64,000 nt of DNA, taken from contig NC_091675.1 in assembly GCF_042453785.1 (NCBI RefSeq), forward strand, positions 9,002,501 to 9,066,500, read 5' to 3'. Position numbers and translations under genes: made by a program. Of this stretch, positions 1 through 64,000 are shown one piece after another (within the stretch, counting starts at the first letter, position 1; the number at the start of each line of letters is the position of its first letter). The DNA comes from Malus domestica. Its lineage: Eukaryota; Streptophyta; Magnoliopsida; Rosales; Rosaceae. The notes beneath the pieces were generated by a model. It had not been told where the DNA came from. It ran no database searches and saw only the letters and a program-made list of their open reading frames with translations.

Positions 1-1961
1 CATATTTCTATGTTGTGTTCCATTCACGGCTCCCGCCTGCATGTGCTTGCGTGCCACCTCAAGTGGGAATGTCGCAGTACTTGAAATAGCACCGGCTGCT
101 GATCCAATTAAAAGGGTTTCAATGTTGCCGATCTTCTCCTGCTTGAGAAACTTGCGATAGGCTTTCCGTAATGTATCATAAGCATAGTAATTGGTGGCAG
201 CATATGGAATTACTCCAATAAGACTAGGGGCAAGACCTCTGTAGAGTTCTGCCGGTCCCTCTTCTCGCACTATTTTTAAGAATGCATCCAGAAGACCGTC
301 ATAAGCGTCTCTCTGCAAATATAATGACATAGTTATGTGATTGCTACAGCCATACTTGAGATAGGCACACACTTCTGCTAATCGTTACGTACCTGAATGG
401 TTAGCCGCGTCTTAATTAACTCAAGAGGGTATGTGCAAATTGTTGAGCTCACTCCAGCACAAGCACCTGCAATTAACGAGGCAGGAATTGGAAGTATGGG
501 CTCCTCTCCAGGTTTTGGTGACAGTTGCTTGTTAACCGTATCATAAGCAAACAGCTGCCAAAAAAGAAAAAGGTAGCAGAAATTCAAATACAAAACCAAT
601 TAAACATGCAGAATTGAAATCTTTAAATCTTTGTAATGAAAATCATATTCATGCAGGGAAGTTCCAACTGATTTTCTCGCCAAATTTGCGTTAACATAAC
701 ATGTACACACAATACAACAGCTATAGTACATTGAACAGGGTGCCTTAAATATTATAGTGCTTTTCCTCAATGATCAAATGGAGAACTGATTAGCACGTTA
801 GATCAACAAATTGCCCCAGCATTTCCCATTCTATAACTACTGAAGAGCACCATGCAACGAATTCAATTCCTCCAATTCACACAAGGTTCCTCCTTGAAGT
901 TCTGCATAAAGTAGTTTAACATACCTTGCAGAATGCAGATCATTTGACTAGAATGAAAAGCACAAACACGTGCAACTAAAAGCTACATCATACTACATGA
1001 TTGACAGTGAGAAAACAACTCTGAAAAAAGACCAGTGATCCCATAGAAAAAACATCATGATACCTTGTGGAACCCAAAGGCCAAGCTTTTCGGATTAAAT
1101 CAGAAATGTTCTCAATTATTAATTTCACCGACTGCTCAATGCTTATGGGACGCCCTTGATATGTTCAGAGAAACTAAATGCCACATGAATAAGTATGAAA
1201 CTTGACTTGCTCCTAGTTTCAACAAACAAAGGGAAACCAGCAGAACCCATATTACATCAAAAAGAACTTGACACTAATGCATTAGTTACACCTAAAACAG
1301 AACAAATCAAATCACTGACAAGATAAGCACACAAAAGTAAATATGAAACAAGTTGAAGATACCAGACATGTCATTCACCTAAAACAAGTTAATACGAAAG
1401 AAATCTTCCTACCTCTATCGCCTTGCTCGGTGCAACCCGAATCACATTGACTAGATTTCCCCTAAACAACCCCTTCCACCCATCAATTTTCATTATATCA
1501 TTGAAGACCTCAGTAGTAGATTTCCCACAATTCCCAACCATCAAATGAGTCCTTATCGTCTCCAATGGCGCCACAGCCGTCCGTGAAATTGCCCCGGCTA
1601 CTGCACCACTTATTAGCCTCCTCAGTGAAGGGTTAGCAATCTTAATCTTCAATTTAAGTCCGCCCTTCTTATTCTTCACCACCTCTTTCTCTTCCCCAAC
1701 CCCAAAACTCTTAATCCCCTCCACATACTTCATGTACTGCTCGGCATACGGAAGCTTCACGGCCCCGCCATCACGTCGTGGATTGGGAGGGTCCGGCGAG
1801 ACCCCGAAGCCCATCCCCACTTGGCTAACGCTTGCAAATAAGCCTCCGGGATGGCAACCCCCCTCTTCGGGACTCCATTGAAATCCCAAATTTCCCAAAT
1901 TGCAAACAGATAGAAACCCATCACTCCTATCATCGAAAACTTGGATTTGCTTCCTACCCAT
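1..1961 (-). CDS. BT1: Brittle1-type mitochondrial carrier family protein (adenylate/ADP-glucose transporter), 3' end outside window
   Basis: Mitochondrial carrier family member of the plant BT1 group; relatives move adenine nucleotides or ADP-glucose across plastid and/or mitochondrial inner membranes. Three exons are read from splice signals: 1413-1961 (residues 1-183), 393-554 (184-237) and 1-312 (238-341, running off the window). Both introns (858 and 80 bp) are GT/AG and phase 0, so the protein reads straight through. One carrier signature lies in each of the three repeats: PLETIRTHL (132-140), PLELIKTRL (226-234) and PLEVARKHM (320-328). The first ~110 residues are non-conserved and could hold a transit peptide. 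About 50-60 C-terminal residues are missing at the edge. The start ATG at 1959-1961 gives the usual BT1 length. Membership of the BT1 group is firm; substrate and compartment are inferred from relatives. Confidence 0.93.
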
Positions 1962-2233
1962 TGATCAAAACCTAATGTAAAACGCTTTCTTCTATGGCTT
2001 AGTGACAGACACTCGCATTATCTGCCACGGTTTCAAGCGGATTCACAGTGCTTGAGAGGCAAAGATTCGACTTTTAGCAAATGGGTAATCGAAGAATCCA
2101 TTTTTATTAGATGAGTGAGAGGAACAAACAGAAGATGGGGATACAGAATTTGGGTTTTGTTCTGATTCGGAAAAGGAGGCGATAAAAACGAAAGGGGGAG
2201 GAGGAGTGAGAGAGGATGAGAAAAATAAGGGGA

Positions 2234-2236
<3 letters not shown>

Positions 2237-2268
<32 letters not shown>
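2237..2268. repeat. (GA)n microsatellite upstream of the BT1-type gene
   Basis: About 16 GA units, read as CT on the gene's strand, 280-310 bp upstream of the start codon of the minus-strand carrier gene. CT-rich tracts of this kind are frequent in plant 5' UTRs and core promoters. The flanks (2190-2310) are also purine-rich. Open frames here are only translations of the repeat. Confidence 0.9.
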
Positions 2269-2273
<5 letters not shown>

Positions 2274-2559
2274 GTAGGTGGGAATTGGATTCTCTCTCTG
2301 CTTCTCTCACACACAGTCGCTGCCCCCTCTCTCTATTTCTTTGTGGGGAATAGGAATGGTTTGGTGGGGTGGTGGCTCTTGAGGTGGGTGATGGATGGGG
2401 AAGGGGAAACGGAAAAGGGAGTTAGGTTTTGCGTCCAGGTTCCTAAGGCTAATTCTCTCACTTGTGCAAGCAAAGGTCGCGTTTGGGTTGCTCGAGGATT
2501 GACTCACATTTTTCCTTTTTGGTTTATTAAAATGATAAATACTAAGCAGATTCAGTGAG

Positions 2560-3014
2560 ACTAAAATTCTATTACTTTACAATTTAACGTCATTTTATTT
2601 ATAAATATTATAAGATGCATAAAAAAATATATGAAGTGTTAGAGAGTTCATATTCATATAGTGTTCTACTTTTTGAAAAGTCTACTTAACATTTATCTTT
2701 TATAAATAGGCATGATTTGTAGATTTTTTATAATTATAAAATACTTTTGCTCATAATCATTTTTTTACTAAAATCGTTTTCATTAAAATAGTTATGAAAT
2801 TTTATTAGAAAACCTGTTTTCTAAAAGAGTACTAAGTGCTAGTTGAAAAAGCTTCTAGCACGTGCTTCTTCGAAAATCGGGTACTATAACTATAACAATA
2901 AAACCATTTCTGATTTTTGAAGTTTTCGTAGATTTACACCTAAAATTGTTTCACTTTTTCAAAATTCACCATGACCTTTTATTTCAGTCAAATACCTCTA
3001 TATACACCTTATTT
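2560..3014. other. AT-rich intergenic sequence
   Basis: No gene, repeat or RNA is recognised. Short open frames have no conserved character. Confidence 0.6.
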
Positions 3015-3242
3015 GGATCCTCGTCAGATCCCTCCCTGGGGATACTAAAGATCAACGCATACAGGCTGTTGATCAAAAAACGTGCGACCATAGTTTTTTT
3101 CTTTTTTATATTTTTCACGCAAAATAAGATTATTTTACTTTTAAAAAATATAAAAACATTAAATTGTAGCCGCACGATTTTTTATTAACGGTTTGTGTGC
3201 TTTGATCTTAGGATCCCCAGAGAGGAGATCCAGAAGGGATCC
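3015..3242. mobile_element. Foldback MITE-like element (228 bp, ~85-bp arms)
   Basis: The first ~85 bp (starting GGATCC) are matched in inverse by the last ~88 bp (ending GGATCC). The outer arms share an interrupted CTGGGGAT...TAAAGATCAA pattern, and the match continues inward through a TTGATCAAAAAA-like segment. The ~60-bp centre is AT-rich. A transcript would form a long imperfect hairpin. No target-site duplication was recognised, so the superfamily is unassigned. Confidence 0.65.
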
Positions 3243-3350
3243 AATTCCTTCATCAATTACCTTCTCACTGTTCTATTACTCAATATTTTTTTTTTGTTGA
3301 CGAATTCTATCAGTGTTTTATTATAGCAACTCATCTAATTGCAGAATAAT

Positions 3351-3450
3351 CACGTTTTTACCCTATTAAGTGGTTCACGTATGGTCCAAGTGATATGGAT
3401 GACGTTTTTATCCTATTAAGTGGTTTATTTGTTGTCCAAGTGATGTGGAG
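3351..3450. repeat. 50-bp tandem duplication
   Basis: Two adjacent diverged 50-bp units (3351-3400, 3401-3450). Each starts with ACGTTTTTA, contains CCTATTAAGTGG and ends near CCAAGTGAT.TGGA. No coding potential. Confidence 0.8.
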
Positions 3451-4811
3451 GGGAAAATGAGTGAAAATTATGAAAAATCTGATGATGGTATGGCAATTGG
3501 ATATTTGTAAGAGTTTAACGGGATGATTGGCTAAAATAAAAGTCTAGGGTGGAAATGAACATGACTTACAAGTTTATGGAGTAAATAGACGAAAATGTCT
3601 AAGTTTGTCTAGCATACACAGTCAAAATGTATTTTGATGGTTAGAAAGCAATTTCATCCTTACCAAAAGCAAATCCCAAGTGATTTTAGTGTCCTATCCC
3701 TACCTCACAATTCTACCACCCCCAATTCACTCCACATGAGAAGGACTTGCATCCTCCAGATGACGTCATGGCATTCCAAATCAATAACACATCACCACAT
3801 GTTTTTAAATTTTAAACATAGCGTAACATGATTGGTTTGTAATATTGTCACTGTAACGTCTTAGTTTGATGTATGATCTTCCTCACTCACACACTTAACC
3901 GCACTTGATTATGAGTGTTGTGAATTGATTTCAGATGTACTTGAATAAATATTTTCTCATATATAAAATTTTGAATCCGAATCTCCCCTTTTCGTTGCCA
4001 AACCAACATGTCATAAACCTACTTCTTGATGTCCAATGAACAAGTTGAACTAACCCGACATTGAATTGTTTGGTTCTCATCAGCTTGTTTACCAGAATAT
4101 GTGATCACCCAATTTGAATCGAACTATTTGATAGTGATCCGTTTAGATGACGGATTGATTTTTGTTTTTGACATAATTAATTGAAGGAAAAATGTGAGAC
4201 ACAAGTTAAGAGAATTAAGTAATAATTTTTTTTACGATAATTATGAATTATACTAATTGCTGTATCTGGTTTTTTCAAAAGCGAATTGTTATTAGCATTC
4301 CAAAAATCTCATTCTACACTTCTCACAAGTGTACTTTTATTTATAATTATAAAAAGTTTGGAGTGCCAAATGAAATTTTTGGAGTGCTAATAGCAATTGT
4401 CTTTCGAAAACCTGCACAAGGTTGGATGCAAAATGGGAATATTGACAAGCTAGCTTTAATGGTGATTTTTGCTACACTTTTTGAGAAATCTAATTTCTTT
4501 CAGCATATATCACTCGTCACTTGAAACTTTCCAAAACCTAAATTAGAAATAAAAATTGTATTTGTGTGAGGATATGATGAGAAAAGAATGAAACAATCAA
4601 AACAAGGTCGTTTTGAGTTGTTTACATGGGGAGTTTGATGGTGGGAAAGAGCTTCAAACTCTCGATTTAACCCTTTTTAATGTTTCTCCACAACAATGTA
4701 TATCTTAACTCCATAAATTTATATTTAAAACTGCAATTTGATTTAAATATGGCCATAGTTTAGAGCTGCCAAATAGAGGAGCAAGTGAAGAGAGAACCAG
4801 GACTACAATTT

Positions 4812-4854
4812 GTCCCACATCGGCTATAAACAGCTAAACACAAAGCTTTATATA
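4812..4854 (+). promoter_or_regulatory. Pol III-type USE + TATA promoter of 7SL copy 1
   Basis: A perfect plant snRNA-type upstream sequence element, GTCCCACATCG (4812-4822), is followed after 24 bp by TTTATATA (4847-4854). This short USE-TATA spacing is characteristic of plant Pol III genes (U6, U3, 7SL); Pol II snRNA genes have about 10 bp more. The predicted start lies 30 bp after the first TATA-box base, at the 5' GCCGAGCT of the RNA. Confidence 0.88.
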
Positions 4855-4876
4855 CCTTGAGCAAAGAGCACCAATC

Positions 4877-5180
4877 GCCGAGCTAATTAACGCAAGCTTA
4901 TAACCCAAGTGGGGGCATCAAAGTGTTGGAACGCTGGTCTGGTCTCAGCTGGTCGGGTCTGTCGTGGCTCTATTCTGGCCCGCCCGCTCCAAGCCGGGAG
5001 TTGAGCCGTGTGGATTGGGCGAAGGCTCAGGCTTCACGGTTCCTAGAGCGGAGGGCACCGCGTAAGGCTGGCTTCACAGAGCAACGATCACCTCCCGCCC
5101 TTGGCAGTGGAAGGATAACGGGTCGGTGCCACCCGGATCCATCATGCCCCGCTGGACCGTTCCAATTGAACCAACGCTTT
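4877..5180 (+). ncRNA. 7SL RNA (signal recognition particle RNA), copy 1
   Basis: RNA scaffold of the cytosolic signal recognition particle, which targets ribosomes making secreted or membrane proteins to the ER. Recognised by the plant 7SL 5' end GCCGAGCT, the Alu-domain segment AACCCAAGTGGGGGCA, the central GC-rich helix region, and the conserved 3' half (GGCTGGCTTCACAGAGCAAC, then GGAAGGATAACGGGTCGGTG). Length is about 304 nt, normal for plant 7SL, ending in a T-run. Oddity: the Alu-domain U-turn normally reads TGTAA, contacted by SRP9/14, but here it is TATAA (about 4899-4903), so this copy may assemble poorly. Promoter and terminator look intact. Confidence 0.88.
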
Positions 5181-5182
5181 TT
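5178..5182 (+). terminator. Pol III T-run terminator of 7SL copy 1
   Basis: Five T residues directly after the 7SL 3' end, backed up by a second run of seven T at about 5186-5192. Confidence 0.75.
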
Positions 5183-5194
5183 GTATTTTTTTGC

Positions 5195-5790
5195 TTTCTT
5201 TACCGTAAATCTCTGTTTTAATTCGAATGCTTTTGTGGCGTATACCAAAATCCCAAATCATCTGACTCATTTAAACATCTGTGGTGCTGATTTTGGTGGT
5301 GCCGGCGACGCATTGCCGGAGCAGTGGTGGTGCAACAAAACTCGGAAAAAATGTTGACTTCGCTGAAAACATAGTTGGCGCAAATGCAATCGTCTTCCTT
5401 TTCGACAATGGCATTACAGCAATCTTGTTGAATGGCCGGTTATCGAGTCCGATAAGATACACAAATCTCATCGTAACAAGTAGCAGAAGCAGTGTGGTAA
5501 GCTCCAAGGAACTTTTCAAGCTTAGGATGGGGGGAGAGAGCCGGTGTTTTGGGTGGAGCAGGAGAGCTGGAATCGGAAGCAGCCAAGCGTTGTGTCAGTG
5601 CTTAAACAAAAGAGAAGGAAAAACACAGCAAGCACTCCTCCTTTCATCATCTTTGCTAAATTTGATGAATCACAAGTGAAATATAAGTGAGTTGAGTTGC
5701 ATGGTGAATGTCAAAACTTAAATTGATAATTATCAACATTTAAATGAGATTGATTTGATTGTATCGATCCAATTAGTTGATCGGCGTTAG
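5195..5790. other. Spacer between the 7SL copies, with a doubtful minus-strand ORF (5271-5519)
   Basis: The minus strand has an open frame of 82 codons with a hydrophobic stretch near its start, and overlapping plus-strand frames are also open. No domain or family is recognised and there is no convincing splice or promoter context. Probably non-coding spacer or an old gene fragment. Confidence 0.25.
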
Positions 5791-6235
5791 TCTCATCTCC
5801 TCCAGAAGCAAAATCCAAGTGTTTTAGTGTCCTTACCCAACCTACAGCCGCATCACCCCACTCGCTCCCACACCAGGTAGTTCTAATGGTGCTTCCTTTT
5901 CTCAACACTGAGTAATCTTATTATTTTTAATTTCTTGCAGGAACTTTAATCCATATACATGATCACTTGAAATTTTACCCTTAAATAAAAAGAAATGGGA
6001 AGATAATTGTGTGAGAGTATGCAGAATCTAAACTTTAGGAACACCACTTGTCGTTTTGAGTTTTTTTCTTTTGGGAGTTTTAATTGTCGATTCATCCCTT
6101 TTTTAATGTTTGTCCACAACAACGTAAATCTCAAACTCCCGAAGTTGCGATTGAGAAATACAATTTGATTAAATGTGGCCAAAATTTTGAGTTGCCAAAG
6201 TACAAGTTAAGAGAGAACCACAACAACTACAACTT

Positions 6236-6278
6236 GTCTCACATCGACAATCAGCAGCTATAAACAACGCTTTATATG
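6236..6278 (+). promoter_or_regulatory. Pol III-type USE + TATA promoter of 7SL copy 2
   Basis: USE-like GTCTCACATCG (6236-6246, one change from the GTCCCACATCG of copy 1) and TTTATATG (6271-6278), with the same 24-bp spacing. The RNA start is predicted 30 bp after the first TATA-box base, at 6301. The USE mismatch may weaken this copy. Confidence 0.82.
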
Positions 6279-6300
6279 TTGTGCACAAGCCGCACATCCC

Positions 6301-6605
6301 GTCGAGCTTAGCAACGCAAGCTTGTAACCCGAGTGGGGACATTAAGGTGTTGGGACGCTGGTTCTGTCTTAAGCCGGCCGGGTCCGATGTGGCTCTTTTC
6401 TGGCCCGCCCATTCCAAGCTGGGAGTTGGGCCGTGGAGCTTGGGCGAAGGCCTGGGCTCCCTGGTTCCTAGAGTGGAGAGCACCGCGTAAGGCTGGCTTC
6501 ACAGAGCAACGATCATTTCCCGCTCTCGGCGGTGGAAGGATAACAGGTCGGTGCCACTTGGATCCATCATGGCCCGCTAGGCAGTCCCGATTGAACCAAC
6601 ACGTT
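6301..6605 (+). ncRNA. 7SL RNA (signal recognition particle RNA), copy 2
   Basis: Second 7SL gene, clearly homologous to the first along its ~305 nt and with the same architecture. Its Alu-domain U-turn retains the canonical TGTAA (in GCAAGCTTGTAACCC), unlike copy 1, and the GTGGGG segment and the 3' half (GGCTGGCTTCACAGAGCAAC, GGAAGGATAACAGG) are conserved. The 5' end reads GTCGAGCT rather than GCCGAGCT. On RNA sequence it looks the more functional copy, although its USE carries one mismatch. Identification rests on recognition of the plant 7SL sequence; a covariance-model search would settle it. Confidence 0.88.
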
Positions 6606-6611
6606 TTTTTT
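6604..6611 (+). terminator. Pol III T-run terminator of 7SL copy 2
   Basis: Eight consecutive T residues immediately after the RNA 3' end. Confidence 0.8.
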
Positions 6612-6619
6612 ATGCTATT

Positions 6620-7590
6620 TCAACTTTTCGTTATTTTTAATTAAGGGCCTCCGGGTGCCATGGCCAATATCTTATAATGGGTTTTTCTTCTTTTTATTTT
6701 TTTTATAACAAATGATATTATCTACACTAAAGAGGTTGTGTTAAGCCTCACAATGATCTTGCAATAACTTGGTTAAAATTCGTCTATGATGATAATCGAA
6801 TATAAGAGATCTCACTTACAAGTGAAGACATATCATTAGATTGTAGTACTAAGTGACAATGTTTTTTTTTTTCTTTCCCAAATGAATGATTTCAAACTTT
6901 GAGTGCATAGTGGTATACATATGTGGTTAAAAATAAGAAAATTTAATTTTAAACTTTGTAACTTACACGCAAAAAAGGGATTAAGAATATCCTTAGAGAC
7001 TTTGTTCCGGCTTAAGTGGCTTGGCACAATTTCAACTTCGTCCAATGGTGGCGCGGAATTTGTATCAAAGATTACCATTTATCTTATTTTTGTTTGACGG
7101 AAAAACTTAAAACATATTGTCTTGTGTTGGCTTGCGGACTCGAATTCAATCTTTCGTGCATCAACTATTTGACGAAAATGTAGATGAATACGAATTTATA
7201 GAGTACATTCTATATTTTGACAAAACGGTAATTTAAACTACTCTAATCTATGGAGGAATTAGGTCAGTGTACTGGGTCATATATGATAATGTCTATCCCA
7301 AGTTGTTCCAAACTTTGGACATTGAAATCCCTTGCTTTTGTGTGCACAATGAGGAAGGGAGGCCTGGAGAAAACAGTAGGATTGGAAACGCAAACTTGAT
7401 CTGGAAACCAAAAGAGATTGCTGCAATCTTTCATATGAGGATGAGGATCTCCAAAGCATAATTGTATCGGTAGCTCCGGAAATCACTAAAGGATAGATTT
7501 TAATCAAATGGTCAAAAGTTGTATAACTACTACTTTTAAATTTGTTGAATTCCAACCTATCTAAGCTGTCATCAATTGTCGAGACTAGAT
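6620..7590. other. Intergenic, no gene recognised
   Basis: AT-rich. Short open frames (for example 7267-7461) resemble nothing known. Confidence 0.55.
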
Positions 7591-7596
7591 GACAGA

Positions 7597-7687
7597 TGTT
7601 GGTTAGATCAGTTAGTTAAGCCAGTGGCACTCAAGTTCGAATTAGATCGGTTAGTTAAGCCAGTGTGCTCACTGCACTCAAGTTCGA
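7597..7687. repeat. Direct duplication with tRNA/SINE-like flavour
   Basis: Two copies of a ~40-bp segment (AGATC.GTTAGTTAAGCCAG ... ACTCAAGTTCGA) lie back to back. The CAAGTTCGA ends resemble a tRNA box B. Further on (about 7865-7920) TAGCCTAAGGT and CAGGTTCAAAT could be a decayed A-box/B-box pair of a tRNA-derived SINE. Weak evidence. Confidence 0.35.
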
Positions 7688-8115
7688 TTTCTTTTTCTCA
7701 TAAATTAGAGTTGTTTAAAATATCATTATGTTAATTAAAAAAGAAAGTTTGACAGTATGCTGTAATTAGCGGGTTTGGTCACTTCTATCATGTTCATACA
7801 CAGTGCCTAGTTTGGCTTGGATTTTCTCTTCTATATACATGAAGTAAAAAAAATCAACTAGTTCTTAGCCTAAGGTACATTGATCCCTTCTAAACGTTGA
7901 AGTCTCAGGTTCAAATTTTCCATGCTTCCATTGATGAAAAAAGGGTACCAAAAATAGTTCACAATTAAATGATTTATAAAAAAATTTGCGTTCACAAGAC
8001 TGATTGTTGGTACATTTCAGAGTCACTATCACCTTCTAACGTCGGCATTTGCAAAAGCAAATTTAAATTAGTAAAGTGCTTCTGACATGTTTTTTTTCTT
8101 TCTTTTAAAAAGCAG

Positions 8116-8299
8116 GAATTAACTTGGCTGCTAAATTGTTAACTTGGCTGCTGAACAATTCAACAGCCAGCTTATACTCAATTTCATGTAAACACGTATT
8201 TAAGTTTTGATTTTTTTAATTAAAATTTGAACACGTGTTCACATAAAATTAGGTATAAGCAAGAATAGCTGCTAATTGTTGAGCAGCCAAGTCTTGTTC
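8116..8299. mobile_element. 184-bp foldback MITE with a 10-bp target duplication
   Basis: Perfect 10-bp direct repeats TAAAAAGCAG flank the element (8106-8115 and 8300-8309). Inside, arms of ~75 bp pair (left 8142-8215, right about 8220-8292; shared ACTTGGCTGCT, CTTATAC, ACACGT). The left end also holds a 20-bp direct duplication (8121-8140, 8141-8160). A 9-11 bp duplication is typical of Mutator-like elements, so a MULE-derived MITE is the best guess. Confidence 0.8.
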
Positions 8300-8642
8300 T
8301 AAAAAGCAGCATTCACATTACTTTCGTGTTTCGTCCAAAAAAAACTTTACTTTCATGTGATGTTTTTTACTTTATGTCATGAGACTTCGTAATTAGCTCA
8401 TATTTTCCGAGGTAGTTAATACCCTTTTCTGAAAGAACCCCATGACAGCTTTAAAAGGCTGAGAGGAATAAGGACTCATATGCAACCCCTGGGCATGCCA
8501 ATGACACTTTTGACATCCTGAGAGATGCATGCAAGTATCCTTACTCTAGAAGATGTTGAACTGTTTGACTTGATTTTTCAACCTGCGAATGATTCTTACT
8601 CCATCGCAGAACAGTTTTTTAGCAGTTGAACATTTTTAAATC

Positions 8643-8644
<2 letters not shown>

Positions 8645-8683
<39 letters not shown>
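8645..8683. repeat. (GA)n microsatellite
   Basis: About 19 GA units, ~75 bp upstream of the start codon of the PNP-like gene and just before its TATA box, so it sits in the core promoter. Confidence 0.9.
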
Positions 8684-8687
<4 letters not shown>

Positions 8688-8702
8688 GAGCTCCAATGCC
8701 TT

Positions 8703-8710
8703 TATATATA
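8703..8710 (+). promoter_or_regulatory. TATA box of the PNP/EG45-like gene
   Basis: TATATATA lies 47 bp upstream of the ATG at 8757 and predicts a very short leader of about 20-25 nt. Confidence 0.6.
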
Positions 8711-8756
8711 GCCATGCCCAAAACGAATGTATATGTTTTCTAACTTAGTTGTGAAC

Positions 8757-9393
8757 ATGAGGCTCTTAGTCATGTCAATAGTGTTAAGCTTATTCTGCAG
8801 AGACGTAAGGCTAGTCTCTGGTGATATCGGCACTGCAACTTCCTACGGTCCTCCTTACATACGTGAGCAAACAACATATTAATTCAACGCAATGAAGATA
8901 AAGATATCCAATATGTTATGTCATCAAAGATTGTGAATTAGAACTACATACACATTTATTTATGATTTTGATTAACAATTTGACAACGTAACATGTCTGA
9001 TACTTTGCTAAAAACATATAGTTTAGGTTATATATGCTCTATTTCTTAACTGGTCTATTATGAATGACAATTCATTTTTCTTAATGCCATTGTAATTGTT
9101 GTGCAGCTACAAAGTGCTTTGGGAGTAGGCAAGACCAATTCCCTCCGGGGAACCTGTTTGTGGCGGTGAGTGAAGGATTGTGGGACAATGGTGCTGCGTG
9201 TGGAAGGCGATATAGACTGAGGTGCCTGAGTGGACGTAATAAACCCTGCAAGGGTGGTGCTACGGTGGACGTGAAGGTGGTTGATCTTTGCAAAAAATCA
9301 CCTTGCCCTTCTACAGTAGCAATGTCAACTGATGCTTTTGCAGCGATCTCACACTCTCCTTCTACACGAATCAACGTCGAATATGTCCAGTAA
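8757..9393 (+). CDS. Plant natriuretic peptide / EG45-like (barwin-expansin type) secreted protein, 130 aa
   Basis: Small apoplastic protein with an expansin-like double-psi beta-barrel. Relatives (PNP-A, blight-associated p12, EG45-like) affect water and ion balance and stress responses. Exons are 8757-8862 and 9107-9393, with a GT/AG intron in phase 1. The first ~21 residues form a signal peptide (MRLLVMSIVLSLF...). Mature protein features are the IGTATSYGPPY start, the CFGS...FPPGNLF segment, the WDNGAACGRRYRLRC motif and KVVDLCKKSPCPST, with the six usual cysteines. The length matches the family. A TATA box lies upstream and a poly(A) signal AATAAA at 9675-9680. No lesion is seen. Whether it has natriuretic-peptide signalling activity is not decidable from sequence. 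Confidence 0.9.
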
Positions 9394-9975
9394 ATATCTC
9401 TACAAACTTTACACTCTCTTATAGTTCTACTATTCATTTTCCTTATATATACATACATATATATACACACACACATACACTAATATTTATGTCGATGGTT
9501 TGATCTTCAGGATATGAAATCACCTGAACCAGATATATGATGACCACGTACAGCTGAGGATATTATCAATTATACTGGCTTTGTAGTTCATCTTGAACTC
9601 AAGTTTATAATGATAAGAGAAACATTGTAATATTAATTTGATACTACCTTTTCTTAGTTTGTCCATTAGTCTTCAATAAAATGATATGCAGAGTTATTAT
9701 TATTATTTTTATTATTATTTTTTATCATACATCCACATCCCAATTAAAACAAAAATAACATTACTTATGTCACGTTTACTAATCATAATGGAAACCACGC
9801 TCCCGATTAGTTTTTGTACTATGCTTATAAATAGGAAAATGATAACAACACTTTTCGTACATATCCTTTTTTTTTCTTGGGGATGAGACTAGACTATACT
9901 TGAAGATGCAAAATCTAATACACGACATAGCCACGGATACTAGTAATACACCACATAATTAATGGAGATTGCTCT

Positions 9976-10012
9976 CTAGATCATCCAATTAATTTTGAAT
10001 TGGATGATCTAG
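9976..10012. repeat. Perfect 15-bp inverted repeat
   Basis: CTAGATCATCCAATT, a 7-nt loop, then its exact reverse complement. No T-run follows, so it is not an obvious terminator; it may be the core of a decayed foldback element. Confidence 0.8.
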
Positions 10013-10385
10013 TTCTGTTCTACTCAATTATTTTGTAGCCCTTAAACGTGTTTCATTTAGCACCTAATCAACCGTACTTATCCATCTTGCCCATGACAGT
10101 CACTATGCAGTATTGACTTCCTTTCTTACATACAAGGTAGATGTCACGGTAATAATATTTCAAGTCAATTATGCATTATTATGTGTTATAACTTTTTTAT
10201 ATAAACAGTGTATGATTACTTAAGATACATCCAAAGTAACATCCATTGGAAGAAAGAAGGAAAAGGTTTGGCTAGTAGCTAAAGGCTTTACTTGGAAAGG
10301 GGCAACCCGGTCCTCTATTGCATCCCCTGTCGTATCTGTGTAAACAGTTCGTTGTTTCTGGATTGATTTGTTTTCTCCACTTTGA

Positions 10386-10437
10386 GCCATGAGCGGAATG
10401 TATCTATTTTAGCCACGAGTGGAATGTATCTATTTTA
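10386..10437. repeat. 26-bp tandem duplication
   Basis: Two units of GCCA.GAG.GGAATGTATC plus TATTTTA, followed by the start of a third (GCCAC). Confidence 0.8.
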
Positions 10438-10966
10438 GCCACATGCACCTTATCGAAATGGAACCTCCACTGAGTCAAAAGACAAAACAGTGGTCCTAAA
10501 CAAAACGGAATGTGCATGGTTTTGTAGGCTTGTAGCCCTTTTTCAACAAGCTAGGCGTCTTATTAGGAATTTAGGACTCAAACAACTGTATCATAATTGA
10601 TGAGTGGGATGATGTGTGGTGTATTATCATGTCCACTACTGCAACTAAGAACTATCTGATCAATTTTACACATAGTTTTTTACATCTCTGCTTCTGGTAT
10701 ATGGCCACTAATTAATCAACTTTTGGATGCATGCTACATTTTCACGAATGCTTGAATTAATTATGTAATTTCACAAGACTCGGTCCTCTTACTAAATGTA
10801 TTCGATAATACACAAAATTTTCTCACACGATCCCAACTTCCAAATATTCCTCATCATGCTTGTGTTGAGTCGGGCCAGCTCAAATGGTTGTACTTAAGAT
10901 AGAAAGTAGTAAACTTTGTTTCCAATATCATCCAAGGAAAGAACCCCTATTCACTACAAGAATCAA

Positions 10967-12090
10967 GCAGTTCTAACCATAATTTAAATAAACAGCATTT
11001 TCTGCAAGTCGGCAATACTTAATTGCCTTTAATTTAAATAAGCAGTTCTAACCATATAAGTGGCTCCATATATACATTTAATTACCTTACAGAAGCGCTT
11101 CAGGTTCTCAATAGCAGTACTTTCTGCAAGTCGGCAATACTCGTCAATTGAGTATGCAGAGCACCCATTAGCTAGCACGCAAAAAGCAGATGTGAGCTTC
11201 TGATGAGGTGATAGACCTTGTCGGCTTACGGCATCTAGCCTCCTTGCAAAGTAATGGTCATGATTGACAACTGCGTTCAAGATGCTTTCAAAAAGCTCTC
11301 TCCTTATCCGAAACCGCCTCCGAAAATCATGAGCAGGAAATCTCGGACACTCGATGAAATAATCTTTCATCATTATGTCATGACACTCTTCTCTGTCACG
11401 CTGCACATATGAATGCCCCGTGACAGAACCACAATGGCTAGATTCGCCATGGTGCTCAGATTGCATAAACGAGTTGACAAGTTCAACTTCGGCGTTGAAC
11501 AATTCTGCATCCTCAATCTCGATCCTTGCTTGGTATTGTGCCATCTGCATTGCCATGCTATGCCTTCTTCTATCACCCATTGATGAGACATTGAGGATTT
11601 TTAGGAAACAAAAACTCTTTGAAAGTTGAAAGATTGGTGAATATAGAGGATGTTTGAGGGTTGAAAGGTTGTGTGATCAACAAACATTGGACATATGTTT
11701 ATATAAAGGATGATTGATGAAAGTTGAACGGTTGGTGAAAGTTGAAAGTTTGGTGTTGAACGGTTGGTGAATTGAAAGTTAGCCCAAGGTTGAAAGATTG
11801 GTGAAAGTTGAAGTCTTGCTTGTGGAAAATTTAGTGATTTTTCAATATTTATCTGAATTTAAATTTTTTTAGATTAAAATGTTCATAAAATTAATTTACA
11901 ATAGTCTACATATTTATTTATTTTTTAAAAAATTTAATTTAAGAAAAAAAATAGTCTAATTTCATTCTTTAATAATTCCGAACTAAAAGTTTAGGCTATA
12001 ACGGTTGGAGTAGAAAAACTATTTCTGGGCTACAAGCTAAATTTTTCGGGTTAAAATATTTGACTTTTAGCCCAACCATTGGAGATGGTC
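10967..12090 (-). mobile_element. PIF/Harbinger element remnant
   Basis: Contains the N-terminal part of a Harbinger nuclease gene and, at its 5' (right) end, a TIR-like terminus: on the minus strand GACCATCTCCAATGG, flanked by TAA at 12091-12093, fitting a PIF/Harbinger terminus. The other end is scrambled: AGCAGTTCTAACCATA occurs at about 10967 and 11040, and CTGCAAGTCGGCAATACT at about 11003 and 11125, pointing to local duplication and deletion of the 3' part. The 5' leader (11581-12090) is rich in GGTTGAAAG-like short repeats. Confidence 0.7.
11029..11580 (-). pseudogene. Harbinger (HARBI1-like) transposase, N-terminal fragment
   Basis: 183 codons match the N-terminal part of plant PIF/Harbinger nuclease proteins: an acidic/amphipathic leader, then MMKDYF, FRRRFRIRRELF, HKLTS-like QKLTSAFCVLANG and SIDEYCRLAESTAIENLKRFC. 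The frame ends shortly after this segment, within the scrambled repeats. The catalytic DDE domain is therefore missing; no nuclease activity is possible from this fragment. It could be a distant sibling of the C-terminal fragment at 33711-34097, but the two do not overlap enough to compare. Confidence 0.8.
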
Positions 12091-12093
12091 TAA

Positions 12094-13335
12094 AGGAAGA
12101 TGAATTATTCTATTAAAAGAGGTGGGAGGATTGAGCTAGACCGCACAATAGGTCAACTACTAAGTATTGAACTCAACACATATAATACTTTATCGTCATT
12201 TGTGTGAGTCAAATATGAAACTTTTCTTTACTAGTAAAAAAAAAATACCGTTAGATTGTAGTACTATTTAATAGTATCTATTCCTTATTTAGCCGCCAAA
12301 CAATTAAATAATGGAGGCAAATCACGATTAAAGGCTTGAGATTAACTTCAAGTCATCAGATTCAGAGAATCATGATTTCACCAATTTAAAAGATAGAAAA
12401 TGTGTTTATCGACTTCAAAAGTAAGTGGCATGGTGGTTATCTCGCGAGGATCAATAATCTCATGCTATCCAAAACAATAATTTATTTATTTTATTATTTT
12501 CTTATAGACTGCGAGGTCAAAGAGTCAAAGATGATACCAACTGAAAGAGTAGCAACCAAAATTTCTTTTTCGCATCTACTTTACGTACACCTCATTCCTT
12601 ATGCAAGCAAAACCATGTGATTCTGATCAATTTCCCTTCTGCTTTGGTTTCTTGTGCTAGAGTTTTCAAGGAATTTGTATTCACAAAATAGCGTGCTTGT
12701 TAGAGACTAACAAATATTTTATAATTAGTAACAACGTAATTTTTACAAAAACAATATATATTTTGACACTAATTTATAAAAAAGAGAATTCAAACTTAGT
12801 TGCAATGAATTTGTTATAAAAAAATAAAAAAAATAAAAAAAAACTTTGTTGCAATGAATTATTTTCAGAAGCTATGTCCTTGTTTCGCTAGTTTGTTTGT
12901 TTTGTTGAAGATTTGTAGCTATTTTTTGTTATTGTTATTCCAAAAATGTCATTTACATTGCACCATTCACGTAGAAATCCATCGCCGTGCTTGAAATTGC
13001 AGATAATGAATGAAAAATCATAAAATGTACAGGAAGGAGCAACATTGGTACAACAATTCTACGGCTTAGTACGACGACTGCCGCTGTATGTTCCGTGAAG
13101 ATATATTTTCAAATCCTCGGCGTTGTTTCTGGAAATAAGGATGAAGACTATGGACTCCCTCTAGACATACCGGTATCTGCATTTCAATCAAGCATGACAC
13201 CTACACAGATAATTCATCCTCAGTGCACAGGAAGACCAAACCCTTACGAGTGGAAAAGAGAAAGCAATCGGAAACAAGTGTACTAGAGAAACAGGACACC
13301 ACTTACTGCTGGACGGAAAGCAAACATCTCTTCTT
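12094..13335. other. AT-rich intergenic sequence
   Basis: Nothing recognised apart from A-rich stretches near 12820-12840. The open frame at 13095-13286 is read antisense to the exon-like block described next. Confidence 0.5.
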
Positions 13336-13442
13336 GACCAGATAGCTGGGATATTATACCGGTTGGGGCACCTCCAGAACTCACATTACCTTCTGCTAAA
13401 ACATCGCGGCGAAGTTTTGAACCTTCCGTCTCTGTTTCAAAC

Positions 13443-13641
13443 TGTTATGATATGAATGATTTCCTTCCCATTTGGTAGCATGGTGATCGTTGACTATCAA
13501 CGTTTTATTCTTTCCTTTTGTAAAAATATTTACTTAGCTGATTTGTAGGAATTACGGGATGTGATTGTATCCTTACAGTTTGTATAAGAACTCTAGCCTA
13601 GCTTGTATATTTCAATGAATCAATACATTCTATTTTTAAGA
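13443..13641 (+). repeat. 5' LTR of the deleted copia element
   Basis: Begins TGTTATGATATG. Across ~185 aligned bases it differs from the 3' LTR at only two sites, so insertion was recent. The exact 3' border is inferred from the adjoining primer-binding site. Confidence 0.85.
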
Positions 13642-13745
13642 TGGTACCAGAGAGTCCAAGATCCTAGGATTTTTTTTGTTTCCTTGGTTTCTCTTAGTTC
13701 CTTTTTCTTCGGTTTTTCTTGTGAGCAAAGTTGTCTTTTTTTGCC

Positions 13746-14612
13746 ATGGGAGACTCCAAGTCGGTTGAGGTGTTGAACGATCCCTCAAGCCCTTTCTATA
13801 TTCATCACTCTGATAATCCAGGGATGCATCTTGTTTCCACTCCACTTACTGGAAACAATTATAGCACATGGTCTCGTTCAATGCGTATTGCCCTTAGCGC
13901 AAAGAACAAATTTGGTTTTGTTGATGGGTCTGTGAAGAAGCTGTCAGACAACAAAGCAACTGAAGCTGCTCTTTGGCAGTGCTGTAATGACATGGGTCTC
14001 ATGTGGATTTTAAATTCTGTGAGTTCTGGGTTATCAAACAGTGTGGTTTGTGCAGAAACTGCACATGCTGTTTAGGAGGACCTCAAGACTCGTTTTTCGC
14101 AAGACAACGTCCCGCAAATTTTTGAGATTCAGCGTGACATTGCACGCCTCACTCAAAATCAGATGTCTATGTCTGACTATTATTCCCAATTGAAGGGTTT
14201 ATGGAATGAATTATCTTCTTACGGCAGCCATAAAAACTGCTCATGTGGTGCCATGGAAGACCGTAACGAGAAAGAGGAGCAGAATAAGGTTATGCAATTT
14301 TTAATGGGGCTTGATGATTCATATGCAACAATGAGAGGTCAGATTCTGCTTGTAAAGCCATTACCTTTAGTGCTCAAAGTTTTTTCAATGGTTAACCAAG
14401 AGGAGAAGCAACGTGGAATTGCAGCCATCCCACAACCAAGTGTGGAAGGAGCAGCCATGGCAGTTCAAGGTGGTCGAGGTAATCAACACAGTCGTGGTAG
14501 CCAAGGGAATCGCAAGCCGCTACATTGTGATTATTGTGACATGGACCATCACACCAGGGAGACTTGCTACCAGCTTCATGGATATCCCGAGGACCATCGT
14601 CTCTATAAAACA
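13746..14612 (+). pseudogene. Copia gag fragment
   Basis: Starts MGDSKSVEVLNDPSSPFYIH and shows the gag N-terminal motif LTGNNYSTWSRSMRIALSAK, the central MSDYYSQLKGLWNEL segment and a CCHC zinc knuckle CDYCDMDHHTRETC. One stop (TAG, about 14073) interrupts it after AETAHAV. The frame is lost at the deletion junction near 14610, where AACAGGGGGAGCA switches to the RT frame. Confidence 0.85.
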
Positions 14613-15740
14613 GGGGGAGCATTTGGTATGTCGCCTTCACAAGTCTTTGTATGGATTAAAGCAGGCCTTTCGGCAGTGGTTTTTTAAGTTTTCTGAGGCT
14701 ATTTGTGCAGCTGGGTATACACAGTCCAAAGCCGATTATTCCCTTTTTACAAGAAAAGTTGGCAAACCATTCACAGCTCTCCTTATTTATGTTGATGATA
14801 TCTTGATCACTGGTAATGACATGACGGCTATTGGTTCTCTTAAATCTTTTTTGAATAAACGCTTCCGCATCAAAGATTTAGGAGCCCTTTAACATTTTTT
14901 AGGAATAGAGATTGCCCGTTCAAAAAAGGGGATCTTTATTTCTCAAAGAAAATATTTATTGGACATTTTGAAATATGTGGGTCTTTTGGGAGCACGATCA
15001 GCTAGCTTCCCTATGGAACAAAATTTGAAGCTACTTCCTAATGATGGAGATTTGCTTCACGATCCATCCATGTATCGAAGATTGATAGGACGTTTGATAT
15101 ATTTAACTATTACTAGACCCGATATTACTTTTGTAGTGAACACGTTGAGTCGTTTCATGCAACATCCTTACAAGCCTCACTATGATGCAGCTTTACGTGT
15201 TTTGAGATATTTGAATAACACTCCAAGTCAAGTTATTTTGTTTTCCTCACAAAGTTTGTTACGATTGAAGGCTTTTTGTGATGCCGATTGGGCAGGGTGT
15301 CCGGTGACTTGACATTCTACTACCAGATATTGTGTTTTCCTTGGAGATTCTTTAATTTCATGGAAAAGCAAAAAGCAGAAGACTGTCTCATTATCTTCTG
15401 CAGAAGCAGAGTACCGTTCAATGGCTGCTACCTGTTGTGAGCTCACTTGGTTACAAAGTCTTTTATGTGATTTACGTATTAAAGATATAGGCCCAGCTAT
15501 TTTACACTGTGATAACCAAGCGGCTCTTCACATTGCCGCTAATCCTGTTTTTCATGAGCGGACACGCCATATAGAGATTGACTGTCATTTTGTTCGAGAT
15601 AAAATTCAAGAAGGAAAGGTAGTCACCAAATTTGTTCCATCTTCAAGGCAAGTTGCAGACATATTCACGTAGCCTTTAGGAAAAGAACAGTTCCGTTTTT
15701 TGTTGAGCAAGTTAGCGATTTTTGACATTCACTCGCCAAC
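14613..15740 (+). pseudogene. Copia RT end + RNase H fragment
   Basis: Contains LVCRLHKSLYGLKQAFRQWF, the RT catalytic motif YVDDILITGND (intact), then the RNase H region: [34 protein letters not shown] and [14 protein letters not shown]. In-frame stops occur near 14890, 15310 and 15670. The upstream half of RT and all of integrase are absent. Confidence 0.88.
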
Positions 15741-15751
15741 TTGAGGGGGAG

Positions 15752-15970
15752 TGTTATGATATGAATGATTTCCTTCCCATTTGGTAGCATGGTGATCGTT
15801 GACTATCAACGTTTTATTCTTTCCTTTTGTAAAAATATTTACTTAGCTGATTTGTAGGAATTACAGGATGTGATTGTATCTTTACAGTTTGTATAAGAAC
15901 TCTAGCCTAGCTTGTATATTTCAATGAATCAATACAGAAGATTATTCATACTGTCATTCTATTTTTAAGA
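15752..15970 (+). repeat. 3' LTR of the deleted copia element
   Basis: Same as the 5' LTR but with ~20 extra bases (GAAGATTATTCATACTGTCA) between ATCAATACA and TTCTATTTTTAAG. Either this LTR gained them or the 5' LTR lost them. Confidence 0.85.
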
Positions 15971-16159
15971 CAAGCTGGAAACTAAAAGCAACAATTGCAC
16001 ATGCTCTCAATATCATTTGTTTAAGAATTAGACCGAAATGTTACCAGCCATAACATTACTAAAAAATAACCTTTAACAGAAGTGAACACTCACCTCTCCA
16101 AATCAAAAGGAGCACCCTCTTCAGTTCCTTGAAATAATTCATCAATAGAAGATGCTGCC

Positions 16160-16751
16160 GAAAAAAATAGACGACAATGCAGCTGTGTTTCTCCTCCTAC
16201 TCACTATCATTCGAACGGTCTGCTCCATTATCTCTATTACTTGATCAATCAGCAGTAAATGTCTCCTCTCCGTCTAGTCGTTTATCTTTTTGATCAACTC
16301 TCTCTGTATAGTCTTTCAAAGAGCAATCTGTATTGAGAGACTGAGTAATGTTTGTATGTACATGCGTACGTGCGATGATGAGTAAGATCCCTGTAATTTT
16401 TCCATGAAAGTGTGCTGTGATGTGTGCATTGTAAGAGTGATTGAACATTGAAGTAGTGAATTGAGTGCTTCTTCTGTTGGTTTCCTATTTTTTGTACTTG
16501 ATTATCTCATACTCCCTATCCCTAACCTTGTGTGTGTTTCAACGAGGAATTCTTGACGTTGCATAGTAGAACTCATTAAAGCCCGATTCTCATCATCGAG
16601 GTCGATAAAAGAAATCAACGAAGCACAAACAGACAGAACTTTGAAGATGAACTTATTTCCTTTCAATAGTCAGGAACTATCAACGGCACTGAGCTGGAAC
16701 AACCTGTTCTTCCTGAATATCTTGAGTCTTAAGGAACTTCATCTCCGTTTC
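16160..16751. other. Intergenic, no gene recognised
   Basis: Continuation of the locus into which the copia element inserted. No further convincing exon was found. Confidence 0.5.
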
Positions 16752-17320
16752 TAAGAGCATGTTTGGTATTCTATTTAGAAACTTGGACTTGAAAATTTTG
16801 ATTTGTTCAAAGAACATAGTTCTAACTACAATTCATAAGACTCAAAAATTCATTTGGTATGAGAACTTGAAACTTATTTTTAGATCACTATCAAATATTC
16901 TAAGACAACTCCGCCATGTAAGTTTATCTTACATTGCCGGTCCCAAGCCCGGATAAAGGAGGAGGGGGAGGGCGTCAGGTAGTCGACAGCCGGCACTCCA
17001 TGATCACGTCGAATCCTTATGAAAATGAATCCAGAACGAAATCGCGCTAAAGCTAGGGCGTCACCCGTAAGTGGCGCGCTGTGTGGCCCGAGCACAGTGA
17101 TAAGTGAGCAAGGGTCGCTGTATCTCCATCAGCACCCGGATGCAGTGTTAAATGAGTAAGGGGGCTATAGAAACTTCTTTTCGAACGACTCCACTCAAAG
17201 TTGTTTGGGAGCATATGCTCCTATCAACTTTACACGGGACACACAAAAGAAGTACTTTGATCCTATTAGACGGGGAAGGGTGAAGAAGCTAGGACAGAAG
17301 GGTAGAGTTCAAGAGAGCAA

Positions 17321-20175
17321 AATGCGTTTAGGAACGTAGAATATAGGAACCTTGACGGGAAAATCTATGGAAGTAGTAGAAGTTATGGTGAGGAGAAGGA
17401 TAAATATTATGTGCCTACAAGAAACTAAGTGGGTTGGTCGTAAGGCAAAGGATCTAGAAAACTCAGGGGTTTAAACTATGGTATTCGGGCACAAATAGAA
17501 CGAGAAACGGTGTTGGCATCATCGTGGACAAGACCTTGACACAAGATGTTGTAGATGTCAAGAGGGTAGGAGATAGAATCATAGCAATCAAGATTGTAAT
17601 AGGACAAGAACTTATCAATGTGATTAGTGCGTACGCACCTCAAGTAGGGTTGGATACGAGTTCGAAGGAGAAATTTTGGGAAAACCTTGGAGACTTGGTG
17701 CAAGGAATTGCTCAGACGGAGAAGTTATTTATAGGAGGAGATTTAAATGGACACGTGGGCAGGGAGACAGGCAACTATGGAGGTTTTCATGGTGGCCATG
17801 GTTTTGGGGAGAGAAACGAGGATGGGGAAGCTATCTTGGATTTTGCAATGGCATATGATCTCTTCTTAGCCAACACCTTTTTTAAGAAGAGAGAAGAACA
17901 TGTGATCACCTACAAGAGTGGGTCGTAAAAAACACAAATAGATTTTCTTCTAATGAGGAAAGGGGATCGTATAACTTGTAAGGATTGCAAAGTTATACCA
18001 GGAGAGAGCGTGGCTAATCAACATCGCTTGTTGGTGATGGATATACATATCAAAAGAGTGAGAAAAAAGAACAAGACTTGGAAGTGCCCAAGGACTAGAT
18101 GGTGGAATCTAAAAGAAGAAAAACAAGCCATTTTCAAAGAGAAAGTAATCACCCACTGTGTGTGGGATAGAGAGGGGGAAGCTAACCAACTGTGGGATTC
18201 CATGGCTAGTTGTATCCGAAAAGTAGCAAAAGAGGTATTAGGAGAGTCCAAGGGCTTTGCCCCACACCAAAAGGAATCTTGGTGGTGGAATGAGGAGGTA
18301 CAAACAAAGGTGAAGGCTAAGAAGGAATGTTGTAAAGCCTTATACAAGGATAGGATCGATGAAAATGGTGAAAGGTATAGAAAAGCGAAGCAAGAGGCGA
18401 AGAAAGCTGTGAGAGAAGCTAAGTTAGCGGCTTATGACGATATGTATAAGCGACTAGATACCAAAGAAGGAGAGTTGGATATCTATAAACTAGCTAGAGC
18501 AAGGGAAAAGAAGACAAGAGACCTAAACCAAGTGAGGTGCATCAAGGATGAGGATGGAAATGTTCTTGCTACAGAGAACGCGGTTAAAGATAGATGGAAA
18601 GGTTATTTTCATAATCTTTTCAATGAAGGACATGAAAGGAGTGCTTCTTTAGGGGAGTTGAGTAACTCAGAAGAGTGTAGAAACTACTCTTTTTATCGTA
18701 GAATCCGGAAGGAAGAAGTGGTTGTAGCTTTGAAGAAGATGAAGCATAGAAAAGCAGTAGGCCCAGACGATATACCAATCGAAGTGTGGAAAGTTTTGGG
18801 AGAGACATGTATAACATGGCTCACTGACCTTTTTAATAGGATTTTGAAAACGAAGAAGATGCCAAATGAGTGGCGAATGAGCACTTTGGTGCCTATCTAC
18901 AAGAATAAGGGCGATGTACAAAATTGCATGAACTATAGGGGTATTAAGCTAATGAGTCATACAATGAAGCTCTGGGAGATAGTCATTGAGCATATATTGA
19001 GGCAAGAAACACGGGTTTCGGACAACCAATTCGGGTTCATGCCAGGTCGCTCACCATGGAGGCAATCTATCTCTTACGAAGATTGATGGAAAGATATAGA
19101 GATGGGAAAAAGGATTTACACATGGTCTTTATAGATTTGGAAAAAGCGTACGATAGGGTCCCAAGAGACATTCTTTGGAGGATTTTAGAGAAGAAAGGAG
19201 TACGAGTAGCATATATCCAAGCTATACAGGATATGTACGAAGGAGCAAAGACTGCCGTAAGAACTCATGAAGGACAAACCGAAAGCTTTCCCATAACTGT
19301 AGGATTACATCAAGGCTCATCCTTAAGTCCTTAGCTTTTTGCGTTGGTAATGGATGAGTTAACAGGACATATTCAAGATGATATTCCTTGGTGTATGCTT
19401 TTCGCAGACGATATAGTGTTGATAGATGAAACTCAGGAAGGGGTAAATGCAAAGCTTAACCTTTGGAGAGAAGTGTTGGAATCTAAAGGTCTTCGCCTAA
19501 GCCGATCAAAGACAGAATATATGGAGTGCAAGTTCAGTGCAAATGGAGGCCAAAACGAGTTAGGGGTGAGGATCGGAGATCAAGAAATACCAAAGAGCGA
19601 CCGTTTTCGTTACCTAGGATCTATCTTGCAAAAGAACGGAGAATTAGATGGAGATCTCAACCATAGAATACAAGCTGGATGGATGAAGTGGAAGAGTGCA
19701 TCCGGCGTGTTGTGTGACCGTCGTATGCCACTGAAGCTCAAGGGAAAATTTTATAGGACGGCAATAAGGCCGGCGATGCTGTATGGCACAGAATGTTGGG
19801 CGGTGAAGCATCAACACGTACACAAAATGGGTGTAGCGGAGATGAGGATGCTTCGTTGGATGTGTGGGCACACGAGAAAGGATAAGATTAGGAATGAGGA
19901 TATCCGGGGTAAAGTAGGAGTAGCCGAAATTGAAGGAAAGATGAGAGAAAATCGGTTACGTGGTTTGGACATGTGCAAAGAAGGCCTACTGACGCTCCGA
20001 TTAGAAGATGCGACTATGGGACAGAGGTTCAGGGTCGAAGGGGTAGAGGAAGACCTAGGAAAACTTTGGAAGAGACCCTAAGAAAAGACTTAGAGTACTT
20101 GGATCTAACGGAGGACATGACACAGGACAGAACACAATGGCGTTCTAAGATTCATATAGCCGATCCCACTCAGTG
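17321..20175 (+). pseudogene. RTE LINE endonuclease/reverse transcriptase ORF, broken
   Basis: Reads as an AP-like endonuclease (MCLQETKWVG, then LFIGGDLNGHVG and a region before QIDFLLMRKGD) followed by reverse transcriptase (KAVGPDDIPIEVWK near 18755, [14 protein letters not shown] near 19130, [10 protein letters not shown] near 19305, catalytic [12 protein letters not shown] near 19395) and an RTE C-terminal region with the LDRYLGS-like FRYLGSILQ motif and GHVQRR. Lesions: stop in GT*NIG near 17338, a one-base frameshift near 17465, a stop near 17926, a one-base loss near 19053, a stop near 19333 and a frameshift near 19962. Non-functional, but the catalytic FADD is retained. Confidence 0.88.
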
Positions 20176-20422
20176 ACGTGGATTTTCCAAGTCTCCAACC
20201 GAGAAGTTTTCCTCACTCGGGAAATTAAGGGAACACTACCTCAACCTACATGCTCCACTCACAAAGCTTCAACAAAAGAAAATTCAAAGAACTTAGCGAA
20301 GAAGGCTTTGGTGTATTTAACACAATACGTTGAAATGAAGGAAAGCTTATTTATTGATATCCCCGATAAGTTACAAATATGTACATATACTTGAGTCAAA
20401 ATAAACAAACAAGAGGGAGCCT

Positions 20423-21103
20423 TCACAAAGGTGGCTTAGGAGAAGTCTCAGCAGTCGGTAGAGCCCCAGAAAGAGAAGGCACCAGAGGGGGATCATTTGG
20501 AGCCTCAGTACTGGACAAAACCCTAGAAGGAGGAGGCATCAGAGGTTGATCATTTAGAGCTTCATTACGCGGTACAGCCTCAGAAGACGAAGGCAATAAA
20601 TGCCTTTGGAACAAACCCACAAATCTCTGATGATCAAGTAAAACCTGACCATCAGATTCCTTCATCTGGTCAAGCTTCCTCTTCATGTTTGTAGCATAGT
20701 CATGTGCGAGTCGGTGCAACTGTTTATTCTCATGCTTGAGCCCTCTAATCTCCTGTTTGAGACTCATCACTTCAGCCGCCAATGATTCAACTTGGCGGGT
20801 TCGAGCAAATAGGCGTTGGGCCATATTAGACACAGAACCTGCACACTGAACACTGAGAGCCAGAGAATCCTTAACAGCCAACTCATCAGACCGTTTGGAA
20901 AGTAGTCTGGTATCTTTGGGAGTGAGAAGGTTCCTGGCCACTACCGCAGCAGTCATATCATTCTTCATCACGGAATCCCCAACGGTAAGAGGACCAGTAG
21001 GGGAGACGAATGATGGGCGCCATATGTTGTCTGGAGAAGGCGGGGCTGCCTCTTCAACAAGGTTCAAGTCAAAACGACGGTCGGAGGGGCCAGACATTTT
21101 CAA
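20423..21103 (-). CDS. Retrotransposon-borne coiled-coil protein, 226 aa, function unknown
   Basis: Intact frame without stops. Residues 1-60 are proline/aspartate-rich (DRRFDLNLVEEAAPPSPD); 60-100 contain KDTRLLSKRSDE; residues ~105-150 form a heptad-like coiled coil (VESLAAEVMSLKQEIRGLKH); the C-terminal quarter is a repeated proline/serine-rich tail with three related units (about PLMPPPSRVLSSTEAPNDP). No catalytic motif is visible. It lies antisense to the LTR-like U5 segment of its element. Proteins of this look are familiar from non-autonomous retroelements in Rosaceae genomes, but I assign no role; a structural, gag-like protein is one possibility. Confidence 0.55.
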   Translation of the reverse strand: MKMSGPSDRRFDLNLVEEAAPPSPDNIWRPSFVSPTGPLTVGDSVMKNDMTAAVVARNLLTPKDTRLLSKRSDELAVKDSLALSVQCAGSVSNMAQRLFARTRQVESLAAEVMSLKQEIRGLKHENKQLHRLAHDYATNMKRKLDQMKESDGQVLLDHQRFVGLFQRHLLPSSSEAVPRNEALNDQPLMPPPSRVLSSTEAPNDPPLVPSLSGALPTAETSPKPPL

Positions 21104-21237
21104 AGGTGTTAAAGAGAGAAGAGGTCGGACAAATCAAGATCTTAGAAGTGCAAGAATGGAGCTTCTACTAATGGATATTCAAGTATGCTTTGGAACTTAA
21201 TGTCAGCCCCTATAAAAATCTGCACTCGACGAAGCTT

Positions 21238-21445
21238 CAGAAATCGAAGAGGCGTTTGCTTTCTCAAAAGCTGGGCTGCTCAGAGACCACGAGGGTTGAT
21301 CTCAGAAATCGAAGAGGCGTTTGCTTTCTCAAAAGCTGGGCTGCTCAAAGACCACGAAGGCCGATCTCAGAAATCGAAGAGGCTTGCTTTCTCAAAAGCT
21401 GGGCTGCTCAGAGACCACGAGGGCCAATCTCAGAATTCGAAGAGG
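21238..21445. repeat. 62-65-bp tandem repeats
   Basis: Units starting CAGAAATCGAAGAGG at 21238, 21303, 21368 and (CAGAATTCG variant) 21431. Each contains CTTTCTCAAAAGCTGGGCTG and a GACCACGA segment. Several overlapping open frames are by-products of the repeat. Confidence 0.9.
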
Positions 21446-21768
21446 CACCTACTTTTCCAGCCTTGTCAGCACCTGTCACACGCACACTCAGCTTTGCGGA
21501 AATTATGGGCATTCTGTCGAAGATTTCTGGCGAAATAGAAAGCACATGAATCGTACTGTTCAATCACCCACTTCCCACACGCAACAGTAACTCATGGGTA
21601 CCACATATAACTTTGCTAAAGTTCTCTGACAAAGTTGAGACACGTGAAGCTTGCAGCTCCCGCTACATCGCTCTGACCAAGAAGGGTAAAAGAATTGCAA
21701 AGAAACAACACTAACAAAGTTTAGACACATAAATTTTGAAGGTCTAGCTACCATATTATTACCCACAA

Positions 21769-22422
21769 GGGTAAAGGAACAGTACCACTGCTGGATAATT
21801 GGAAAGTCCCGGTGTGTCAACCTCTGTGCTTCGTGGCAAGGTAGACTAGCAAACATGCCCAACCTTTACTCACATTCGAGAAAACACGCCCAACAGGATT
21901 GCTTGCTCCAAAATCGAAGAGGCACCGCCCTCCGAATCTCGAGAGCCAGACTCCCAACATGATTACTTTCTCAAAAATCGAAGAGAGGGTAAAGGAACAG
22001 TACCACTGCTGGATAATTGGAAAGTCCCTGTGTGTCAACCTTTGTGCTTCGTGGCAAGGTAGACTAGCAAACATGCCCAACCTTTACTCACATTCGAGAA
22101 AACACTCCCAACAAGATTGCTTGCTCCAAAATCGAAGAGGCACCGCCCTCCGAATCTCGAGAGCCAGACTCCCAACATGATTACTTTCTCAAAAATCGAA
22201 GAGAGGGTAAAGGAACAGTACCACTGCTGGATAATTGGAAAGTCCCTGTGTGTCAACCTCTGTGCTTCGTGGCAAGGTAGACTAGCAAACATGCCCAACC
22301 TTTACTCACATTCGAGAAAACACTCCCAACAAGATTGCTTGCTCCAAAATCGAAGAGGCACCGCCCTCCGAATCTCGAGAGCCAGACTCCCAACATGATT
22401 ACTTTCTCAAAAATCGAAAAGG
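21769..22422. repeat. 218-bp tandem repeat, three near-identical units
   Basis: Units at 21769-21986, 21987-22204 and 22205-22422, differing at only a few bases. Each starts GGGTAAAGGAACAGTACCAC and ends in an AAAATCGAAGAG block related to the shorter repeats upstream. A decayed ~60-bp sub-repeat series (about 22423-22560) continues from the third unit. High identity means recent amplification. Confidence 0.95.
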
Positions 22423-22904
22423 CACCGCTCTCCGAATCTCGAGAGCCAGACTCCCAGCAGGATTGCTTTCTCAAAAATCGAAGAGGCATCGTTCTCCGAA
22501 TCTCGAGAGCCAGATCCCCGACAGGATTGCTTGTTCGAAAACCGAAGAGGCACCACTTTCCCAACTTCAAGAGTTGGATCTCCTTGGATAAAGCTTGTCT
22601 ATAATCTTCACACGCAACATCAGCTTTCCAGATACCACAGACCACTTTTTCAAAGTGCTCTGACAGAGTTAAAACATGTGAAGCTGGCAGCTCCCACTAC
22701 CGTGCTATGACCAAGCAGGGTAAAGGAATAGCATTATTACTTGATGTTAGGGAGACTCCTATATATGTCGACCTCCATCCCTAACGGACAGGCAGACCTG
22801 CAAAAATGCTCAACCCTTTCTCTTATCTGAGAGGGCACTCCCAACGAAGCCTTTCGAAATATTCAGGTTTCTTTCCCCCCGATAATACCTCTGTAAACAA
22901 GCTA

Positions 22905-23440
22905 TACTAGAGCAAGAATATCTCATATCATCAGGGTTAAAAGCAAGAGTATCCCATATCATGCTTTTTCCCTGTCTTTTCCTTTGGCCTTGTTCTTACC
23001 TGCAAGACAAGGAGAAAGAGAGCAATCAGTCAGCACTTGGAATCAAGCTTCCAGCCAGGAACTGACTGCCTGGAACCCCTTACCTGATTACTTACCTGGC
23101 ATTGCTCTCAAGTACTCATCTTTAACATCTTATGCTCCCAGGGAAGATACCGCATCTGCCTGAGGAACAGATAGGGCAAGTGAGAAGGATACAAGGAAGC
23201 ATGTGGAGACAAGCGTAACAGCACACGTGCCGATACATCCACTACTCTGTCAAAAGCAAAAGTATCCCATATCAGCAGGGTCGAAAGTACTCTAGATTTG
23301 ATGGACTTGTTTTGACCCTCAAATTCTTCAGTCGGCCTTATACTCTGGAGGAAACCAGAAAACCCTCCAGCCCGGTTCAAGAATAAGCCTGTGGAAAGTT
23401 ACTTCTTCAAAAGCAAAAGTATCCCATATCATCTCTTCTC
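22905..23440. repeat. Dispersed GTATCCCATATCA repeat motif
   Basis: AAAAGCAA.AGTATCCCATATCA occurs at about 22938, 23252 and 23408, with a weaker version at 22912. The 22938 and 23408 copies are followed by similar pyrimidine-rich sequence and CTGCAAGA.A.GGAGAA. These are internal modules of the non-autonomous element. Confidence 0.75.
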
Positions 23441-24030
23441 ATTTTTCTTCTCTTTATCCTTCATGCTGCCTGCAAGATAGGGAGAATGTGAACAATCAGC
23501 CGGAGCTCTGATTGCTTACCTTGTCTGTCACCTCTTTCAGCAGATCCCCTAGCCCGGCGACTTGGGGAACTCCTACTACATGGTTTGTATCGCGCTTGAC
23601 CAAGCCTGAAACTACAAGTAAGCTTCAAATGAAATTGATACATTACCTTGTGCATCTCCACCAGTTACAGATACCACCCCTGGATGGAGGAAAAGTACTT
23701 CCAGAGAAGATGCCACATCTACCTATGAGACAGATAAGGCAAGTCAAGACGATACCACACTCCGGTACTTAGAAGTTTCGTGGTTACGAGATCATTCTCC
23801 CACAATATTTCCTAATGTCATATGTACTAAATCATTCACTTGTACTCACTAAAGGAGAGCTTGAACCTATGTACTTGTGTAAACCCTTCACAATTAATGA
23901 GAACTCCTCTATTCCGTGGACGTAGCCAATCTGGGTGAACCACGTACATCTTGTGTTTGCTTTCCTATCTCTATCCATTTATATACTTATCCACACTAAT
24001 GACCGGAGCAATCTAGCGAAGATCACAAAA

Positions 24031-24638
24031 AGTGACCGTTTTCGCTACCTAGGATCTATCTTGCAAGAGAACGGAGAATTAGATGGAGATCTCAACCATA
24101 GAATACAAGCTGGATGGATGAAGTGTAAGAGTGCATCCGGCGTGTTGTGTGACCGTCGTAGGCCACTGAAGCTCAAGGGAAAATTTTATAGGACGGCAAT
24201 AAGGCCAGCGATGTTGTATGGCACAGAATGTTGGGCGGTGAAGCATCAACACGTACACAAAATGGGTGTAGCGGAGATGAGGATGCTTCGTGGGATGTAT
24301 GGGCACACGAGAAAGGATAAGATTGGAAATGAGGATATCCGAGGTAAAGTAGGAGTAGCCAAAATTGAAGGAAATATGAGAGAAAATCGGTTCCGGTGGT
24401 TTGGACATGTGCAAAGAAGGTCTACTGACGCTCCGGTTCGAAAATGTGACTACGGGACAGAGGTTCAGGGCCGAAAGGGTAGAGGAAGACTTAGGAAAAC
24501 TTTGGAAGAGACCCTAAGAAAAGACTTGAGTACTTGGATCTAACGGAGGACATGACACAAAACCGAGCGCAATGGCGTTCTAGGATTCATATAGCCGACC
24601 CCACTTAGTGGGAAAAGGCTTTGTTGTTGTTGTTGTTG
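24031..24638 (+). pseudogene. RTE LINE 3' segment after the nested insertion
   Basis: Repeats the C-terminal RTE coding region seen at 19596-20175 (FRYLGSILQ ... GHVQRRSTDAPVRKCDYGTE ...), with roughly 4-5% base differences, then continues through the true 3' end: CCACTTAGTGGGAAAAGG and a (TTG)n tail. In this copy WFGHVQRR is in frame, whereas the first copy has a frameshift there. Confidence 0.85.
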
Positions 24639-25319
24639 TATCAAATATTCTAAGACAAAAAATGCAGGCTGGGAGGCAACCGTGAATCTTCAAAGCTTGA
24701 GAAAGAAAAAAAAAAACTCAGATTGCCAAACAGTTCAAGTGCCCACTATGCGCACCACCATATCATGACTATAGCAGCAACGACGGAGTCGAATAGCAGC
24801 GAAGTTGAACTAATCTCAGGTTGAACGGCGCTCGTGGCGGATATCGTCCTCTGAAATTTGTTTGAGTAACCAGTGAGAGAAGTGAGGGAGAGAGAAGGAG
24901 AGAAAAGAGATAGGACAGGGAGAGAGAAAAAGCAGACAAATGGTTCTCATCTAAAAACTATAAATTCTCACATTTTCTGTTTTCAACAAGTAAAAAAATT
25001 TCTTCAGTTAGTTTTTAGTTGTCTTCTTGACAAAAATATACCAAACAAGAATTCTTCATGATTTTTGTTTAAAAAGCTGAATTTGAGATACCAAACAGAC
25101 CCTAAAATCTTTCACATGGACATCAGGATATGGTTCTAGCAAGAAGATTATGAGAAGGGAAGGGAGGTGAAGCCGGTCATTGCTTTTGACCTCCGGGCGC
25201 ATGGTGGCTTGGGACCGAAAGCGAGGTAAAACTTATTGAAGATGCACTCGAGGTCCTCTATTTGATTGCTCCCAGCCTCTCACCCCGATATTACTAGTAA
25301 CAAAATGCTACTTAACATT

Positions 25320-26178
25320 AGGGGTGGGCATAGTTCAGTTCGGTGAGGTTTTGAAGCCAAAACCAGAATGAAACCAAACTATTTGCTTCGATTCGGACGT
25401 TTTCCGTTCAATTTTTAAGAAAAAATACAATTTAAAATTTACACCTATGTATGCATTATGCATAAGACGGTCTCATTTCATTCATCTTAATATGTATTAT
25501 TCTTATTCTTTGAGAAATTATCATGGGTCCAAGAATCAATGCATAACTGATGGTGGTTTTGAACTCTATTTCTATGTAATTGATTGTATGTCCAGCTAAT
25601 GAATCGTGATCCTTTGTTAATAAGTAATTGCAGGGTTCTTATGATGAAGACTTCTATGCGGAGATACTGAACGATGATATAATCAAACTAGATGAATCTT
25701 CGGTGCATATGCTGCTCATATGATGCCGGTCGTTGCCAACAACTCAGAGCCTGAACATCAATCTCGACAACATATGCAAGCCATTTTGTCGCAAGAAGCT
25801 CCTTTCCAAGGTACTGCAAACCTAAGAATCCATTTGAGAAAGAGAAAGGAAAAGTTTCGTGCAGAGTCACAGGAATCTTCCAACTCAGACAAGTCGCCAA
25901 AAGGCTTTAGTGAATAGGATGAACGATCGACATGTGTTATTATATATATATATATTTTAGAAAGTATCTTGGGGTCCAAGAATGAATATTTAATCAAACG
26001 TTTATTAATATTTGCGGTGTAGTTCGGTATCGGTGCGTTTTCAAAAGTTAAAATCGAAATCAAACAGTCTCCTAGACTGCGGTTTGGTTACAAAACCGAA
26101 ATTGTGTCAAAATTGACAAATCAAACCATTTGATACGATCCGATTTGATTCGTGTTTCGTTTTTGTTTCCAAGTGCCT
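25320..26178. mobile_element. hAT-like element carrying an exon-like gene fragment
   Basis: The left end AGGGGTGGGCATAGTTCAG is of the kind seen in many plant hAT MITEs; the right end runs ...AAGTGCCTCTAC. The possible 8-bp flanks TTAACATT and CTAACATT differ at one base. The subterminal regions on both sides are rich in CGGTTTGGT/ACCAAAC-type sequence in opposite orientation. The middle (about 25560-25920) is unlike the ends and looks like genic sequence. Confidence 0.5.
25633..25917 (+). pseudogene. Captured exon, possibly from a NAC transcription factor C-terminal region
   Basis: Preceded by an intron-like tail ending TTGCAG, then SYDEDFYAEILNDDIIKLDE, then a frame change near 25720 leading into QAILSQEAPFQGTANLRI and KEKFRAESQESSNSDKSPKG and a stop. 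The acidic FY.EILNDD.IKLDES block and the QGTA..RI motif resemble the C-terminal regions of some NAC proteins, but there is no NAC domain, so the parent gene is a guess. The frameshift makes it a pseudogene. Confidence 0.4.
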
Positions 26179-26179
26179 C

Positions 26180-26689
26180 TACCTAACATTGAGCCGTGCG
26201 AATTTGATTATGGGCCTTGATAGAGAAGGGCCTTCTTGGGCCTATAACCAAGGTGGGCCCCTAGGGCTACAAAGGCGAAGAGGACAAGCAATAGACATGT
26301 TTCTCAATTTTCCACACAACCGAGTTTAATGTGGGGTGTTTACCAAAAAGTAAAGAGCTTAATGTGGGGTTTTTAAAACTTAAATACAAATTAATAAGAA
26401 ATGGATGATCCCTTGTTTGATGAAAAAGTTGAAATTACCCATTTGACCCTTACAATTTCCAATCAGGAATCCTTGTTACATTGATACAACGTTCAAATAA
26501 CAGGCCAAATTAAGGTGGCATTCTAAAAATTAAAATATTGGTCAAGACGTGACACCTTATCTCATTTGTATTGTTGTCACCTGTGAGCATCTAACTCAAT
26601 TTATCAACAAACGCACTTGTGGATTCTTTTTATCATCCAATCTTCCCCAATTTTAGTCAAATTTTTAAGTAGTATATGCTTTTTTGGGA
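26180..26689. other. Intergenic, no gene recognised
   Basis: AT-rich; no repeats or conserved frames seen. Confidence 0.55.
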
Positions 26690-26856
26690 TTATGACTGAT
26701 ATGGAATAATCGGGGATGTGATTCTTAAGTCATTTCAGCTTCTTCCTGGTCACAAGTTTGACTTCCATACCAGCAACGGGTTTCAAACCCAAGACCTCCA
26801 GTTTTTAATTTAAAAGAAGCCTCGCAATTGCCTTTTACCACTAGGCCACTGGCTCG
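26690..26856 (-). mobile_element. tRNA-derived SINE candidate
   Basis: On the minus strand a box A TGGCCTAGTGG (fits TRGYNNARNGG) is followed about 45 bp later by a box B-like GGGTTTGAAACCC, then a non-tRNA body and a short A-tail (CCCAAAAAAG on the minus strand, near 26680). Length is about 170 bp. The 5' end near 26856 is inferred. No target duplication was found. Confidence 0.55.
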
Positions 26857-26859
26857 TTG

Positions 26860-29299
26860 TTAAAATTTTCGGCTCGATACCTTGTTAAAATTAGGGTTGA
26901 AACACATTTTCAACACATATGATTCATTTATTTATTGCTTGTGTGACAGGAAAACGGAAATGAAAATGATACCCATACCTTGCACTCTCATTTCTTGTCA
27001 ATATAAAGGATCGTTTGGCGGTGTATTTAGATTGGAAAGTTACCTTAGGATAACAATAAACGTTTATGATTGAGTTGGGCATAAAAGATTAAAAATAATT
27101 TTAAATTATAAAATCACAATTTGAGCGCCTCTTAGACAAGCACACAACATGTGATTCTTTGAGAAGAAAAAAAACTCGCATTTGGAAGAAGAAAAAAAAA
27201 CAAAATTGATGTGTTTCGAACAAAGCGTTTTTTCCAAAAGTGTTTATAAGCAGAATTGATCTCCCAAACGCTAGAATAGCACAAACAATGCACGTATTCA
27301 CGCTGAAATTGCAGCGAATGCAGGGCAAGGAAAAAATGAGCATTGTCCCAATGCCACTAGAACCACACGTATTATAATTTGTCTTTTGTCCCCCAGTTGG
27401 CAGAGTAAGACGGGACAGCCTCCCATGTGCTGCTGTGCGTATTGTTTGTTAAAATATGTTGACATCGAAAAACTCTTATGATTTTCGTAATAAGCAAGGG
27501 AGTCAACTCTTTAAATGCGACAAAAGACCGAAACTTCTACTAAACTAACCCCAATTAATTAACAATGATTTAACCATAACAACTTTGCACAACCTCGCCT
27601 CGTGTCAGAAGCTCGTGATTTGTAGTCATCGACTCATCGAGGTAGTAGGAGGCTGTGATTGCTAACGGAGCAGGACTTGCATAGTACTACAAATACACTG
27701 TTAGTGTGATGTTTCACGCCGTGTTTAATTGCTCTCTTGATAATGTCCTACATTTACCTCGGGGTTATATGATATAAGTACATTGCTGTTGTGATATCTC
27801 GTGCCGCATAAGTTGCTCAATAATGTCCTAGATTTACCTCAGTAACAACATTTTTACACGTTAATTTACCACCAAATGAACATTTTAACAGGTTCTAACT
27901 TTATCCAAAGAGAGAGAAGTTTTGGACTCCAATAGACGACAATGTAGCAGAAAGAGTCTTGTACTCAAACGTCTAAAACAGAAATGCACGTTCAGTTTTT
28001 GTCAGCTAAAAGTTTCCAAAACTCAAGGTCAATAATTGTAGTTCAAATGGAGTTCCAAATCCAAAACAGACGTTCCAACCAACAGAAACTGCCCAAATAA
28101 ACTCAGTAACTTACGTCATCCGGCATTTTCCGAAAACAGGTCGGTAAGACGATCTCAAATCCTTCGTTCCCTTTCGGGTAAACTGATGAACTAACATGGT
28201 TTGGTACGACTCAAATGACTTGGAGCACCTCAGGTTCCACATAACAGCTTTAAGCTTAAGGTAAGGAACCGAGCAAACCCAGCCGGTGTACAAGAAAGCA
28301 ATCTAACTACCACCTGGAGGATTACACCCATGCAAACAATTTTCTTGCAGGAAATACCGAAAACTTATACGGCATAAGACTAACATACCTAGACCGGCAA
28401 ATTTAACCCGTCCTGGTCTATTAAGGGTTGGTGGATCGGATCGCATTGAGAGCACAGAACTGGTCAGTCTTGTAAGTATTAATAAGGTTTAAGATGACAA
28501 AGTTTAATTACTGTGGAAATGTGAGATGGCAGCTTGGGGCAAATTTCTAGCTTTAACCTAACTCACTAACTTATATGCCCACAAGGAATTGGTCTTAGTC
28601 AAATAACACCCCAATTGTCATAACTATGGTGAGAAGATAAGATGACATCTTCAAAATCCATTGACAAACTGTTGTGTGTCGCCGTGAAAATTCTACGATG
28701 CTCCAGTGCACGGCGTACACCGAGCAAAGTATGGTTGGATGTGCGGTGCAAGATCTAGCGGCCAAAATCCCGGTGCACGCTATACACTCACAGAGGTGAG
28801 TCTTTTTGTCTAACCATTTCAGGAAGAAGTCTCTACTCAAACATGAGTGCAACTCAGAGAAACCAAAATGTGATCAAAGTTACAATATAATTTTCATCCA
28901 CAGCAATCCCATTGAGACAGAAAGATAACGAATATGAATAAATAAGGAGTTCCTACACAAATACAAATAAAAAAGGAAAAATTCAGAAACAAAAGACAAG
29001 GCAACTGAGATTCTTCCTCTGCTAACATACATGATTTGGCAGTATAAGCAACACTTGCAGAATCTCAAATCCCTTAAACGATACTATATATTGCTAATCA
29101 TAATAAAACCGAAATCCAGAACAACATACCGCAAACCCGAATTCCTCATCCTCAAGAAGCAGAAGAAGGCCGAATTTCCTCCGCCTCCGAATTGAACCCA
29201 TTTTACGCTCTTCCACCACCTACATTCCCATTTTTTTTTATTATCATAATCCAGCTCAAATCAGAGAAGTCACTGAATCAAATTATGGCTCGGAAAAAA
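26860..29299. other. Intergenic and 3' flank of the translocator gene
   Basis: No gene is recognised. A pair of related inverted ends (GATCGTTTGGCGGTG near 27009 and TCTCCCAAACGCTAG near 27261) might mark a ~270-bp decayed MITE. The right part (28300-29299) presumably includes the 3' UTR of the gene at 29300. Confidence 0.5.
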
Positions 29300-30349
29300 T
29301 CATTTCTGGGATTCATTCCTCTTCCCGATTCCTTCCCCTTCCCTCTCCTCCAAGAGCCTGCTGGACTCCTCGTCGGGCTGCGCGACCTTCTTCTGCGCAT
29401 CCTTGGCCTTCAGAGCCTGCAATTTAGAGTGGTTGTAGTAGGCAACCCCCAAAAACGCGAGGCCGTAGCCGAACAGATTGATCGGGGTCACGGTGTCCTT
29501 GATAACGGACCACGAAAAGGCGATCAGGAGCCAATCTTTCACCACTCCGGCAACATTCATCGTCAGCGCCGAGGTCTTTCCGACGAGCAAGAACACGGCG
29601 AGATTCAGAGCAAATGCGCAGACAGAATTGGTCCCAAAAATCACGAAATCGAAATGGAAGCTCGAGGAATCGCGCAGAATCGGGTACTCGACGAAGATCC
29701 AGGGGACGAAGAGGAAAGCCAGACAGCAAGGTGCGACGTAGTAGAGAGATGTTATGGGGTTGAGGGTAATGCCTTTGGATGTGAGGAGGATCTGGATCAA
29801 GACAAGGCGGGTGGCCTCGAATGCGACTGCGCCGAGCTGGAGCATGACGCCCCAGGTGTCGAATCGGGCCTCTCCGTAGGCGGCGATGGCGACGCCGATG
29901 GAAATGGAGATCATGTTGACCATGGTGTCAGTCTTGAAGGACTCCTTTTTGAAGGAGACGCCAATGGAGTAGACCGCGACGGGCATGAGGGCCTTGAGCA
30001 TCTGGATGAAGGAGACGGAGAGGTAGATGTAGGCGGAGTTGGAGAGCCAGAGGGAGAGGGAGTAGAGAGCGCCGATGGGGACGACGGAGGAGAGGTAGAG
30101 GTCGCGGGACATGGTGACGGGCTCGACGAGGCGGAAGACGCGGACGAGGAGGAAGGCCAGGGAGGCGCAGAAGGACATGTGGATCATGGTGAGGGAGATG
30201 GGGAAGGGCCAGTTGTACATCTTCTTGTCGAGGATGTATTTGTTGTAGACGATGACGGTGAAGGAGAGGAAGATCCAGATGGCGACGTAGGTGTAGGAGA
30301 GGAGGATCTTTTTTATCACCCCCTCGCTCAGGGAGCCACCTTTGCCCAT
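29300..30349 (-). CDS. Sugar-phosphate/phosphate translocator (TPT/NST family), 349 aa, intronless
   Basis: Integral membrane transporter of the plant triose-phosphate/nucleotide-sugar translocator superfamily, closest in my reading to the Arabidopsis At4g32390/At2g25520 group, likely in Golgi or other endomembranes. Members exchange phosphorylated sugars or nucleotide sugars; the substrate of this subgroup is not established. One exon, full family length. It starts [20 protein letters not shown]; about ten hydrophobic segments follow. Conserved blocks are [57 protein letters not shown] and the C-terminal [20 protein letters not shown]. The acidic C-tail ends in KRNESQK; no transit peptide is visible. 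It has strong third-codon GC bias, unlike its AT-rich surroundings. No lesions. Confidence 0.95.
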
Positions 30350-30479
30350 TTTGGAGGTGGGTTTTCGCCGGTGGTGACGGTGGCGATGGCCGTGGTGGGG
30401 GAGAAAGGGAGAGAAGTGAGGAGGAGGAGGAGCAGGAGGAAGAAGTCAGATTCAAAGTGATAGAAGAAGGGAGTGAGAG

Positions 30480-33007
30480 CTGGATTTTAGTGAGAGAAAC
30501 GGGGGTAATATAATAATTAAAAAATATTAACTTTGGGAGTGCATCTGGTGTGGAAGTTTCATTTTTTATTTGGTGTGGGAGGGGAGGTGCTATTTATTTA
30601 GGCTTTTGCGGGAAGAGTCTGCATTTTTGTGCAATTTTGCATTTGATTTTGAGGTAGTCACGATTTTTTTGGATTTGGATTTAATTTGTACTTTAATCGT
30701 GGGATGGGAGGGTGGGGGTGACAACTTTGAAACATATATATTACTGTCAGGCTTGCATTAACTTAAAAGATTATAGTGCTAATGCTTATGAGATTTTCTG
30801 TTCATATATTATTGTCACGTATTCATTAAAAGCATGTCTAACAGTCTAGTTAAATGCGAGGTTTTCATTATTTTAACAAAAAATGCAGAAAAATAAACTC
30901 TGACAGGCTAGCTAATTGACTACCAATCTTAACTATGTGAATAATAATTAGCTAAATTTAGTTAGGAGGAGACAGTTAAATTTTTGCTAAACATTAGACT
31001 ATAAGATTGTATTGTTTGTAGGCTTGAGAAGAAAAAAAAAGGTTTGGGTTGTTAAGTTTAGGAAAATCATATTAAAATATTTTAACTTAAGCTAAAATAG
31101 TTAGTATTGTTGGATGTGATGACTAGCCAAATTAATATTTGGGTCATTTGTTAGCTACAATAACAAAAATTTAACTAGCATTGTTGGAGATACTCCAACT
31201 AAACATTAGATATTGCCATAAAAAAAACAAACAAAAACTAACATAAGATATTATATTTGTTTTTAGTGATGAATCTTATGATAAATACAAAATGAAACAA
31301 GAAAATATACATTTACCGTGTCAATAATAGTTCCCTTAAAAATATACACATTTAATACTTCAATATGATGACATTTTTCTTCACTTGTAAATAAGATGTC
31401 TCAAACTGGAATTCCATAAATAGCGTATTCGATACAAATTTCTTTCACATTTTAGTGTAAATATATCGTTATATAGAATAGAATAAAATAAAATAAAAAA
31501 CAGATTACAATCACATATTACTACAATTTAGTAATATTATTGTGCATTTATAGAGAAGTCTTATGATTGAATCTTGTAAATCAGAGTTTGGTACTAATTT
31601 ATCCACGCTATCTCTTGATGTAAATATATAAATTTGAAAGAAAAAATCAACAGAAAATATAAAAACGTCACGATCAAAATTTCTAGTGCACACAATTAAA
31701 TGCCTTCCCAAAAATGAAAATCCAAACAGCGGCGAGCGTGTGGAATGAATGATGAAGTGAATTGAAATGTGAGTTTCAAATCCGAACGAAAGGGAGCATA
31801 GATTCGGATTTAAGGAAGCAGATCACAAGTTGCTTTACGCGACCTTGTATATTGTAAGTCGTTTGAATCCTCACGTGGGCTGCGCCACGTTGACGATCTG
31901 CGCCACGTGACCTCAGTATTCGGTATTCCTATTCAATTCAATACAAAACCGCAACCCTTTTTCTCTATTTTTGGGTCTGTGGGCTTTCGGGTACGGGCCT
32001 TCGGGTACGGGCCTTCTTTTTCATTTCTTTCTTTTTAACTCTTCATCAGGGTTGTTGTCGGTGAGAAAATTCCAAATAAGGGGAGGGGATGTGCCTTATT
32101 GGGAGGGTTTATTGCATTTCTTCTTCTACCTGGTCCACATAAAATAATCATTGCATTGTTCTTCCAAAATAAAAATAATCATTGCATTTTTTTGCTATAT
32201 ATATGCGGTTTGATTGGGAAATGAAATCACATTATTTTGGCAAGAGAATAAAATTGATAACAGGCGGATTTAAACTATATTATTATATGATTGATATCTG
32301 ATATATTGTAAAGCCTACCCCATTCATACACCTTTTAATGTAAATAGTATCGTGTATCACCAAAAAAAAAATATTACAACGAGACCCGTCCAGATCCTAA
32401 AACCATATATATCAAATTTTAGCATGAGAATAGTACTAAAAGGATTATTGTTAAACCAAATACAAAAATGATTGTAAATATGTTCTAAATTTACTAATAG
32501 ATCAACGGTAATATTTGTCTCTATGTATATATGATTAATAGAAAATGAGGAATTTGATAAAGAAGATCTCACATGTCTTCTTAAATAGTCTTGATTCTCC
32601 TTGGTATTCGAATTTGATGTTGAATTGCCTGAATTACTAATTTCCCTAATGGCTAGTTGCCCACCAAAACCCTTGTTCTTTCCCCAATTATTTCATTTGA
32701 AAACTCGACCTGGATTTTGACAGGTAACCAATTTGTGATGCGGAACGATCCCAAGTGCTTCTTGGTTGTTAAGTTCTTCTCAAATTAGGATTAATAGTCA
32801 GGCAAATATGTGTGATTTATTTGTGTTTTTTCTCTGAGCATTTTTTTCTGATATAATTCATTAATTCTAATAAAATAACTATTGAATAAAAGAGCTTAAT
32901 GCAGAAGAACTTTTTAAAATGCTGAGCTGCTAGGCTGCTGAACGTGTTATATCACTTACTATAAAGTTATATAAACCTAGTGCACTATGCATCGATGAAT
33001 AAATTAC
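30480..33007. other. Intergenic with one possible MITE (30828-31199)
   Basis: Within 30828-31199 the ends AGCATGTCTAACAGTCTAG... and the inverse of GTTGGAGATACTCCAAC share a TAGTTAAAT subterminal block, suggesting a decayed MITE without clear target duplication. Around 31870-31915 are four ACGT-core (G-box-like) motifs including CCACGTGA. GGGCCTTCGGGTAC is duplicated near 31990. No genes. Confidence 0.5.
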
Positions 33008-33295
33008 TTGTAAAGGCTTATAAAAGGTTAAATTACTCTTTATATAGCTAATAAGTTTTATGGTGGAACCTTAATTTTTTTCATAATATCATAGCGTGTT
33101 AGTCCACGTGTGAAGCTCAACGGCCGCACGTGCTTCACGTCACTCAATTCGTGTTGTCCACGTTTTTTGTTAGAACACACGTGTGAGGGGATGTGTTAGA
33201 AGTGAAGGTAAAAAGAGTCCAACATTAATGAAATGAGAAGCCTTGTAAGAGTTTATAAGAGGTTAAGTTACATTCTATATTGCCAATTAGCTTAT
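33008..33295. repeat. Direct repeat pair ~234 bp apart
   Basis: Sequence at 33008-33060 (CTTGTAAAGGCTTATAAAAG...) recurs diverged at 33242-33295 (CTTGTAAGAGTTTATAAGAG...). Between them are several CACGTG/CACGTC motifs. It may be the debris of an LTR or other promoter-bearing repeat. Confidence 0.6.
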
Positions 33296-33710
33296 AACTA
33301 TTGCTTTTTAATAAGTTTTTAGAGCAACTCCAGTGTAGGAGCCCTCCCCCCAAGCTATTCACTATTTAATCCACCCAGTGAACAGTCACTGCCCTTAATG
33401 AATAGTGCATTCCCCTGGCAATTGCCTTTTGCATCTCCACCCCTACACTGAATAGCCCTAGCAATTGGTAATAAAATATTATTATTTTTTTTATTTATAA
33501 AATAATACAATAATTTTATTTGTAATTTCGGATAAGATTTTTAATCGTTCTCGTTGCGTCACGTCTCATTATCCGAAAAGCCAATAGCAATAAAAATTTT
33601 GTATTTTTGTATTTATAAAATAATTCAAAAGAATTTTATTTGTTATTTCGGATAAGATTTTTAATCTTTCTCGTTGCGTCATGTGTCATTATCCGCAAAC
33701 ACAATTATTG

Positions 33711-34097
33711 GTGATGGATGTGAAGCGTTGTTTCGGTATCCTCCAAGCTCGCTAGGCGATCATCAGGGGTGCTGCCAGATTGTTTGATGTAGAGTCGCTT
33801 CGATCCATCATGATAATGTGCATCATTCTTCACAACATGATTGTAGAAGATGAGTACGATTATGAAGCCGTTGATGAATATGAGCTAGACATGATGAACA
33901 ATTCAAGAACACATATATATTGTGCTCATGACACCACCGATGAGCCCGTGCAACATGAGCCATTAGAAAGGGATGGACGTTACAATGAAAGGATCATTCA
34001 ACGATATACTGCACTTTAAAGGCCATATATGCACAATGCCCGCCAATTTGACTTGATAAAGCACCAGTGGGAATTGAGGGGTGCTGAAGATACTTAA
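33711..34097 (+). pseudogene. Harbinger transposase, C-terminal fragment
   Basis: Reads DVKRCFGILQAR, a stop (TAG, where the family usually has Trp), AIIRGAARLFDVESLRS, CIILHNMIVEDE, then the C-tail EPLERDGRYNERIIQRYTAL, a second stop, and ARQFDLIKHQWELRGAEDT. This is the end of the DDE nuclease, including the conserved E-containing helix region VKRCFG. The N-terminal two thirds are absent from this element. Confidence 0.88.
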
Positions 34098-34498
34098 GTT
34101 CATTAGTGTTTGTTTTTATTTGGTGTGTTTATTTTATTTTATGTGGTGTGTTTTTTTAGTTCATTTAGTGAGTTGAAATGTAATTTTATTTGGTGTGTTT
34201 ATTTTATTTTATGTGGTATGTTTTTTTAGTTCATTTAGTGAGTTGAAATGTAATTTTATTTGGTGTTTGTTTTTTTTTTGGTGTGTTGATGTTATTTTAT
34301 TTGGTGTGTTTAAATGTGTTTTGGATAAAGTACTAAATTCAATAAATTGGAAACAACATAAAATACTAAATTCAATAAATTACCAAATGAAATAAATATA
34401 CTTTTAGTTTAAATAAAGTACTAAATTCAATAAATTGGAAACAACATAAAGTACTATATTCAATGAATAAGAAATTACAACCCAAATTGATTGGAAAA

Positions 34499-35946
34499 TT
34501 ATGGGTTCGTGAATGGATAACCATCACCTAACCAATTTGTGGTGCTAGGATGACCTTCTCTTGTCGTGCTAGGACCATCTCCTCTTGCTCTCGCTTCTCT
34601 TGCACGCCTCCTTCGCACCACGTCCGCTTTCTCCGACTTCCAAAAATATTTAGAGTCTAGAGACTTCCCTTCTAAAGGCTCATTCATAATGTCACGATCT
34701 CGTTCAGCCATTCTTTCTTCTCTTCTATGTTCCCTTTCTTGCCGAAGTAGTTCTCTTTCTCTTTCATCAGCTTCAAATTTTTTTCTCAAAAGCTGCAGCT
34801 TTTGCATCCTCTTTAGCCTTATCAGCCTCAAATTTAGCCATTTCCCAGGCCAAATTCAATTCACCTTGGCGGACAAGTTCTTCCATATACTTTGCATAAT
34901 CATTCTTGGAAGCATTACCTTTTCTCTTTGAAGCCTTCTTACCTTGAGGCCTAATTGGAAAACGGGTCAACCCCGACGCTTGTTCAACGGGGGGCGTTTC
35001 AGGCACTTCTTCATAATCATCTTCATCATGATCATGTGAGGCATGCTCGGGTGTAGAGTGTAGAGGGGTGCTGTTCATGAAAACTTATGGACTGACATGC
35101 ACAACTTTAAATTTAGGACAATCTTTGACAATATTCCAACATTCAAACCGGGTGAATGTTTTGTTTTTGCTTTTGGTTTTGGCACCATACCAAGCTTGTG
35201 CTTGAAGTTCCTACACAATGCGGGAGAATAAATAATTATAATGAGAATAGGTAACAAATAAATAATACAAACAAATAATTATAATGAAAGTAGGTAACAA
35301 ATAAATAATACAAACAAATAATTATAATGAAAGTAGGTAACAAATAATACAAACAAATAAATATAATGAAAGTAGCTAACAAATAATTATAATGAAAGTA
35401 GGTAACAAATAAATAATACAAACAAATAATTATAATGAAAGTAGGTAACAAATAAATAATACAAACAAATAATTATAATGAAAGTAGCTAACAAATAATT
35501 ATAATGAAAGTAGGTAACAAATAAATAATACATACAAATAAATATAATGAAACTAGCTAACAAATAATTATAATGAAAGTAGGTAACAAATAAATAATAC
35601 AAACAAATAAATATAATGAAAGTAGCTAACAAATAATACAAACAAATAAATAATATATTGTTACCTGATCCGCTAAATTTTCCCCACTTCGAAGATTACC
35701 ACTAGCTTGTGCCAAGGCGTCTCTCCACGTACTAAACGATTGACTAAGTAATTTCCAACGACTGGACATCGATTCTTTAGTTCTTTGCCCACCCATTTTC
35801 TCAAGATAATTCGTATGAATAAGACTCCACATTTCTCGCAACTGCATTTCATTACCCGTAATCGAATCATGAGTAACTTGAACCCAACTAGTACACAACG
35901 CAACATCTTCAAGAAGCGTCCAATTCATACCTGCTTGAGTAGTCAT
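34499..35946 (-). pseudogene. PIF/Harbinger ORF1 (Myb/SANT-like DNA-binding protein), nearly intact
   Basis: ORF1 partner of PIF/Harbinger transposases; relatives bind DNA and help transposase nuclear import and activity. Exon 1 (35665-35946) encodes the SANT/trihelix-like domain: NWTLLEDVALCTSWVQVTHD, then MWSLIHTNYLEKMG and SRWKLLSQSFSTWRDAL. A phase-0 GT/AG intron (35211-35664) is filled with a minisatellite. Exon 2 (34499-35210) continues ELQAQAWYGAKTK, an acidic linker, a lysine-rich segment and a highly charged coiled coil (LRQEREHRREERMAERDRD). Two lesions are seen: a stop (TAA) in VSP*VFMN near 35090 and a one-base insertion in an A-run near 34785. Otherwise the protein reads end to end. 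Confidence 0.85.
35225..35650. repeat. Minisatellite inside the Harbinger ORF1 intron
   Basis: About ten units built from AATAATTATAATGAAAGTAGGTAACA and ACAAATAAATAATACAAAC modules, combined in periods of about 33, 54 and 66 bp. The first ORF1 exon ends just beyond it. Long open frames seen here are repeat translations. Confidence 0.9.
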
Positions 35947-36678
35947 TTTGTTGGAAAAAAATTGGATTGAAACTTTGAGAGAAAGATAGGAATGTGGTTG
36001 AAAGTAGTTGATAAAATATGAAATTGTGGTGTATGGTAGAAGATAATGAGAAGGTATTTATAGAAAAGTAAAATCAAATTTTTTTTATAATTTTTCATAA
36101 TTTTTTTTTTGAATTTTTAAGAACTTTTTACATTTTTTTAAAAATTTTTATTCACCTAATTAATCTCTGCCATTGGATTTTAAAAAATTTTAATTTCAGC
36201 ACTCCAGATTGTGCCACGTGTCACAACGGTAACATTTTATATTTTTAAATTGTTTTTTCTTTTTTTTTTAATTTACAAAGCCTAATAATGTGGACCGTTG
36301 ATCTTAGATTAAACGGATGAAATTAAATGAGATTTTTAAATGTTTTTTACCGTTGGAAATCCAACGGTCCATAAAATAGGACCGTTTCAATCGAACGGAC
36401 ATGGGGAAGCCATGTAGCTTCCCCAACGGTAACTTTTCACAACTAACGTTGCGGGCCCCAGCCCTGTTTTTTTGTCGGAAGACTCGCGCCCACGCGGGTG
36501 TGAAACGCACGCGCCTGACGCAGCCCTCGGGCTCTCAGGCTGGCAATCCTCGACGGGCCTGCTCCTCGGGCCTCGCCTGTCGCTCGAGCTTCCCAACGCT
36601 GGAGGTCATCCCCTCAGCAATTTGCTACTGTTTGGAGGCCTGGCCCCCGAGCAACCTCCCCCGCTGGAGGTGCTCTTA

Positions 36679-37708
36679 GGGTAGAGATTTTCATACAAAC
36701 AATGTGAATTACTAGCAAGGCCCTTTCTAATTAAGAATCTTAATTATGAATTAAAGACTTAATTATCAAGATTTTGGAGTCGATACTGTTATTTACACTA
36801 ATATTGTTTAATTTAACCACTTGCATAACCCAACAAATGATAAGTTGTCAAGTTTCTAATATAGAAATTAGTGCCTTCTCGAGATTAATATGAAATTGAC
36901 CGGTCAGCCAGCACTCAAACTGTCAAACAAGTCCAAAATTTTGGACAAATGAAAGTGAAGTCTACGTTTGGACAAATGAAAGTGAAGGCTACGCTAAGAA
37001 AGTTGCAGAGCTTAATTAATTATTGCTTTGGAAATGTGTGTTAGGAGACAAGAATCCTTTGCAAAGAATGTAACTTCATGAAGTGTCAATTATGTTAGAA
37101 GAAAAATGTTTATTCCGTTCATATTTAGAAAAGAAATGGTAGTATCCTTGGGTTAGAATTTTGGGTTACAAGTTAAATATGGTAACGTATGGGGAGTTGT
37201 TAGCTTAGAATCATAACGATTGGGAAGATGTGAATATGTGAGGAGAAATTACACTTTATATGATTAAATTTTTAGAGTATTAATAATAATTATAAAGATG
37301 TAAAGAAATGTCTTACATTAGAAAGTTAAAAAAATAATATTATAATTGCTTAATTGGTTTTTATAAAATAGCTTAAAGCTGATCAAATTACCGTACTTTG
37401 TTGTTCTCTATTCTCATTCTTGTGTTTACTAACAATCAATGATTAGAAATAAATGAGTGATTCTCATTTATCTGTTTACTAACACCAAAAGAATGATAAA
37501 AATAATGCATATAGTGACTATCCCATTCCTTTTAATGGTAAGTAAACATTAAGAGCATCTCCAACATGTGCGACTTGGTTTGGGTCATTCGGCCCCCATC
37601 TTTGTTTGTGCGGGTGCTGAACAAGGACAGACTACCTTGCCCACCTAGTTAGTTCTTTTGTTGGTTGTAAGGGATGGCATGGTTTTGTTTCATGCCCTTC
37701 AATCTCCC
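36679..37708. other. AT-rich intergenic sequence
   Basis: No genes. TAAGAGCATCTCCAACATG at about 37550 looks like a single Harbinger-type terminus, with no partner identified. Confidence 0.5.
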
Positions 37709-37711
37709 TTA

Positions 37712-38906
37712 AGCCATCTCCAACCGAGCCGACCAAAGGGTTATAGGCCAAAACATAGTTTGTTTTGACACAAAACCTATCTCCAATTAAGGTTGGGCTA
37801 AAAAAATTTAGGACCCACCATGCCAAAATATAACCAAATGGCCAGAGGGCTGGGCAAACTTAGACAGTCAGCCAACCCTGAAAGTTGGGGCTAGTTGTGA
37901 TGCTACTTGACGTCATATAGCCTTTTTTTAAGACAAAATAAAAAATTCTAACTTTTTCCAATAAATACCTAAGTCATTTCCACACCATTTCTCACATCAT
38001 TTTCACCCTTCCATACTATTTTACCTCATTTTAATGTCTAAGTTGTTCACATGCAAGTAAAATTAAAATATTTAATAACATGAAACTTAAAACGACATTT
38101 AGCGATAAGTAGCCCTCAAAATATGTCCGGAAACCTTATTTTAATATGGAAGTTTAATTCAATAAACCGACAAAATTACAGACCAAACTTAAAATAATAA
38201 ATTATTGAGGGGGCTAAAAAAATAGCCCCCTTCGGTTGGGGATTGTATATAGATATGGTCTGACATTGTTCATTAAAAAATAATTTCTTGCAAGGCTATA
38301 ATCTGGACAGAGGCCCTTCAAGAAATTATTTTTTTATGAACAGTGCCAAGCCATATTTATATATCATATCCAACCAAGCGGGCCAAATGGTCATAGGCCA
38401 AAACATAATTCGTTTTGACACAAAACCCATTTCCAACTGAAGATGGCTATTTTTTAGCCCCCTCAATAATTTATTATTTTAAACTTGTTCTTTAATTTAT
38501 TAGTTAATTGAATTAAACTAACATATTAAAATAAGGTAAGATAGTATGGAATTGTGAAAAGAATGTGAGAAATGACTTAGGTATCTATAGAAAAAAAAAA
38601 TTAGAATATTTTTTTTTTAAATTTCATCTGAAAAAAAAAATTCAAATTCCAACGGCTACATGACATCAGCTAGTCGTTGCTAGTTGGCGTCAGGATGACG
38701 TCATGTTATCGTTGGACTGGATTGGGTTTACCCAAATCGGGCTAGCTGGTTAACTTTCTTTGGCTACCCTGCAAGCCTTGTGGCTGATTTATGGCCTAAT
38801 GGATCCCGCAAGCCTTTTGGCCCAACCCTCGGTTGGAGACTGCTTTTGTGTCAAAACGGACTATGTTTTGGCCTATGGTCATTTGGCGGCTCAGTTGGAG
38901 ACGACC
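37712..38906. mobile_element. Long-armed foldback, Harbinger-type MITE (1.2 kb)
   Basis: Ends AGCCATCTCCAACCGAGCC and (inverted) GGTCGTCTCCAACTGAGCC; TTA flanks both sides (37709-37711, 38907-38909). The two halves are ~500-bp imperfect inverted copies: GGCCAAAACATA.T.CGTTTTGACAC, TACCTAAGTCATTTC and AATAATTTATTATTTTAA-type blocks recur in reverse order. An inner inverted repeat CCCCCTCAATAATTTATTA/TAATAAATTATTGAGGGGG brackets the ~220-bp centre. No coding content. Confidence 0.75.
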
Positions 38907-39163
38907 TTACTTCCAATTATTTTCCTATGCATTTGCTTGCCTTTAGTGGCTTTCTCGTTCTATTGGCTTTGACCCTGACAATGAAATATTCCCAGTTATA
39001 AAAAAAAAAAAAAAAAAAAAAAGCATCTCCAACAGATAATTTGTTAACCCACATGACAATTTGAAAATTAAATTTTTTTTATCACAATTTTGCTCCACAT
39101 ATAAAAAATTTACTAAGTTTTATTAAATTAATAGTCTTATTAAATATTAAATTAAGACTCTAA

Positions 39164-39605
39164 GGGGGCGTTTGTTTGCCCTCACTAAGTGGGACTGGAC
39201 TGGACTGGACTAGCTGTTAGTCCAATACTGTGTTTGTTCGATGCTGGGACTAACATTAATGAGACTAAAGGGGACTACCATGGACAAAACCCTTCACTAA
39301 GAGGTCTTAGCGAGACCCCCCAATAACCATGGGACTAACTAAGACTATCATCTCTCGTCCTCGTCATGCTCAACAACCACTCCCGATAGACTCCTAATCA
39401 TCTCCGGTCACCTAGATCATAATAAAATATTAATAATTTATATATTAAATAATATAATATTAGAATTTGTTATTATCCAGCTTCTTAGTCTAACACTGCA
39501 CCAAACGCTTCACTAAGTTAGTCTAGCTTAGTCTAGTCTAAACCAGTCCAACTTAGTCCTTGAAGCTAGTCCAGTCCGAGATAGTCCGGCGCAACAAACG
39601 CCCCC
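39164..39605. mobile_element. 442-bp Harbinger-type MITE
   Basis: TIRs GGGGGCGTTTGTTTGC and GCAACAAACGCCCCC (one-base gap), flanked by TAA on both sides (39161-39163, 39606-39608). Interior subterminal repeats of GGACTGGACT and their inverse AGTCCAGTCC. A 24-base A-run at ~39001-39023 lies upstream, outside the element. Confidence 0.88.
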
Positions 39606-39657
39606 TAAGGGATCATGAGAGAGCAGAACGTTTCGTCCTATCATAGTGACAAATTTG

Positions 39658-42600
39658 TTTTTTTTTTTTTTTTTTTGAAACAGAACCAAGGCCGAAGCCG
39701 AAACAGCAAGAGAGCCAACGAATGGCGAACACCAAACAGGCACAAAGAGAAAAGACGATGGAAGGGGATACAAACAAGCAGACACTACAACCAGGTTGAG
39801 TGTCACCCCAACCACCGCAACTACAACTCAAGGCGGACAAGGAAGACCATCCTTATTCAGAACGTGCACCAACGAAGATGGGGGTCTGTCAACCCAAACC
39901 CGATCACACATCTCCGGGCAGCCAACCGACGCAAGAAAGTCCGCCAAAGAATTCGCTAATCTTGGAACCCAAGACCAGCGACAGAACTGGAAAGCTTCAC
40001 TCAACTGCTTGACCCGAGCCAAGATAGGAAAAGCCTCCCAACTGCCAGAATCCAAATTGCCAGAAAGACAAGAAATGGATTCACGAGAATCCGACTCCAA
40101 AATGACAGAGCTACAGCCCAAAGCGGAACCCAATTCACAGCCACGCAATAACGCACAAGCCTCAGCCGCAGCAACACTGGGGGACAAGATAGCATACCTC
40201 GCAGCCGCCACAAAACTCCCCCCCTCCGCCCGCATAACCACCCCAACAAAACCCGATTTAGACCCCTGAGACCAGCTAGCATCAACATTGATTTTAAAGA
40301 AAGGAGAGGTTGGAGGGATCCACCGAGGAACTAAACACTGCCGAGCAGGACCCACCAAATTTTCAATCTGCGACAAACCCTCGGCCTCCCAGTAAGACCC
40401 GACAGCAAAGGCAACCTCCCTCAAGACGGACATAGGATGAACGGGGACCTGATTAAAAACAAAGTTGCAACGAGCTTTCCAAATACTCCAACAAGTAAAA
40501 GCAACATAAGATTGAACCCACGTTACCTCAGCCGAATACCCTAGAGAAAGATTGAACACAGCCTGCAACCAATTCGCCCACGAAGTGATACCCTCCCTAT
40601 CCAACCGATAATTAAGAGCACCACCAAACCAAATGGCTGCAACGCACGGACACATGAGGAATAGATGCTCCACAGATTCATCCTGGCAAAGACAAATGGG
40701 ACACACTGGGGAAGGGGAAGAACGCCGACGGAAGAGCACCTCTCTAGTGGGCAGGGCCTTATGCAAGGATAACCAAAAGAAATGACGGAGTTTATGAGGC
40801 CCTCGCAAAAGCCAGACCATGCGCCATAACTGCCTTGGAACCAAGCGAGCACCATGCTGGCGTTGATCCCGTAGCCCGACAGACCGAGATTGCAGCCAGT
40901 GGTAGCCCGATCGAACTGAATACTTCCCATTCTTACTCACATCCCAAACTAGACGATCTTGCCGACAAAGATCACCAATAGGGGTAAGACAGATAGCATT
41001 TTGCTCCACCTCCGATATAAACTCTTGCAAAAAACTAATATCCCACGTATGAGACTCCGGCCGAATAAGAGACTAAACCCTTAAGCTAGGAGTAACCGCA
41101 ACCTCCCCAATCGGAACAGGATGTCCCACAGGTAATGATGGAAGCCAGCGGTCCACCCAAACACGTACATCCGCTCCACTCATGATTTGCCAGTGAGAAC
41201 CATTCCGTAAAACCTCTCTACCAATCAGAATACTACTTCAAGCCCAGGAAGCCCTCCCACCTTTTTTGGCATCCCAAAAAGAACAGTGCGGAAAATAACG
41301 AGCCTTAAGAACTCGAGCCCAGAGGGAATTCGGATCAGTGATCAACCGCCAACACTGCTTAGCCAACAAAGCGTCATTAAATTCACCGAAATTCCGAAAA
41401 CCCAAACCGCCCATCATCTTTGGAAGACCAAGAACAGCCTTAGAAACCCAATGTGTCTTCCTCCGATCCCCAAGACTGCCCCACCAGAACCCAGCCACCA
41501 AAGCATCCAACTCCTGACAGACAATAGCGGGAAATTTAAAAATGTGCATCGAGTATACAGGGATTGCTTGAACCACAGCCTTGATCAAGACTTCTTTCCC
41601 AGCTCGGGATAAAGTACACTGTTTCCAACCTTGCAACTTACCCAGAATTTTTCCTTTAATATAGGCAAGACCACGTTTTTTAGATCGCCCCCAAATAGTT
41701 GGAACACCTTAATAAGTTCCAGGATTAGCAACCGCTGGAATGCCAAGAACATTAACCAACTCATTGGAAACTTGCATAGAAACATTCGCCCCAAAGTAAA
41801 CACTCGATTTTTGCAAATTAACTTGCTGACCAGAAGCCTCACAGTACCACCCCAGAATGTCCACCAGATTCCGACAATTTTTAGTATCAGCCTTTAGAAA
41901 AAGAAGAGTATCATCCGCGAAAAACATATGAGAAATGACGGGCCCCGATACTCCAATCTTCACTCCGTCCAACAGATGCGAATCCACTGCCTCTTGAAGT
42001 AGAGAAGAAATGACCTCTCCAACCATCAGGAACATATAAGGGGAGAGAGGATCCCCCTGCCTGAGACCCCGAGAAGGAGTGAACTGCTGTCCGGGTTGAC
42101 CATTAATGAGGACCGCAAACTGCACCGAAGACACACACCTCATAATTAAATGCCGCCATTCACTGCAAAATCCCATCCTAGCCATAATAGCATCAAGGAA
42201 GTCCCATTCCACACGATCATAGGCTTTCTGCATATCCAGTTTAATACCCATCTTAAACTTATTTCTAGCTTTTCGCCCTTTTAAGAACTGAAAAAGCTCA
42301 TGAGCTATGCCAACATTATCATGGATCATCCGACCAGCCACAAAGGCATTATGCGAGGGAGAAATAATACGCGACAGAACACCCTTTAACCGATTCGCAA
42401 GAACCTTAGCCAGCACCTTATAAGAGTAATTGCAAAGACTAATGGGACGAAATTGCGAAACCGACTCCGGATGTGAAACCTTAGGAATTAGAACCACGTG
42501 GGTAGCATTGAGCGTACACGGGTTGGCAGATTCATGCATCAAAGATTTGATCAAGCTGTTAACATCATCCTTCAGCTGCTCCCAAAAGGATTGATAAAAA

Positions 42601-42975
42601 ATCCCTTGGAAACCATCCGGCCCGGGAGCTTTGAGGCTGCCCATATGTAACGCAGCCTCCTGAACTTCCTGCTCGGACACCGGCGCAATTAACGCCTGAT
42701 TCATAGCCTCAGAAACATCCTGGTGAAGACAATCCAAGATAGAACCCCAATTCCTAGGACCCCCCGACTGGAATAAGGAGATAAAATGATCCTCAACTAA
42801 CTCCCGGACCCTGCGGGGATGCTCAACCCATTGCCCATCCCCATCCATCAAAGTGAAGATCGTGTTCCGCCTGCGACGTTGAAGTGTAGATTGATGGAAG
42901 AATTTAGTATTTGCATCACCCTCACGCAGCCATTGAACACGAGATCGTTGATGCCAATAACTTTCCTCCGGAGGT
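39658..42975 (-). mobile_element. L1-type LINE, 5'-truncated, with poly(A) tail
   Basis: Minus-strand element ending in a 19-base poly(A) (the T-run at 39658-39676). Coding sequence runs from about 42970 leftward with no endonuclease or ORF1, so the 5' end was lost, as usual in target-primed integration. No target duplication could be matched between the two flanks. Confidence 0.88.
39828..42970 (-). pseudogene. LINE reverse transcriptase - zinc-binding domain - RNase H polyprotein, broken
   Basis: Starts inside the linker before RT (SYWHQRSRVQWLREGDANTK). RT motifs: LKAPGPDGFQGIFYQ, FRPISLCNYSYKVLAKVLAN, KLDMQKAYDRVEWDFL, SRGLRQGDPLSPYMFL and the catalytic FFADDTLLFL (near 41910). It continues through RT thumb (LSRAGKEVLIKAVVQAIPVY), the zf-RVT zinc-binding region (near 40700: CPICLCQDESVEHLFLMCP) and a C-terminal RNase H with INVDAS (near 40290), AEACALL, ILESDSRES and NSLADFLAS. 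Stops near 41711, 41237 and 41075 interrupt the reading frame; catalytic residues of RT and RNase H remain. The last 400 codons (39828-41030) are still open. Confidence 0.92.
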
Positions 42976-43963
42976 CATCAAGTAATATGACTTTATAATA
43001 GTAAATAATTTTTTGGGTGTAGAAGAATAGAAGTTAAAAAGTTAGCTACGTGGACGAGAGATAATGTTAGGGCCCCTCCACAGACAAAGTGGCCTCCCTC
43101 TTCCCTGCAATTGCGATGCGACCTCCCAGTTTATTTATTTTTTATTTTTTGAGATTTAAATTAAATATTAAAAAATCAAGAAACAAAATTAATGCAGAAC
43201 AACAAAAATCATTTCCATGTTTCTTTGACCACAAAACCCGTAAAGTTGTGTTTAAGTGGTCGTTCACCTTTTTCGAAAGATGTTTCAGTTTTTTTGGCCT
43301 TTGCTTTTGTCACCACAATCATTTTCCATGTACTCGTTGTTTTTTTTTTCCTTAGATTTGGTAACTTTTTTGAAAAGAAGCTTATGAGGAGGGTCCAGTT
43401 GGATGGACAAGGAACTTAAAAACACAAACCAAAGTATAAACTTTACTTAATATTGTCACAAAGTTTCATGTAATGTTGGGAAAAAAAAATTGTTCAATTT
43501 CTTATGTGCGTATGTCTATAATTGTAACATATTTACTTATTATGAAATAAATATGTAGGGAGTCAAAGAACTCGAGAGTAGCAGAATGAATGTGAATCAT
43601 ATTATTTATTACTCCTAGTTTATTTCATTTCTGGTTTTGAAAGCATGGAATTACTGATTTTAGGGTAGGTTTAGTAAAATTGGGGTTTCTAATGATTTTA
43701 CAATATTCAAGTGTTGAACTAATCAATTTTAAAAAATGGTGAGTCAATAAAGATGAAATCCGAGTGATGTGATGGGTTTATAAGAGTGTCAATTCTGTTT
43801 CACAATCAAGATTTAGCTTTTCATCATTTAAACTAGTTGCCAAATTATTATTTAGATGTTAGTTGAAGAAAGTCAAAAGTTGGAATAAATTATTAGTTCT
43901 TATAGACTCTATCCTTTTTGGGAAAGTAAATATATTATAAAAAAACATGTTTATAAACAACAA
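42976..43963. other. Intergenic, no gene recognised
   Basis: AT-rich; nothing supported apart from the upstream flank of the tRNA gene. Confidence 0.6.
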
Positions 43964-44035
43964 GCGTTTGTAGTCCAACGGTTAGGATAATTGCCTTCCA
44001 AGCAATAGACCCGGGTTCGACTCCCGGCAAACGCA
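43964..44035 (+). tRNA. tRNA-Gly (anticodon UCC)
   Basis: Folds as a complete nuclear-type tRNA: acceptor GCGTTTG/CAAACGC with discriminator A; D-arm GTCC-AACGGTTA-GGAT; anticodon arm ATTGC-CTTCCAA-GCAAT with TCC at positions 34-36; T-arm CCGGG-TTCGACT-CCCGG. No intron and no encoded CCA. A TTTTT terminator follows directly (44036-44040). Internal A and B boxes are intact. Reads GGA codons. The sequence is of nuclear, not plastid, type. Confidence 0.96.
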
Positions 44036-44040
44036 TTTTT
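44036..44040 (+). terminator. Pol III terminator of the tRNA gene
   Basis: Five T residues immediately after the discriminator base. Confidence 0.85.
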
Positions 44041-45069
44041 GCATTACGTAGGCAAAATCTTCCAGTTTTCATTAGCTATAAGCGATTGTTGCTCTATTAT
44101 CTTCAATTTTTAATTTATATTATTACCTAGGCAAAATAATTCTCTTTTTCTTGTCAAAAAGAGAAACAAATAAAACAAAAAATAATCTACCACGGCTGGA
44201 AGTTGAACCAATTTTACAAATTTTCCAGTTTTAATTTGCTACATTATTACGTAGGCAAAGTAGTTTTCTTTTTCTGTTCAAAAATAATTTCCCGCTGTTG
44301 GGAATCAAACCTAGATTAGACAAATTTTTCAGTTTTAATTTGCTATAACGGATTGTTGCATCTTCAATTAATTAATTTATATTATTACGTAGGCAAGTGG
44401 TTTTTTTTTTTTTTTTTTTTTTTTTGTAAAAAAGATAAGCGAATATTTTATTTTTTCTGTACAAAAGATAATTTCTGCGGCTGGGAGTTGAACCCAAATT
44501 AGACAAATTTTCCAATTTTCATTTTCTACAACGAATTGTTGTTTTATTATCTTCAATTAATTTATTTATATGATTACGTAGGCAAAATAATTGTTTATTT
44601 ATTATAAATTATTTAATTTATAGTATTGCATAGGCAAAATATTTTTCTTTTTTCTATCTTAAATTATTTAATTTATATTATTGCATAGGCAAAATAATTT
44701 TCTTTGTTTTGTCAAAAAGATAAACAAATAAAACAAAAAATAATTTTCCACCACTAGGAGTTGAACCTAGATTGGACAAATTTTCCAATTTTTACTTGCT
44801 ACAACGGATTGTTGTTCTATTATCTTCAATTTTTTCATTTATATTATTACGTAGGCAAAGTAGATTTTTTTTTGTCAAAAAGATGAACAAAAAATAATTT
44901 TCTGCTGCTGAGAGTCAAACCCAGGTTAGACTATATTTTTCAATTTTAATTTGCTACAACGGATTGTTTTTCTAATAGCTTCATTATTTTGTTTATATTA
45001 TTACATAGGTAAGCTACTTTTTTTTTTTTTTCCTGTCAAAAAGATAAACAAATAAAACAAAAAATAATT
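44041..45069. repeat. Tandem array downstream of the tRNA, units with antisense T-arm-like segments
   Basis: Five to six diverged units of about 150-190 bp. Recurrent modules: ATTACGTAGGCAAA, TTGTCAAAAAGA.AAACAAA, a CTGGGAGTTGAACCC-like block (near 44200, 44290, 44475, 44750, 44905 and, truncated, 45072), TTAGACAAATTTT, and TTGCTACAACGGATTGTTG. The CTGGGAGTTGAACCC block is close to the reverse complement of a tRNA T-arm. The tRNA itself is followed by the module GCATTACGTAGGCAAAAT, so the array starts at the tRNA. A T-run of ~25 sits at 44401-44425. Confidence 0.8.
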
Positions 45070-45824
45070 TTCCGCTGCCGGGAAGGGAGGAAGTGGTGGT
45101 GGGGAAAATAGTGGGTGGACAAGCTAAATTAGGATGCCTGACATGGAAAGAGCAGAGAGGAAATCTGAGGTGGAGATGGAGGGAAGGGGAGACCGATCGA
45201 GTTGCGCAAGAAGAGAGAACAAAAAGGAAAATGAAAGTGAGGGAGAGAAGAAAAAACGAAAAAAACCACCACAGAGGGTGGAATAGCCATCACATAGGCA
45301 GCCACCACAAAATAGGATGGAAGAGCCATCACAAAGAAGGATGGAGGAGGTGCCGCCCCTTAGGGTGGCGGGAGAGGCGACCAACTGATCAAAATAGGGT
45401 TGTGCGAAAGTGAGAGATGTCGAGAGAAGGAAGAGCACTCACACCATTACATAAGCCGATCGAATAACTCAAAATATGTAAACAAATTAACTGTTCAAAG
45501 CTAGCAAGAATCCGCTGTAGCAAATTAAAACTGGATTATTTGATTGAAACCAAGTTGGGCTCCCGGCAGCGGAAATTTCTTTTTTCATCTTGCTTGAGTA
45601 GTTATTCTCTCGTGTTTCGAAAGAAGACTTGTCCTTACCTCTAAAATGGCGGTGAAATCAATCAGTTTAAAGATGAAAATATATGGTATTATTATTTTGT
45701 TAGTGCAGATTACATCACATTTTCGTGAGGAGAAAAAGTATGTACTTCACCAAAGAATTCACAAAATTTACTAGAAAGAATAGCTTAAAAAATAACTAAT
45801 TTTGCTGAAAATTGAACTGCAATC
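45070..45824. other. Purine-rich block and an inverted copy of the array unit
   Basis: 45090-45440 is GA-rich with a small repeat (GGATGGAAGAGCCATCACA and relatives); its open frames look compositional. At about 45490-45580 one array unit reappears inverted (GGGCTCCCGGCAGCGGAAATT), so 45070-45580 might be bounded by inverted unit ends, but no clear element emerges. The rest is the 3' flank of the kinase gene. Confidence 0.5.
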
Positions 45825-48421
45825 TCATGAGGCAGTGTATGAAGCATTTCTAGAGCCAAATTCAGTCGTTGGAGCAGAAGAAGATACTGATAAATAAACT
45901 GCACTCGGCCTCGGCCTCGTATCCTGCAATTCGAATAGCTTCTCATTAGGGTTCATAAAAATTTGCACCACCTTCCTTATCTTTGGTCTTAGTATGGAAT
46001 ATGTGTGCAAGCATGCAAGCCCTACAATCAAGGTCCTCTTTACTTGTTCCTCCTCATATTTTCCGTCCAACGTTTGGTCCACGCAATCAAGCAACGCATT
46101 TTTCGCGTACAAATTCCAAACGTGTTCTACTAAACTGTGATCGTCCATGAACCCTTTTGATCTTCTCCCACATACCACTTCTAGTACCACCATTCCAAAG
46201 CTATAGACATCTGATTCTGGGGTAGCTTTCGCGGATAACCCTAGTACTTCCGGGGCTATGTACGCTGGAGTTCCTGCCAAAGGGATTGTAATTGATGAGT
46301 CTTGGAACATTAGTCTAGCTAGCCCGAAATCGCCTAGATGAGCATTGAAATTGGAGTCCAACATCACATTATTTGGTTTAATGTCTCTGTGCACCACGGG
46401 GTTGCCACACTCTTCGTGGAGGTATAGTAATGCTGATGCCAATCCTGTTAAGATCTTGTACCTTGTTTTCCAATCAAGGTAGGGTTTTCCAATGTATTGC
46501 TCGAGGCTTCCATTAGGCATGTATTCGTAGACCAGGAAACGATGGTCGTATTCGTGGCACCAGCCTTGGAGTTGCACTATGTTCTTGTGCCTTAAGCGCC
46601 CAATGGTGCATATTTCTGCCAAGTACTCCCTTTCACCTGTTTTGGATTTTGAACATACAAATTGTCTCAGTAAACAGAAATCAAAAGAAACTATTAGGAA
46701 AATAATTGCAGTAAAAAATGATGCATTGATTATATTTTTGTACCATATTGTGTGTAATATTTGTGACATATGCGTGACACGAAATGTAGTACAAGAATGT
46801 GGTTTAAATGGTTGTCATGTAATTCTTTTCTTTCCGGTAAATTAGAAAACAATGCAACTAGAACAAACCTTTTTTGGAGGTTGCTGAAATCTTCTTGACA
46901 GCAACAGTTTTAGGAGGATGTGATGAGAGGATGCCTTTGTAAACAACTCCAAATGCACCTGCACCCAGCAGATTTTCCTTACTGAAGTTCTGAGTGGCAA
47001 TTAAAAGCTGTTTGTAAGTGAACATTTCCGGGGCATTTGCAGCTGTTCTTGACTGGCTTTCTATGTCCTCTCCATCCCTATGATTTCTCTTCACAACTTT
47101 CAAAATCAAAGGGTAAGTGCAGGCTATCAAAATTGCCACACCCAAGAAAATAGGAAGATCAACGGCCCATATGTTCTTAATATTACTGTGATGATCTTTG
47201 TCAGGAGGCCCTAAGGGTATTCCTGGTAACTCCACTGATGTGAAAACCCAATCAAGGACTTGATGGGTCTCTTGGAGGGTCCCGCTGGAGGCGGTGAAGC
47301 CAACATAAACTGATCTTGGGACAACTTTGGACATGTCAATTGATTGGTTGAGGATGCTGATCAGTGTTGCTGGGATGTCAGTGTACCCAGCAGAAACTTG
47401 GAGGATCTGACTCCAAGCATCATAGCCAATTGTGAATCTGATGTCTCTTCCACTCTTGAGGTCAATTCCTGTGCTGTTGAGACTCTTTGCCACAACTGGG
47501 TTCATTACGCTTGTTGTGTCAATGGCAATGTGGTTCCCATCTGGATCATCAAATTCTTGGTTCATGAAAGTATCTAGCTCAATGGCCATTTGTTTAACCA
47601 CCCCACCTAATTTTTAGACAACATCAATCAAGTATGTAAAAAAAATGTACATGCATATGCATAATACGTACGCTCGCGCGCGCGCGCACACATATATATA
47701 TATATATATATTCTACAATACCAGAGTTTTTAAATTTGGTAAATTCTATATTTCTAATCATGAAACGTAGTTGTAATAAACCACATTATATGACGTGTCA
47801 AGAGTTCATTATAACTGGTCTTGATAATAGACAAAACAAGTAAATTTTACGTTTACTGTGAAACTAGTGTAACTAGTAAATGTGGTCCGACTAGCATTAG
47901 TTAAAAAAAAATTACGCTGCCTTCCAAATCTAGAAATAAAACTTTAATAGGAAATATAACTAACCTTGAGTTGATCTATCAAGGAGTCCAAGCAACGAGC
48001 CATAGCTATCAGGTGGAGAAGGACTAGTGTCCTGTGCAAAAACAAATGCCATTCCATCCCCAGATCCAGTTGTGTTTGGAAAGGAAGAAATCCTAACAGT
48101 AAAGGTGGTGGAGATAAACGCCGGCCAGGCAATCACCGGGAGGTGATACAAAACCCTTCCAACCTTATACAATTGTAAGGAAGAGGATGAACTAGAATTG
48201 GCTTCTTGTGGCTCTGGTATGAGGTTCAAATATCCATTATTTGCGGTCACCGAGCCCATGCATATTAGGTCACCATTGTTACAGCTTTGAGGAGTGAAGG
48301 TGGGGAAGGAGAAAGTTGTATGTGTTTGATCGTTCATGGAGTACACAAAGGCTTGGCTGCTGATGAGAAAGGTAGAGAAGAAAAGAAAAAACATGGTTAA
48401 CTGTAAATTGGAGGGAGCCAT
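45825..48421 (-). CDS. L-type lectin-domain receptor kinase (LecRK), 668 aa, three exons
   Basis: Plasma-membrane receptor kinase with an extracellular legume-lectin domain; relatives act in immunity and cell-wall/eATP sensing. Exons 47965-48421, 46869-47606 and 45825-46636; both introns are GT/AG, phase 1, and the joined frame is open. Signal peptide 1-24; lectin domain about 25-280 with GDGMAFVFA and IELDTFMNQEFDD...GNHIAID; one membrane span about 301-323; kinase about 360-640. Kinase residues are all present: GAGAFG loop (367-372), Lys in VAVKK (390), HRDIKPNN (Asp483), DFG (501-503), APE. It therefore looks catalytically active. A TATA-like element lies at 48464-48473. The ligand is unknown. 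Confidence 0.95.
47675..47711. repeat. Compound microsatellite (CG)n(CA)n(TA)n in LecRK intron 1
   Basis: Alternating CG, then CA, then ~10 TA units, all inside intron 1 of the kinase gene. Such purine-pyrimidine alternation can adopt Z-DNA. Confidence 0.9.
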
Positions 48422-48463
48422 AGAGGTTTTGACTTAAAATTGGGTGGATGTTCGTATGTGCAT

Positions 48464-48473
48464 ATTATATATA
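48464..48473 (-). promoter_or_regulatory. TATA box of the LecRK gene
   Basis: TATATATAAT on the minus strand, 43 bp upstream of the start codon, implying a short leader. Confidence 0.5.
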
Positions 48474-48479
48474 GGGAAA

Positions 48480-51348
48480 TAAAGTTTTTGTTATTTTAAT
48501 ATGGATTCCTACTGCTACTGAATTTTATGTTGTTTTTAGTTAATGTTTTTTTTTCTTTGTAGTTTTGTGACAGGGGAACTTTGAATGGAGTTTTGGGTAA
48601 TAACCCATTAAAATATTCCATTGTTTGTATATGGTTTTATTTAATCCTATTTGTACATGGTTTTTCCAAATCCTATTTTAAATGTTTTTATTACAAACGG
48701 ATATTGTTAACCTTTTATTTGTACCTTCCCGATTATCTACTTAACTCTCATGTCCATCTTATAACGTTACTTGATGATGATAATTGTCTACTTGTCTAAT
48801 TATTCTTTAAAAATCAACTAAATAGAAATAGTTTTACTTTTTATGGCTCGTTAAAAGTGATTTTAAAATAACTAAAACTGCTTTTTGTGAAATTGATTTT
48901 GAATTTCAAAAGACGTTAAGTGTTTTTTTTGAAAGAAGTACCAAATATGTGATTTTTGAAAGAAACACTTCAAATGCTTTTCCAAGATCCAATATTGGAT
49001 TTTTTATAAGAATTGGTTTCAAAAATATTTTCACCAAAAACACTTCAAGTCATGTTTAAAACACTTCCAAACGAGTTTTTAATTAATATTTTCAAAATTT
49101 CAGTATTTACGTGAGAAATATTATTCATCAATTTATTGAATAACTGTTAGATGATTAAACGATTTTAAACTTAGTTAATATTTGAAATAATAATCTGTAA
49201 ACACTGACTAATTTTAAATAGAATGAGAAGATTGATAGCGATTTCATTTTTTTAATCCTATTTGTATGTGATTTAGTGGCTGCACATACGACAGGATTTG
49301 ACTGTTACATTGAGTAAAATTTTGACCAATGAACAAACTTTTGTTTTTTCAGATTTGGAGCTTTAAAATATAAATACTACCAGAAAAAGACAGAAGCTTG
49401 TTCAAGGGTAGCACCAAAAACCTTATCACCAAATTAAAAGCAGTAAACGGTAAGACCCCGCTGGTAATAGGAAACAAACGTAAGAATATAAAGACCTTAT
49501 TGTGCTTTTCTTTTTTTCTTTTTTATTTTGGGTCTGGCAGTTGGTCCGACTGTGCACACCTGGTTTACATGCAAAAAAGGTTAAAACGACATAATTATGG
49601 CTCTTAAATTAATACACTTGGTTAACATGCAAAAAAGTGTGAAAAAAGCAAATCCAACTTAGCACATATAATCAATCACGCTTGGTATACATGCAACCAT
49701 GACTTTGTATGTTCTTGCAATGTTGCGAGAGAGCCCGGGGCCACAAGGGGGAGGGAGGGACAGTGATTAAAATTAACACATATAGATGAAAATTACTTAG
49801 TGGTATTAGTGTATCACATAGTTTGTTTGACCAGTCAAAAGAAAGGCCTTCAAATAATGGAGTTAAACTTTTGCCTGTGAATTGATAGATAGAAGGAACT
49901 TGATATATGATGTAGATTGAAGCCTAAAAACTTATTTGTTTTTCGGTTTTAACATATAATATTTTTTTCAGAAAATTCTATTCTAATCTTTGTCTAAGAT
50001 TACTTTTTGAATAAAACCTTATCTAAGATTAAAAACTAATTCTAATCCTTGGCATTTAATTGTAACTTTTTAATATTAAATAGGTTTTAATAATTATTGA
50101 GTTTTTTGTTTGTAGGTTATATATTGACTCCCATAAATAATAAAAATGTTATTTATCATTGATAGTTATTATTAAGTTCCCATAATAAGAAAAGTCATAT
50201 ACTATAATATAATTTTCATTGTGCGTGAATTTCTCCATATAAATTATATGCATATTATGTACATATGTATGTTTAGATACTATAGTTACGTACCGATACA
50301 TTTGTACCGACATTTTTGTACCAATACATTTCTACTGAAAGTTATGTACCGATATATTCTTACCGAAACTTACAAACATATACTTCTGTACCTATGAGTA
50401 ATATAAGGTACCGAAAGTTATGTACCGATACTTCCGTACCTATGAATAAAATAAGATACCGAATGTTGTGTATAAATTGATTTCGTTTTGTTGTTGAATT
50501 TTTTTAATAATGAGAATTTGAATTTTGAATAAATTTTTATCTATTAATATGATTAGAGCACAAAATAAAAAACATAATTATGGATGGGTAAAGAATTTCG
50601 AATGGTAAGTTTACAAATAATAAATGTGCTATAATTACTTAAATATGATAAGTTTTAAAAATAGGGATATATATTAGATTTTGAAAACCTTTCGGGTTAA
50701 AATCTAAAAACAATCTTATTGAAGCCTTAAAATCTAAAAGCCCCATATTTTTTTGAACGATTAGTTAAATCATACTTCTACAGTACGATGATGTAGTATA
50801 ACGGTCTGACAAATGATTTTCCGCACGTATTAATAACTATTTGTTAGATACCGGTGCCAAACGACAAAGAAAAATATGCCGTTTTATTTTCTATGCATGA
50901 ATTGTTAAATGTACGCTACGTCATATAGAAATTTGGGCGCGAAAATGCATACTATTAAATTATGGCATTCCAATGAATAATGTTAATTCTAATCCATGAT
51001 TAAGCAAATAAAAAAATGTCACACTAACAAATAAGAGACTATGAATATGGAAGTTAGAAGTTAAAGTCTTTAGCTTGTAATTTTTTGTTTTCTTTTTTTC
51101 TCGACATCATTAACATATGAGTTAGATGTTCGCGAGGGTTCAAAATAATATACTACAATTCAGAATAGTATAGAACTTGAGAAGTAAAATAAGGAATTGC
51201 AAAGACTAAATCTGAAACAAAGCATTTTATTTTCATCCATATAGGATTTGAGTACAATTTCACAGCTCTAATGACAAAAAGATACAAGAAGAACCTGAAA
51301 TCTTAAACATCAGAAACTGTCGAGCTTTGTTCTTTGAGATCATCACGT
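48480..51348. other. Intergenic, AT-rich; GTACCGA repeats near 50290-50465
   Basis: No gene is recognised. At 50290-50465 a degenerate motif (GTACCGATA.., ACCGAAAGTTATGTACCGATA) recurs about eight times; origin unknown. The 3' part (51220-51348) should contain the 3' UTR of the next gene (AATAAA on the minus strand near 51226). Confidence 0.5.
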
Positions 51349-52227
51349 CTAATCCCTGCGTTCATACTTCCGAGCCCATATGTGTTTTCCATTGATCCTA
51401 AACTTCGAAACTCGAGTACCTTTCAGAACACGATCAACATAAACTACGGTACTCAACACCAATTTAGCAAACAAAGGTTGTTCGTTAGGAGGAACATTTT
51501 CCATTTGCACATTTTCCACACAGGTTTCAGATCCCAAAAGTTCCATGAATAACTCCTTGACCTCATATTGTGACACAGGGAAGCCTCTAGAAAATGTTAG
51601 GAACATAGTCCGATCATCCACGGACAGTTCAAGAAAGGGGCTCCAACCCCATAACCCTCCGGTGGGAACACCATGGTCGATGGAGCTATCGGGGTTCACT
51701 ATTTTCACGTTACCAAACAGCCCGTTTGGGAATAACGGGATTACAAAAGTATCCTCCGGACTAAAATGTGCATGGGACAGAGGAAACAAAATCCTCTGCA
51801 AAATGTCGGTAAAAATTCTAGCACAAACATTGGTAACGAAATTTTTTACCCCACTGATTAATGTGTATCGGTTTACGCTGATGATTTGGAGTGAAATTTC
51901 CTTCCCCAGGAGCCTTTTAGTAATGCGTAGGCTACCACCATTGGGTGCAGTTCTTGAAATGGTTCTAGGGCAATCGGTAGACTCTAGGTACTTCAAACAT
52001 TGGACAGCGTCGTCAGCTAAAGCACTGAGTACAGCGTTTGGAAGCCTCACCATCCTGTGCACGAATTTGTTGTAGCCCTTCTCCTGAAGGAAGAGCCACA
52101 ACGCCATAATCATCAAGGACTCCGCTACATCACGGTGGAGAGTGAGCACCAATCGAGAAAAAATTTCTCGATTAGTGTTGTTGAGAGTGTGGAGTGTCAC
52201 TTGGCTAATTACACTGGAGGAGGACAT
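51349..52227 (-). CDS. Uncharacterised plant protein with an RRM-like C-terminal domain, 292 aa, intronless
   Basis: Intact single-exon gene. N-terminal ~200 residues are helical, with the motifs DVAESLMIMALWLFLQEKGY and LSALADDAVQCLKYLES, and then a variable region. Residues ~207-288 read DRTMFLTFSRGFPVSQYEVK, then ELF.ELLG...VENVQME, EQPLFAKLV and KFRINGKHIWARKYERR; this beta-alpha-beta pattern, with the spacing of RNP2- and RNP1-like strands, resembles an RRM fold, although RNP1 aromatic residues are not obvious. Such proteins form a plant-only family of intronless genes of unknown role; RNA binding is only an inference. No stop, frameshift or transposon signature is visible. Confidence 0.72.
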   Translation of the reverse strand: MSSSSVISQVTLHTLNNTNREIFSRLVLTLHRDVAESLMIMALWLFLQEKGYNKFVHRMVRLPNAVLSALADDAVQCLKYLESTDCPRTISRTAPNGGSLRITKRLLGKEISLQIISVNRYTLISGVKNFVTNVCARIFTDILQRILFPLSHAHFSPEDTFVIPLFPNGLFGNVKIVNPDSSIDHGVPTGGLWGWSPFLELSVDDRTMFLTFSRGFPVSQYEVKELFMELLGSETCVENVQMENVPPNEQPLFAKLVLSTVVYVDRVLKGTRVSKFRINGKHIWARKYERRD

Positions 52228-53584
52228 TTTGATTGTGAGGTGGTAGGTATGTAAGAGAAGAACTAAGAATGTTGTATGGTAAATAACTGGTACAAAGCTA
52301 CATTAAATAGGTGAAAAAGTGTGGGGTCCTTGATGTCACGTGACAACTCTCATTCATGTGATAGTTACATACACAAAACAGTTCAATTAAAAAATAACAT
52401 GTGTTTAAAATTGATAGTCACGTTAGGTAAGTTTTATGGCACCACAAAGCACACTAGGAAATTTCCTAAATTCAAAATTTTAGATTAGGATAATGCATAG
52501 CAAGTTGTTTATAAGCACAAATAGATGCATGACAATTGTTCTTCGAGTGCAGAAGTTTTTATAACCTCCCGTATATGATTTTTATTTTTTTTTCCTGGCA
52601 TCCGTTCTTAAATTCACAACAACTATCACTTTGATTGGATTTCGTTCACGACATCCATATCCGGTGTAATTAATGTATTTAAATTACCTCTCTGGAGATA
52701 ACATGCAAAGTGAGAAGCGTTACGGTTGTTGGATGCAGAAAATGACAACAATGTACACAGATTCATGTACGAGATTAGTTGTTTTTCTTCTTTTTATGAA
52801 AAAAATTAAATTTAAACCCGCGGCTTTGTTGAATTCAAGAACTAGTTACATTGACTCACCAAGTTTAAATGGAGACAAAGATGCTGTCAGAATGGCGCAT
52901 GATTCACGTTCAAAGTAAAAGCTTTGCAACTCCATTTTTGAAGATAATCTTCTTAAAAATTGGGGTATTTGGATTTTCATCATTGGATAAAATTGTAGTT
53001 TACATTCAAACCAAGTGTTATATAATTTTGATTTTAATCACTATTCTATTTCATTATTTATTTTAGGTACAAATTGTATTTGTAGGTACATCTAAATTCA
53101 ATCTAAAATTCAAATTTTACTGAAAAATCTTATTTAAGGATGACAGTTTGGTTTGTAAATAAATGATGACAGCTATACTGCTAATAAGGATTATTTTTAA
53201 GGGTATTGTTATTCACACTTTCTTTTTTTATCTCCCATACACCCTTATTGATTTTTGTCTATTGATCTTCTTCCATTCATTCGATCTGACGGCCGAAATT
53301 TGAGATGAATGTGTGAAAAATAAAAAAGAATGCGTGGATAGCACCATCCTTTTTAAATCCATATACTCCACACGTTCTTTCACTTGGAACTTACAAAGAT
53401 AATTTGTTGTTAGGGGACAAAATTGGTGCAGTCACTCACTTGGCCCCTATCTCTTTTGATTCAGTAAAAAAAAAAAAAAAGGATAGCTAGAGGCCAAGTG
53501 AGTTACTACACCAAAATTTTATTCTATATCGATCAACAATTGAGTTTTGTTTTATTTTGTTATGAATTTTTTTTGGAAAAAATA
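52228..53584. other. Promoter region of the RRM-like gene and AT-rich intergenic DNA
   Basis: No further gene. Short open frames are not conserved. Confidence 0.55.
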
Positions 53585-54445
53585 GTATCTAGTCCTTAGT
53601 TACTAATGTTCATTGACTGAGATTTTATTAGTTTTCAAATTTTGATTGAAGTCCTTAGCATTAATGTGATAATGAATTTACATGTTAATTACATAATTTT
53701 TTAAAATAAAAATTAGTAATTGATTTAGGGTTTTAATACTCACACCTCTATTAAACTCCTAATTAATTTTTTATTCAAACATTTCCAAAATAAAAATTAG
53801 AATAAGTTTGTACCTATTAGTTTTTTTTTTATATAAAAATAATCTCAATTTTTTTAATCTTAAATGTACCCATTCATATAATTTTCAATTTTTTAAATCT
53901 TAAATGTACCATTCTTAAATATACCAATTTGTTATAGGTAAAATGTACCCTTTTTAATACAAAATGTACCCAATTTTTCAATATAAAATCCATTCAATTT
54001 TTTAATCAATTTTTAAAATTATATGGGTACATTCTTTTTCGTTGATTTGAGAATGTATTCATGTCAAGTTTAATCACAAAAATTTACTAATGTTATTAAG
54101 CCTAATATCTTCTTTTTTATTTCCTCTGGTTTTGAAGAATGTACCCATGTTTTGGTACAATAATTTTTTTTTTGTTAATTTGATGAATCTACCTATATGT
54201 GTGTGTGTATGCACACACTATAATACTGAGTATAATTTATATTTTATTATTTTTAATCCCACAAATTATGGGTTTTATTTAAAATCTCATTAATATAAAC
54301 AAATACAATTTTTAATTTTTAATATAAAAACTATAGTAGCTTACATTATTCCATTAATGTCAGGGACTTCGATAAAAAACTAAAAACAAATAAGGTTTCA
54401 ATCAAAGAATATTGATAGCTAGGGACCGCATTTAAAATGTCCCTT
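53585..54445. mobile_element. Foldback element (~860 bp, ~100-bp inverted ends)
   Basis: The left end TAGTATCTAGTCCTTAGTTA...GATTGAAGTCCTTAGCATTAATG is matched in inverse on the right (CATTAATGTCAGGGACTTCG ... TAGCTAGGGACCGCATTTA). The interior (53860-54130) holds about seven copies of AAATGTACC. No target duplication was found. Resembles long-TIR MULE-type MITEs, uncertain. Confidence 0.6.
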
Positions 54446-54693
54446 TTTTTTTATTCCTAACAAAGATAATACTGTGATACGTAATAAAATGATTGATCGA
54501 ATTATTAAAATTATATTTTGTAAATTATATAACGTGATTCTATATGATTGAATTATTACTTAAATGTTGATTGAATAATCCACAAGTATGTACTAGATCG
54601 CTCACATTTGTTGATCTTAACTTATTGAAGTACAGAATAAGAAGGATGGTTCTTTTGCCATTGAACAGTCAAATTTGGACCCTGAATAAGATT

Positions 54694-54974
54694 GATTAGT
54701 TAAAGGTCAGATGCGTAATCAAATGATTAATTGACACGTATGTGTAAGATACAAAATCAAAAGATTTCTCATATTTTCAAAATTTGAATTCATGTGATTG
54801 AATTTTTGGACACGTTAAGCACAATGCTGATTTGATTAGTTAAAGGTATATTCAGAAGCGAAATCAAATAATTGATCGACAATTATGTGTACAATACAAA
54901 ATCAAAGATTTCTTATCTTTTCTTAATTTGGATTCATCTGATTGAACTTTTGGACACATTGAGCACAATGCTGG
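54694..54974. repeat. 140-bp tandem duplication
   Basis: Unit 1 (54694-54833) and unit 2 (54834-54974), both starting GATTAGTTAAAGGT and ending GGACAC.TT.AGCACAATGCTG. Diverged, so old. Confidence 0.9.
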
Positions 54975-55225
54975 TAAAACAATAGACAAGGGATATTTTT
55001 AAGAATAGAAACATTGAGTAAACCCCAACAAAAGAGGGTTGATGTAAAACAAAAATATTTAACAAGAAATAACTTGCAAACAAAAATGAGTAAATAAAAA
55101 GTTCAACTAAAGAGCAGCTCCATTGGAAGCCAACAAAGAAAGAAATCCAAATTGGCTTTTCTATCATGCTTCAATTAGAAATCTTATGACATAAAGTAAA
55201 CCTCTCCAATAAGCGCTCTCTCTTA

Positions 55226-55912
55226 GAGTAACTCCATTGGAACTCCTAGTCCGATGGACCGACGATTTTTGCAACCCAATAACCTGCAAGCTCCTGTCCA
55301 TGCAGGCGTGTGGATGAAGGGGGCCCGAGTGAGAGGCCCGGCACAAATCGGTGGCTCGAAAGCCCGAGGGCCAGGTGACGCCAGGTTGACGTCAGGGCGA
55401 CGTCAGCCACAATATAAAATTAATAAAAATGTAAAAAATTAATAAAAAAAAGTAAAAAATTAGAAAAAATGTAAAACCTAGCAGGCTTCGAACTCAACGG
55501 CTCTCGCCGGAGTTCGTTGCCGAGGCTGATGATACACCCATAGACAAATGGCAGAGACTAAACCCAAGGGTTTCAACTCGAAACACATAAAAAACCAGAG
55601 AATAACTCAAGCAATTGAAGTAGGGCAATAACCTCACCTGGGTTTGAGAAATGGAAGCTTGAAGCTTTTGGCTTCAATGGTGGATCACCCAAATGGTGCT
55701 CTGGTGATGCATGCAAGGATATATTCGAGTTCCTCTCATCCAAGGGATTGATATTTCTGAGTTTGTTAGTTTGATTTGCTTCAGTTTCAAAGAAGAGGAA
55801 ATATGAGAGCTCTCGAAGCTGTAGAAAGAGAATGAGAATGTTGAGAGATTAAAGAGCGAGAGAGAGAGATTTCAGAAATGAGGGGGAAGGGTTGCGTCGG
55901 TAGAGAGAGAGT

Positions 55913-55943
<31 letters not shown>

Positions 55944-56338
55944 CTAGAGAGATGTGGGAACCGACTGACATGGGAAAGATTTTGAATAAAAAATCAGAAA
56001 AAATTAAATTAAATTAAAAAAAATTGATTTAATTTTTTCTATAAATATGTTATCATCATCTTCCAACTTACACCATAATTTTATATTTTCTCAAATACTT
56101 TGGATTGTAATTTCTTATTTAATTACACATGGTACAACGAGACCGATTAAAAATCCTATCCGAAATTACAAATAAAATTATTTTGTTTTATTTTATAAAA
56201 TAAAAAATACTAATATTTTATTGCATATTGCCATGGCTATTTAGTTTAGGTGTGGAGATGCAAAAGGCAATTACTGTTCACTGGAGGCTATTCAATAATG
56301 AGTTGCCTTAGAGGGCCTTTGCAACACTAAAATTGCTC
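55226..56338. mobile_element. Non-coding PIF/Harbinger-related element (1.1 kb)
   Basis: The left end GAGTAACTCCATTGG and right end (inverted) GAGCAATTTTAGTGT are imperfect TIRs, flanked by TTA (55223-55225, 56339-56341). The right subterminal region (56130-56300) matches, in inverse orientation, the left part of the 33322-36675 element: TCGGATAGGATTTTTAATC, GCAATTACTGTTCACTG and ATGCAAAAGGCAATT-like blocks. A (GA)n tract lies at 55914-55943. The left part is GC-rich. No ORF of the transposase remains. Confidence 0.78.
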
Positions 56339-56533
56339 TTACTTTCACAGTCGGGCTGACTACATTGAGGTGGATTGCCTTATGGTGTGAGATTTAGTAA
56401 CCAACAAATTTATCCAAGTTAGTTTTGTTTCCTCAAAAGATAAAATTGCATATTTATTTACTAAGTCACTATCTCTCAACAAGTTCTTGCACTTTGAAGA
56501 AAGTTGCTTATACCCTTTAACTTTAAGGGAAAT

Positions 56534-56680
56534 GGATCATCTCCAGATCCCTTCCTCCTAATTCACCAAGTTCAGGGACCCACTTTAAAAGTTATAAAAA
56601 CTTTATCCGTTTGATTAAATTTCAATGGCCCGGATCCCCGAACTTGGCAAATTAGGTGGAAGTAATCCAGAGATGATCCC
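56534..56680. repeat. 147-bp hairpin (MITE-like)
   Basis: GGATCATCTCCAGATCCCTT...CACCAAGTTCAGGGA pairs with TCCCCGAACTTGG...AATCCAGAGATGATCC; arms of ~45 bp. AACTTTAAGGG flanks both sides (about 56518-56528 and 56687-56697), consistent with a duplicated target. Same end-sequence style as the foldback at 3015-3242. Confidence 0.7.
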
Positions 56681-56832
56681 TTTACAACTTTAAGGGGGTG
56701 ATAGAGGACACGTGGCTTAGGGTTAGAGTTTAGGGATTGGGGTTTAGATTCTTTTTCAAATTTAATATATATGAAAGTAAAAAATTATTTGGTTGAATAA
56801 ATCAAACGAATAATTTTATATATGTGTGAACT

Positions 56833-57318
56833 GTCAATTTAGTCATTGAATTATCACCTGAGTGAAAATTAGGTCCTTAAACTATTTTTTTTCTTCAGAA
56901 AAATGAGTCATTGAATTATAAAAATTTGCAAATTACATCCCCTAATATTAGATTCGAAGCTACCATATTTAATTTTTCGTCAATTTAAGTCACATTACTT
57001 GCAAGTGATACACATTGGAGAGTAGAGTGGTAATTTTTCATAAAGAAATAGTGTATGGAGTTAATTCTGAAGGGTAAATTAGACATTAGATTCACAACCT
57101 ACATGAAATGTTAAGAGCTTATAGGCGAGAAAATGACGGTATTACACTCTAAAGTGTGTCAAGTGACTTAAGTTGACAAAAATTGGATAAAATAGCTTTG
57201 AATATAATAGTAGAGATGAAATTAGCAATTTTCAATGAATTTAGGGACTTATTATACTAAAAAAATTAATTTAGGGACCTAATTTTCACTAAGGTGATAG
57301 TTCAGGGACTAAATCGAC
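56833..57318. mobile_element. Foldback MITE (486 bp, ~47-bp ends)
   Basis: Left GTCAATTTAGTCATTGAATT, then ATCACCTGAGTGAAAATTAGGTCC; right GGACCTAATTTTCACTAAGG, then TGATAGTTCAGGGACTAAATCGAC. The interior is AT-rich and non-coding. Confidence 0.75.
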
Positions 57319-57319
57319 A

Positions 57320-57952
57320 CTTGACCCTGCGAATATTTTTGCTCACCACGCTCAAGTGATGGTGATGCTCACCACCTCATTTATCACCATTTGACTAGTT
57401 TAAATTTCGAGATCTGTGTAATGGATAGATATAAATCTCAAAATCTAAACTCATTTAATAATAATACGTAGAGTAGTGAGCATTACAACCACCTTAAATA
57501 ATGAGCAGAAATGCACCCATTTCTATTAGACCATTCAGGCAACAATTTTTAGATTAAATTTTAGAATTTTGACTTTTTAATTTAGGCCCAATTTGTATTT
57601 ATTACTTTTTTTTGCCAGGTTCCTTTTAGGTTGTGTTTGGGTTAGGAAATTTCTTATTACTTTATTTCCAATGTTTGGCAAAGAAAGGAAAATGAGCTAA
57701 TTTGAGTAATGGTTTGTGGACTTTAGTCTAATTAGAGCCTTGATCTTTGAAAAAAAAACTGTTAGTTTAGATAAAAACTTATTACAATGTGTAGCAATGG
57801 TGTTTTGGATAACTTCGTTAGAAATTTTGTCAGTTTTGTTGCTCCTTTAAACTGCCTATAGACAAAATTTATAATGGAGTTAGAATTACTCTAGAAGACA
57901 TTTGCTCTAACTTGTGAGTCCATACCAAATTCATAAATCAATATTTACGGAT
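57320..57952. other. Intergenic, no gene recognised
   Basis: Nothing supported. The copia element begins at its right edge. Confidence 0.55.
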
Positions 57953-58428
57953 TGTTAGGTTATGCATCAAAACTCTAATTGGGCCATAGTTTAGGGCCAA
58001 TACTCTAATTTTCACAAGCAAGATTTTGTAATAGATGCCCCGGATTTGCATTCTCCTCTTTTTCTTAATTTTATTATGTTGAAAATACTGGTGGGTAGTG
58101 AATGCCCACAGTACTTTGGAAGAGTTTTCAATGCCACACACAGAGATTTTCAATACCCATGCAAATTGAACTTGACTTTGGGAATGCAAGATATCATATT
58201 GTAAAAAAGGATGTTGTAAATTTCAAATGTAGTAATACGAGTTGCTCTATAAATAGAGCACTCGACTGCAATCAAATGACAGCAGAAAATAGAAAGAAAG
58301 AAAGAAATCTCTTCCTCCATCTTTTATTTGGTATTCTCTTGTGCTATCGTTTTCAGTGTGACATTTTATACCTGCTTCGTTCCATTCACTAAAAAGGTTA
58401 TCCCTCTAACTCTTACATATTTATAACA
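57953..58428 (+). repeat. 5' LTR of the large copia element
   Basis: Begins TGTTAGGTTATG and ends TTATAACA. A TATA box TATAAATA (58248-58255) lies inside a small inverted repeat GCTCTATAAATAGAGC. The leader follows with GTTATCAGCGCGAG, the presumed primer-binding site; the priming tRNA is not identified. Confidence 0.82.
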
Positions 58429-58679
58429 CGTTATCAGCGCGAGTCTCTAAAATATAACTATTCCTCATTCCTCTTCGCCGAAAGAAAAAATATTTCCTCT
58501 AAGGTTTTTACTGTTCATCTTCTTCCTCTGCCTCAACTGCGCGATATATCCTCGCGACGAACTGTTTGCTCCATGCCTGCTTCTAGTTCTCAACCTAACG
58601 GTTACATGCATATTTGATTTCTTGTTTGGTATAGATATTGATTACTAACCCAGTATTTATTTTTACTGCAATCCAAGAT

Positions 58680-58995
58680 GGTGCGGTACAATCGCCCATC
58701 TTGAACTGCAAATTTAATCTTATTGCAAATTTTAGGTGGAGCGGTATCATCGCCTATCTTGGACTGCAAATTTAATTTCACTGCAAATTTTAGGTGGAAC
58801 GGTATAATCGCCCGCCCTACCCTGCATATTTAATTTTCCTGCATTTAATTTCATTGCAATTTTAGGTGATACAGTATAATCGCCCACACTACTATGCATA
58901 TTTAAATTTTCCTGCTACTTGAGTGGTGCGGAATAATCGCCCATTCTATGTTACATTATTTCAATGAGAATGGTGCGGTACAATCGCCCTCCTCA
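58680..58995 (+). repeat. Six-fold leader repeat (GGTGCGGTATAATCGCCCA-like)
   Basis: Core copies at about 58680, 58735, 58792, 58865, 58923 and 58972, spaced 50-73 bp, most followed by ACTGCAAATTTAAT-like or TGCATATTTAA-like sequence. They lie between the primer-binding site and gag, the region that normally holds dimerisation/packaging signals. Confidence 0.85.
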
Positions 58996-59157
58996 TTCAC
59001 CCTGAAAATCTTGAGCCAGAAGTTTCGAGTGCTTATCATTTTGGCCTGAAGATCAAAATGAAAAATTTGTAAGAACCAGAAGTTCTAACATTATATTCCG
59101 CCATGACTACATATTATTACAAGTTCTTACACATCTCATTCTCTTTCAAAAAAGAAA

Positions 59158-60147
59158 ATGGTGAACTTGGCAAAACTTGATTATGCTGCCCTCGACATTA
59201 CCGGGAAGAATTACCTTGCCTGGGTACTGGATACCAAGATCCATCTGGAAGCAGGGAATCTTGGAGATACCATCAGGGAAGAGAGCAGCTCATCCTCTCA
59301 AGAGCGGGCGAAGACTAAGATTTTTATTCATCGCCATCTTGATGAGGCATTAAAGAGCGAGTACTTAACGGTTGAAGATCCGTTAACTCTTTAGAATGCA
59401 TTGAGAAGTAGATACAATCACCAAACAACGGTGATTCTTCCAAAAGCTCGCTATGAATGGACTCACCTAAGGATCCAGGATTTCAAGTCAGTGGCATAAT
59501 ACAATTCTGCGTTGTTCAGAATTACCTCTCAGCTGAAGCTCTGTGGGGATACTATTACTGAGAAAAATTTGCTGGAAAAGACTTTCAGCACATTTCATGC
59601 CTCTAACGTGTTCCTGCAGCAGCAGTATAGAGCACGAGGCTTCACTGAATACAACCAGCTGATATATGTGCTCCTGGTAACTGAACAGAACAATGAGCTA
59701 CTGATTAAAAACCATAATTCCCGACCTACTATATCTGCACCATTCCCATAAGTGAATGCTGCTTCCCTTGAAGTGAACGCCACATCCTCTGATGACGATC
59801 ATCATAAACGAGGACATGACCACAAGCGAAGTCGGTGAAACAGGAAAGGCAAGAACCATGGTGGTCAATTTCACAACCAGGTTCCGAGGCATAATTCAGG
59901 CCCGAGCTTTAAAAATGTAAATTGCCACAAAGGCAAAGCTCACATGAACAATGCTCCTAGGAACTCTGAATGAGCCTGCCATATGTGTGGTCACAATGGG
60001 TATTGGGCGCGTACTTGTCGTACCCCAAAACATCTGGTGGATCTGTATCAAGCCTCCCTCAAAGAGAAAAGGTGTCGAGGCCAATTTTCTCGACCAGGCT
60101 AAACCAATGGATAACCTGATCAAGTGTGTGACTTATCAGGACAGTTG
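59158..60147 (+). pseudogene. Copia gag, broken
   Basis: Starts MVNLAKLDYAALDITGKNYL with the GKNYLAWVLD motif of plant copia gag, then HRHLDEALKSEYLTVEDP and KARYEWTHLRIQDFKS. In-frame stops near 59392, 59497, 59749, 59837 and 59970 break it. The zinc knuckle reads CHMCGHNGYWARTC: the metal-binding His of CX2CX4HX4C is Tyr, so even the knuckle is damaged. Confidence 0.85.
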
Positions 60148-60459
60148 AACACATGTTTCAGACTTCATTATGGAAAGGGGGAATGAAGTATACCGGTCCG
60201 ACTGAATCGTTTATGTTTGATGTACTTTTATTATGCTGAACTTATAGTTTAAAACTAGCATTTCAGATTCAATAAAAGTGGCATGTAAATTTCTTGTTAT
60301 AACTTGCTTTTAACTCTGATTTCCTTAAACAGAAAGCATGGATAAAAATTATAGTCATTCTCAAAACATGAGAAATGGGGGAGACATTTGTCTTGCAGAC
60401 TACGCAACTACGCATACAATACTTCGTGATCGAAAGTATTTCTTAAGCTTGATGCTTAC

Positions 60460-63400
60460 AAGAATAAGGGTACAACAATATCAGGAAAATCAGATGTAAT
60501 TGAAGGCTCGGGTAAAGCCCATATTATGTTACCAAATAGAACAATATTGTCCATATAGAATGCATTGTATGTTACTCGATCTACTCGAAACTTGTTGAGT
60601 TTCAAAGACATACGTTTAAATGGATACCACATTGAAACGAAAAGTGCAGAAAATGTGGAGTATCTATGCATTACCTTCAATGATACCCAGAAGCATATAT
60701 TGGAGAAGTTGCGTTGTTTGTCGAGTGGATTGTTTTATACATACATAAAGACAGTTGAATCACATACTGTCATGAACCAGAAGTTCATTGATTCAAAAGT
60801 TTACATGCTTTGGCATGACTGTCTGGGTCACCCAAGATCTACCATGATGCGTAGAATCATTACCAACTCTAATGGACATCCATTATTGAGCAGACATATT
60901 GCTATCTCAAATGATAACCCTTGCAAGGCTTGTTCTCAAGGGAAGTTGGTAATCAGACCATCACAACTAAAGGTTGATGTTGAATCCCCATCATTTCTGC
61001 AAAGAATTCAAGGGGATATTTGTGGACCTATTCAACCATCTTGTGGACCATTTCGATATTTTATGATTTTGGTTGATGCATCTACCAGATGGTCACATGT
61101 TTGTCTCTTATCTACTCGAAATTGAGCTTTTGCGAGACTTCTTACTCAGATAACTAAGTTACAAGCACAGTTCCCAGATTATCCCATTAAGTCAATCCGA
61201 CTTGATAACGCTGGTGAATTTACGTCTCAAACTTTTGATGATTATTTCATGCCATTGGGCATTGATGTTGAACACCATGTTCCTCATGTCCATACTTAAA
61301 ATGGTTTGGCAGAAGCATTGATTAAGCGGCTTCAGTTAATAGCTCGCACTCTGCTTATGAAAACCACATTGCCAGTTTCTGCATGGGGACATGCCATCCT
61401 ACATACTGCATTATTGGTTCGATTGAGACCTATAGCCAACCACCAATACTCATCAATACAACTAGTGTTTGGGCATCAGCCATACATTTCACATTTACGA
61501 GTTTTTGGTTGTGCTATTTATGTGCCTGTTGCACCCCCGTAACACACTAAAATGGGACCTCAGCGTAGACTGTGAATTTATGTGGGTTTTGATTCACCAT
61601 CTATCATTAGATATTTGGAACCCTTGACAAGTGATATGTTTACAGCTCGTTTTGGCTGATTGTCACTTTGATGAGACAATTTTCCCGTTATTAGGGGGAG
61701 AAAAGACTGTTCCAGAAGAATGGAAAGAGCTGACATGGGTTGTTCCCACATTGTTTCATTTTGATCCTCGAAGCATTCAATGTGAAAATGAAGTAAAAAT
61801 GATCGTTTATCTTCAAAGCATTGCCAATCAAATGCCATATGCATTTAATGATGCTATGAAAGTGACAAAATTGCATATACCAGCTGCAAATGCATCTGCA
61901 AAAATTGATGTCCCTATTGGACAAAATAAAATCTGGTGCACGCCTGAAGCGTGGTAGACCACCAGGTTCAAAAGATTCAGATCCTCGAAAGAGAAAGACA
62001 AGGGCACATTTTAATCCAAATGAAATCATTCAGGAAAAGAGAACGAATGACAAATCTACAATTCATGATTCTGGACTTCCAGAAAAAGAAAATGTCCTTG
62101 ATGAGACACATGTCCCTGAAGAGACAAAAGTACATGAAAGCAAAGAAATCTCCATAAATTATGCATGTACTAATGAATTTTGGGATCAAAATAAAATAAT
62201 CATTGACGATATGTTTGCATTTGTAGTAGCCACTGAAATCATATTAAGTGATGATATTGAGCCCCGCTCTGTTGATTAATGTAAACAGAGACAAGATTGG
62301 CCTAAGTGGAAAGATGCAATCCAGGTAGAATTAAATTCCTTGGAAAGGCGAAATGTTTTTGGACCAGTAGTCCAAACCCCACCTGGTGTAAACACCATGA
62401 GTTACAAATGGGTATTCACAAGGAAACGCAATGAGAAAAACGAGATTGCAAGATATAAAGCACGACTCGTTGCACAAGGTTTTTCACAAAGACCTGGAAT
62501 TAATTATGAGGAGACATACTCTCCTGTAATGGACGCAATTACATTCCGTTACTTAATAAGTTTAACGGTTTCAGAAAAACTTGACATGCGACTTATGGAT
62601 GTCATCACCGCGTATCTATATGGAGAATTAGATACTGACATATATATGAAAGTCCCAGAAGGACTTAAGTCGCCTGAAACATCTAACAAATCACGAGGTA
62701 TGCTCTCGATCAAATTAAGGCGATCATTGTATGAGCTAAAACAATCTGGATAAATGTGGTATAATCGTCTCAGTGAGTATTTGATCAAAGAATGATACAT
62801 CAACAATGTCATTTACCCTTGTGTGTTCATTAAGAAATCTCATTCTGGATTTGCTATAGTGGCAGTATATGTTAATGATATGAGCCTAGTTGGAACTCCT
62901 GAAGAGTTACATAAAATTGCTGAATATCTGAAAAGCGAATTTGAAATGAAAGACCTTGGAAAAACGAAATTTTGTCTCGGCCTGCAGATCGAGCATTATG
63001 CTAGTGGAATTTTGGTTCACCAATCAACTTACATTGAAAAATTTCTGAAGCGATTTGGTATGGACAAAGCTTATCCACTCAGCACGCCAATGGTCATTCG
63101 TTCTCTGGACATTAAGAAAGATCAATTCCGTCCAAAAGAAGATGATGAAATAGTCCTTGGTCCAGAAGTACCATATCTGAGTGCAGTAGGTGCTTTGTTG
63201 TATGTAGCACAATGTACTAGACTAGATATAGCTTTTTTAGTCAACTTGTTAGCAAGGTATAGCTCTGCTCCAACAATTCGTTATTGGAAGGGTGTCAAAG
63301 ATGTATTGTGATACCATCGTGGGACAACAGACATGTGTCTCTTCTACTCAAAGAACTCCACAAATGACCAAGTCTTTGTTGGATATGCAGATGCTGGTTT

Positions 63401-63662
63401 CCTATCTGATCCGCATAAAGCTCGATCACAAACTGTATATGTGTTCAAGAATGGAGATACAACAATCTCATGGCGCTCAACAAAGCAAACATTAGTTGCC
63501 ACATCTTCAAATCATTCAGAAATACTTGCTTTACATGAAGCAAGTCATGAATGTTCTTGGTTAAGATCAATGATTCATCATATTTGGAATTCATGTGGTC
63601 TACTTTCAAAGACAAACACTCCATCTGTCGTTCATGAAGATAATGCAGCCTGTGTTTCCTAA
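60460..63662 (+). pseudogene. Copia pol: integrase, reverse transcriptase, RNase H, broken
   Basis: Integrase: zinc-binding H-x4-H in WHDCLGHPRSTM and C-x2-C in PCKACSQGK (60810-60950), then core segments GDICGPIQPSCGPFRYFMIL, IRLDNAGEFTSQTFDDYF and NGLAEALIKRLQL. Reverse transcriptase: YKWVFTRKRNEKNEIARYKA, ARLVAQGFSQRPGINYEETY, LMDVITAYLYGELDTDIYMK, RRSLYELKQSG. The catalytic box is YVND (62868-62879) instead of YVDD. RNase H: VGYADAGFLSDP, ISWRSTKQTLVATSSNHSEI. Stops occur near 60558, 61123, 61298, 61540, 61575, 62278, 62751 and 63309; the 61575-61950 stretch is frame-scrambled. Non-functional. Confidence 0.9.
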
Positions 63663-64000
63663 ATGAAGGACGGATTCATCAGGGCGATAAAACTAAACAT
63701 ATATCTCCAAAGTTTTTCAGTGCACATGAGCTCCAAAAGGCTAAAGTTATTGAAGTCAGACAAATACGTTCTAATGAAAATCTGGCAGATTTGTTCACCA
63801 AATCTCTACCAAAATGCACGTTTCAGAAGTTAGTGCAAAGTATCGGATTACGTCGACTTACCAAACAACTAAATTTGGAGAATGCGGAATCAAGAGGAGA
63901 TACATATCAGGGGGAGCACCCATGATACATGCATATTGTACTCTTTTTCCTTCGATTAGGATTTTTCCCACTGGGTTTTTCCTATCAAGGTTTTAACGAG

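Follow-up and report, generated by a model that had tools for sequence, protein, structure and literature searches.

Two tandem 7SL (SRP) RNA genes in Malus domestica, one with UAU at the SRP9/14-contacting UGU motif

Two 7SL (SRP) RNA genes, referred to as copy 1 and copy 2, lie in tandem in the analysed stretch of Malus domestica DNA (64 kb, hereafter the window), both with the promoter layout of Pol III genes. In the reading that we favour and regard as fairly probable, they are tandem paralogues belonging to a 7SL gene family that is loosely conserved. Pol III would transcribe both from the upstream sequence element (USE) and the TATA box, and the T-run would end the RNA. Copy 2 would give rise to a canonical SRP RNA, perhaps made in smaller amounts because of a USE mismatch, and copy 1 to an SRP RNA with UAU at the SRP9/14-contacting UGU, from which poorer SRP9/14 binding would be expected. 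Judged by sequence, the odd base of copy 1 is a variant common to C11a, a well-kept copy on another contig, and not a private defect.

Gene structure and promoters of the two copies

The genes including their promoters occupy positions 4812-6611 of the window and comprise the following features, together with a segment of the spacer between them.

4812..4822, + strand: USE of copy 1, GTCCCACATCG, no mismatch to the consensus RTCCCACATCG, at -65
4847..4854, + strand: TATA box of copy 1, TTTATATA, TATA at -28, placed as in 9/9 top U6 genes
4877..5181, + strand: 7SL (SRP) RNA copy 1, RF01855, 249.1 bits, E 6.8e-73
4899..4903, + strand: copy 1 UGU motif of the Alu domain, reading UAUAA and not UGUAA, with RNA position 24 (A) at 4900, common to C11a
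5178..5192, + strand: T5 (5178-5182) and T7 (5186-5192) of copy 1, resembling Pol III terminators
5320..5528, no strand given: spacer segment, also present between the C8 copies (blastn, 79% over 210 columns)
6236..6246, + strand: USE of copy 2, GTCTCACATCG, one mismatch (C to T, position 4), at -65
6271..6277, + strand: TATA box of copy 2, TTTATAT, TATA at -28
6301..6606, + strand: 7SL (SRP) RNA copy 2, RF01855, 252.5 bits, E 5.6e-74
6323..6327, + strand: canonical UGUAA of copy 2, G at 6324, agreeing with UGUNR
6604..6611, + strand: T8 of copy 2, resembling a Pol III terminator

The first-pass annotation started the pair at 3640, which includes a further upstream duplicated block with its core at about 3663-3722 and 5802-5862. 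Upstream of copy 1, about 760 bases (window about 3741-4504) have no copy 2 counterpart in the MAFFT alignment except short chance-like pieces, and a MITE-like inverted repeat is found in this region (4272-4320 / 4362-4410, 49 nt arms, 82% complementary).

Both RNAs were matched to the Plant_SRP covariance model RF01855 over model positions 1-305 of 305, using cmscan with Rfam 15 (gathering score 105 bits), which bears out the two full-length copies of the earlier annotation. They resemble RF01855 in full length, all helices, the helix-8 region with its conserved loop ...GUAAGGCUGGCUUCACAGAGCAACGA..., the GNAR-type helix-6 loop (GAAG in both) and the USE/TATA promoter with T-run, and differ from it by UAUAA at the UGU motif in copy 1 and one USE mismatch in the promoter of copy 2. 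The helix-6 GNAR loop is presumably the SRP19 loop, and helix 8 the SRP54 region. UGUNR at the Alu-domain three-way junction fails in copy 1, whose membership in Plant_SRP was assigned by whole-model score and not by this motif.

Standard pairs are formed at 102/123 consensus pairs in copy 1 and 105/123 in copy 2, with 105 in C11a and 76/109 in the decayed copy C8a; the structure behind these pair counts was that of copy 1 as aligned to the model, which biases them towards copy 1. Of 125 columns without variation in nine other near-full copies (excluding C11a), copy 1 departs at 5; the figures are 3/125 for C11a (excluding copy 1) and 4/122 otherwise invariant columns for copy 2. The nine other near-full copies, each compared with ten, showed 0 to 10 invariant columns changed, and the figures were 18/114 for C8a and 7/94 for C5a2 (each versus eleven).

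Scores far below those of other 7SL genes, which the first-pass annotation would have taken as a sign of pseudogenes, were not seen, as 249.1 and 252.5 bits lie within the 199.2-271.3 bits of the 11 near-full listed copies. By loss of structure, promoter or ends neither copy qualifies as a pseudogene, in contrast to C8a. Chance matches or plain pseudogenes were rejected, with the full-model scores, the promoter layout and the lack of any further USE within one mismatch in the window against them. As far as the sequence can tell, both copies are real and probably active 7SL genes. A point against this is that both-sided, pair-keeping changes are few, at 4/37 differing pairs from copy 1 to copy 2 and 2/47 in the control comparison of C8b to C8a, counted on the same copy 1-biased structure.

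The USE consensus RTCCCACATCG was taken from PMC9845283, where dicot promoter strength is described as set by USE quality. On both strands of the 64 kb, the consensus with ≤1 mismatch was found at exactly two sites, 4812 and 6236, each with a TATA 37 bases beyond it, which is more than would be expected by chance. Between the USE and TTTATATA in copy 1, and between the USE and TTTATAT in copy 2, there are 24 bp. On inspection of the sequence, the USE, TATA, Pol III spacing and T-run were present at both copies, as had been annotated.

For U6 as a control, 48 matches were listed in the genome, 30 loci were examined and the nine at 113.8 bits were counted; the remaining 21 of the 30 loci, many of them plainly degenerate, were left uncounted. 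All nine top U6 genes have the USE at -64 or -65 and TATA at -28. Their USE is perfect (GTCCCACATCG) in seven, and the other two read ATCCCACATCG, which fits the consensus R, and TTCCCACATCG. For U2, 8 loci of 41 matches were used, and the best USE was at -74 to -76 (0-3 mismatches) in 6/8; of the remaining two loci, one had its best USE at -66 and the other had none. Because the USE at -65 and TATA at -28 are placed as in U6, in contrast to -74 to -76 in U2, both 7SL copies have a Pol III layout, and the USE, TATA, spacing and T-run at the RNA end of type-3 Pol III genes are found in each. Copy 2 differs from the nine top U6 genes in its C-to-T change at USE position 4, which is absent from all of them and occurs in one U2 gene (L059), a point against the favoured reading if that gene is active.

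The UAU variant within the 7SL family

A search of the genome (651 Mb, 19 contigs) listed 24 matches to RF01855, with at least 13 over the gathering score, and a DNA search with copy 1 listed 15 places. The 13 copies compared here, all from these lists, are C13a, C11a, C5a, C5a2, C6a-d, C8a, C8b, C5b, C15-1 (copy 1) and C15-2 (copy 2). A USE identical to GTCCCACATCG is present in 7/13 (C11a, C5a, C5a2, C8b, C5b, C6c and C15-1), one mismatch in three (C13a, C6a and C15-2), two in C6b, three in C8a and four in C6d. In nine of the 13, the TATA begins at -28. UGUNR is kept in 10/13, with UAUAA in C15-1 and C11a and UGCAA in C6d, and the helix-6 loop is GNAR in eight, UUAA in the four C6 copies and AAAG in C5a2. 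All four features (USE, TATA, UGUNR, GNAR) are intact in C8b and C5b; the remaining 11/13 listed copies deviate somewhere. A perfect USE and UGUNR occur together in five listed copies (C5a, C5a2, C8b, C5b and C6c), of which C5a and C5a2 have no TATA at -28; C5a2 also carries deletions, and the helix-6 loop of C6c is altered.

This comparison bears on the proposal of the first-pass annotation that the two flaws are complementary, copy 1 being transcribed but defective and copy 2 the functional one. The named deviations are real: copy 1 has a mismatch-free USE and UAUAA where the Rfam consensus is UGUAA, and copy 2 retains UGUAA and has a single USE mismatch. Their pairing does not hold up, as the same G-to-A change is found in the C11 copy and USE mismatches occur in 6/13 listed copies. 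With most copies deviating somewhere, the complementary pattern needs no separate explanation and looks like coincidence within a loose multigene family.

In favour of a division of roles, apart from the flaws themselves, are dispersed, truncated 7SL fragments on C7 and C6 that match copy 2 best (88% and 90%, against 81% and 84% for the runner-up; L018 1577-1792 at 88% and L017 1000-1182, minus strand, at 90%), which would fit a copy 2-type RNA being made and then copied. A DNA route is equally possible for these fragments, which share long flanks and show no poly-A tail. Nothing was seen to connect the flaws, copy 1's change recurs in C11a and other copies are free of both, so that a working/non-working relationship between copies 1 and 2 is not supported as a couple and is very improbable. 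The L017 and L018 fragments sit in longer stretches with mutual matches at about 87-91%, and are possibly one old 5'-truncated copy that was later spread with its surroundings.

C11a (L010) has UAUAA, a perfect USE, TATA at -28 and 261.4 bits, the second-highest score listed. Its RNA is 86.9% identical to that of copy 1, from which it differs in lying on another contig, as a single gene in the stretch examined, with distinct far upstream sequence. At -200..-66, C11a is 67% identical to copy 1, versus 49-62% to four other compared copies (57-96 columns each). From copy 1 to C11a, both-sided pair-keeping changes were counted at 3/30 differing pairs on the structure from copy 1's alignment, among them the helix-3 pair adjoining the motif, which is C-G in copy 1 and U-A in C11a. 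That base 24 of copy 1 was misread in sequencing is unlikely, the same base being present at the C11 locus.

The tree of the 13 listed RNAs has two deep clades (100/100) and does not settle the order inside copy 1's clade; base 24 requires a minimum of two changes on it. Grouping C15-1 with C11a was not rejected (p-AU 0.277 for the RNA, 0.511 with 200 bp upstream, 9 rows), and on upstream sequence alone the two were grouped with 94/93 (6 rows), below the support mark of the tool. One origin of UAU, two origins and exchange between loci are not told apart by these trees. In a limited literature search, from which absence from print is not claimed, neither a plant 7SL alignment nor a base-24 mutant was found. 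The invariance of UGUAA in plants is based on the Rfam consensus and a general statement in PMC8137916, and the genes read here come from one genome.

According to PMC8137916, the UGU motif is the SRP9/14 recognition site, so weaker SRP9/14 binding would be expected where it reads UAU, as in copy 1. In human cells, SRP14 knockdown is described in PMC2494554 as destabilising the particle and lowering 7SL RNA; by this analogy across kingdoms, A24 RNA might be short-lived and copy 1 RNA might perhaps not accumulate. Both points would also suit copy 1 as a young pseudogene or silent copy, in which base 24 marks lost constraint and the RNA is unmade or quickly degraded, as would the decay of C8a, its positional counterpart on chr8. 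We consider this unlikely, since copy 1 has a perfect USE, TATA and T-runs, scores 249.1 bits, keeps most of its pairs (on its own alignment) and departs at few invariant columns. Among the other intact members of its clade, all but C5a have longer RNA branches than copy 1, and the same base is carried by the 261.4-bit C11 copy.

The effect of base 24 on folding was predicted with ViennaRNA on a naked 44-nt RNA without tertiary contacts, which says nothing certain on the particle. In these folds G24 can pair with C3, competing with helix 2, and A24 cannot. For C15-1 and C11a, the predicted probability of helix 2 was 0.99 with the native base and 0.76 with G24. A24 raised predicted helix-2 formation in 11/11 copies tested; the effect of the G to A swap was large in copy 2 (0.14 to 0.73) and small in C8b (0.00 to 0.04) and C6c (0.00 to 0.12). 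Pairings other than C3-G24 dominate the G24 folds of C6a, C6c and C6d.

These predictions raise the prospect of a functional class of UAU 7SL RNAs that has been retained (copy 1 and the C11 copy), with a 5' domain that folds more easily in the absence of protein and with altered elongation arrest in the SRP form that it serves. The change is common to two copies with perfect USEs and high scores, A24 favours the predicted helix 2, and the helix-3 pair near the motif is exchanged on both sides. Set against this, there are two copies only, seen in a single species and from genes alone, for which single and independent origins are not distinguished. Both-sided changes are not significantly commoner than in the decayed control pair, and the fold is that of a naked 44-nt RNA, dominated by other structures in three C6 copies. 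We give such a class a small chance, and equally little to an extended form, in which the UAU class would be expressed from intact Pol III promoters with reduced elongation arrest beside a second class, the four C6 copies with UUAA in helix 6.

The preferred reading remains that of tandem paralogues in a loose family. This 7SL gene census of one plant genome illustrates that a single-copy 'defect' has to be weighed against all members of the family. Should the UAU copies be expressed, they would be natural plant SRP RNA isoforms with a changed SRP9/14 site, and the need of every SRP for elongation arrest would be directly testable in vivo. The UAU variant common to C11a and the UUAA loop in helix 6 of the C6 copies are worth following.

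The four linked C6 copies lie at 27.478-27.499 Mb (L012 2001-2304 and 4348-4651; L015 1501-1804; L016 1501-1812) and have helix-6 UUAA versus GAAG in the Rfam consensus; C6a, C6b and C6c have TATA at -28 and 230-252 bits. In the top-scoring listed copy, C13a (L009, 271.3 bits), a USE-like TTCCCACATCG was found at -66 and TATA at -50, not -28. Exact-pattern scans for 7SL of other plants gave zero matches in viral contigs and a single bacterial match in genome contigs (L051), which was left out of the comparison. A search for SRP partners gave SRP19 exon matches on C13 and C16; for SRP9 there was no match in this genome, and none in 14 control genomes either.

History of the tandem pair

The order of the C15 pair is repeated at the C8 locus (L013) by C8a and C8b, with blastn matches to both genes, the spacer and downstream pieces within 7516-8460. 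As order, spacer and downstream sequence are colinear, the tandem pair predates the separation of these two segments, which we equate with the apple tribe's whole-genome duplication. The best reading of the C15 pair is an old tandem duplication of potentially active Pol III genes. The upstream gene is decayed on C8 and both genes are kept on C15: C8a has UGUAA, scores 135.8 bits, and has three USE mismatches and a lost 3' end, and C8b has UGUAA and is canonical in the four checked features.

By position, copy 1 is the counterpart of C8a and copy 2 that of C8b. A grouping of copy 1 with C8a is rejected by the RNA tree (p-AU 0.0228), and the C8b RNA is closer to copy 1, with 87.2% identity against 81.6% for copy 2. 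Because RNA similarity does not follow position, we infer that exchange between the tandem copies probably took place.

Other features of the window

A match resembling the Type-P1 twister ribozyme was found at 16905-16968 (+) with 48.2 bits (E 1.2e-7), under the gathering score of 67.2, and a tRNA gene at 43964-44035 (+) with 72.9 bits and, by eye, the anticodon TCC (Gly). Protein-coding frames include an uninterrupted 381 aa frame of the triose-phosphate-transporter family at 29300-30445 (-), a mitochondrial carrier piece at 1389-1964 (-), and kinase and legume-lectin-domain frames at 45825-48433 (-), which may be one lectin receptor kinase. Reverse transcriptase frames of LINE type (RVT_1, zf-RVT, RVT_3) are present at 39828-42974 (-), and one of Copia type (RVT_2) at 62280-62753 (+).
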